Source of the DNA: SAR86 cluster bacterium
Lineage (GTDB): Bacteria; Pseudomonadota; Gammaproteobacteria; Pseudomonadales; Pseudohongiellaceae
Length of the DNA: 36,134 bases
Assembly (NCBI GenBank): GCA_002746215.1
Contig: NVWI01000005.1
Location: 125,546-161,679, forward strand
Reading direction: 5' to 3'
The position numbers and the translations under genes were made by a program. The notes below the pieces were generated by a model. The model was given only the letters and a program-made list of their open reading frames with translations. It ran no database searches and was not told the DNA's origin. Below, piece after piece: positions 1 through 36,134 of this stretch (positions are counted from its first letter, which is position 1; every line of letters starts with the position of its first letter).

Positions 1-557
1 CCGGGCGTAACCATTTTGGTACCGCTGTCGGCACCATGGTAGAAGTTGTCAATAATAGCACCCGTTATATGAGTGCTAACGATATCAATGCCATGTCCGT
101 TTATCTAAGTGCACTACCTGCTACAGAAGATGAAGGAGACTTCATTTACGATAATACAGAAACACAGCAACTGTTAAGCCTGGATTTTTCTACCCAAGGT
201 GCTCAGCTTTATTACGAATACTGCTCTAACTGTCATGTCACAAGCGGTAAAGGATATTACCCTTACCAACCAGCCCTGGCAGGAAACCCCGGTGTGCTCG
301 ACCCGGATTCAAGCTCCTTAATTAACATGACTTTAAATGGCTCCCTGCGGCTTGTTTCTTCGGAAGGTCCAGCTACAACAGATATGCCTTATTTTAGACA
401 ACTGTTAAATGACCAACAAATTGCTGACGTTCTGACTTTCATCCGCTCTGCCTGGGGAAATTCAGCATCCTCAATTGGCGCTGGACAAGTGACTGAAGTT
501 CGCGCTGCTACAGACCCTACCCAGAACGATGACATTTTCGTATTAAGAATGAAGTAA
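1..557 (+). CDS. c-type cytochrome subunit, C-terminal part (5' end outside window)
   Basis: The frame is open from the first bases of the window, so this is the 3' part of a longer gene; the ATG at 36 is probably internal. The residues before it (GRNHFGTAVGTM) already read like the end of a cytochrome c domain. One heme site is visible, C-S-N-C-H at residues 63-67 counted from that ATG, with a plausible distal Met in the later TDMPYFRQ stretch and a closing helix (DVLTFIRSAWGN). The linker with AMSVYLSALPA is typical of the multi-heme cytochrome subunits that serve periplasmic alcohol, aldehyde or gluconate dehydrogenases, passing electrons to quinone or an oxidase. The catalytic partner would lie upstream, outside the window. 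Family assignment is good; the exact dehydrogenase cannot be told. Confidence 0.85.
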   Translation, partial: GRNHFGTAVGTMVEVVNNSTRYMSANDINAMSVYLSALPATEDEGDFIYDNTETQQLLSLDFSTQGAQLYYEYCSNCHVTSGKGYYPYQPALAGNPGVLDPDSSSLINMTLNGSLRLVSSEGPATTDMPYFRQLLNDQQIADVLTFIRSAWGNSASSIGAGQVTEVRAATDPTQNDDIFVLRMK

Positions 558-747
558 CAGGATGAAATAGCACGCACCATAATGACGCTCATTGCACCGT
601 TAATAGACATAATATCTTTATTTCGCAGCTATAAATCTCTCTTCCAATTCAGGCATGCACTGGCATATATAGACCAATCCTATATACTTCGCTGTTCTGC
701 TTACCCCCCAAACTAAGTGTGAAAAATAATTAAATTTAAGCTAATTC

Positions 748-763
748 GGGAACGGTTTTTGCA
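748..763 (+). promoter_or_regulatory. sigma-54 (RpoN) promoter of the glutamine synthetase gene
   Basis: The bases GGGAACGGTTTTTGCA match the sigma-54 consensus TGGCACG-N4-TTGCA with GG at 749-750, exactly 10 bases, then GC at 761-762. ACG at 752-754 and TTGCA at 759-763 also fit. Mismatches are the leading T and the C after GG. A start near 774 would leave a leader of about 40 bases before the Shine-Dalgarno AAGGAG at 798-803 and the ATG at 815. Nitrogen control of glutamine synthetase through NtrC and sigma-54 is well established elsewhere. I saw no complete NtrC palindrome upstream. Confidence 0.65.
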
Positions 764-814
764 AAAGAGAAATTGCGAATTTATAAAAAACAAAACTAAG
801 GAGTAAATCTCATC

Positions 815-1831
815 ATGAAAAGCAAGTTGGAATATATCTGGCTCGACGGCTCTTTCCCTACTCAGGGTCTTCGCAGCAAAACCATGGTCAGAAAGGATTT
901 TGACGGAACCCTGGAGAAATGCCCAATGTGGATGTTTGATGGAAGCTCCACTGGTCAGGCCGAAGGTAATGCTTCAGACTGCCTTTTGAAACCTGTCTTT
1001 GTTATTCCAGATCCAGATAGAGTAAATGCTTACCTAGTCATGACAGAAGTCTTAAATGCTGATGGCACGCCTCATGCAACTAATGGACGTGCAACAATCG
1101 ACTCAGCTGATGACGATGAGGATTTTTGGTTTGGTTTTGAACAAGAATACTTCCTTTGGGATCCAGAAACCGATTTGCCACCAGGCTTTCCAGCAGGCGG
1201 TTATCCTGCCCCACAAGGCCCCTATTACTGCTCGGTTGGTGCCAAAAATGCTTACTGTCGCAATATGATCGATGAGCATCTGGATATCTGCCTGGAAGCG
1301 GGCCTCAACGTTGAAGGTATCAACGCTGAAGTAGCTGCCGGACAATGGGAATATCAAATCTTCGCTAAAAGCCCCAAACGCGCTGGTGATGAAATTTGGT
1401 TGTCGCGTTACCTGCTGGAACGCACTGGTGAAAAATATGGCCTGGCTATTGAGTGGCATCCTAAACCACTGGGAGATACTGACTGGAATGGTTCAGGCAT
1501 GCACGCGAACTTCTCCAACACAGCAATGCGCGAGTCAGGTAAAGAAGAAACCTTTACTAAAATCTGTGAAGAGTTTGGTAAAAATATTGAGCGTCATATG
1601 AGTGTTTATGGTGCTCACAATGAGAAACGTCTGACCGGGGAACATGAAACCCAGTCAATCGAGTCATTTAGCTATGGTGTTTCTGATCGTGGTGCTTCTA
1701 TCCGTATCCCAATTACCACTATGGAAGATGGTTGGATAGGCCGACTGGAAGATCGTCGTCCTTCATCCAACGGCGACCCGTACAAAATAGCAGCAGCTAT
1801 CGTGAAAACGACTAAAGAAGCCCTAGCATAG
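815..1831 (+). CDS. glnII: Glutamine synthetase type II (GSII, eukaryotic-like)
   Basis: This cytosolic enzyme condenses glutamate and ammonia to glutamine using ATP. The 338-residue length fits GSII (about 330-360) and not GSI (about 450-470). Visible family motifs are the N-terminal beta-grasp region with WMFDGSSTGQAEG (39-51), FGFEQEYF (106-113) with metal-binding glutamates, GPYYCSVGA (135-143), GINAEVAAGQWEYQ (168-181), NGSGMHANFSN (225-235), ASIRIP (294-299) and LEDRRPSSNGDPY (311-323). The start is supported by AAGGAG 11 bases upstream. The gene stands alone between a sigma-54-type promoter and a strong terminator, pointing to its own nitrogen control. GSII is known from rhizobia, Frankia and Streptomyces and is less usual in Gammaproteobacteria. 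Whether the genome also has a GSI cannot be seen. Confidence 0.96.
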   Translation: MKSKLEYIWLDGSFPTQGLRSKTMVRKDFDGTLEKCPMWMFDGSSTGQAEGNASDCLLKPVFVIPDPDRVNAYLVMTEVLNADGTPHATNGRATIDSADDDEDFWFGFEQEYFLWDPETDLPPGFPAGGYPAPQGPYYCSVGAKNAYCRNMIDEHLDICLEAGLNVEGINAEVAAGQWEYQIFAKSPKRAGDEIWLSRYLLERTGEKYGLAIEWHPKPLGDTDWNGSGMHANFSNTAMRESGKEETFTKICEEFGKNIERHMSVYGAHNEKRLTGEHETQSIESFSYGVSDRGASIRIPITTMEDGWIGRLEDRRPSSNGDPYKIAAAIVKTTKEALA

Positions 1832-1853
1832 AACTTCTTTTACTGTGATCCGG

Positions 1854-1885
1854 AAAAGGGCTGATAATTATCAGCCCTTTTTTTT
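1854..1885 (+). terminator. Rho-independent terminator after glnII
   Basis: A perfect 28-base palindrome at 1854-1881 (two 14-base arms, each with the core AAGGGCTGATAA or its complement) runs straight into a T tract at 1878-1885. It lies 22 bases after the glnII stop and before the kinase start at 1924, so the kinase probably has its own promoter. Confidence 0.93.
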
Positions 1886-1923
1886 GCTTTGGAGAAACAG
1901 GTTATTTCTGTCAAACTTAGCTT

Positions 1924-2868
1924 ATGAAATTCTCTGAGAAAAAATTCGATTACGCATCAGTCTACCTGGAGGAAACCGACAAAGCCCTGCCAGAAAAAAT
2001 TAATATCCACACCCGCTACGCCTATTTCAAAACCATCGCTAAAGGTGGCAAATGCCTCATCCAATCCTGCAAGGACTTACATTTATCTCGCGTTATCTGC
2101 TACAAAAGCTTATTGCCTGAATTTGCTGATGACCCCATTGAACAGCAACGTTTTCTAAGAGAAGCTCGGGTAAGCGCAATGTTACAGCACCCTAACACTG
2201 TCCCTACTTATGAATTAGGCCGTGATAACAAAGGCCATTATTACTTCACCATGAAATTAGTGCATGGCTACACCCTGCGTGAAATTCTCGATTACCGCGA
2301 GCGTTACGATTTAAGCCAGTTAGTGGATGTCATTATCCAGGTAGCCCATGCTCTGGAATATGCGCATGCACATGGCGTGATACATCGAGATATTAAACCT
2401 GAAAATATATTAGTAGGCCCTTTTGGGGAAGTTGCATTAATGGATTGGGGTCTGGCAAAAGTGTGGAAAACTGACGGTACTGATGCCGCTCTTCCCTTAG
2501 ATAAAGGCGACACTGATTCTGACAACCTAAGCATCACTAGAAAGGGTAAGTTGCAGGGCACTATTATTCATATGTCGCCGGAACAAATTGATAAAGACCC
2601 AAACATTGATGGTCGTACTGACATCTATAGCCTTGGCACTATTCTTTATGAAATTTTGACTGCACAAACGCCTTCTTCTGGAAAAACAATGGACCAGATA
2701 ATTGACGATATTAAGCATCATGAACCAACCTTACCTTCTGCAGCCAGTCAGTTTAAAGTTCCTCCCCTCTTGGAAAGAGCCGCCATGGCCTGCCTGAAGA
2801 AAAAACCGGATGAACGAATTCAAACAGCTAATGAATTAATACGTTTATTGCAGGAAGCTTCGCTGTAA
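1924..2868 (+). CDS. Soluble Ser/Thr protein kinase (Hanks/PknB-like)
   Basis: This is a bacterial eukaryotic-like protein kinase that phosphorylates Ser/Thr on unknown partners. The 314 residues are essentially one kinase domain with no membrane segment, PASTA or FHA domain. Visible parts are a glycine-loop-like AKGGKC (39-44), the ATP lysine in ICYKSLLPE (K61), the helix-C Glu in RFLREARV (E80), the catalytic loop HRDIKPEN (154-161, D156), the magnesium loop as DWG rather than DFG (174-176), GTIIHMSPEQ in the activation segment, and DIYSLGTILYEILT. All catalytic residues are present, so it should be active. No good Shine-Dalgarno precedes the ATG at 1924. It converges on a PP2C phosphatase with one base between the two stop codons, suggesting a kinase/phosphatase pair acting on shared targets (inference). 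Confidence 0.93.
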   Translation: MKFSEKKFDYASVYLEETDKALPEKINIHTRYAYFKTIAKGGKCLIQSCKDLHLSRVICYKSLLPEFADDPIEQQRFLREARVSAMLQHPNTVPTYELGRDNKGHYYFTMKLVHGYTLREILDYRERYDLSQLVDVIIQVAHALEYAHAHGVIHRDIKPENILVGPFGEVALMDWGLAKVWKTDGTDAALPLDKGDTDSDNLSITRKGKLQGTIIHMSPEQIDKDPNIDGRTDIYSLGTILYEILTAQTPSSGKTMDQIIDDIKHHEPTLPSAASQFKVPPLLERAAMACLKKKPDERIQTANELIRLLQEASL

Positions 2869-2869
2869 A

Positions 2870-3604
2870 TTAAATAAGAGAAGCCAGTACTATTGTCGTG
2901 TTATCTCGAGCGCCCTCTTGTTTCACCTGCGCCAGTAAAGCCTCCAGGCAAACACTCATATCATCTTGATTTCCCAAGAGTATTTGTAGAATATCCTCTT
3001 CAGGCACTAAATCTGATAGCCCATCAGTACAGGCGAGTATCATGTCGCCTTTTTTAAGCGCATATTTACCAAATCCGGGGTTAATACTATTGCTCCCCCC
3101 TATCATGCGAGTTAAGACATGATTAGCATGAGCATGTAAATCTGGATGCAAATTCCTATCAAGTTTATTTTGCGAAAGCGTATGGTCAGTGGAAAGCTGT
3201 CTAATCTGACCAGCCTCACTATCAATATGATAAACACGTGAATCGCCAATATAAGAAAAATAAACAAAATTATCATCAAGATAAATACAGGTTAACGTTG
3301 TTCCCATCTGCTGATGCGAAGTTTTTTGTACCTTCATATCAATGACTTTCTGATTAGCAAAAACAACCGCTTTATTTAACAACTTAATGGGATCTTCAAC
3401 CGTTAATTTATTATCCTCATCAAATTCATTCTCTAATAAGGCATAAGCGCTTTCAGCGGCAATCCGGCTTGCCACCTCACCGTAGTCATACCCGCCGACA
3501 CCGTCAGCAATGATAATGATGCGGTAATCCCTGCTAAACAGATAGAAGTCTTCATTCGTGGAACGCACAAGACCTGTGTCAGTTAAAGAGCTAATACGCA
3601 GCAT
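2870..3604 (-). CDS. PP2C-family Ser/Thr protein phosphatase
   Basis: This metal-dependent protein phosphatase of the PrpC/Stp type has 244 residues, the usual size of single-domain bacterial PP2C enzymes. Key motifs are TGLVRSTNEDF (10-20), ADGVGG with metal-binding D34-G35, MGTTLTCIYL (100-109), IGDSRVYHI (119-127), LSTDHTLSQ (137-145), ACTDGLSDLV (191-200, metal Asp D193) and ARDNTTIVL (232-240, D234). There is no signal peptide or membrane helix, so it is cytosolic. It is transcribed toward the kinase gene, with one base between the stops. It would reverse that kinase's phosphorylations; the pairing is inferred from position. Confidence 0.95.
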   Translation of the reverse strand: MLRISSLTDTGLVRSTNEDFYLFSRDYRIIIIADGVGGYDYGEVASRIAAESAYALLENEFDEDNKLTVEDPIKLLNKAVVFANQKVIDMKVQKTSHQQMGTTLTCIYLDDNFVYFSYIGDSRVYHIDSEAGQIRQLSTDHTLSQNKLDRNLHPDLHAHANHVLTRMIGGSNSINPGFGKYALKKGDMILACTDGLSDLVPEEDILQILLGNQDDMSVCLEALLAQVKQEGARDNTTIVLASLI

Positions 3605-3705
3605 AGATTATCGCTTAAGTTGCTTTTATAGAGAGATTTTACCCTGTTAATGGCATTGTCTATAGCGCTGCTTTTTATTTGTCTTGATGCTGGATAAAAG
3701 ATATA

Positions 3706-3801
3706 GGTGTCAGAGTAAAACTGGAAGCCTACCTGTGGTTACTTAATCACTTCAGGATGGAATTATAGTTAACGTTCATTTTGTAGGTTTACTCTGACAC
3801 C
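3706..3801. repeat. REP-like inverted repeat, copy 1
   Basis: GGTGTCAGAGTAAA at 3706-3719 and its exact complement TTTACTCTGACACC at 3788-3801 form a perfect 14-base inverted repeat enclosing 68 bases. The same core recurs as an inverted pair at 6444-6493 and singly at 17388-17398. Arms like this, in spacers between genes, resemble REP/REPIN elements mobilised in trans by RAYT (IS200-like Y1) transposases. No transposase gene lies in the window. Confidence 0.7.
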
Positions 3802-3835
3802 TTGTATCCCCTACACCTTGTATCCCCTTGTATCC
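3797..3835. repeat. Short tandem repeat of ACACCTTGTATCCCC
   Basis: ACACCTTGTATCCCC occurs at 3797-3811 and 3813-3827, followed by a truncated copy CCTTGTATCC at 3826-3835. The first copy starts inside the right arm of the REP-like element. This looks like slippage duplication at the edge of the element. Confidence 0.75.
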
Positions 3836-3839
3836 AAGC

Positions 3840-3874
3840 AAAAAAATGGGTGACAACGTTGCCATTGTCACCCA
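3840..3874 (-). terminator. Rho-independent terminator of the NhaD/ArsB-type transporter gene
   Basis: A perfect 10-base stem TGGGTGACAA (3847-3856) / TTGTCACCCA (3865-3874) with an 8-base loop is followed, reading the minus strand, by seven T residues (A run at 3840-3846). It sits 39 bases past the stop of the gene at 3913. Confidence 0.9.
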
Positions 3875-3912
3875 GATTCAAATAATCAAAGCTCAGTTTT
3901 CTAAAAAGCTTC

Positions 3913-5253
3913 TTAAACCCCTGAATTTTCAAAGAAAGGGAAAAAAGTATACATAACGGCTGTACAAATCATCAAGGTGATTATCATAACCGGCAGACCT
4001 TTCCTGAACCACAGCCCTGGTGTAATCGCCAAACTAGGATCACCCGCATCTTTCGCCATTTTTTCAGAAATGGTGACGATAAACACATTAGCCGTTGAAC
4101 CCAAATGCGTTCCATTACCACCCATACCCACACCAGCGGCAAGCGCCCACCACATTGGTGAAACATTAATGCCTTGTGCTTCCATACCCAGAATGATGGG
4201 GATCATGGCGGCAGTAAAAGGAATGTTATCAATAGCGGCGGAGAAAGCCGCAGATACCCATAACAAGATTAAGCAGGTTGTTAGCAAGCCGTAATCGTCA
4301 ACGAAAGGAACCACGAATTGTCCGATATATTGTAAAAACCCACTGTGCTCTACACCGCCAACAATAATAAACAGGGAAATAAAGAACATCAGCAAAGCCA
4401 GCTCAATATGCGTAAAACTTTCTTCGATATCGATATCCTTACTAACAAATACCAACAACGTCAAACCAATAGCGGTTACAAACCAGGGTTCCCAACCTAG
4501 AGAGTTGTGCATAATAAAACCAATCACCATGATGCCTAATACCGCCAATGACGCATACCAGGTTTTAGGGTCAGATAATGGTTCCCTGTCAGTCAGGTCT
4601 AATTTGGCTGGCGTTACGCTCAACTCTTTTTTAAACAGAATCCGCAGAAAAAACAGAATGGCAATCCATGCTAAAAACACCATCGGAAACATATGTTGAG
4701 CAAAGGTCACAAAATCGATACCCGCTGCTGAACCAATCATCAAGTTAGGTGGATCCCCAACCAGAGTCGCTACACCACCCGTATCAGATAACAAAGCCGC
4801 TGCCAGCAAGAAAGGAATCGCACTGACTCGCAAGGATTGGCAAATCAAAATAATCAGTGGCCCGAAAATCACCACGGTAGTGACATTATCAAGCAATAAT
4901 GAAAGCACAGTTACTAATGTACCCATCATAGCCATCAAAAGGAAAAGCCGCCCCTTGCTATAATCAGCAATCTTATAAGCCAGTTGCTGAAAGCCACCCG
5001 TCGGAATCATGATGGCGACAATAGTCATCATGCCGCCAAGAAGAAATACCACATTCCAGTCAATCGCTTCTACGGCTTCTTCGGGGCCATAAAAACTGAA
5101 AATCTGTCCTACAAGCATCATCACAGCAGCACCTGCCATGCCTACTTTCACACGGTGAATACCGTGAATACCTTCAGTAAAAATTGCGATAAAAGTGACG
5201 ACCAAAACAATGGCAGAAACCATCATCTCATTGCTCCAAACGAGTATTTCCAT
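3913..5253 (-). CDS. ArsB/NhaD-type ion transporter (SLC13-like permease)
   Basis: An integral membrane protein of 446 residues with roughly 10-12 hydrophobic segments. The pseudo-twofold layout of the ion transporter superfamily is visible: LLDNVTTVVIFGPL (120-133) and GGVATLVGDPPNLMIG (159-174) in the first half, then AAIDNIPFTAAMIP and GGNGTHLGSTANVFI in the second. The GDPPN motif is characteristic of the ArsB/NhaD/P-protein group, which includes arsenite efflux pumps and Na+/H+ antiporters. There is no arsR, arsC or other ars gene nearby, so a sodium/proton or organic-anion role is at least as likely as arsenite export. GAGG lies about 12 bases before the chosen ATG. A minus-strand TATAAT at 5341-5346 could be its -10 box but lacks a good -35. 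Confidence 0.88.
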   Translation of the reverse strand: MEILVWSNEMMVSAIVLVVTFIAIFTEGIHGIHRVKVGMAGAAVMMLVGQIFSFYGPEEAVEAIDWNVVFLLGGMMTIVAIMIPTGGFQQLAYKIADYSKGRLFLLMAMMGTLVTVLSLLLDNVTTVVIFGPLIILICQSLRVSAIPFLLAAALLSDTGGVATLVGDPPNLMIGSAAGIDFVTFAQHMFPMVFLAWIAILFFLRILFKKELSVTPAKLDLTDREPLSDPKTWYASLAVLGIMVIGFIMHNSLGWEPWFVTAIGLTLLVFVSKDIDIEESFTHIELALLMFFISLFIIVGGVEHSGFLQYIGQFVVPFVDDYGLLTTCLILLWVSAAFSAAIDNIPFTAAMIPIILGMEAQGINVSPMWWALAAGVGMGGNGTHLGSTANVFIVTISEKMAKDAGDPSLAITPGLWFRKGLPVMIITLMICTAVMYTFFPFFENSGV

Positions 5254-5531
5254 AATGCGTTACTACCTCAGTTTTGCCAGTTGCACGGCGCTCAATTCTC
5301 AGATACCGAAATTCCAAACAATGAATTCAGTTCCAGGATTATTATAATAAATAGTGGGATAACCTACAGACCTACCCATAATTTCGAAAGAGAGATACTA
5401 ATAGTTCTCACTAGTGTATTCAAGAAAATTCGGATGTATACCAACCATATATAGGCTTGGGGAAATTGCCATGCTAGAATTCCGAGCGGAAATCACATAG
5501 CACATACAGAATAGACATTGGAGTGGCTTAA

Positions 5532-6428
5532 ATGAGCACAAAGAACAAAATTTTGATAGTCCTCGACGTTTACGAAGATTTTCGTCAAGGCCCAGATAAT
5601 TTCCCTATTGAGATCGAGAAAGCCCTCAAATTCATCACTGACAAGGCTCAAACACAGCTTATTCTCATTGGCTGTGGCTTTGAAGAATATTTACACGACA
5701 GTTACTCAAGCTTTGCCAAAGATGAAGTCGATATTCGTAAACAATATGTGGACAAGCTGGAAGAACGCCTGGCATCTGTTGCCAACAAATTGGCTGAAAA
5801 TGGTTATAAAGTCGAAAGCAAAATTCATTGGGCTTACCCGCGTTATGAGCAGATTGCACAGGAAGCAGAAGACTATGATGTTGATCTGGTCGTCCAGCAT
5901 GTCAATGGCGCATCCCAGGAAGATCGTCACCTCCTGTCACAGGATAGCTGGCAACTGGTGCGTAAGTGTAAACGCCCTCTGCTCCTAATCAGAGATAGAG
6001 CCTGGCCTTCACACCCAGTATTAATGGCGGCGGTTGACCCCATGCACAGCCATCATAAGCCACTACAATTAGACGACAAAATTATGCAGACGGCGCTTAA
6101 CGCAAAGGCTGAACTGGATGGTGAACTACATGTTGTACATGCTTGTTCAGCCGCAGCTCACCCTTTTACGTCACCAGAAAAAATTGTGACAAAGCATCAA
6201 GAAGCGCTGGATGCCTTCATGGGAAATTATGATATCCCTGCCGGCAATGTGCACCTTTCAGAAGATAAACCCATCACGGCTCTTGTCGATTATAAAAAAC
6301 AATTACATGCCGATATCATTGTCATGGGAGTGGTGTCTAAATCAAGATTGGCAGACACTCTGGTTGGTAATACAGCTGAAAAAGTGGTCGATTACATGAA
6401 AGCCGATGTCATGGTGATACGGCCTTAA
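5532..6428 (+). CDS. Tandem universal stress protein (UspE-like)
   Basis: This cytosolic stress protein has 298 residues, i.e. two Usp domains fused as in E. coli UspE (about 316). The N-terminal domain (1-155) begins ILIVLDVYEDF and ends LLLIRDRAW; it has no clear G-2X-G-9X-G(S/T) signature. The C-terminal domain (about 160-298) keeps the nucleotide-binding-like segment GVVSKSRLADTLVGNTAEKV followed by ADVMVIRP. GGAG at 5520-5523 supports the ATG at 5532. It is divergent from the transporter gene across 278 bases. Usp proteins support survival under starvation and stress; the exact role cannot be read here. Confidence 0.92.
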   Translation: MSTKNKILIVLDVYEDFRQGPDNFPIEIEKALKFITDKAQTQLILIGCGFEEYLHDSYSSFAKDEVDIRKQYVDKLEERLASVANKLAENGYKVESKIHWAYPRYEQIAQEAEDYDVDLVVQHVNGASQEDRHLLSQDSWQLVRKCKRPLLLIRDRAWPSHPVLMAAVDPMHSHHKPLQLDDKIMQTALNAKAELDGELHVVHACSAAAHPFTSPEKIVTKHQEALDAFMGNYDIPAGNVHLSEDKPITALVDYKKQLHADIIVMGVVSKSRLADTLVGNTAEKVVDYMKADVMVIRP

Positions 6429-6443
6429 AAATCAGATTCATGA

Positions 6444-6493
6444 TGTCAGAGTAAAAACTCGCTATATTCATAGAAACTTTTTATTCTGACACC
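6444..6493. repeat. REP-like inverted repeat, copy 2
   Basis: ATGTCAGAGTAAAAA on the left and TTTTTATTCTGACACC on the right form an imperfect inverted repeat around a short centre, with one G/T pairing in the arms. It shares the TGTCAGAGTAAA core with the element at 3706-3801. It fills the space between two convergent genes (stops at 6428 and 6514) and could act as a two-way transcription stop as a hairpin. Confidence 0.65.
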
Positions 6494-6513
6494 ACGATTT
6501 TTTTGCGGCCTAA

Positions 6514-7941
6514 TCAAGGCGTTCGAATGACCAGATTACGAATCTCTGACATATCTTCCATCGCAAAACGAATTCCTTCACGCCCAAGACCACTTTCCTT
6601 AACGCCGCCATAAGGCATATTATCAACCCGGAAAGATGGTACATCACCGATTAGAACGCCGCCGACATCCAATACATCCCAAGCTTTGTAAGCCTTGTAA
6701 ATATCCCTGGTGAAAATGCCCGCCTGTAAACCAAACTGACTATCATTCGTCATCGCGAGGGCTTCATCAAAGTCACTGAATTTAGTTAACACAGCAACTG
6801 GGCCAAAGGCTTCTTCGGTACAAATCGATAAATCACTTGGTACATTCTCCAATAAAGTAGCCTCCATCATAGTGCCCTCTCGCTGACCACCCGTAAGCAC
6901 ATCTGCGCCCGCTGCTGCGGCTTCATCAACCCAACCTTGTAAGCGTTCCGCTTCGCTTTCTGAAATCATCGGGCCTATAAAGGTATCTTCATTCTTGGGG
7001 TTACCCATAATAAGCGTCTTGGTTTTGGCCACCAGTTTTTCTTTGAATTCATCATAAATATCTTCGTGAACTATTATTCGTTGCACCCCAATACAACTTT
7101 GCCCACTCTGATAAAATGCACCGAATACTATGCGTTCAACTGCATCATCAAGATCCCAATCATTATCCACGATACAAGCTGCATTGCCGCCAAGCTCTAA
7201 CACCACTTTTTTCTTGCCTGCCTGTTGTTTTAATTGCCAGCCAACGACGGGTGAGCCGGTAAAGCTCAATAATTTTAAACGCTCATCAGTAGTAAAAAGC
7301 GCAGCGCCCTCACGTCGGCAAGGTAAAATAGAAAAAGCGCCTTCTGGTAAATCGGTTTCTGCCAGCACTTCACCAATTATCAAAGCGCCTATTGGGGTCA
7401 GGCTTGCTGGTTTAAGTACAAAGGCACAACCTACCGCTAATGCCGGTGCAACTTTATGCGCAGCCAAATTCAAGGGAAAGTTAAAGGGAGAGATAAAAGA
7501 ACAAGGACCAATCGGCGTACGTTGAAACATACCTCGATAGCCTTTAGCACGCGGTGAAATTTCTAAATTCTGTAACTCGCCATTAAAACGCACAGACTCC
7601 TCGGCGGCCACACGAAAGGTATCAATTAAACGTGATGCTTCGCCGCGTGAATCTTTAATGGGTTTTCCCGCTTCAATACACAAAGCCTCAGCCAGTTCTT
7701 CACTGCGCTCAGTAAAGCGTTGCACACAATGTTGAAGAATTGCCTGACGTTCATAAGCCGGCATGGCATTCAGCGCATCTTGCGCAGCAACTGCGGCAGT
7801 AATAGCCTGATCAATATGTTCAGGTGAAGCCATCGCCACCCGGGTAGCCACCTCGCCTGTATATTTGTCATACACGTTAAGATCGGTGTTCGGTTGAACT
7901 GCTTTGTTCGCCAAATAAAAAGGATAGCTTTCTTGTAACAT
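6514..7941 (-). CDS. NAD(P)-dependent aldehyde dehydrogenase (ALDH superfamily)
   Basis: This enzyme oxidises an aldehyde to the acid with NAD(P)+. The 475-residue length is normal. Catalytic parts are visible: N154 in SPFNFPLNL, cofactor-binding K177 in FVLKPAS, E249 in VLELGGNA, nucleophile C283 in QSGQSCIGVQR, and SFTGSPVVGW in the Rossmann part. The overall pattern resembles the succinate-semialdehyde / phosphorylating-independent GAPDH-like group, possibly ALDH family 21, but the substrate is not determinable. It follows the acetolactate-synthase-like gene by 98 bases on the same strand, so the two are likely co-transcribed. The stop faces the stress-protein gene across a REP-like repeat. 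Confidence 0.93.
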   Translation of the reverse strand: MLQESYPFYLANKAVQPNTDLNVYDKYTGEVATRVAMASPEHIDQAITAAVAAQDALNAMPAYERQAILQHCVQRFTERSEELAEALCIEAGKPIKDSRGEASRLIDTFRVAAEESVRFNGELQNLEISPRAKGYRGMFQRTPIGPCSFISPFNFPLNLAAHKVAPALAVGCAFVLKPASLTPIGALIIGEVLAETDLPEGAFSILPCRREGAALFTTDERLKLLSFTGSPVVGWQLKQQAGKKKVVLELGGNAACIVDNDWDLDDAVERIVFGAFYQSGQSCIGVQRIIVHEDIYDEFKEKLVAKTKTLIMGNPKNEDTFIGPMISESEAERLQGWVDEAAAAGADVLTGGQREGTMMEATLLENVPSDLSICTEEAFGPVAVLTKFSDFDEALAMTNDSQFGLQAGIFTRDIYKAYKAWDVLDVGGVLIGDVPSFRVDNMPYGGVKESGLGREGIRFAMEDMSEIRNLVIRTP

Positions 7942-7981
7942 AAATTCTCTGCCTGCTTTCTAATGTCTATTTTTAGTCTGT

Positions 7982-8020
7982 GGCGTCGGAGTCATATTCA
8001 TGACTGATTATCCCGGCGCC
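7982..8020. repeat. Intercistronic hairpin between the TPP-enzyme and ALDH genes
   Basis: An outer arm GGCGTCGG (7982-7989) pairs with CCGGCGCC (8013-8020) with one imperfect pair. An inner arm AGTCAT (7990-7995) pairs with ATGACT (8000-8005) round a 4-base loop. A GATTATC bulge (8006-8012) is repeated directly at 8021-8027. There is no T tract, so it is not a standard terminator. It may stabilise or mark processing of the shared message. Confidence 0.4.
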
Positions 8021-8039
8021 GATTATCAACTGCTTTTAC

Positions 8040-9680
8040 TTAAATCATTTTAGTTAATTCAGGTAACTGTCGATTCAGGATCAAGTCATTCTCACTATAA
8101 TCCACCGGGGCATCAATTAAATGCACGCCGCCTTCATCAAGGCAGCTTTGCAACAAGGGCACTAATTCATCGGCACTGCTTAAGCGATGACCCTTAGCAC
8201 CATAGCTCTCAGCATATTTAATGAAATCCGGATTATTAAAATCCAGGCCAAAATCATCAAAATCCATGTTGGCCTGTTTCCATTTAATCATGCCATAAGC
8301 ACTGTCATTAAGAATAAGCACAACCAAATCAAGCTTGAGTCGAAGCGCCGTTTCTATTTCTTGCGAATTCATCATAAAGCCGCCATCACCACAGATAGCC
8401 ACCACTTTTTTCTCAGGGCTAACCATCTTCGCGGCCATCGCTGAAGGCAAGCCCGCCCCCATAGAAGCCAGTGCGTTATCCAGCAATACAGTATTCGGAG
8501 AATTGGCATGATAATTTCGAGCAAACCATATTTTATAGACACCGTTATCCAGGGCAATAATGTCATCTTTGCCCATGACTTTTCGCACATCAGCCACCAA
8601 ACGCTGTGGATAGATGGGAAAGCGTGAGTCATTGATACCTTTATGTTCATGCGCCAGCATGGCATCCCGGACCTTCATGAAATAAGTAAAATCCCAATGT
8701 TTTTGTGGTGACAGCCTTTCATTAAGCTGCCAGATGCTGTGGGCGATATCTCCGATCATTTCAGTCTGCGGAAAATACACAGGGTCAACCTCTGCGGTAT
8801 TAAAATTGACATGGATTACATTAAGACCATTATCGCGCATAAAAAATGGTGGCTTCTCGACGACGTCGTGCCCAACATTAATAATCAAATCAGCTTTCTT
8901 AATCGCCTGATGTAAAAAGTCGCCATCAGAAAGCGCAGCATTGCCAATACACAAAGGGTTACTCTCATCCACCACACCTTTACCCATCTGGGTAGATATA
9001 AAAGGTATCCCCTGCTTCTCGACAAAAAGACGCAACATCGTCGCGGTTAATTTACGATTTGCCGCAGCGCCAATTAACAAAAGCGGACGTTCAGCTTTCT
9101 CTAAACATTCGATGGCCCTGCTAATTGCTTTTTCTTCGACGACTGGGCGTCTTGAGATGCTGGCTTTAAAGGGCAGTTGATTCGATTCTTCAGCCGCGAC
9201 ATCTTCTGGTAATTCCAATAATGCAGCACCGGGACGCTCTTCTTCAGCGCGTCGAAAGGCTTCACGCACTTTAGAAGGAATATTATCCGCCCCCACGATT
9301 TGCCGCGCATATTTTGTAATGGGTCGCATCATATCGACCACATCAATGATCTGAAACTGGCCTTGTTTACTGCGTTTAATGGGTTTCTGTCCCGTAATCA
9401 TCACCATTGGCATAGCCCCCAGCTGAGCATAAGCAGCTGGCGTTACTAAATTGGTAGCACCTGGGCCTAGTGTTGATAAACACACACCAGCCTTACCCGT
9501 TAAGCGCCCATAAGTTGCCGCCATAAATCCCGCAGCCTGCTCATGACGAGTAATGATTAATTTAATCGAGGAATCTTTCAGGGAATTAAGTAAATCCAGG
9601 TTTTCTTCACCAGGGATACCGAAAATATATTCTACGCCTTCGGCTTCCAGGCATTTTACAAACAGATCAGAGGCTTTCAT
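8040..9680 (-). CDS. Acetolactate-synthase-like TPP-dependent enzyme (large subunit type)
   Basis: A thiamine-diphosphate enzyme of 546 residues, the length of acetolactate synthase large subunits and of catabolic AlsS. The catalytic Glu lies in TRHEQAAGFMA (E47). LSTLGPGATN (68-77) and GQFQIIDVVDM (107-117) are typical of AHAS/AlsS. The TPP-magnesium motif GDGGFMMN starts at 431 with NDSAYGMI at 458-465. AHAS and AlsS make acetolactate from two pyruvates. No regulatory small subunit or alpha-acetolactate decarboxylase gene is adjacent, so it is not clearly biosynthetic, and the ALDH partner suggests a catabolic role. Related decarboxylases such as sulfoacetaldehyde acetyltransferase remain possible. 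A good promoter lies at 9729-9757. Confidence 0.88.
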   Translation of the reverse strand: MKASDLFVKCLEAEGVEYIFGIPGEENLDLLNSLKDSSIKLIITRHEQAAGFMAATYGRLTGKAGVCLSTLGPGATNLVTPAAYAQLGAMPMVMITGQKPIKRSKQGQFQIIDVVDMMRPITKYARQIVGADNIPSKVREAFRRAEEERPGAALLELPEDVAAEESNQLPFKASISRRPVVEEKAISRAIECLEKAERPLLLIGAAANRKLTATMLRLFVEKQGIPFISTQMGKGVVDESNPLCIGNAALSDGDFLHQAIKKADLIINVGHDVVEKPPFFMRDNGLNVIHVNFNTAEVDPVYFPQTEMIGDIAHSIWQLNERLSPQKHWDFTYFMKVRDAMLAHEHKGINDSRFPIYPQRLVADVRKVMGKDDIIALDNGVYKIWFARNYHANSPNTVLLDNALASMGAGLPSAMAAKMVSPEKKVVAICGDGGFMMNSQEIETALRLKLDLVVLILNDSAYGMIKWKQANMDFDDFGLDFNNPDFIKYAESYGAKGHRLSSADELVPLLQSCLDEGGVHLIDAPVDYSENDLILNRQLPELTKMI

Positions 9681-9728
9681 AAACTTACTACTCAGCTAGT
9701 TAGGGGTTACGCGTATTAAGAGGCTAGC

Positions 9729-9757
9729 ATTATATGAATGTTACTGGCTAATCTGAA
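9729..9757 (-). promoter_or_regulatory. Sigma-70 promoter of the TPP-enzyme/ALDH unit
   Basis: On the minus strand TTCAGA (9757-9752) is followed by a 17-base spacer and a perfect TATAAT (9734-9729). Transcription from about 9722 would leave a leader of roughly 42 bases before the ATG at 9680. Confidence 0.6.
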
Positions 9758-9918
9758 ATTATATTTATCTGTAAAGTGCGTTCTTCGTAATCAGCTAAAA
9801 TAAATGTCTTTGATACATTACAAGCTCTACATTAAGTATGACTGTTAAACCATATTATTTTACCCCATCCTGATTAGTAGATTTACGCCACAGTATTGAC
9901 CTCTATTGCGCTAAATCA

Positions 9919-9947
9919 TTGTCCCTTTAGCAAAAGAAACCTACACT
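9919..9947 (+). promoter_or_regulatory. Candidate sigma-70 promoter of the antiporter gene
   Basis: TTGTCC (9919-9924), a 17-base spacer, then TACACT (9942-9947). The ATG at 9990 and its AAGGTGAT Shine-Dalgarno (9974-9981) lie just downstream. Confidence 0.5.
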
Positions 9948-9989
9948 AGATCACAGTTTAAACTGTTCAATGTAAAAGGTGATATCTCG

Positions 9990-11309
9990 ATGGATGACAT
10001 GCTATACCTAGTGATTATGTGGGCAGGCGTACTGGTTTCATATAATCTGGCCAATCGCACCAAATTAACCCCTGTTTTATTTTTTCTGGCCTTTGGCTCT
10101 TTAATGGTCAACACAGGTATTCTGCCGCATGATAGCTCTGAATTTATTCGGGGCTTTGCCGAAATTGGCATTATTCTGATTATGTTCGCGCTGGGCTTTG
10201 AAGAAGATTCCAATCACTTCGTTAAAGGCATAAAACGCAGTTGGGGCATAGCCTTATTTGGTGCACTTGCACCTTTTGCCTTGGCCTATAGTGTCATCAT
10301 GATTTTTTGGGGTGATCAACGCATTGCCCTGATCTGTGCGATGGCCATGACGGCGACGGCTGTTTCTCTGACCATGGTGTCACTCAAGAGTGAAAATTTA
10401 CAACGTACAGGCGCTGCTACCGGCATTATGACCTCGGCTATTCTGGATGATGTGGCGGCTTTAGCCGCAGTCGCTATCCTTATTCCGATTATAACCGGTG
10501 AAGCTGAAGTCAGTGTCACTGGCATTGCATTTATTCTGTCCAAGGCCTTTCTGTTTTTCTTTATTATCACCATCTTTGAATTATTTTTATTTCCGCATAA
10601 AAGCAACCTGCCGCTTTTCAACAAACTGCCTTTTTTACGTAGCTTTGGCATAAGAAATTTTTTGCGGATGAGCGGCGGACAACATGCCACCTTAGCCTTG
10701 CTATTGATTGCCCTGCTAATTGGGCTGCTTTCTTATTCTCTGGGTTTCCACCCCGCTGTAGGCGCTTATATGGCCGGATTGATTATGAAAGAAGAGTATT
10801 TTCATTTTCATGATGAAGCTGGTGATACCTATAAGGAATCTAAAAAGATCATTGATAACGTGGCTTTCTCCTGGATTGGGCCTGTATTTTTTGTACAGCT
10901 AGGTACTCAAATTGCTTTTGAAAAAAGCATTTTGGTGAGTGTTATCCCACAAATTATTGTATTAGCTTTCGGTTTGTTGATCGTGCAAATACTTTCTGCC
11001 GGATTGGCCGCAAAATATACCGGTAATTTTGCCTGGCATGAAAGCATCATGATTGGCTTTGGTATGTTGGGGCGGGCTGAGTTGGCATTTGTAGTGATGG
11101 ACATTGGTTACGTGCAGACTCAAATTATCACAACCGATGTTTTTTACACCTTAATGGCAACAACTTTTTTTCTTAATATTGCTGTGCCTGTGCTTATTGC
11201 CTGGTGGAAGCCCTATTTTGTTGGTGAGAAAATGATGCGCCTTGGCCGCGGAGAAAATGCTATTTATTTATCCAAACCGCCTTCCAAGGCTCTTTCCAAT
11301 TCTCCATAA
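9990..11309 (+). CDS. Cation/proton antiporter (CPA2/Kef-like membrane domain)
   Basis: An integral membrane protein of 439 residues with about 12 hydrophobic segments, matching the Na+/K+-H+ exchanger domain without the C-terminal RCK/TrkA-N regulatory part of KefB/KefC. Features include FAEIGIILIMFALGFEED (56-73), TATAVSLTMV (121-130), the ion-site-like pair D153-D154 in TSAILDDVAAL, and LGFHPAVGAYMAGLIMKEE. It would exchange monovalent cations for protons across the inner membrane. The start has AAGGTGAT 8 bases upstream. The last 46 bases overlap, antiparallel, the 3' end of the sensor gene at 11264. Confidence 0.9.
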   Translation: MDDMLYLVIMWAGVLVSYNLANRTKLTPVLFFLAFGSLMVNTGILPHDSSEFIRGFAEIGIILIMFALGFEEDSNHFVKGIKRSWGIALFGALAPFALAYSVIMIFWGDQRIALICAMAMTATAVSLTMVSLKSENLQRTGAATGIMTSAILDDVAALAAVAILIPIITGEAEVSVTGIAFILSKAFLFFFIITIFELFLFPHKSNLPLFNKLPFLRSFGIRNFLRMSGGQHATLALLLIALLIGLLSYSLGFHPAVGAYMAGLIMKEEYFHFHDEAGDTYKESKKIIDNVAFSWIGPVFFVQLGTQIAFEKSILVSVIPQIIVLAFGLLIVQILSAGLAAKYTGNFAWHESIMIGFGMLGRAELAFVVMDIGYVQTQIITTDVFYTLMATTFFLNIAVPVLIAWWKPYFVGEKMMRLGRGENAIYLSKPPSKALSNSP

Positions 11310-12409
11310 GAAAAATTTGACAGGATTCTTTCTATGGTCTGGAACAAAGGATTTAGAAAAACTATTCTTTCTTCTAAATTTGTATCGTAAAGATCGACAA
11401 AGCCAATTACCGCGATGACTTTACCGTTAGCAAGCAGCGGTATGCCAAACAAATTGCCTATCACCATGGTTCTTGGTTCACCTTCAAACACTTCGATATG
11501 GTCTACTTCTATGTTTTTTCTGCTGATAATAACCTGGCTAATATAGGCCTCAAGGCTTAAAGGCCGTAAGTTTAATTCATCAACTTTTAGTGCATCACCA
11601 TTTAACTGAGTTAAGTTCAGCCCTCCCAAATTAACCAGCACTTTGCTTGACAATTCATAAGCTGAGCGTTGTTCTACCTGGCAAATAAACCCATATTGCA
11701 CGCCACTTAAATTTATAATTTCTTCTAATACATTATCAAACAATTTAAGAGTTAATTGCTTATCCAGATACGCCGTTTGAATTTCAACTATTAATTCAGA
11801 AATAAGTTGACGATTTAATAAGGCTTTTTTTCCTTGCAAAGCTTCACTAGTTAACTCCACATTCGCAACAATTTGTTTACGAAAACGATTACCATTTACG
11901 ATCAGGTAAATCATAAATAAAAATATCATGCTTGCCATGATATTTGGCATGTAGCCACCAATCGAAAAAAAACAAAACAGTAAAGGCAGCAGACTTGTTG
12001 CTAAAAATAAAGTTAATGACAGCCTGTCTACACCTAAACTGGTAATAGAAGCTGCGGTTATACCGGCGAAAACAAAAGCAATAAACACCATGTCGGTGAT
12101 CGTGACAGTATCTATAACCAGCACGGGGAAAGCGCCAAGAAAAACTCCCGTGAAAATTGCTCCTAGTCTAAAATTTCTAAACATTTCATAAATGGAATAA
12201 ATTTCACTCTGATACCGCCACCTATAATTATAATAATCTAAAAATCTTAGGCCCTGCAGAATAAACAGCCCGAAAAACCAGTAAAATATTTTTCCCACAT
12301 TTTCATCATTCAAGACAACACTAGACTGCATTGCACTGAGCAGTAGTATCATAAAAATAGCAAGCGGGTAGTTACTGTAAAGATATTTTAATATTTGCCT
12401 TTCCAGCAT
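11264..12409 (-). CDS. Membrane protein with N-terminal multi-helix sensor region and GAF-like domain
   Basis: Residues 1 to about 185 contain six or seven hydrophobic helices (for example LAIFMILLLSAM, IFYWFFGLFILQG, MVFIAFVFAGITAA, IMASMIFLFMIYLI), like MASE-type sensory modules. A linker helix (about 190-235) leads into a GAF-like domain (about 215-370) with LFDNVLEEIINLSGVQYGFI, GNLFGIPLLANGKVIAVIGF and ERIVFLNPLFQTIERIL. The protein ends straight after the GAF helix. I see no GGDEF, EAL, histidine kinase or other output domain. The start is backed by AAGGGAGAA 8 bases upstream. It may signal through a partner or be a shortened cyclase-type sensor. Domain identities come from pattern reading only. 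Confidence 0.75.
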   Translation of the reverse strand: MLERQILKYLYSNYPLAIFMILLLSAMQSSVVLNDENVGKIFYWFFGLFILQGLRFLDYYNYRWRYQSEIYSIYEMFRNFRLGAIFTGVFLGAFPVLVIDTVTITDMVFIAFVFAGITAASITSLGVDRLSLTLFLATSLLPLLFCFFSIGGYMPNIMASMIFLFMIYLIVNGNRFRKQIVANVELTSEALQGKKALLNRQLISELIVEIQTAYLDKQLTLKLFDNVLEEIINLSGVQYGFICQVEQRSAYELSSKVLVNLGGLNLTQLNGDALKVDELNLRPLSLEAYISQVIISRKNIEVDHIEVFEGEPRTMVIGNLFGIPLLANGKVIAVIGFVDLYDTNLEERIVFLNPLFQTIERILSNFSYGELERALEGGLDK

Positions 12410-12611
12410 AGCGCCAGTTCTCCCTTAATCCAGAAGCAAAGATACTAGCATTTATTTTTGTAAAACAAGAAAGTTTATTCAGTCAAAAATATAATTATTT
12501 TATCTTTAATATCAATACGATAGCATTTTAACATATCAGATGAGGTCATCTAATTTCAGTAATATTATTAAAAAACCTGTTTCTAAAAATTATTTTTATT
12601 TTTTTCTGGAC

Positions 12612-12641
12612 AAAAAAACCACCTTGAAGGGTGGTTTTTTT
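12612..12641. terminator. Bidirectional terminator after tpx
   Basis: A 12-base perfect stem, seven A then CCACC (12612-12623) and GGTGG then seven T (12630-12641), with a 6-base loop. It works in either direction and lies 24 bases past the tpx stop, so it most likely ends tpx transcription on the minus strand. The rest of 12410-12664 is AT-rich with no visible gene. Confidence 0.9.
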
Positions 12642-12664
12642 AACTTAACTTATTTAGTTATTGC

Positions 12665-13162
12665 TTAGGATAAACTGGCAATCGCTGCATCATAATCGGG
12701 TTCATCAGCAATTTCGCCAACCAGTTGTGAATATTTCACTGTGCCCTCTTCATCTATCACCACAACCGCACGCGCAGTCAAACCTTGCAAGGGCCCATCC
12801 GTTTGTTTAACACCGTAATCGGCGGCAAAGTCTGAACGAAAAGCAGATCCCGGAACAACATCTTCTAAACCTTCAGCACCACAAAATCTACCCATAGCAA
12901 ATGGCAAATCCATTGAAGTGCATATCACGGTGGTATTATTCAGCGCGCTGGCTTTAGCATTAAATTCACGTGTTGAAGTTTGGCATACAGGCGTATCTAT
13001 GCTCGGAAAAATATTCAGTATTACGCGCTGACCTCTTAAATCGCTGCTACTCAATTCTGATAAATCAGTTTTTAATAGTGTGAACTCTGGTGCTTTGGAA
13101 CCCGCTTGAGGTAAGTCACCATTCGTTTGAATAGGCTTACCTCTTAATGTGATTTCAGCCAT
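12665..13162 (-). CDS. tpx: Thiol peroxidase (atypical 2-Cys peroxiredoxin)
   Basis: This enzyme reduces hydrogen and organic peroxides using thioredoxin. The 165-residue length is right for the family. The peroxidatic cysteine is C60 in SIDTPVCQTSTREFN and the resolving cysteine is C94 in GRFCGAEGLE, as in other Tpx proteins. The opening ITLRGKPI and the closing part VVVIDEEGTVKYSQLV are also characteristic. AAGGTAA precedes the ATG. It is a single-gene unit with its own terminator. I see no clear OxyR site upstream. Confidence 0.97.
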   Translation of the reverse strand: MAEITLRGKPIQTNGDLPQAGSKAPEFTLLKTDLSELSSSDLRGQRVILNIFPSIDTPVCQTSTREFNAKASALNNTTVICTSMDLPFAMGRFCGAEGLEDVVPGSAFRSDFAADYGVKQTDGPLQGLTARAVVVIDEEGTVKYSQLVGEIADEPDYDAAIASLS

Positions 13163-13276
13163 GCTTTTACCTTTTTTTAAAAATTTAACATTCGTCTTTA
13201 GTGTTACTTTGATTCACCTTTGCAGACATAATTAATTAAGGAAGGAATTCGCCTCCAAATTAATAGCCCACTTGTT

Positions 13277-14368
13277 TTAATCCATTCTGTTGAGCAATTG
13301 ATAAGCAATGCGCGAAGCCCTGAAAGAACCCACCCATACTTCTTTCCCACCGGGCAAAATCGCCATAGTGGCACCAGAAAATCCAGGTGTCGCTACCGTA
13401 TCCATAATGACTCTATCTTGCATAGTCTCAGGATGTATAGTTACTGCAATCGTTCCACGTGGGCAATTACTTACGGGAGGAAGCCCGGTACCAACACAAG
13501 TCGGCTCATCATTACGCATACCTGCCGTCAATAAATAACCATTACTGTCATAGACAACATTATCCGGCGCAAAACCCATGGTTCTGGTACGTCTTAACAC
13601 TCTGGTTGGATTGCTGTTTGCTAGCGTAATAATGGCACCGAGTCCCGATGCGGCAACAAATATTTCAGTTTCATCCTCAGACACCTGAATGCCATTGTTG
13701 CCTGGTAATTCAGACCCTTCCAACTTAACAAAGCCATTTGAACCTGGCACCCATTTATAAACAGCTCCAGTAGGAACGCCTGATAATAGTTCAGTAAAAC
13801 TAAAACCTGGATGCATAAGTACGGTCGCTAAAATTGTGCCATCTCGCATTGCGCTCACATCATTAGCATCCAATCCATCTGGCATGAGTACACAGCCAAC
13901 CCAGGTAATTTCCGGCATAGCCGAGTTAACATCAAGCTCAAAAACTTCTATTGCTTCACGTCCACCATGACTAACGGCATACAAAGTGTATATTCCATCA
14001 CTATTAACGTGTGTTTGAATTCCCAGTCCATGGCTTTGGAAATTGTTTAGATCCGGCTCACCAGGGCAAGCAGCATAAAGATTTCGGTTTAAGCGGTTTC
14101 TGCCGGCCTGAGGAGAGTAAAGCGAGGTAGTATTTTTGCTTATAGCATCAATAAGGTAGAGACCTGTTGTACCCTCTTCTGAAGTGCTTGAAACAACCCA
14201 GTCGGTTCCTGGAATGATGACCAAATCCTCTGGAGCAGCAATATCACATATGAAATTTAACCCCCCTGAGCTACTGCAATCGTCCATCGAGTTTTCATCA
14301 GCAGCATGAACATTAACTGAGCAAAACAGCAGAAAAAAAATCAGGGTATGTCTATAGATATTTAGCAT
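13277..14368 (-). CDS. Exported arylesterase/SMP-30-like beta-propeller protein
   Basis: A secreted or periplasmic protein of 363 residues with a Sec signal peptide (YRHTLIFFLLFCSVNVHAA, cleavage after VHA). The mature part has repeated strand-turn units such as PEDLVIIPGTDWVVSS, GLYLIDAI, SHGGREAIEVFELDV, LMPDGLDANDVSAMRDGT, GNNGIQVSEDETEIFVAAS and GFAPDNVVYDSNGYLLTAGM. These match six-bladed propellers of the paraoxonase/arylesterase and SMP-30 group, which hydrolyse lactones or esters and bind calcium. The ATG at 14368 is preferred to an upstream GTG at 14377 because GGAG sits 8 bases before the ATG and overlaps the GTG. Substrate unknown. Confidence 0.82.
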   Translation of the reverse strand: MLNIYRHTLIFFLLFCSVNVHAADENSMDDCSSSGGLNFICDIAAPEDLVIIPGTDWVVSSTSEEGTTGLYLIDAISKNTTSLYSPQAGRNRLNRNLYAACPGEPDLNNFQSHGLGIQTHVNSDGIYTLYAVSHGGREAIEVFELDVNSAMPEITWVGCVLMPDGLDANDVSAMRDGTILATVLMHPGFSFTELLSGVPTGAVYKWVPGSNGFVKLEGSELPGNNGIQVSEDETEIFVAASGLGAIITLANSNPTRVLRRTRTMGFAPDNVVYDSNGYLLTAGMRNDEPTCVGTGLPPVSNCPRGTIAVTIHPETMQDRVIMDTVATPGFSGATMAILPGGKEVWVGSFRASRIAYQLLNRMD

Positions 14369-14537
14369 TGCGAGCACTCCAGTTATAACGCGTAAGAGGA
14401 GGCAAATATTATCACAGGCAGGAAGGTTTAATTTGGCTATTTCCCAGCCGCCATATTTGCCATTTTAAGAACTTCAACATCATGCTAGGATCACGCAGTT
14501 ATAGTAAACTTTCAGATAAAAAACTCGGAGAAGAATA

Positions 14538-15215
14538 GTGAATAAACCCAAAATTATGCTAGCTGTACTCACTTGCATGCTGGCATCAACAGTCAGCTTT
14601 GCCCAAAATGATGAACAACCAGAAATGTCCTTTTTTATTACCAGTGTTGGCGGCGGTGATGGCGGCAACCTTGGCGGCTTAGTCGGCGCTGATACTCATT
14701 GCCAGGCCTTAGCCAGCGCCGTTGATCGTGGTGATTCCACCTGGCGAGCTTATTTGAGTACACAGGGAATAAATGCCGTAGATGCCCGAGATCGAATTGG
14801 CACTGGCCCCTGGTATGGTGCTGTGGGCAATTTGATCGCGCGTGATCAAGATCACCTGCATGGGGATACACTAGAGCAAGCAAGACTTGGCAATGGCCTG
14901 CATCCTTTTCATGCCCGTACAGAAAGCGGCGAAATAGTACCTGGCATCCTAACCAGGGAGTATGGCCTTGATGTAAGCAAGCATGACATCTTGACTGGTT
15001 CAACACCCGAAGGCCGTGCCTACCCCACAGGGGATGATCAAACCTGTTCAAACTGGAGTAATAATAGTGGCGGCAGCGCTCGGGTTGGCCATCATGACCG
15101 TCATGGTTTTATGGATAATTCCTGGAATTCCACTCATAACACGCGTGGCTGTAGCCAGGAAGAACTTATCCCAAGTGGTGGTGCCGGATTATTCTATTGC
15201 TTTGCAATAGAATAA
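14538..15215 (+). CDS. Exported lectin-fold-like protein of unknown function
   Basis: A 225-residue secreted protein starting with GTG, supported by CGGAG at 14526-14530. A signal peptide (IMLAVLTCMLASTVSFAQ) precedes one domain. The domain opens with FFITSVGGGDGGNLGGLVGAD and THCQALA and continues WRAYLST, ARDRIGTGPWY and AVGNLIARDQDHLHGD. It closes with a Cys-containing stretch (DDQTCSNWSNN, GCSQEELIPSGGAGLFYCFA). The pattern of a GAD-xxCQ helix, WRAYLS, RIGxGPW and a final Cys-rich GLFYCF resembles collagenase-like/endostatin or C-type-lectin-fold domains found in environmental proteobacteria. Function not known. The last codons lie in a perfect hairpin (15189-15215). Confidence 0.75.
   Translation: MNKPKIMLAVLTCMLASTVSFAQNDEQPEMSFFITSVGGGDGGNLGGLVGADTHCQALASAVDRGDSTWRAYLSTQGINAVDARDRIGTGPWYGAVGNLIARDQDHLHGDTLEQARLGNGLHPFHARTESGEIVPGILTREYGLDVSKHDILTGSTPEGRAYPTGDDQTCSNWSNNSGGSARVGHHDRHGFMDNSWNSTHNTRGCSQEELIPSGGAGLFYCFAIE
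15189..15215. repeat. Perfect hairpin spanning the stop codon
   Basis: TTATTCTATTGC (15189-15200) and GCAATAGAATAA (15204-15215) form a perfect 12-base stem with a TTT loop; the last three bases are the stop codon of the preceding gene. No T tract follows, so it is not a standard terminator. It might stall exonucleases or ribosomes. Confidence 0.6.
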
Positions 15216-15304
15216 CTCTTAAATTTAATTCGCTGAGTTGGCTGGTTCTAACTACTGCTCCAGTTAATAAAGCTCAGCGTTTAAAGCAAACCTCTTAAAA
15301 CTAA

Positions 15305-15350
15305 AAATGGTGAGCAGATTATATTCTGTCCGCCGTTTTTTTTGTTCTTC
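15305..15350 (+). terminator. Weak candidate terminator
   Basis: An imperfect GC-containing hairpin (GGTGAGCAGA ... TCTGTCCGCC) is followed by a run of eight T. It lies about 90 bases after the lectin-like gene and before the zinc ribbon gene. Pairing is poor. Confidence 0.35.
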
Positions 15351-15443
15351 AAATAAAAAACACCAGCAGGCCAGTTAATTTTTCTTTTATTAAGTTCTAT
15401 GGAATACTAACCCCAATTTAATTTCTTGTAGTATTATTCAGAT

Positions 15444-15698
15444 ATGCCAATTTACGAATATAAATGCCGCAGCTGTGGCCACCAGTTTGAAAAAATCGTC
15501 AAAATAAGCGAGACACCTGATTGTGAATCCTGTCAGGGTTCTGATTTGGAAAAGTTGTTTAATGCGCCGGGTATACGCACGAGCAAAAGCCAGCGCCGTT
15601 CATCAGGCCAGGAGCGAGCCGACAGAAGCAAAGTTCATAAGGAGCAGAAGGTTGCTGAAAGTGACTTCCTCAAAAAAGAACTCAGCCACGACCATTAA
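15444..15698 (+). CDS. FmdB-family small zinc ribbon protein
   Basis: An 84-residue protein opening MPIYEYKCRSCGHQFE with a second pair in PDCESCQGSDLEKLF, giving the CxxC-xn-CxxC zinc ribbon of the FmdB/YfgI putative regulatory family. The tail after residue 50 is basic and polar (KSQRRSSGQERADRSK) and probably disordered. The FmdB name comes from a putative formamidase regulator; the biological role of most members is unknown. It stands alone, 174 bases before the polyphosphate enzyme gene. Confidence 0.88.
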   Translation: MPIYEYKCRSCGHQFEKIVKISETPDCESCQGSDLEKLFNAPGIRTSKSQRRSSGQERADRSKVHKEQKVAESDFLKKELSHDH

Positions 15699-15872
15699 AA
15701 TAATAAAAAGTTCTTGATTTGAATGAGAGCGTTTTTATTTCTATTTTTTTCTAGCGGTTTTTTTCCTAACCCTGTTTTTCTAGCACGGTCATTTGACCCG
15801 TATCAAGTTACCCTCTGTCAATATTAAAGACTTTTGATCAGAATACTCTTAAAAAAACCAGAGAGTACAGAC

Positions 15873-17348
15873 ATGTTTGAAGTTGCAGAAATCGGCCATA
15901 AACTTTCAAAAAAACAGTTTGATGAACTTACACCTCAGTTACATACCCGCCTGTTAGAGGCCCAATTCAAATTACAGAAAACCAGGCATTCAATTGTCAT
16001 CATTATTTCTGGTGTAGAAGGTGCTGGTAAAGGAGAGGTTGTTAATCGTCTGAATGAATGGCTCGATTCACGCGGCATTGCAACTAATGCATTTTGGGAT
16101 GAAACTAATGATCAAACATTACGCCCGGATTACTGGCGTTTCTGGAGAGCACTGCCTGCGCGCGGCAACATAGGCATACTGTTTGGCTCATGGTATACAC
16201 GACCTATTGTTAAAAAAGTATTTGGCGAAATCGATGCAGCCGAATTCGAAAGGCAATTAAAAAATATTTGTGAATTTGAACGAATGCTTGCTGATGATGG
16301 CGTCATTATTATCAAGCTCTGGTTTCACATGTCAAAGGAAGCCGCAGTAAAACGGCTAGCAAAAGAAGCAACATTGCGTAAAGCGGCTCCTGAAACTCAA
16401 AAATATCTCGAGCAATATGATGCGTTTCTGCCTGTCTGTGAGCAGGCGTTGAGAGAGACAGAACAAAGCAGTTCACCCTGGCATATTATAGAAGCGACGA
16501 ATAAGAAATATCGAGATGCAACGGCCGCGGAAATTATTTTAAATACTTTTTTACAGCATCTTGACGCAGAGCAACAACACCAGGAAAGCCAACATAAAGA
16601 GACTCATTTTCTACCTACCCAACCTACAGTGCTGGATCATGTAAACCTTGATCTTTCACTAACCAAAAAAGCCTACAGTACAGCGTTGAATTTAGCGCAA
16701 AATAAACTTAATACCTTGAGTTGGGAAGCCCGTAAACAGAGAAAATCAATTGTTGCCGTATTTGAAGGCTGGGATGCCAGCGGTAAAGGAAGCGCCATCA
16801 GACGTGTCACGCAAGCCATTGATGCAAGGTTGTATAAAGTCATTTCTACGGCTGCACCCACGGATGAAGAGGCAGCTCAGCATTATCTTTGGCGCTTTTG
16901 GCGCCATATACCACTTGCAGGCTATGTGACAATTTATGACCGCTCCTGGTATGGCCGAGTATTAGTTGAGCGAGTAGAAAAATTTGCCAAAGACCGAGAG
17001 TGGCACCGCGCTTATGCTGAAATAAATCACTTTGAAGAACAGCTATATGAACATGGCATCATTCTATGCAAATTCTGGATTCACATTAGCCCCGAAGAAC
17101 AGCTCAGAAGATTTGAAGAACGCGCAAAGGTGCCCTGGAAGAAACATAAAATAACACAAGAAGACTGGCGTAACAGAGAGAAATGGCATGATTATAAAAC
17201 GGCTATTGATGATATGGTTGTGCACACCAGTACACAACATGCCCCCTGGACTTTAGTGCCAGGTAATGACAAAAAATATGCCAGAATTAATATTCTGAAT
17301 ACCTTAAATCAAGCAATCGAAAAAAGCCTAGACAGTTCCTCTAATTAA
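15873..17348 (+). CDS. pap: Polyphosphate:AMP phosphotransferase (two-domain PPK2, class II)
   Basis: This enzyme phosphorylates AMP to ADP with inorganic polyphosphate. The 491 residues hold two PPK2 domains in tandem, as in the Pseudomonas PAP protein (about 500). The C-terminal domain has the full catalytic set: Walker A GWDASGKGS (299-307), APTDEE, LWRFWRHIP and DRSWYGRVLVERVE (356-369). The N-terminal domain keeps a Walker A (GVEGAGKGE, 47-55) but has GSWYTRPI where the other has DRSWYGR, so it is probably structural. The start is placed at 15873 because MFEVAEIGHKL matches the usual N-terminus of the family (MFESAEVGH), although the frame is open upstream to a TTG at 15834. Only a GAGAG-type ribosome site precedes it. 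No ppk1 or ppx lies nearby. Confidence 0.93.
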   Translation: MFEVAEIGHKLSKKQFDELTPQLHTRLLEAQFKLQKTRHSIVIIISGVEGAGKGEVVNRLNEWLDSRGIATNAFWDETNDQTLRPDYWRFWRALPARGNIGILFGSWYTRPIVKKVFGEIDAAEFERQLKNICEFERMLADDGVIIIKLWFHMSKEAAVKRLAKEATLRKAAPETQKYLEQYDAFLPVCEQALRETEQSSSPWHIIEATNKKYRDATAAEIILNTFLQHLDAEQQHQESQHKETHFLPTQPTVLDHVNLDLSLTKKAYSTALNLAQNKLNTLSWEARKQRKSIVAVFEGWDASGKGSAIRRVTQAIDARLYKVISTAAPTDEEAAQHYLWRFWRHIPLAGYVTIYDRSWYGRVLVERVEKFAKDREWHRAYAEINHFEEQLYEHGIILCKFWIHISPEEQLRRFEERAKVPWKKHKITQEDWRNREKWHDYKTAIDDMVVHTSTQHAPWTLVPGNDKKYARINILNTLNQAIEKSLDSSSN

Positions 17349-17387
17349 TTTTGAGTCTACCTGTCGCGGAGCCGTGTTAAAGTTATA

Positions 17388-17398
17388 ACTCTGACACC
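17388..17398. repeat. Solo arm of the REP-like repeat
   Basis: ACTCTGACACC matches 11 bases of the right arm seen at 3788-3801 and 6485-6493. No left arm is present in the 58-base gap between the convergent genes ending at 17348 and 17407, so it is a remnant or half-element. Confidence 0.5.
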
Positions 17399-17406
17399 AA
17401 AAAGCA

Positions 17407-17736
17407 TCAAACCTTACTTGCACAAGCTATACATAGCTCTGTTTCAGGAATGGCTTCTAATCTCTGTTGACCAATGTCTTTTCCGCAAGTAGAACAGAGT
17501 TCATACTCGCCTTTTTCAAGACGCTGCAAGGCACGCTGAATTTGCTTCAGCTCTACCCGGCCTTCTTCATCCAAAGCATGAATAATTTCTTCATTCTCCA
17601 TTTCCGTCACTTGTTCACTGAAATCAGCACTTACCGGCTCTTCCCTGTGATGTATATGTTTGTGGGTTCTTTCCACGCGGGAGGTAATTTCAGCCTGCTT
17701 TACAAGTAAAGCCTGCTTTGCTGCTTCTGCGTTCAT
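17407..17736 (-). CDS. DksA/TraR-family zinc finger protein
   Basis: A 109-residue cytosolic protein. The N-terminal two-thirds is helical and acidic (MENEEIIHALDEEGRVELKQ). The C-terminal zinc finger has C81-STC84 and C102-IAC105 in CSTCGKDIGQQRLEAIPET. DksA-family proteins bind the RNA polymerase secondary channel and modulate stress transcription. This one is shorter than E. coli DksA (151), closer to YbiI/TraR-type or DksA2-like proteins. The ATG at 17736 is chosen because TTGGAGAAGAT lies directly before it; the open frame extends six codons up to a GTG at 17754, but that would place the ribosome site inside the gene. Confidence 0.88.
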   Translation of the reverse strand: MNAEAAKQALLVKQAEITSRVERTHKHIHHREEPVSADFSEQVTEMENEEIIHALDEEGRVELKQIQRALQRLEKGEYELCSTCGKDIGQQRLEAIPETELCIACASKV

Positions 17737-17863
17737 ATCTTCTCCAATCAACACAATTAACCATCAATATGCCCATAATAAACCAGTAAATATAAACCCA
17801 ACATGACCCAAATCATTTAAATTAACAAAAACTCTCTGTTTTAAACTCATTAATAAACATCCA

Positions 17864-17893
17864 TTGACACTCCATGCACGTGCGAATTAGCAT
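17864..17893 (+). promoter_or_regulatory. Candidate sigma-70 promoter for the FAH-family gene
   Basis: A perfect TTGACA at 17864-17869 is followed by an 18-base spacer and TAGCAT at 17888-17893. A start near 17900 would exclude the in-frame ATG codons at 17874 and 17895 and favour the TTG at 17955. Confidence 0.5.
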
Positions 17894-17954
17894 AATGTTT
17901 CTGTATCGTGAAATTAAGTTATTAATTGAAGTTTTAAAACAGGACGCTCTTACT

Positions 17955-18821
17955 TTGAAATATTTAAGCTTTATCAGACCAGACGGTCAGGCCACCATTG
18001 GCAAAATAGAAGGAAAACTCACAGGCGATGTTGAGAACAATGAGGTCACTGAACTACTGGCTGAAAATAGTCATGTTACAGACTTAAAATCCGCACTCAA
18101 AAACAACAGTTTGCATCAGCTTATTGAAGGTTCAAGCTATAGCCTGAATGAAATACGCTTTCTTCCCCTCATTCCAAACCCTGGAAAAATTTTGTGTGTG
18201 GGTTTAAATTATAAAACTCATATTGAGGAAACAGGTCTTGGAAAAGATGCAAGCTATCCCGTTATTTTTACCCGCTTTGCTGACACCCTGGTTGCTCATG
18301 GTGAGCCGATAATACAGCCCTTAGCTTCTACTAAACTTGATTATGAAGGTGAATTAGCTATAGTCATTAGCAAAGGCGGACGCGCTATACCTGAACAAGA
18401 TGCCTTTGATCATATTGCAGGCTATAGTTGTTTTAACGATGCCTCTGTTCGCGACTGGCAAAGGCATGCCAGTCAATATACACCCGGTAAAAACTTTCCT
18501 GCTACAGGTGGATTTGGCCCCTGGTTAGTCACACCCGATGAAATTGATAACTTGCAAGATCAGCATGTCACGACAAAACTGAATAGTGAAAAAGTTCAGG
18601 ATCAACCAATTTCTGATTTAATATTCTCAATTCCATTTCTAATTAACTACATTTCTTCGTTCACGCCATTACTGCCTGGAGATGTAATAGTTACTGGCAC
18701 GCCAGGCGGTGTTGGGGGCGCTCGAAAACCACCTTTATGGATGAAACCGGGAGATACAGTTAAAGTATCAGTAGGAGAAATTGGAACGCTAATTAATTCG
18801 ATCCAGACCGAACAGCAATAG
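17955..18821 (+). CDS. Fumarylacetoacetate hydrolase (FAH) family protein
   Basis: A cytosolic metal-dependent hydrolase/decarboxylase of about 288 residues. Family motifs are VGLNYKTHIEETG with its conserved His, the metal-binding acids of DYEGELAIVISKGG, GYSCFNDASVRDWQ, the lysine in PGKNFPATGGFGPW, and LLPGDVIVTGTPGGVG. Known members cleave C-C bonds in aromatic or sugar acid breakdown (fumarylpyruvate, ureidoglycolate-like or oxaloacetate substrates). I chose the TTG at 17955 because it gives the usual N-terminus (reading MKYLSFIRPDGQA), has AGGA 10 bases upstream, and lies after a likely promoter. The frame is open back to an ATG at 17874. No pathway partner is adjacent, so the substrate is unknown. 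Confidence 0.88.
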   Translation: MKYLSFIRPDGQATIGKIEGKLTGDVENNEVTELLAENSHVTDLKSALKNNSLHQLIEGSSYSLNEIRFLPLIPNPGKILCVGLNYKTHIEETGLGKDASYPVIFTRFADTLVAHGEPIIQPLASTKLDYEGELAIVISKGGRAIPEQDAFDHIAGYSCFNDASVRDWQRHASQYTPGKNFPATGGFGPWLVTPDEIDNLQDQHVTTKLNSEKVQDQPISDLIFSIPFLINYISSFTPLLPGDVIVTGTPGGVGGARKPPLWMKPGDTVKVSVGEIGTLINSIQTEQQ

Positions 18822-18887
18822 TATTTTCACTTGCAAGAAATACCGCCAGGATTTAAGAGAAATATGACCAGATATTGAGCCACAGTA

Positions 18888-18916
18888 TTGACAATGCTCT
18901 TTGTCTAACCTATTTT
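18888..18916 (+). promoter_or_regulatory. Sigma-70 promoter of the secreted MBL/VOC cassette
   Basis: A perfect TTGACA (18888-18893), a 17-base spacer, then TATTTT (18911-18916). It points at the first gene of the cassette (ATG 19000), leaving a leader of about 77 bases. Confidence 0.6.
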
Positions 18917-18999
18917 GATTGGCTCCAGAGTTAGAAAAAAATCAAACTAAAAACAGCAAGTATACTGTTAATTATTATAATAAATATTGAGGCAAACGC

Positions 19000-19875
19000 A
19001 TGTGCAAGTCCCGACCATATCTACCCCACCTACTACTGTTTTTTCTCTCGGCCTGTTATGTAACAACAGCTTCGGCTCAGACTAATCTCGGGGGGGTCTG
19101 GCTGGCCGATTACACAGAAGACCGTGGGGATCGCATTCCTGGCCCGGCACTGGGCGATTACGGCGGACTGCCATTAAACGATGCCAACCGACTGAGGGCG
19201 CAAAGTTGGAGTGCTTCTTTGCTGGGTTTGCCTGAATATCAATGCCGTGTGCATCCTTCAGACTATGCCCACAGCTTTAATAATATTAATCTGAGAGAAG
19301 AACGTGATCCCCGAACCCTCGAGTTGATTGCCATACATCTTGAACATTTCACTTGGCAAACGCGCCGGGTTATCTGGATGGATGGGCGCGAACATCCGCC
19401 GGAATACGCAGCTCACACCTCGATGGGTTTTTCCACCGGAGAATGGCTTGGACATAAGCTTAAGGTTACGACTACTCACCTTAAGGAAGGCTGGTTACGG
19501 CGCAACGGAGTTGCTCGCAGCGACCAGGCAAGCGTGACTGAATATTTTATCCGGCATGGCAATTTACTCGTTTGGACCGTCATTGTTGATGACCCGGTTT
19601 ACCTGGAAGAGCCCATTATCCGTAATCGAAATTATAATTATTCCACAGAGGTGCAAATACTTACCTACCCATGTGAAAGCGTTATTGAAATAGTCCATGA
19701 ACCCGGTTATATCCCACATTATCTGCCTGGTAATACCCCATACTTGTTCGAATTTGCGGATAGTTACAATATTCCTCACCAGGCCACCTTGGGAGGGGCC
19801 GCAACCATGTATCCCGAATACAGAAAGTTTCTCCTAGATTTACCTAGCCCTAGTACAACGCAAAACCAGGAGTAA
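19000..19875 (+). CDS. Exported protein of unknown function, paralogue A of the cassette
   Basis: A 291-residue protein with a signal peptide (LLLFFLSACYVTTASAQ, cleavage near residue 26). The mature part has NLGGVWLADYTEDRGDRIPG, EYQCRVHPSDYAHSF, RRVIWMDGREHPPEY, MGFSTGEWLGHKLKVTTTHL, KEGWLRRNGVARSDQASV and VIVDDPVYLEEP. The order of elements (Cys-containing segment, R-x-I-x-MDGR-x-HP, G-x-S-x-G-x-W, D-Q-TEYF, DP-x-Y-x-x-P) recalls a large uncharacterised family of secreted proteins from proteobacteria and acidobacteria. No catalytic function is established that I can name. It shares the LRRNGV-x-x-SDQ block with the gene at 20870. It is the first of four same-strand genes, with 5 bases to the MBL gene. 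Confidence 0.8.
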   Translation: MCKSRPYLPHLLLFFLSACYVTTASAQTNLGGVWLADYTEDRGDRIPGPALGDYGGLPLNDANRLRAQSWSASLLGLPEYQCRVHPSDYAHSFNNINLREERDPRTLELIAIHLEHFTWQTRRVIWMDGREHPPEYAAHTSMGFSTGEWLGHKLKVTTTHLKEGWLRRNGVARSDQASVTEYFIRHGNLLVWTVIVDDPVYLEEPIIRNRNYNYSTEVQILTYPCESVIEIVHEPGYIPHYLPGNTPYLFEFADSYNIPHQATLGGAATMYPEYRKFLLDLPSPSTTQNQE

Positions 19876-19880
19876 AGAAG

Positions 19881-20813
19881 ATGCGAATTTTAATGAAAAC
19901 TATTTTATCCAGCATAGTGCTCCTATGCTCCGCCCCTGGTTTTTCTCAGCCCGACTTTGACAATATCGACATCCATACCCTTAAGGTAAGAAACAATATT
20001 TATATGCTAGTTGGTGCTGGTGGCAATATCACGGCACAGGTTGGCGACGACGGCATACTCATTGTCGATACTCAGTACGCTGAAATGTCTGACAAGATAT
20101 TAGCGGCTCTGCAGGAAATATCGGGTGGCGCCGCCTTGCGCTATATTATTAACACGCATGTTCACGGTGATCATGTCGGAGGCAATGTCAATTTAGCTCG
20201 ATCCGGGGCTACTATCAGTGGCGGCAATATGCGCAGGGATGTCACGGGTCAATCTGCCGCTATCATCGCGCACGAAAGTGTTCTGCTCAGATTAACCACC
20301 ACTGATGCCGGTAGCACAATGGATGTCGATGGCTGGCCGACGAGTTCTTATTTTGAAGGCAAAAAGGATATTTATTTTAACGGCGAAGGCGTCCGCATCA
20401 TGCATCAACCCCGTGCCCACACCGATGGAGACAGTATCGTTTACTTCCGTAAATCCGATGTCATAGCGACAGGAGATGTTTACCGGACTGATGCTTACCC
20501 CTTCATTGACATCGCGACAGGAGGCACAATTCAAGGCTTTCTCAATGCTGCTCAAGCCATTATCGACCAGATTATTCCGGTATATGGACAAGATGGCGGC
20601 ACCTTGGTCATCCCCGGGCATGGTCGTCTCAGCGACTTTGGCGATGTTCTAAACTGGCGTGAAATGTTGACCATCATCCATGACCGAGTTAAAGACTTAA
20701 AAGATCAAGGTCTGAGCTTGGAAGAAGTATTAGAAGCCAAGCCCAGTCTTGATTATGACCCACGTTATGGTGACAGTGAACGTTTCATTACAGCTGTTTA
20801 CCAAACGCTTTAG
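19881..20813 (+). CDS. Exported metallo-beta-lactamase-fold hydrolase
   Basis: A 310-residue MBL-superfamily protein with a signal peptide (TILSSIVLLCSAPGFSQ). The zinc ligands are visible: THVHGDHVGGN (H93, H95, D97, H98), H180 in PRAHTDGDSIVY, D199 in ATGDVYRTD and H247 in IPGHGRL. GILIVDTQYA (58-67) is also typical. This set defines a competent metallohydrolase; the family contains glyoxalase II, lactonases, B3-like lactamases and quinoprotein-relay hydrolases, and the substrate is unknown. AGGAG at 19868-19872 supports the start. It is tightly linked to the gene upstream (5 bases) and probably co-expressed with the downstream paralogue and the VOC gene. Acting in the periplasm is inferred from the signal peptide. 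Confidence 0.92.
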   Translation: MRILMKTILSSIVLLCSAPGFSQPDFDNIDIHTLKVRNNIYMLVGAGGNITAQVGDDGILIVDTQYAEMSDKILAALQEISGGAALRYIINTHVHGDHVGGNVNLARSGATISGGNMRRDVTGQSAAIIAHESVLLRLTTTDAGSTMDVDGWPTSSYFEGKKDIYFNGEGVRIMHQPRAHTDGDSIVYFRKSDVIATGDVYRTDAYPFIDIATGGTIQGFLNAAQAIIDQIIPVYGQDGGTLVIPGHGRLSDFGDVLNWREMLTIIHDRVKDLKDQGLSLEEVLEAKPSLDYDPRYGDSERFITAVYQTL

Positions 20814-20869
20814 TTAACGCTTCATAGCCACCAGCAGCAATCAATAAATTCTGAAAAGTGAATTCAAAA

Positions 20870-21631
20870 ATGACAAAAAAAACGCTACTAATTTCATACC
20901 TTTCTTTATCTTTTTTACTGGGGGCCAGTTTGGGCAATGCGCAATTTGGGCCACCTGAGGTCGAGGTAATTGATGATGCTCAAGAAGCCGCACCGATTGA
21001 TATCACAGGAAACTGGGTTTCCATCGTCACTGAAGACTGGCGTTACAGAATTCTCACTGGAGACGTTGGCGACACCGAAGGCTACTTTTTAACTGAACTG
21101 GGTACACGCGTAGCAGAATCCTGGGATCCTGCTACAGACGAAGCTTCTGGGGAAGCCTGTAGAGCGTATGGTGCGGCAGGTATTATGCGTCAACCAACAC
21201 GACTGCAGATAAGCTGGGAAAATAATAATACTCTCGAAATAGAGACCGATGCTGGCATGCAAACTCGCCGGCTTAAATTCGGGGAAGCTCAGGATGGAGC
21301 AGGCACCGGCTCCTGGCAAGGCGTATCTAATGCCAACTGGAACCTGCACCGTCAGGGACGAGGTGGTCCTGTAATTAGCGGCACTCTGGAAGTTGAAACC
21401 CATGGCATGCGACAGGGTTATTTACGCCGTAACGGCGTTCCCTACAGCGACCAATCCACGATGCAAGAATATTTTGATGTGGTGACTCAGGATGATGGCA
21501 CTGAATATCTTATTGTCCTTTCCATCGTGGAAGATCCTGTATTTTTAAATGGCCCGGCGATGACCAGTAGCAATTTCCGTCGTGAAGCGAATGATAATCT
21601 TTGGGATCCATCCGGATGTCTGACTCAATAA
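20870..21631 (+). CDS. Exported protein of unknown function, paralogue B of the cassette
   Basis: A 253-residue protein with a signal peptide (LLISYLSLSFLLGASLGNAQ). The mature part shows ITGNWVSIVTEDWRYRI, GEACRAYGAAGIMRQPTRLQ, TRRLKFG, GTLEVETHGMRQGYLRRNG, PYSDQSTMQEYFDVV and IVEDPVFLNGPAMTSSNFRRE. It is clearly related to the gene at 19000 through the shared LRRNGV-x-x-SDQ-x-x-x-x-EYF block, the Cys segment and the DP-x-x-L segment, but is shorter by about 40 residues and lacks the MDGREHP motif. The ATG at 20870 is preferred over a GTG at 20858, as AAGTGA precedes it. Function unknown; its place after the MBL gene suggests a shared process. Confidence 0.78.
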   Translation: MTKKTLLISYLSLSFLLGASLGNAQFGPPEVEVIDDAQEAAPIDITGNWVSIVTEDWRYRILTGDVGDTEGYFLTELGTRVAESWDPATDEASGEACRAYGAAGIMRQPTRLQISWENNNTLEIETDAGMQTRRLKFGEAQDGAGTGSWQGVSNANWNLHRQGRGGPVISGTLEVETHGMRQGYLRRNGVPYSDQSTMQEYFDVVTQDDGTEYLIVLSIVEDPVFLNGPAMTSSNFRREANDNLWDPSGCLTQ

Positions 21632-21663
21632 AACCATTAGTAATGGTATTAAGGCTTCATACA

Positions 21664-22671
21664 ATGAGAATCAAGCTGTTTTTAGCCAAGCCTGCCAGGA
21701 TCGTAATAACCATCATCCTCCTCACTCAGAGTTTGCTGGCAGCACAAGCGCAAGTCATCACCGGAGGCAACAATTACATTAACACCGTTGCTGACCTTGA
21801 TCGCAGCATTGCGTTTTATGAGGAAGCATTTGGTCTAAGTACGCAAACCATGTTTGCAGAGCCCACTGGCGTTCCAATGATTCAGAACCTGACTAATACA
21901 GGTAACGGCCTTATACGCATCGGCACAGCAGAAATACCAGGGGCAAATTTCCTGCTTGAGTTTACTGAGTTTTCTGAGCTCAACCGTAACCCTGGTCGTT
22001 TCAATATGCATGACCCAGGCAGTGCCAGATTGCTACTCGTGGTCACCGACATCGATACCATGTTAGAAGCCGCTATTGCTGCTGGAGCCACCATCGAGAC
22101 CACGGGTGGAGAGATATTACGCCGAGATGCTTCTGACGGATCATACAATCGCGCCATCTTTCTCAGAGATCTTGATGGCTTTCTGGTAGAGCTGGTACAA
22201 CGTTACTCTGCAACTAGTGTCATGCCAGCTATGGGGAACCCTGCTGTCATTGGAGGCGGATTTTCAATCACAGTCGAAAATCTGGAACGATCAATTGAAT
22301 TTTGGCGCCATTTTGGCATTGACTTCATATCTACTTTATCAGGCCGAAGTGATCCTACCTCCAATGCTCTTGCCGCCACTGAAGGTGCTTCCTTATACGG
22401 TGCTAACGTGGTTATTCAAAATTCAGACTTTAGTTGGAGTCTGTTTGAGTTCAACAATATAAATCGTAACGCCTTTCAACGTAATATTCCCGACCCTGGC
22501 GCTCCTGCACTGTCGTTACTTATCAATGATATGGACGCTGCTATGGCCGCAATTGATGCTTCAGGTGCCGATATTGTCAGTGTTGATAATCAAGCAGTGT
22601 CGATAGGTGAAGGTGCTAACATCTTTATTCGCGACCCAGATGGATTCCTGATTGAGTTAATCAAAAGATAA
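21664..22671 (+). CDS. Exported tandem VOC (glyoxalase/dioxygenase-fold) protein
   Basis: A protein of 335 residues with two vicinal-oxygen-chelate domains. The first (about 33-165) contains NYINTVADLDRSIAFYEEAFGL and ends IFLRDLDGFLVELVQRY. The second (about 185-335) contains GGGFSITVENLERSIEFWRHFG and ends IFIRDPDGFLIELIKR. These are the two ends of the VOC fold with its metal-ligand Glu. The signal peptide (IVITIILLTQSLLAAQAQ) appears if the ATG at 21664 is used, with AAGG 10 bases upstream. The frame runs upstream into the previous gene (to 21601), so an overlapping earlier start is possible. VOC enzymes are usually cytosolic; export is unusual. Substrate unknown. Confidence 0.85.
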   Translation: MRIKLFLAKPARIVITIILLTQSLLAAQAQVITGGNNYINTVADLDRSIAFYEEAFGLSTQTMFAEPTGVPMIQNLTNTGNGLIRIGTAEIPGANFLLEFTEFSELNRNPGRFNMHDPGSARLLLVVTDIDTMLEAAIAAGATIETTGGEILRRDASDGSYNRAIFLRDLDGFLVELVQRYSATSVMPAMGNPAVIGGGFSITVENLERSIEFWRHFGIDFISTLSGRSDPTSNALAATEGASLYGANVVIQNSDFSWSLFEFNNINRNAFQRNIPDPGAPALSLLINDMDAAMAAIDASGADIVSVDNQAVSIGEGANIFIRDPDGFLIELIKR

Positions 22672-22704
22672 TCAGCGCGTTAATTTACCCGCTTTACCCC
22701 TTCA

Positions 22705-23457
22705 CTAGAAATTAATTCTAACCACCGCTTGCATGGCTGATTCGTTGAAGCCAGCTCTACCAGTTTTATTGTGCCAATACAGATACTCTACGCCGAGATA
22801 AAGCTTGTCATGCACTTTCCACAGTATTTGTGGCTGAGCCTGGTAATGACTGGCGCTAGTCCCCTCACTACCCGTAATGTCATAGAAACCTTCAAAAGAA
22901 AAGTTTTTATTCCAAAATATAAATGGGTAATTCCAGGCAATTGTCATTTACTGAGTATGCCCCGAGATCGTTGGGTCATTACGATTAAACACGTGCAGTT
23001 TAAAAAAACGAAAACCTGGCAAAGCTAAATCAACACTAAGCCCAGCCAAAAAAGTTGTTTTCTCAACATGCTTGTTATGTACGTAATCAAATTCGCTAAT
23101 TAAATAAAAATCACGGATTAGGCCGAAGGGAACAGGGCCATCACCCAGAATCTTCCCAGGGCTAATCCTAGGGGCCCACTCAAAATAGGTATTACCGGCA
23201 TTTTCAAAATTGCCCAAATTAGAAAGGTCCAGAAAATAAAAGTTATCTCCAAAACTCCATGTGCGGCTATGTTTGTAGGTCATGAGGGACTGACCATCTC
23301 GCCCCCCTCGATCATAGGCGTCGGAATATACCAACTCTAACGAGTCACTTCCCTGAGCATTGGCCTGTAAATAGCTAAAAGAATTAAAAACAAAAATTAG
23401 TAACAGAAAGTTTTTCTTAGCGTTCTTAAGCGATTTAAGCAGAGGTGTAATGTTCAA
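22705..23457 (-). pseudogene. Tsx/OmpK-like outer-membrane channel gene split by an in-frame TAA
   Basis: Two minus-strand pieces lie in the same frame. The upstream piece ends at a TAA (22950-22948); the next codon is ATG (22947) and the frame continues 80 more codons to a natural end. The joined product looks like a nucleoside-specific channel (Tsx/OmpK) barrel: signal region FLLLIFVFNSFSYLQANAQ, SFGDNFYFLDLSNL, TYFEWAPRISPGK, LPGFRFFKLHVFNRNDP, then after the stop MTIAWNYPFIFWNKNFSFEG, LGVEYLYWHNKTG and a C-terminal Phe (VVRINF) as in porins. One base change (for example CAA to TAA) explains the break. No ATG precedes the signal peptide in frame; I placed the start at a TTG (23457), since the alternative TTG at 23517 lies in a terminator hairpin. 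A sequencing error or split translation from TAAATG are alternatives. Confidence 0.75.
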
Positions 23458-23502
23458 GAAAATTTCACTGTTATTTAACTTGCAGGAATTAGAACTTTTT
23501 AA

Positions 23503-23537
23503 AAACAGGATCAGCAAGGTATATACTGACCCTGTTT
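23503..23537 (-). terminator. Rho-independent terminator after the SMP-30-like gene
   Basis: Reading the minus strand, AAACAGGGTCAG (23537-23526) pairs with CTGATCCTGTTT (23514-23503) with one G-U pair and an 11-base loop, and T residues continue to 23501. It lies 10 bases past the stop at 23548, so the porin remnant downstream depends on readthrough or its own promoter. Confidence 0.75.
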
Positions 23538-23547
23538 GTTTTACGAC

Positions 23548-24459
23548 TTAAAGTTTAATAAATGCTAGAGCATTATTAGGGTTCATAGGAATAACCAATT
23601 GGTGCTGGACAGAGTCATAGCACATTGACGCCGCACTAGGAATGCCAACCGCAATCACTACAGTTTCTTGACCCGGTACAATTCTGGAAACACTTCCAAA
23701 GCGAACACTGCTGACATATTTAGTGCCATCAGCTGTTACCACAACCCCATCATTACCCGCTTCAGCGGCATATTCCGTACGAACAACATCACCATCCGAG
23801 TTATAGCTAATAACGGCATTGCTGCCAATATTTACGACGACAATATTGCCATCATTATCCATAGCTACACCATTTGGCGTTGCTAAGGGCTCACCTTCTG
23901 TAAAAACCGAACTATCACCATTAGACATTACTTTATAGATTAAGCCAGCAGGCGTATCAGAAATATAAGCTGTGCCATCTTCAGCAACAGCGACGCCATT
24001 TAAAAAGCCTGAATCAGAAACAAAAAATGAATTTAATGGCTGCCCGCTTGCAAGATCAAAGGAACGTAAATAGCCAGAATCAACGGTATAAAGCACGCCA
24101 CTCTGAACCGCACTACCGATGGGGCTGTTTAAATCCAGACCATCTCTGCTGGCCCCAATCCATTTAGCCGTATGTACACTGCCATCTGGATTGATTAGAG
24201 ACACATACCCATCTTCTTCAGCGCCATCGTCACGTCTGCCGGCATTCATCGATAAGATCAGATTTTTATGAGGGTCAAAGGTGCAGCTTTCTGTGAAATT
24301 AAAGCTACCAAACACTTTTACATTTTGCGACATCTGCATTGCGATACCGGCTTCATTCACTGCTCCCAAAGGGGTTCCTGCTTGGAATTCTTGTGAAAAT
24401 GCTGATGTTGCTGATATTGAAAGTACAGAAAAGACCGCTGCTGCTATTTTTATTTTCAT
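23548..24459 (-). CDS. Exported SMP-30/gluconolactonase-like beta-propeller protein
   Basis: A 303-residue periplasmic protein with a signal peptide (IAAAVFSVLSISATSAFSQ). The mature part is built of propeller repeats: CTFDPHKNLILSMNAG, PIGSAVQSGVLYTVDSGYLR, LNGVAVAEDGTAYISDTPAG, TPNGVAMDNDGNIVVVNIGS and NDGVVVTADGTKYVSSVRFG. The NGVAVAEDGTAYISD type of strand-turn is typical of SMP-30/gluconolactonase and NHL proteins, which often hydrolyse lactones with a metal. Ending AFIKL. The start has AAGGAG 6 bases upstream. It is one of three propeller genes in this window. Substrate unknown; a purely structural sensor role is possible. Confidence 0.85.
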   Translation of the reverse strand: MKIKIAAAVFSVLSISATSAFSQEFQAGTPLGAVNEAGIAMQMSQNVKVFGSFNFTESCTFDPHKNLILSMNAGRRDDGAEEDGYVSLINPDGSVHTAKWIGASRDGLDLNSPIGSAVQSGVLYTVDSGYLRSFDLASGQPLNSFFVSDSGFLNGVAVAEDGTAYISDTPAGLIYKVMSNGDSSVFTEGEPLATPNGVAMDNDGNIVVVNIGSNAVISYNSDGDVVRTEYAAEAGNDGVVVTADGTKYVSSVRFGSVSRIVPGQETVVIAVGIPSAASMCYDSVQHQLVIPMNPNNALAFIKL

Positions 24460-24627
24460 TTTTTCTCCTTAAGTATTAAATGCTTAGTAAGTTTTTTAAT
24501 TAATGTGAGCGTCTACTTCCTGAGTTAGAAGCCATTAATGATAACTCATAACAAAAGCCATAAGTAAGATAATAAGTTTATTAATCTTATGCATATTTGC
24601 TCCATATTTACCTTTAAATTCAGCCTC

Positions 24628-24655
24628 TTGCACAATTACTGAACTGGCGTATACT
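24628..24655 (+). promoter_or_regulatory. Sigma-70 promoter of the tandem SnoaL lipoprotein gene
   Basis: TTGCAC (24628-24633), a 16-base spacer, then TATACT (24650-24655). The ATG at 24709 has AAAGGAG 8 bases upstream. Confidence 0.6.
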
Positions 24656-24708
24656 TCCTCCCCTCTTTCGACAAATCAATTAATAATATTCCGTAAAGGA
24701 GAATTTTC

Positions 24709-25749
24709 ATGACAATTTATAAAAGGTCCCTGCAAGGAATGGTCGTCTTACTTGCTGCGCTTACAGCCGTGGGATGCTCTCAGGAAGAAGCATCAATGCC
24801 TGATCAAGCAAGCAACGACATGGCTGTTGATATGGCCACAGACATGACAGCTTCTATAGATATGGCGGCTGAAGAACATGGTGTAATGACTGCTCAAGAG
24901 CAGGCCAATTTAGAAAGAGCTGAAGAATGGTGGCGTACTGTTTTAATGGGTGGCCGCCTTGATCAAGCTGAAGAATACATGACTGACAGATATATACAGC
25001 ATAATCCTGATGTCCCTACTGGACGTGAAGGTTTTATGCAGTTTTTTGGTGCTTTCGCTCAGCCAGGCCCAATTCCTGAAGATTTCCCACCTACTGATGT
25101 CAAATTTGCCAAAGGCGACTACGTAGTCTTTGTCTGGGAAAGACAATCTGAAGATCCTGAGACTGGCGAATCTTATGATTATAGTTTTTTCGATGTTTTG
25201 CGTATGGTTGATGGCCGAGTTGATGAGCATTGGGACAGTGTATTCCGTGCAACACCTCCTCCTGGCGCGCCAATAATGCCTGTTGCTGCAGGTGTGGGCC
25301 CACGTCCGGTTGCTCCATCTAATACGGCTGCTGAACAGGCTGTCGAAGACCTTGTTAACATTGAAATGAAGGATATTCTTCAATATCAAAATGTTGATCT
25401 GGCTATGCAGGTTATGGCCGAAGATTATATTCAACATAATCCTAATGTCCCTGACGGACGTGATGGCTTCATTGACTTCTTCAGCCGCTTTGCTAACCCA
25501 CAGCCGATTCAAGACGAATGGTTAGATGAACCTGAACTGGTTATCACGCATGGTGATATCGCTTTGTATATCATGACACGCTACTCAGAAGATCCTATCA
25601 GAGATAATGAAGTCTACAAATGGAACTGGTTTGATATGTTCCGTGTAGAAAACGGCATGATCCAGGAGCATTGGGATGGTGCAACACGCGATAATAATGT
25701 ACCGCCTAGTGTTGAGCCTCCAGCAGGGTTTGTATCATTCAGTAACTAA
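24709..25749 (+). CDS. Lipoprotein with two SnoaL-like (NTF2-fold) domains
   Basis: A 346-residue exported lipoprotein: after the helix GMVVLLAALTAVGC the lipidated residue is C23. A low-complexity Met/Asp/Ala linker (about 25-60) follows. Two similar SnoaL-like domains come next. Domain 1 (about 68-185) has EEYMTDRYIQHNPDVPTGRE and DYSFFDVLRMVDGRVDEHWD. Domain 2 (about 205-335) has MQVMAEDYIQHNPNVPDGRD and WNWFDMFRVENGMIQEHWDG. The YIQHNP...GR...EHWD pattern is the signature of SnoaL-type polyketide cyclase-like proteins; small-molecule binding or isomerase activity is known in the family, but many have no known role. The repeat indicates an internal duplication. It is a single-gene unit with its own promoter and terminator. 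Confidence 0.88.
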   Translation: MTIYKRSLQGMVVLLAALTAVGCSQEEASMPDQASNDMAVDMATDMTASIDMAAEEHGVMTAQEQANLERAEEWWRTVLMGGRLDQAEEYMTDRYIQHNPDVPTGREGFMQFFGAFAQPGPIPEDFPPTDVKFAKGDYVVFVWERQSEDPETGESYDYSFFDVLRMVDGRVDEHWDSVFRATPPPGAPIMPVAAGVGPRPVAPSNTAAEQAVEDLVNIEMKDILQYQNVDLAMQVMAEDYIQHNPNVPDGRDGFIDFFSRFANPQPIQDEWLDEPELVITHGDIALYIMTRYSEDPIRDNEVYKWNWFDMFRVENGMIQEHWDGATRDNNVPPSVEPPAGFVSFSN

Positions 25750-25797
25750 TATAAAGCACGACTCATGAAGTAAGACTATTCATGAAGAAATAATATT

Positions 25798-25830
25798 AAA
25801 AGGGATCAACATTTGTTGGTCCCTTTTTTT
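25798..25830 (+). terminator. Rho-independent terminator of the SnoaL lipoprotein gene
   Basis: AAAAGGGATCAAC (25798-25810) and GTTGGTCCCTTTT (25815-25827) form a 13-base stem with one G-U pair, an ATTT loop and a run of seven T (25824-25830). Confidence 0.92.
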
Positions 25831-25869
25831 ATGCCCTGTTTAAATGCCCTCTTTAAATACCCTCTTTAA
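25831..25869. repeat. Three tandem 13-base repeats
   Basis: ATGCCCTGTTTAA (25831-25843), ATGCCCTCTTTAA (25844-25856) and ATACCCTCTTTAA (25857-25869) follow head to tail, with a remnant ATCCC after. They start directly at the terminator T tract. The 13-base unit is not a helical turn multiple, and no partition or replication gene is near, so slippage is more likely than an iteron. Confidence 0.8.
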
Positions 25870-25984
25870 ATCCCAGTTCTCTTATTCTTTATTGCCATGT
25901 TAAGCTGGAATTCATCACAACTTTTTTACACTGTCCTTGAAAATTAAATTTTTTTAATTTCGGCTAACAATGTAGGAGTCAATT

Positions 25985-26410
25985 ATGAAAAAAATACTCT
26001 TTATTATTATCAGCTTAATAAGTTTCTCCGTACAGGCTGTGACAGCAGCTTCCGATGAAGATAAATATCACTTTGACAACCTTGAAGAAGTAAGAAGTTT
26101 TATCAATTGGCAAGTAAACGGCTGGCAAGTAATAGATTCACGTTCGTTGATTGTTAATATGTCCGCTTCAGAATCATATTTATTGATCCTGGATCGTGAT
26201 CTAAGAGCACTAAAGTTCACTGAAAGCATTAGAATTTCATCAACAAATTCCAGAGTCAGATCAAATATTGATCAGGTACATGTCTTAGATCAGTTTGCCC
26301 GTCCATCAAGAATTAAAACAATTTATCGATTGCCGAATAGAGAAGCACGCCAAAATGCACGTGCAAAAATTCTTGCTGAAGAGATTGTGATAAGTGGCGA
26401 AGCTATATAA
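25985..26410 (+). CDS. Small exported protein, DUF6491-like
   Basis: A 141-residue protein with a signal peptide (ILFIIISLISFSVQAVTA). The mature part has EEVRSFINWQVNGWQVIDS, SLIVNMSASESYLLILDRDL, LKFTESIRISSTNSRVRSNI and DQVHVLDQFARPSRIKTIYRL. This order (variation on GWQVVD-x-x-SLIV, YLL-x-L, L-F-x-x-I, a S-x-x-x-V segment, RP-x-x-I-x-x-IYRL) fits the DUF6491 group of small secreted proteins; many members have conserved cysteines, absent here. AGGAG 8 bases upstream supports the ATG. Its function is unknown. It converges with the multicopper oxidase gene. Confidence 0.7.
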   Translation: MKKILFIIISLISFSVQAVTAASDEDKYHFDNLEEVRSFINWQVNGWQVIDSRSLIVNMSASESYLLILDRDLRALKFTESIRISSTNSRVRSNIDQVHVLDQFARPSRIKTIYRLPNREARQNARAKILAEEIVISGEAI

Positions 26411-26446
26411 GAATAATTAAAGAAGCCTTTAACGTTATTCTTACCA

Positions 26447-27892
26447 CTAAGGCTCTAATGCTTCTCTGACCAATAACTGCCCCATCATACCCACTTCGGC
26501 ATGATCCAGGATATGGCAGTGATACATCCACATACCAGGGCGGCCTTCAAACCTTATCGCAATTTTTAGTTCTGTACCAACGGGGACATCAACCGTATCT
26601 TTCCATTCTGGCGCCCTGTTTTCATCCAGTACCTGAAAAAAATAACCATGCAAATGGAATGGGTGATTAAAGTCTGAATGGTTAACTAAAGTCCAAACAT
26701 GGGTTTCCCCAACCCTGGCTTCCAGAGGTGACATATTCCAATAGGGAATGCCATTGAAACCCATAGTTACTTCATCTTTACCACCCAATTCAATCGTCAT
26801 TTCAAGCTCTTTCTCCACGGCATTGCTAACATCAAGCGGCTGTATAACACGTAACTCGCGTGGAATTATTGCAGGAATAACTGGCGCTTCATCAACGGTT
26901 TCAATGATCAACATATTGACCGGTGGACGATAATCAGTGGTACCGAAACCCCTGTTAACAGCCCCCCAACGCATAATTTTTTCTACCCCTGGGTCATTAG
27001 AGGGGGTAAATACAAAATCTGCTCTTTCTCCAGGCGTAATAATAATGCGGGGAACTTCCTCAGAATAAGCGGCTAAACCATTGTCACCGCCTAAACGCAT
27101 AAGGTAATGATCTCGTAAACTCATCCTGACATAGCGTGATCTTGCCGCATTGATAACGCGCCAACGTTGTTGTTTACCTTTACGCACTTTCAGCCTGGGA
27201 AGAACTTTGCCATTCACCAGTAAAACTCTTCCCTCACGCCCGAAGAGCCTACTAAACCCTCCACCGTTATTCGCTGGTAAAAAGCTCCCATCAAAATCAA
27301 TACTAATATCAGAAATCAACAGCACGAGGTCGTCGCCAAACACTTCAGGATCCGCAGGATCTTCAACTACGAAGCCTCCATACATCCCCCAGCCTACCTG
27401 GTTGGTTGAATTAATATGCGGGTGATACCAATAGGTTCCAGCATCATTGACCGTAAACTCGTATCTGAATTCCTCGCCTGGTTCTATCGGAGGCTGAGTG
27501 ACACCCGGCACGCCATCCATACCATTTGGCACTCTGAGTCCATGCCAATGAATACTGGTAGACTCAGGTAATGAGTTTTTAAAATGTACGATGATGGTGT
27601 CGCCGACCTTGGCCTTTATTAATGGCCCTGGCAAAGTTCCTCCGTATGTCCATACCGGCGTCATGAAGCCTTCTTCTATTTCAATATCGGTTATTTTCGC
27701 TTCTAGCTCGAATTCCAGAATATTAGGATCAGGGTTTATATCGAACGGTTGAGCCATGACCAAGTCTTCATCCCAACCTTCTGGCTGTTCAACATCTAAA
27801 GCACTTAACTGCTCTTGTGAAAATGACACACACGGAAAAAACAAACATAACAATGCGAATAAAGAAATTAAACGATTAATACTCACAGACAT
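26447..27892 (-). CDS. Multicopper oxidase (laccase-like), exported
   Basis: A 481-residue periplasmic oxidase with a signal peptide (LISLFALLCLFFPCVSFSQ). All copper motifs are visible: SIHWHGLR (H115, H117), YWYHPHIN (H157, H159), HPFHLHG (H410, H413, H415) and MYHCHILDHAEVGMM (H458, C459, H460, H464 and a type 1 Met). This gives the type 1 and trinuclear sites. Three cupredoxin domains are expected at this length. There is no twin-arginine motif, unlike CueO, and no Met-rich insert. Such enzymes oxidise phenols, Cu(I) or Fe(II) with oxygen; which one is unknown. No copper efflux genes lie nearby. Reading the minus strand, the gene lies 120 bases downstream of the CNNM/CBS gene, on the same strand. 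Confidence 0.95.
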   Translation of the reverse strand: MSVSINRLISLFALLCLFFPCVSFSQEQLSALDVEQPEGWDEDLVMAQPFDINPDPNILEFELEAKITDIEIEEGFMTPVWTYGGTLPGPLIKAKVGDTIIVHFKNSLPESTSIHWHGLRVPNGMDGVPGVTQPPIEPGEEFRYEFTVNDAGTYWYHPHINSTNQVGWGMYGGFVVEDPADPEVFGDDLVLLISDISIDFDGSFLPANNGGGFSRLFGREGRVLLVNGKVLPRLKVRKGKQQRWRVINAARSRYVRMSLRDHYLMRLGGDNGLAAYSEEVPRIIITPGERADFVFTPSNDPGVEKIMRWGAVNRGFGTTDYRPPVNMLIIETVDEAPVIPAIIPRELRVIQPLDVSNAVEKELEMTIELGGKDEVTMGFNGIPYWNMSPLEARVGETHVWTLVNHSDFNHPFHLHGYFFQVLDENRAPEWKDTVDVPVGTELKIAIRFEGRPGMWMYHCHILDHAEVGMMGQLLVREALEP

Positions 27893-28012
27893 AAGTTGTC
27901 CCCACGGCAGATATTTTTCTAGTTAAGAATATTTAACTTTCGACGTGAAATTGTACTATGAAAATAAGCCTATAAAATGCAATGCTTTTGCAGGATAAGT
28001 AGATTCTATAGT

Positions 28013-29089
28013 TTAAGAGCCCGAACCTTGATCTTTGTCATCATCAGGGATATTTAGCCCCATCTTATCCGCTCGTTTCCGCCATCGACGCCTGGCATGT
28101 TCTTGCATGTCCATCTGTTTATCTTTTTCATCTACAATCTCAAAGCCAAGCAAAGTTTCCAGAATATCCTCAAGCGTAATGATGCCTTCCATGCCTCCAT
28201 ATTCATCAACAATCAACATGATATGTAAGCGGTTTTTTATAAACAGCTCAAAGGCATCATAAACTGATTTGCTGTTTACCATTGCTTTGAGCTCACGTTG
28301 ATAGTGTTTAAGTATGTTCTCTGAATTTCCTCGAGTTTGCGCCAACAACAAATCGCTCTTCAGCACAAAGCCATTGAGGTGTTCACGGTTATAATCATAG
28401 ATTGGAATCCGTGAAAAACGTGTGTCGTCATATGCACTGAAAAACTCTGCCACTTTCATGGAGTCTGGCAGTGAAAAAACTACTGGCCTAGGCGTCATAA
28501 CTGCAGTTACGAGTGTTTTATTTAACAGGAATATATTTTTTAATATTCGTGACTCTTGTGCTTTAAGTTGACCTTCCTGTTCACCAAGTTCTGCCATAGC
28601 GGCAAACTCTTCACGTGAGAAACCTTCGGGTTCTTCATTGTATGAAAAGCCTCGGGTAATTTTTTCGGAAAACCAGACGAAAGGATAAAAAACCCACACC
28701 AACATGACTAATACATGGGCAGTAATCCCCGATAATTGACGCCAATAGACAGCACCAAGTGTTTTGGGGATTATTTCTGAAAAAACCAGTATCAGAAAAG
28801 TCAGTACCGCTGATACGACTCCAACCCAGGAGCTGCCAAAAACAGCAGCAGCCTGTGCACCAGCGCCAACTGCGCCAAGAGTATGAGCGATGGTATTCAA
28901 GGTCAGAATAGCTGCCAGAGGTTTATTTATGTCCTCCTTGAGCCTGCGCATTATCGCGCCACCAGAGCGGCCTTTTTGCTCCATCAGGGCTACGTGAGCC
29001 TGAGATACACTCAACAATACGGCTTCAACAATAGAACACAGAAATGAAAAAATCAGGGCTATTGCGACATATATGATGAGAAGAGTCAT
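28013..29089 (-). CDS. CNNM (DUF21) / CBS-domain membrane protein, CorC/HlyC-like
   Basis: A 358-residue membrane protein. The N-terminal DUF21/CNNM part (1-150) has about four hydrophobic segments, with ALIFSFLCSIVEAVLLSVSQ, LAAILTLNTIAHTLGAVGA and LVFSEIIPKTLGAVYW; the SEIIPK motif is diagnostic. Two CBS domains follow (about 190-325): VMTPRPVVFSLPDSMKVAEF, RFSRIPIYD, LNGFVLKSDLL, HIMLIVDEYGGMEGIITLED. It ends without the C-terminal CorC/HlyC domain of longer relatives. The family transports or senses magnesium or other divalent ions, with nucleotide binding at the CBS pair. The annotation hemolysin is historical. The tail is charged (HARRRWRKRADK). Confidence 0.92.
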   Translation of the reverse strand: MTLLIIYVAIALIFSFLCSIVEAVLLSVSQAHVALMEQKGRSGGAIMRRLKEDINKPLAAILTLNTIAHTLGAVGAGAQAAAVFGSSWVGVVSAVLTFLILVFSEIIPKTLGAVYWRQLSGITAHVLVMLVWVFYPFVWFSEKITRGFSYNEEPEGFSREEFAAMAELGEQEGQLKAQESRILKNIFLLNKTLVTAVMTPRPVVFSLPDSMKVAEFFSAYDDTRFSRIPIYDYNREHLNGFVLKSDLLLAQTRGNSENILKHYQRELKAMVNSKSVYDAFELFIKNRLHIMLIVDEYGGMEGIITLEDILETLLGFEIVDEKDKQMDMQEHARRRWRKRADKMGLNIPDDDKDQGSGS

Positions 29090-29178
29090 TATAAATGCAC
29101 TTATATATCAATTATGATCCTTATAAAAAAGCCTTAGATATTGCTTATCAAAAGATCAAATAAATAGGATTGTCTCCA

Positions 29179-30249
29179 TTATTTAGCTCTGCCTAAATAA
29201 CCCTCAGCAAGCATTGGAATTCTGATAATCTGATTTGCAGCATTGGGGCCAAAAGCGCCATTAAGAATAATCGCATACAGTGACTTTTTATCTTGCCCAC
29301 TAAATGCTACGCCGTGTAAGCCTCGAGGGCCTGGAATATTCCCCAGGAAATTGCCGTTAATTGAAAACACATCGACCGAGGAACCCGTACTCACATAAAG
29401 GCGTCCTTCAGAATCGATAGCCATGCCATCGCCCCCGCCTTCGCTGAGTCTGACAAAATCACGCTGATTCGTCAGTGACCCATCACCTTCCACATCATAC
29501 GCCACAATAACCGGACCATTTGTCACATAAAGTGTCGTCTCATCGGGACTTAACACGAGTCCATTAGTGCCAATCACATCGCCATACTGAGAAACAACCC
29601 CATTAGCATCAGCATAAAAAAGCCCGGCGGCTGTAATTGTGAAATACACACCGCCTAAGTTGTCCGCAATCAGATCATTCATAATGCCACTTAAACAATC
29701 AATCGGGTCTCCTTGAAACTTATCCGTAAAAATATGGCGTTCTGGTTCAAGCTTAACAATGGCTGAGTTTAACCCTCGGTCCATCAAAAATAATTCACCT
29801 TGTTTGTTGCGGGATATAGCACCACCTGTATTTGTATTGTCATAGACAATTTCGGCAGAGCCATCAAGATTAAGCTGAATAACATTACTCGCATTATTAT
29901 TAGCAAACATGATCCCGCCACCTTCTGTTGCAATGAGGCCATCCGCATTGTTGCCTAGCCAGGACCATACTGTTTCCCAGTTTTGACCTGCACTTATCAC
30001 CCCTGGAATAGCAGGCGATGCAGACACAATTTGCTGAGGCTCTGGCCTTACAAGGCCAGGTAAGGATGTCCTTGTAGGTATTGAAAAGGCTGGGGCTGGG
30101 TTGCGGCAGTTTGCTCGCACTTTTTCGAGCTGAGGATCCTGCCAGGATTGCAGACTGTAACTCGGATCAAATGCATCTGACACATTTTGTGCTGATACTG
30201 GAAAGGCTAAAAACGCTAATAAACTAACCAACGTTACTTGGATCTTCAT
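29179..30249 (-). CDS. Exported SMP-30/NHL-like beta-propeller protein
   Basis: A 356-residue protein with a signal peptide (VTLVSLLAFLAFPVSAQ). The N-terminal 80 residues of the mature protein are Pro-rich and not propeller-like (SIPTRTSLPGLVRPEPQQIV). Propeller units follow: NADGLIATEGGGIMFANNNA, GGAISRNKQGELFLMDRG, NDLIADNLGGVYFTITAAGL, TNGLVLSPDETTLYVTNGP, GDGMAIDSEGRLYVSTGSS and LHGVAFSGQDKKSLYAIIL. This is the SMP-30/gluconolactonase pattern, with the conserved NGLVLSPDE and DGMAIDSEG turns that carry metal ligands in the family. GAGG 6 bases upstream supports the start. Lactone or ester hydrolysis is the likely activity, substrate unknown. Confidence 0.87.
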   Translation of the reverse strand: MKIQVTLVSLLAFLAFPVSAQNVSDAFDPSYSLQSWQDPQLEKVRANCRNPAPAFSIPTRTSLPGLVRPEPQQIVSASPAIPGVISAGQNWETVWSWLGNNADGLIATEGGGIMFANNNASNVIQLNLDGSAEIVYDNTNTGGAISRNKQGELFLMDRGLNSAIVKLEPERHIFTDKFQGDPIDCLSGIMNDLIADNLGGVYFTITAAGLFYADANGVVSQYGDVIGTNGLVLSPDETTLYVTNGPVIVAYDVEGDGSLTNQRDFVRLSEGGGDGMAIDSEGRLYVSTGSSVDVFSINGNFLGNIPGPRGLHGVAFSGQDKKSLYAIILNGAFGPNAANQIIRIPMLAEGYLGRAK

Positions 30250-30436
30250 AGGAACCTCATTTCAATAAAAAAATATCTAACATAGATTGTATGCAAGGGC
30301 TTCTATACTGTCTAGGAAGATAAGAAATCTGAAAATCTAATTTCCGATTTTTATAGACATAGATCATGTATATTAAGCTCCTTATAAACATACTAAACAT
30401 CAATGCCCGTCTAAAAAGCAAGCGGAAAGAAAATCA

Positions 30437-31129
30437 ATGTCAACAGTATTAATAACCGGCGCCAATCGTGGTATTGGTTTAGAATTAAGTCGACAATATG
30501 TTGAAAGTGGTGACAGAGTATATGCCTGCTGCCGAAAACCCGAAGCCGCCAGTGAATTAAATACTTTAGCAGCTGCCAGTAAAGGTCAATTAACAGTTCA
30601 CAGCATGGATGTATCAAGTGAGCATTCAATCAAAGCCTGTGCAAAAGAATTATCCAGTGAATCAATAGGCATCTTAATCAATAATGCCGGAATCATTGGC
30701 GGTGATCACCAGACTTTTGATGATGCTAATTTAGAAGACTGGCTCTTCACCTTTCAAGTCAACACTATTGGTCCTTTTAGAGTAGCCCAAGCATTTCAAG
30801 AACATCTTAAGTTAGCAGATAATCCTAAAATGATGACCATTTCCAGCCAGGTAGCGGCTTCAACTTTTAGCATGTCAGGGATATATGCATATGCCAGCTC
30901 AAAAGCCGCAGTCAATAAAGTTATGCAAGCGCTTGCTGTTGAATGGCAACAGTCAAAAATATCAGTCGGCTTAATTCATCCAGGCTGGGTACAAACAGAT
31001 ATGGGAGGAGCAGAAGCTCAAATAACACCGCAAGCAAGCGCTGCAGGTATTCGTCAGGTTATTGAGAATTTCAAGCTGGATGACACTGGTAGTTTTTTCA
31101 AATGGAATGGTGAGATTCACCCCTGGTAA
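30437..31129 (+). CDS. Short-chain dehydrogenase/reductase (SDR), C-factor-like
   Basis: A 230-residue classical SDR that uses NAD(P)(H). It has the cofactor motif TGANRGIG (7-14), DVSS at 58-61, NNAG (82-85), the catalytic Ser in TISSQVA (134-140), Y152 and K156 in YAYASSK, and the PGWVQTDMGG loop. The sequence (LITGANRGIGLELSRQYV, LNTLAAASK) most resembles the CsgA/C-factor-like and YciK-like small SDRs of unknown substrate. GGAAAG lies upstream of the ATG. It is divergent from the propeller gene at 29179. Confidence 0.92.
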   Translation: MSTVLITGANRGIGLELSRQYVESGDRVYACCRKPEAASELNTLAAASKGQLTVHSMDVSSEHSIKACAKELSSESIGILINNAGIIGGDHQTFDDANLEDWLFTFQVNTIGPFRVAQAFQEHLKLADNPKMMTISSQVAASTFSMSGIYAYASSKAAVNKVMQALAVEWQQSKISVGLIHPGWVQTDMGGAEAQITPQASAAGIRQVIENFKLDDTGSFFKWNGEIHPW

Positions 31130-31223
31130 GAGCAGTAACTTATATTGACTACAAGTATCGACGACTCCAAGCAATATTCAATAAGATCTTACTGTACCCC
31201 TCATTCTCAAGCTTCCAAAAACT

Positions 31224-31263
31224 AAAAAACCCCACTTTCCAGTTATGGAAAGTGGGGTTTTTT
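31224..31263. terminator. Strong bidirectional terminator between convergent genes
   Basis: A perfect 17-base stem (31224-31240 and 31247-31263) with an AGTTAT loop, whose arms end in six A and six T. It serves the SDR gene on the plus strand and the small secreted protein gene on the minus strand. Confidence 0.95.
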
Positions 31264-31292
31264 AATCTAATATTTTCTATTATTAACTCAAA

Positions 31293-31517
31293 CTATTGAG
31301 GAAGACCACCACCATCACATTCCCCAAAGAACTCAAAATCCCCATGTAAATCAATGTGCATCGCAGCCGCATTTTCTGAAATAACGATGACAACAAAACC
31401 ACCATTTCCTATATTGTGACATATCGCAACTTTATTAGCCTTGGCAAAAGCACTATAGGTAAACAAGGATGCCGACATGATGATCATTGAAAATAAAATG
31501 CTTACGATTTTTTTCAT
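31293..31517 (-). CDS. Small secreted CH...HGD protein
   Basis: A 74-residue protein starting MKKIVSILFSMIIM with a signal peptide ending SAFAKA. The mature part has VAICHNIGNGGFVVIVISEN, AAAMHIDLHGDFEFFGEC and ends GGGLPQ. The order ICH-x-G-x-V-x-V-x-EnAxxxHxxxHGD-xxGEC is a recurrent short motif in bacterial extracellular proteins, often found in larger proteins as CHxPPG...HxxHGD-xxGxC; here it is the whole mature protein. Two cysteines likely form a disulfide. Function unknown. The ATG at 31517 has GGGAGAG 7 bases upstream, and is preferred over an upstream start at 31565. A CRP-type promoter is listed separately. It ends near the strong terminator. Confidence 0.8.
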   Translation of the reverse strand: MKKIVSILFSMIIMSASLFTYSAFAKANKVAICHNIGNGGFVVIVISENAAAMHIDLHGDFEFFGECDGGGLPQ

Positions 31518-31597
31518 GATGCACTCTCCCGAAGATATATTTAAAAGCCCGTGCTGCAAAACCAATTTAAATCAAACTAATTCCAGCAATTCACTTT

Positions 31598-31626
31598 ATT
31601 GTAATCCCATGAACGAACCACAACAA
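31598..31626 (-). promoter_or_regulatory. Sigma-70 promoter of the small secreted protein gene
   Basis: On the minus strand TTGTTG (31626-31621), a 17-base spacer, then TACAAT (31603-31598). The start would be near 31591, about 70 bases from the centre of the CRP site, which suits class I activation. The leader would be about 74 bases. Confidence 0.55.
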
Positions 31627-31650
31627 GCTTGTTTAGACCAGAGCCCCCTT

Positions 31651-31670
31651 AATGTGATCTAAGTCACAAA
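31651..31670 (-). promoter_or_regulatory. CRP/Vfr-type binding site
   Basis: The 20 bases AATGTGATCTAAGTCACAAA contain TGTGA (31653-31657), six bases, then TCACA (31664-31668), a near-perfect match to the CRP consensus. It lies 134 bases upstream of the small secreted protein start. Confidence 0.75.
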
Positions 31671-31894
31671 ACATCTTTTTACTAAACAAAATTACGTTCA
31701 TAAATTGGCATTAGATTTATTGCTACACTTTTGCTCAAAGTTTAAAAATTAAAACAGCGTTACTGCAAGACCTCATTGCCCCAAAAAGCTCTGGATCAAA
31801 TTATTATACGTTTGCTTGATATTTTTCATGCAAAAATAAGTAAGGAATAGACTTAATACTAATGCCGACAATAGTAAACCGCTAAAATAAATAA

Positions 31895-32593
31895 CTAAAG
31901 CAAACTTATGTTCCCTTGAGCATCTACGCGAAAGCTAGCTGCTAATGGTTTCTCACCGCTACTGGTTAGTGTTGTATCTGGCAAAAATATTCTGCCATCT
32001 CTATATATTATCGAGCCACCCACGACAGCAGGGTTGCTGTCTGTTTTTGTAAACATATTGACATACACTTCATAAATCCCTTCTGTTGCAGAGGGACTGA
32101 GCCATATTTCGTTACCAGGGCCATTGGTATTATCTTCTGCCAGCGCGGCATCAGAACCTGGAAAATTTCTAGCGGCATAATAATATTCATTGCCTGTTGG
32201 ATCGATGACATGCAAATCAACATCGTCTCCTGTCGACCAATTGATAACGACCATTGCAAAGGTTTGCGCTAACTGTGCCTGGCAGGATTCCAATTCGCCC
32301 TGCACATCTGTGAGTATAATTTCCGGCGTATCTTGTGCATCCGCCTCACACATTGCCAATTCAATTCGAACCTGCTCCAAAGCATCATTAACAGTTTCTA
32401 GCTCCTGACTCATTTGATCCAATTGCTCACCCATTACAGCCTCTAATTCCGCTACCAACTCAGGAGAATCACCCGTATTTGGAAAAAAAGGCAGCGCAAC
32501 AATTGTAAGCAGCATAAAAGCACCTAGCGCAGACGCAAACAGGTCTAATGCAGACATACTAAAGATATTGATTTCTCGGCTTCTTATTTTCAT
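31895..32593 (-). CDS. Orphan membrane-anchored protein, ExbD/MotB-like N-terminus with a C-terminal DUF2135/YfaP-like domain
   Basis: A 232-residue protein. The N-terminus REINIFSMSALDLFASALGA (about 5-25) followed by FMLLTIVALPFF is the single transmembrane helix type that accompanies MotA/TolQ/ExbB-like proton channels. A coiled coil follows (about 45-112; LEAVMGEQLDQMSQELE, LEQVRIELAMCEADA, GELESCQAQLAQ). The C-terminal domain (about 113-232) has NWSTGDDVDLHVIDPTGNEY and DNTNGPGNEIWL, a calcium-site-like pattern seen in DUF2135/YfaP domains. No MotA/ExbB-like partner is adjacent in this window, so it is an orphan. It lies divergent from the methyltransferase gene. Function unknown. Confidence 0.75.
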   Translation of the reverse strand: MKIRSREINIFSMSALDLFASALGAFMLLTIVALPFFPNTGDSPELVAELEAVMGEQLDQMSQELETVNDALEQVRIELAMCEADAQDTPEIILTDVQGELESCQAQLAQTFAMVVINWSTGDDVDLHVIDPTGNEYYYAARNFPGSDAALAEDNTNGPGNEIWLSPSATEGIYEVYVNMFTKTDSNPAVVGGSIIYRDGRIFLPDTTLTSSGEKPLAASFRVDAQGNISLL

Positions 32594-32786
32594 TTAACGC
32601 TACTTATAAGTTATCAATTTTAGGAAAGCTCTGATTATGTATTGGCTAAATTGCAATTTTGGACAAATATTAACACAGACTTTAGAGTCTCCCACGGATA
32701 AGGTTTATTGATAGATGATACTGTATTACCTCTAAATAGCTTAGAATTTAGAGTGTCTATAAACATTTAATGGCCTAAGGGAAAAA

Positions 32787-33488
32787 ATGAAAATTTCAAT
32801 TTTGAAAACTATTTTATCTATTTGCAGTTTATTTATGCTATCTGGCGCGATGGCTGTTGCCCCAGACTTTATTGAAAAACTCAATTCAGATGCAAGACCG
32901 GCTGAAGACCGTGCTCGGGATGGTTCTCGCCGCCCCTATCAGGTCATGGAATTAGCCGGCGTGGAAGAAGGCATGACAGTGGCTGATATCATTTCTGGCG
33001 GCGGCTGGTATGTAAGAGTCCTGTCACTTGCCGTAGGCGAAGAAGGAACCGTATATACGCAAGGCTTAGGCGGCAGAGGTGGCCAACCAGCAGATGTATT
33101 GGCTATGAGCAATGTAGAGCCTGTCGCTACAATTTCAGACATTCCAGACAATAGCGTAGACGTTTTAGTATTTGCCCTGGAGTCACATCACTTCGCTGGT
33201 GAGGCAGGTACAGACATGTATGGAGAAATCTACGATGCTTTAAAACCAGGCGGCACACTTATTGTCATCGATCATATCGCAGAAGCCGATAATGCTAATT
33301 TTATAGACATGCATAGAATGCCAATAGCTGTCGCTAGAGAGACTATTACCGCTTCTGGTTTTGTTATCGAAAGTGAGTCAGACATATTGCGTAATAATGT
33401 TGATGATCATATCCGTATGATTTTTGATCCAGTGCTGGGCAGAAATACTGATCGCTTTTTGTTTGTCGTTAAAAAACCAACGATGTAA
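32787..33488 (+). CDS. Exported class I methyltransferase-like protein
   Basis: A 233-residue protein with a signal peptide (TILSICSLFMLSGAMAVA, cleavage near residue 24). The mature part has a SAM-methyltransferase Rossmann pattern: RRPYQVMELAGVEEGMTVAD then IISGGGWYVRVLSLAVG (motif I, glycine-rich), YTQGL in place of the acidic motif, SDIPDNSVDVLVFALESHHF and ALKPGGTLIVIDHIAEADN (post-motif). It resembles an uncharacterised family of secreted methyltransferase-like proteins, in which the fold is kept but SAM in the periplasm is not established. Catalysis is therefore uncertain. It stands alone; the long hairpin at 33505-33557 follows. Confidence 0.83.
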   Translation: MKISILKTILSICSLFMLSGAMAVAPDFIEKLNSDARPAEDRARDGSRRPYQVMELAGVEEGMTVADIISGGGWYVRVLSLAVGEEGTVYTQGLGGRGGQPADVLAMSNVEPVATISDIPDNSVDVLVFALESHHFAGEAGTDMYGEIYDALKPGGTLIVIDHIAEADNANFIDMHRMPIAVARETITASGFVIESESDILRNNVDDHIRMIFDPVLGRNTDRFLFVVKKPTM

Positions 33489-33504
33489 GAATTGATTCTT
33501 CCCT

Positions 33505-33557
33505 GCCACCTGACTCTATTAACTAATCCGGCTCTGTTAAATAAAGAGTTGGGTGGC
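33505..33557 (+). terminator. Long hairpin after the methyltransferase-like gene
   Basis: GCCACCTGACTCT (33505-33517) pairs with AGAGTTGGGTGGC (33545-33557), 13 base pairs with two G-U pairs on the plus strand. Inside the loop TTAAC (33519-33523) pairs with GTTAA (33536-33540). A T-rich stretch comes later, not directly. It lies between convergent genes and may be a terminator or a REP-like element. Confidence 0.5.
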
Positions 33558-33581
33558 GGCAATAGTTTATACTTTTTGCTC

Positions 33582-34736
33582 TTACCTGAATCTCAGGTTT
33601 CCTCGATGTAAATCTTTAATCGACTTACATCCCATCAACTTCATATCTCTTACTAACTCTGCATGTAATAAAGCCAATGCTTTTTCAACGCCCCCCTGCC
33701 CTGCCGCAGCAAGCGCATAGAGATAAAGTCGTCCGCCTGAACAAGCCTTGGCGCCAACAGATAAAGCCTTGAGAATATGGGTGCCACGGGTGATGCCACC
33801 ATCACAGATCACATCAATCTTGTCACCTACCGCATCAACAATTTCTGCCAATTGATCAAAAGGTGAGCGTGAACCATCTAACTGTCTACCGCCGTGGTTT
33901 GATACCATGATTCCACTGGCACCAATATCAACGGCTCGCTTGGCATCCTCAACAGACATAATGCCTTTAAGCACAAAGTCTTTTCCCCAGTATTTATTAA
34001 CCTCTTCGGCAGCTTTCCAGTCCATGGATTGATCCACCATTTTATTGAAGTAATCGGCAATTGATATGGAAATATTAGAACCTTCTTTAACATGATCCTT
34101 TAACTGTGATAACTCAAAAGCGTCATGCGTAAAATAGTTAAAAGCCCAGGCCGGATGAGTAGCAAAACTAAGCAGGCTTTTTAAGGTTAAGCGTGGTGGC
34201 GAAGTAAAGCCAGTATGTAAATCCCGCTCACGGTTACCACCCACAATAGTATCCACCGTCAAAGCAAGGATGTCGAAATTTGCCTCTTTGCTACGGTCAA
34301 TCATACTGCGCGTGAGCCCCTTGTCTTTATGATAATAAAGCTGGAACATTTTTGGCGTATTAATCTTTTCGCCTATTTCTTCAACACTCACTGTACCCAG
34401 TGAAGAAACACCAAAGATGGTGTTATATTTTTCTGCGGCTCTTCCCACTGCCATTTCACCATCATGATGAAATAAACGTTGTAATGCCGTGGGGGATAAA
34501 AATAACGGCATATCGATTTTTTGCCCCATCACCGTTGTTGATAAATCAATATCTTCAACACCAGCAAGAACATTTGGCACCAAATCTACCTCATCAAAAG
34601 CAGAAGTATTACGCCGGTATGTCAGCTCATCATCGGCAGCGCCATCAATATAGTGAAAAATTGGTCCCGGTAAACGTTGTTTAGCCAAGCTGCGAAAATC
34701 TGAAATATTGTGAACATCTTTCAAGCGTTTAAACAT
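33582..34736 (-). CDS. lldD: FMN-dependent L-lactate dehydrogenase (alpha-hydroxy acid dehydrogenase)
   Basis: This flavoenzyme oxidises L-lactate to pyruvate. It has 384 residues, the usual size of LldD and related enzymes. Visible parts are FHYIDGAADDELTYRRN (27-43), SPTALQRLFH, QLYYHKD (132-138), TVDTIVGGNRERD (160-172), the catalytic His and Arg in SNHGGRQLDGSR (H281, R284), DGGITRGTHILKAL and GRLYLYALAAAGQGGV. As LldD is a peripheral enzyme of the quinone pool, electrons likely enter respiration. It lies 5 bases after the lactate permease gene, an obvious operon; lldR is not visible. Related substrates (mandelate, glycolate) are possible, but the permease context favours lactate. Confidence 0.94.
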   Translation of the reverse strand: MFKRLKDVHNISDFRSLAKQRLPGPIFHYIDGAADDELTYRRNTSAFDEVDLVPNVLAGVEDIDLSTTVMGQKIDMPLFLSPTALQRLFHHDGEMAVGRAAEKYNTIFGVSSLGTVSVEEIGEKINTPKMFQLYYHKDKGLTRSMIDRSKEANFDILALTVDTIVGGNRERDLHTGFTSPPRLTLKSLLSFATHPAWAFNYFTHDAFELSQLKDHVKEGSNISISIADYFNKMVDQSMDWKAAEEVNKYWGKDFVLKGIMSVEDAKRAVDIGASGIMVSNHGGRQLDGSRSPFDQLAEIVDAVGDKIDVICDGGITRGTHILKALSVGAKACSGGRLYLYALAAAGQGGVEKALALLHAELVRDMKLMGCKSIKDLHRGNLRFR

Positions 34737-34741
34737 CTAAA

Positions 34742-36134
34742 TTACTGCCCCTTTCTTAATTGCATGCTGACAAAACCCACAAGACTTACCACAATCAACA
34801 CACTCAATATGCTGCCTATATTCAACCAACCTTTAGTGCTCGACCAAACAATTGCATAACCCATCGAACCAGAAAGTAATGCATAGTACACAAAAGCTGG
34901 CAATGTTCTACGAATCACTAAACCTTCTTTACCTAACAAGCCCACCACTGCAGATGCAGCAACAACATTGTGCACGCAGATAATATTTCCGGCAGCGCCA
35001 CCCACAGCCTGTAAAGCAACAATCCAACTAGGGTCAACGCCGATGCGTTCCCCTACGCCAAATTGAAACAGTGAAAAGGTCATGTTACTCACGGTATTAC
35101 TGCCCGCAATAAATGCACCCATACCACCAATAAATGTTGAGAAAATTGGCCAACTGGACCCAGCCAACTCAGCTACACCTTCTGCCAAAGCATTAGGCAT
35201 TTTTGCAAAACCAGACAAACCACCCTCAGAGTTAAGAAATACTTGCACCATAGGTACTGTCATTAAGAGTGGCAAAGAAACCTTGAGCATATTTTTACAA
35301 GAATCTTTAACTGCTAAGCCATATGATTGAATACTCATTTTATGAATAAAAAATGTGGCCAGTGATACCACAATGAAAATTGCACCAGGAGAGTACAGTA
35401 ATTGTATATTGCCAGTCCCCACTGCTGAATTAAAAATATTCGACCATGAAAAACTAAATGACTGTAAGAAAGTATTCACGCCAAGCGCAGGTATTCGTGT
35501 GATAATTAATAAGGTGGCTAACAAAATATAAGGGAATGCAGCACTCAAAATATGCATTAATTTATTTTCTTCCTGCCCAATTGGATCAACTCGATTTTCA
35601 ACTAATCCACTCCATTCAGGGTCCCAATCAGCTTTATCTGGGAAGTCCCAAATCTCATCTTTATCTGGCATAAACCAGCCGGCCTTTGCCGCTGGAATAA
35701 CAATCAATAAGCCAACCATTCCACCAAAAATAGAAGGAAATTCCGGGCCGAAAACATGTGCGGCAATGACATAAGGAATGGTCATCGAAAAGGCTGCAAA
35801 CAATGCAAATTTCCAAACTTTAAGCCCCTCAGCAAAGGATTTATTAGCACCGAAAAAACGTGTCATCAACGCGACCACAATCAAAGGAATAAACGTGCCT
35901 ATGATGGCATGTAATATTGCAACTTTTTGAGCGATTAATTCCAAAAATGGTCTACCAACAAACTCAGCTGTAGCACCCTCTATTCCTGCCTGCTGGATAA
36001 ATTGATAAACACTGTCATCCCCCGAAAGGCCTGTACCAACACCCACTAATATCGGCGTGCCAAGTGCACCAAAGGATACTGGCGTACTCTGAATTATCAT
36101 GCCAGAAACTACTGCTGCCATTGCCGGAAAACCA
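34742..36134 (-). CDS. lldP: L-lactate permease (LctP family), N-terminal part outside window
   Basis: An integral membrane transporter of about 459 residues visible from an internal ATG at 36121. The frame is open beyond it to the window edge (GFPA before MAAVVSGMIIQSTPVSF). Family members have about 550 residues, so roughly the first 90 are missing. Many hydrophobic segments are seen, with IIQSTPVSFGALGTPILVGV, MGAFIAGSNTVSNMTFSLFQ, GGAAGNIICVHNVVAASAVV and GLLGKEGLVIRRTL. LctP imports L-lactate, D-lactate or glycolate with protons. It precedes lldD by 5 bases and its promoter lies outside the window. Confidence 0.94.
   Translation of the reverse strand, partial: GFPAMAAVVSGMIIQSTPVSFGALGTPILVGVGTGLSGDDSVYQFIQQAGIEGATAEFVGRPFLELIAQKVAILHAIIGTFIPLIVVALMTRFFGANKSFAEGLKVWKFALFAAFSMTIPYVIAAHVFGPEFPSIFGGMVGLLIVIPAAKAGWFMPDKDEIWDFPDKADWDPEWSGLVENRVDPIGQEENKLMHILSAAFPYILLATLLIITRIPALGVNTFLQSFSFSWSNIFNSAVGTGNIQLLYSPGAIFIVVSLATFFIHKMSIQSYGLAVKDSCKNMLKVSLPLLMTVPMVQVFLNSEGGLSGFAKMPNALAEGVAELAGSSWPIFSTFIGGMGAFIAGSNTVSNMTFSLFQFGVGERIGVDPSWIVALQAVGGAAGNIICVHNVVAASAVVGLLGKEGLVIRRTLPAFVYYALLSGSMGYAIVWSSTKGWLNIGSILSVLIVVSLVGFVSMQLRKGQ

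Follow-up and report, generated by a model that had tools for sequence, protein, structure and literature searches.

A recurrent gene cluster encoding an MBL-fold protein and two predicted calycin-like barrels in Gammaproteobacteria and Acidobacteriota

Among solved structures, the nearest relatives of protein B, the metallo-beta-lactamase (MBL)-fold member of the cluster described here, are an MBL protein (pdb entry 8d2z, E 2.2e-10, or 7e-20 with a profile of B) and chlorothalonil hydrolytic dehalogenase (pdb entry 6uxu, E 3.8e-8), all having the MBL fold in common. To our knowledge, neither has a partner resembling A or C, the proteins encoded on either side of B. Chlorothalonil dehalogenase is a Zn enzyme acting on an aromatic ring (PMC12784990). 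In Pfam, B matches Lactamase_B (PF00753) with an E-value of 6.4e-11 and 43 bits (gathering cut-off 22.7), which places it in the MBL-fold superfamily. Its best NCBIfam match is quinoprotein relay zinc metallohydrolase 2 (TIGR04559, E 8.2e-20), where it scores 71.4 bits at a cut-off of 280.

Gene layout in the window

The window, i.e. the whole stretch of 36,134 nucleotides analysed here, stems from contig NVWI01000005.1 of a SAR86 cluster bacterium (assembly GCA_002746215.1). As originally predicted, it contains four same-strand ORFs, A to D, separated by 5, 56 and 32 bases:

18888..18916, + strand: promoter-like site 5' of A, TTGACA-17-TATTTT, 10/12 matches
19000..19875, + strand: gene A, exported protein of 291 aa predicted to form a calycin-like barrel plus a C-terminal extension, without Pfam or NCBIfam family
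19495..19527, + strand: LRRNG-x3-SDQ motif of A; R167, R168, N169 and G170 are invariant in 79 A rows of the alignment
19881..20813, + strand: gene B, exported MBL-fold protein of 310 aa, all seven metal ligands in the window copy
20157..20174, + strand: HVHGDH metal-ligand motif of B, residues 93-98
20418-20420, 20475-20477 and 20619-20621, + strand: remaining metal ligands of B, H180, D199 and H247, respectively
20870..21631, + strand: gene C, paralogue of A, exported protein of 253 aa predicted to form a calycin-like barrel
21422..21454, + strand: LRRNG-x3-SDQ motif of C
21664..22671, + strand: gene D, exported tandem VOC protein, an add-on outside the conserved core

For gene C an alternative GTG start is possible at 20858. 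All four proteins had been expected to begin with signal peptides, and a crude signal-peptide rule accepts each of them. This rule passes 73/80 A, 59/73 B and 51/58 C sequences, but since 433 of 1057 other ORFs pass as well, it is weak by itself. The proposed promoter does exist at 18888; such sites, however, are no commoner in the stretch (6) than in shuffled sequences (8.1, sd 3.1), and the site is thus no evidence. Exported propellers and a SnoaL protein had been noted nearby, and both the SGL propellers and a tandem SnoaL_2 protein are real. The supposed porin neighbour fared less well: the window ORF has no Pfam match and is recognizable as Tsx-like solely through its relative at locus L071.

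The description of D as a tandem VOC protein is correct. It contains two Glyoxalase/VOC stretches (PF00903, 54.2 bits, gathering cut-off 20.6) and hence belongs to the VOC superfamily. At the corresponding loci of the closest two relatives (L070 and L071), C is not followed by D, and D-like ORFs occur at 4 of the 101 loci compared (the window, L061, L065 and L101), directly 3' of C in the window only. Of the 25 D-like places in seven genomes, 4 have an A gene at a distance of no more than 7 kb. D was therefore rejected as a core member of the cluster, contrary to the original prediction.

Recurrence and joint divergence of A, B and C

By comparison of gene sequences and positions, A, B and C recur together and diverge in step. 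The genome of the window (3.1 Mb) alone holds eight A-B-C sets, so that this order is beyond chance. The arrangement is found in Gammaproteobacteria and Acidobacteriota, with both phyla represented in both main A clades, and the nine carrier genomes contain 4-29 A copies each. A recurrent exported system, for which co-occurrence outside close relatives had been named as the test, is thus supported by A-B-C neighbourhoods in two phyla and by A-B gene fusions. In a gammaproteobacterial survey, with up to six candidates scored per genome, the set was detected in 1 of 369 genomes, namely its own. Host names are record titles; a MAG titled Bordetella parapertussis (L144) was judged to be misnamed.

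Linkage was counted in two overlapping, and hence not additive, collections of A copies, some copies of the genomes G800, G801 and G803 being present in both. Among A copies flanked by 3.5 kb on either side, taken from the best 80 of at least 554 confirmed stretches, B is adjacent or fused in 48/52, and both B and C are present in 38/52. The corresponding numbers for stretches chosen from three acidobacterial genomes are 35/37 and 23/37. These 40 stretches comprise 20 from G800 (29 A matches), 8 from G801 (11) and 12 from G803 (14). Owing to too little flanking sequence, 35 and 8 A copies, respectively, were dropped. C is less constant than the A-B pair and is missing near 10 of the 48 pairs from the best 80 of at least 554 stretches and near 12 of the 35 others. 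Lone A copies occur in both collections (4/52 and 2/37, in the same order), and there are two in the genome of the window.

For the six complete sets of this genome the distances correlate with 0.88 (A/B), 0.82 (A/C) and 0.73 (B/C), values reached in 1, 6 and 6 of 720 permutations. Across 40 loci with one A, B and C each, the correlations are 0.84, 0.76 and 0.80, respectively, and none of 2000 permutations was as high. In addition, A and B are fused in 31 ORFs, 27 of them distinct and 26 of these acidobacterial by record title. The order is always A followed by B, with a linker of 11-28 residues. Since A and B form one polypeptide in 27 distinct ORFs, these sequences indicate that the two very probably work as a unit. 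The A gene on contig C11 was found as two pieces. Gene calls are longest ORFs, and consequently some of the neighbouring genes at GC-rich loci are spurious.

Pfam and NCBIfam contain no match to A or C at E<=1. Their relationship, originally noticed from the shared LRRNG-x3-SDQ motif, extends over 195 profile columns (profile-profile E 3.9e-39), and a Cys pair is conserved in each (C82 and C225 in A, C97 and C250 in C). Structure predictions (pLDDT 85.9 for A and 86.2 for C) align by VIA with cellular retinol-binding protein 1 over 119 residues (A, Z 10.3) and 116 residues (C, Z 9.6). Foldseek returned nothing at E<=1e-3 for either model, and its top rows have whole-query TM-scores of about 0.2-0.3. 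Searching PDB sequences with a profile of C yielded nothing at E<=10; a plasmid search gave one weak match for A (Croceibacterium) and none for C. From the models we infer that A and C may be calycin-like barrels holding a small, probably hydrophobic ligand.

The metal site of B and possible functions

Window B keeps all seven metal ligands, HxHxDH plus H180, D199 and H247 (HHDHHDH). As judged from these residues its dinuclear metal site is complete, in agreement with the MBL-fold enzyme with full zinc site that had been described. For comparison, 112 B domains of at least 250 bits and at least 750 bases were taken from the loci examined, identical ones being counted once and a few representing a second MBL gene at a triad locus. 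All seven ligands are kept in 66 of them, 46 lack the full set, and D97, H98, D199 and H247 are together retained in 84; among fused B domains just 4/25 have the full set. Hydrolysis therefore cannot be the general function. At least 15 changes of metal-ligand state are found on the B tree. A is fused to or within 1.5 kb of all 46 ligand-deficient domains, 27 of which also have C nearby, and is absent within this distance from 2 of the 112 domains. In eight other genomes, B-like MBLs lie without A or C nearby, and thus the B fold works without them. The B sequence of locus L068 contains ambiguous bases.

We give an even chance to the explanation that A, B and C are an exported unit for binding and hydrolysis, whose copies have diversified towards different small ligands. 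A would dock on B and present or shape the substrate, which would be hydrolysed in the periplasm wherever B is metal-complete. Versions for different ligands may account for the 4-29 A copies of a carrier genome, with ligand-deficient B copies keeping the binding half of the job. Judged by its residues, the window copy should be an active metal hydrolase, and D could be a VOC-fold addition that acts on the substrate of the unit or on a related compound.

The repeated loss of ligands in domains that keep their A neighbour could also mean that A-B-C, as a periplasmic complex, chiefly serves binding, sensing or the structure of the envelope, in which case the MBL fold is a scaffold and catalysis a side activity of some copies. 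The calycin-like predictions fit ligand binding, and the most consistent extra neighbour, DUF6152, is a small, exported-looking protein (best PDB match E 0.13, not credible; no paper naming DUF6152 or Rariloculus was found in a literature search). However, the retention of seven ligands in 66/112 and of the four-residue set in 84/112 B domains would hardly be expected unless metal binding is under selection, and we regard such a complex as unlikely, albeit with an appreciable chance. Protection against antibiotics or toxic natural products, with A and C as scavenging barrels and B as an enzyme distantly resembling metallo-beta-lactamases, would agree with the exported appearance of B and its matches to solved beta-lactamases and class B models. 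The scores are far under the curated cut-offs, though (core domain 43.4/100, B1 41.7/200, B2 23.9/240 and B3 23.9/240 bits). Position 199 is Asp, the residue that lactonases and glyoxalase II also have, whereas subclass B1 has Cys. It would moreover be unusual for a resistance system to be present in many copies in a genome and to have metal sites that are diverged or missing, and this function appears quite improbable.

The originally favoured route, a periplasmic glyoxalase-like pair of VOC and MBL proteins by which a ring or oxo compound would be isomerised and opened, has the right folds, and both proteins look exported. D-like tandem VOC proteins are also present in several copies in four acidobacterial genomes, two of these proteins being encoded no more than 7 kb from an A gene. 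But the arrangement with D right after C is confined to the window, B and D are far under the cut-offs of the glyoxalase II (NCBIfam gloB, 25.6/200.8 bits) and glyoxalase I (TIGR00068, 47.9/120 bits) models, many B copies lack the metal site, and the conserved partners A and C are left unexplained. Consequently, this route is highly improbable.

A module specifically for uptake and catabolism of phenolic compounds (cinnamates, phenylacetates, alkylphenols) is suggested by neighbouring genes. HpaB is found at 8/91 and tannase/feruloyl esterase at 5/91 loci, all within 2.5 kb, a p-cresol methylhydroxylase-like oxidase lies near an A fragment in one case (L069), and HpaE, HpaH and PcaF score above cut-off beside some sets. 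The distant relationship of B to the aromatic-ring enzyme chlorothalonil dehalogenase points in the same direction. Within loci, closeness to the sets is merely nominal (179/5000 shuffles for HpaB, 77/5000 for tannase). In three acidobacterial genomes, however, these genes are not enriched over same-genome controls (HpaB 0/40 case loci; tannase 2/40 case versus 1/20 control loci). None of 18 case-control tests was significant after correction, the best nominal values being those of TonB-carboxypeptidase (7 versus 0, p 0.048) and DUF6152 (6 versus 0, p 0.077). Moreover, the genome of the window has no HpaB match, and the only candidate found beside the set of the window is an upstream FAH-family gene. 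A dedicated phenolic module is hence improbable, and aromatic catabolism as the general function was rejected. Carboxylesterase, cupin, ALDH, SMP-30, PQQ and TonB genes are no nearer to the sets than chance. Pfam counts in 105 of 148 ORFs near sets and 100 of 140 control ORFs away from them, mostly leaving out the longest, revealed no dominant neighbour; the largest differences among the 25 commonest families are PQQ (4 versus 1) and Lactamase_B (4 versus none listed). Because of the missing enrichment, plant- or algae-derived phenolic compounds are kept solely as a best guess for the substrate of the A-B-C unit, and a doubtful one.

Comparison with known systems

We tentatively propose that A, B and C constitute an exported system not described in the literature searched, in which calycin-like barrels would be fused or docked substrate-holding domains for an MBL partner. 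In Acidobacteriota it would have multiplied to up to 29 copies of A in one genome, and in a few lineages of Gammaproteobacteria to about ten, with repeated loss of metal ligands turning hydrolases into pure binding units and DUF6152 as a frequent extra part. If so, it would be a catalogue of small-molecule handlers built on a known enzyme fold. Acidobacteriota are common and poorly understood soil bacteria, and the many copies in some of them suggest unexplored handling of small molecules outside the cytoplasm. Two multi-copy exported families that lack a Pfam model are thereby given a conjectured fold as well as B as a physical partner, a partnership that the A-B gene fusions make directly testable. 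Genomes in which B copies with and without a full metal site coexist offer a natural test of the change from hydrolase to binding protein.

With the glyoxalase I/VOC family (PF00903) the cluster shares the two VOC stretches of D, but D looks exported and scores well below the glyoxalase I cut-off. The quinoprotein relay zinc metallohydrolases (TIGR04559, TIGR04558) provide the top NCBIfam match of B, and PQQ propeller genes lie near some sets; B is nevertheless below the cut-off of this family, and PQQ genes lie no nearer to the sets than expected by chance. Unlike 6uxu and 8d2z, B belongs to an exported cassette present in many copies, and its set of metal ligands is often incomplete. In the rows listed, the predicted A and C align with calycin barrels (cellular retinol-/fatty-acid-binding proteins and avidins) over 103-120 residues with Z 8.4-10.3, although identity in the VIA rows is just 7-18% and Foldseek E-values are no better than 1.4e-3. 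In contrast to these barrels, A and C possess a conserved Cys pair and the LRRNG motif, and they are bacterial and exported.

Exported genes of the window and their paralogous sets

The predicted cluster of four same-strand genes was found between positions 19000 and 22671 of the window, with spacings of 5, 56 and 32 bases:
19000-19875, + strand, A, gene for an exported-looking predicted barrel
19881-20813, + strand, B, MBL-fold gene
20870-21631, + strand, C, gene for an exported-looking predicted barrel, paralogous to A
21664-22671, + strand, D, tandem VOC gene

By a crude rule, all four products begin with a signal-peptide-like stretch. Pfam and NCBIfam searches identified the MBL fold of B and the tandem VOC protein D; no family was matched by A or C. 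The original prediction had offered, as a possible reading of the four genes, a periplasmic, glyoxalase-like route of MBL and VOC proteins. This reading is not supported. Among 101 loci, only in the window is C directly followed by a D-like gene; in the two nearest relatives (L070, L071), D is missing after C at the corresponding locus. The core is A-B-C. By gene A, the nearest relatives of the window are gammaproteobacterial MAGs, UBA5109 among them. SnoaL proteins lie near D (window 24709-25749) or a D homologue (L061:7401-8318) at two places in the window's own genome. A Tsx-like porin gene, open in a relative (L071:11824-12561), is split into two ORFs by an in-frame stop in the window (22705-23517, - strand).

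A, B and C make up a recurrent three-gene exported module that is almost certainly real. In some copies A and B are fused, and the B of the window is metal-complete. The genome containing the window (3.1 Mb in 22 contigs, C numbers) harbors eight A-B-C groupings:
C5:144545-147173, A-B-C, window
C3:10010-12557
C11:22703-25311
C8:111919-114524, order B-C-A
C5:61349-63981
C4:79612-82222
C2:65952-68236
C22:187702-190337

Two solitary A genes (C4:102574 and C12:117339) and additional set pieces at contig ends were also present. Distances among six complete paralogous sets correlate between A and B, A and C, and B and C (r 0.88, 0.82 and 0.73; values as high arose in 1, 6 and 6 of 720 permutations), the pattern that block duplication of the set would leave.

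Distribution and A-B fusions

Some match to A at 1e-3 was found in 34 of 57 genomes, the window's own counted. Among the matches listed, those better than 1e-40 are confined to three genera of the same family, and a match at 1e-30 occurred in one of 369 genomes drawn over the class, namely the window's own. A scan of genome contigs with A gave 554 confirmed stretches. The best 80, which were examined, carry titles of Gammaproteobacteria, other Proteobacteria and Acidobacteriota groups, and when the A tree is split at its midpoint, both phyla appear on each side. Nine carrier genomes picked from these best-80 loci had 29, 11, 9, 14 and 4 A matches at 1e-30 (five acidobacterial titles) or 8, 8, 12 and 10 (four gammaproteobacterial titles). 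From these counts, the module is patchy across genomes and many-copied inside carriers.

At the best-80 loci, B was present at 48 of the 52 A copies with room (fused in 8 of the 48), both B and C at 38, and A was alone at 4. In stretches of three acidobacterial genomes, B accompanied 35 of 37 A copies and B plus C 23, with 11 fusions and two lone A genes. Thus, C is less constant than the A-B pair. Solitary, exported-looking B-like MBL genes exist in eight other Pseudomonadota genomes (G762, G691, G050, G729, G782, G705, G689, G737); neither A nor C lies beside them in the stretches taken (L158-L165).

Joint action of A and B is supported most strongly by their fusion. We found 31 ORFs that contain both domains, A first and then B, 27 distinct after removal of four duplicate fetches, with linkers of 11-28 residues. 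All are full or nearly full except L145, where the contig ends within B, and L202, where B matched in two pieces. Acidobacteriota groups account for 26 of the 27 by title; the remaining fusion (L144) is titled Bordetella parapertussis. A and B very probably constitute one physical unit.

Metal site of B and the barrel models

The metal ligands of B in the window are H93, H95, D97, H98, H180, D199 and H247. All seven are kept in 66 of 112 B domains and in 4 of 25 fused ones, and the B tree requires at least 15 changes of metal-site state. D97, H98, D199 and H247 are kept in 84 of the 112, including 18 of the 46 degraded domains. Three of the eight sets in the window's genome have an intact site (window, C3, C11) and five do not, the C2 copy among these being read from ambiguous bases. 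A lies within 1.5 kb of, or is fused to, every degraded B (46/46), and C is near 27 of them; hence the fold persists even where full metal binding has been lost. One orthologous locus (L058:9606-10508, L122:12614-13495, L136:12623-13504) has a second MBL gene and a SnoaL protein 3' of the set, in the same orientation. The second MBL gene of L058 is metal-complete, and a longer MBL protein comes next.

A and C are a single family as judged by profile-profile comparison (E 3.9e-39 over 195 aligned columns). A cysteine pair is invariant in A (C82, C225; 79 rows, alignment A4) and in C (C97, C250; 56 rows, alignment A5); in the first A alignment, of 18 rows, some rows lack it. The AlphaFold models are confident (pLDDT 85.9 for A, 86.2 for C) and contain many antiparallel-type strands. 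Foldseek gave no match at E<=1e-3 with either model; A came closest to UnaG and fatty-acid-binding proteins and C to avidins, all above this value. VIA-align to cellular retinol-binding protein 1 yielded Z 10.3 over 119 residues (A) and 9.6 over 116 (C). The predicted folds are calycin-like, not proven calycins.

We propose that the predicted barrels A and C would hold a small ligand, that B would hydrolyze it where the metal is kept, and that the ligand would differ from copy to copy. For this mechanism as a whole we consider the chances to be even. Phenolics as the ligands are a guess.

Genes adjoining the sets

In a shuffle test of 13 neighbor families, DUF6152 was nearer the sets than chance (20 loci, mean rank 0.12, 0/5000 shuffles), as were SnoaL proteins (8 loci, 6/5000), mostly in the window's own genus. 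Closeness was nominal only for HpaB (8 loci, 179/5000), tannase (5 loci, 77/5000), MFS (8 loci, 142/5000) and AraC (8 loci, 124/5000), and was not found for carboxylesterases, cupins, ALDH, SMP-30, PQQ and TonB genes. Against control stretches of the same genomes, no significant neighbor enrichment was seen in three acidobacterial genomes. Genes of the hpa and pca types, above NCBIfam cut-offs, lie approximately 3-8 kb from some sets, and a p-cresol methylhydroxylase-like oxidase is close to an A fragment in L069.

Relatives of a small exported-looking protein, MSFFITS...GGNLGGL (window 14538-15215; L060:6788-7495; L066:1733-2383; L071:1023-1712), adjoin several sets; one of them lies just 12 bases 5' of A. 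Two of three tested matched DUF1554 below the cut-off.

All 26 DUF6152-type ORFs near sets (23 distinct, three fetched twice; L072:10270-10746, L065:7066-7566, L067:8484-8918, L102:12712-13122 and 22 more) contain HHS and a conserved NPH. By eye, HHS directly follows the likely signal-peptidase site, mostly A-x-A, so the mature protein may begin with histidine. Histidine as the first mature residue is seen in copper histidine-brace proteins, with which the DUF6152-type proteins would have this putative N-terminal His in common.
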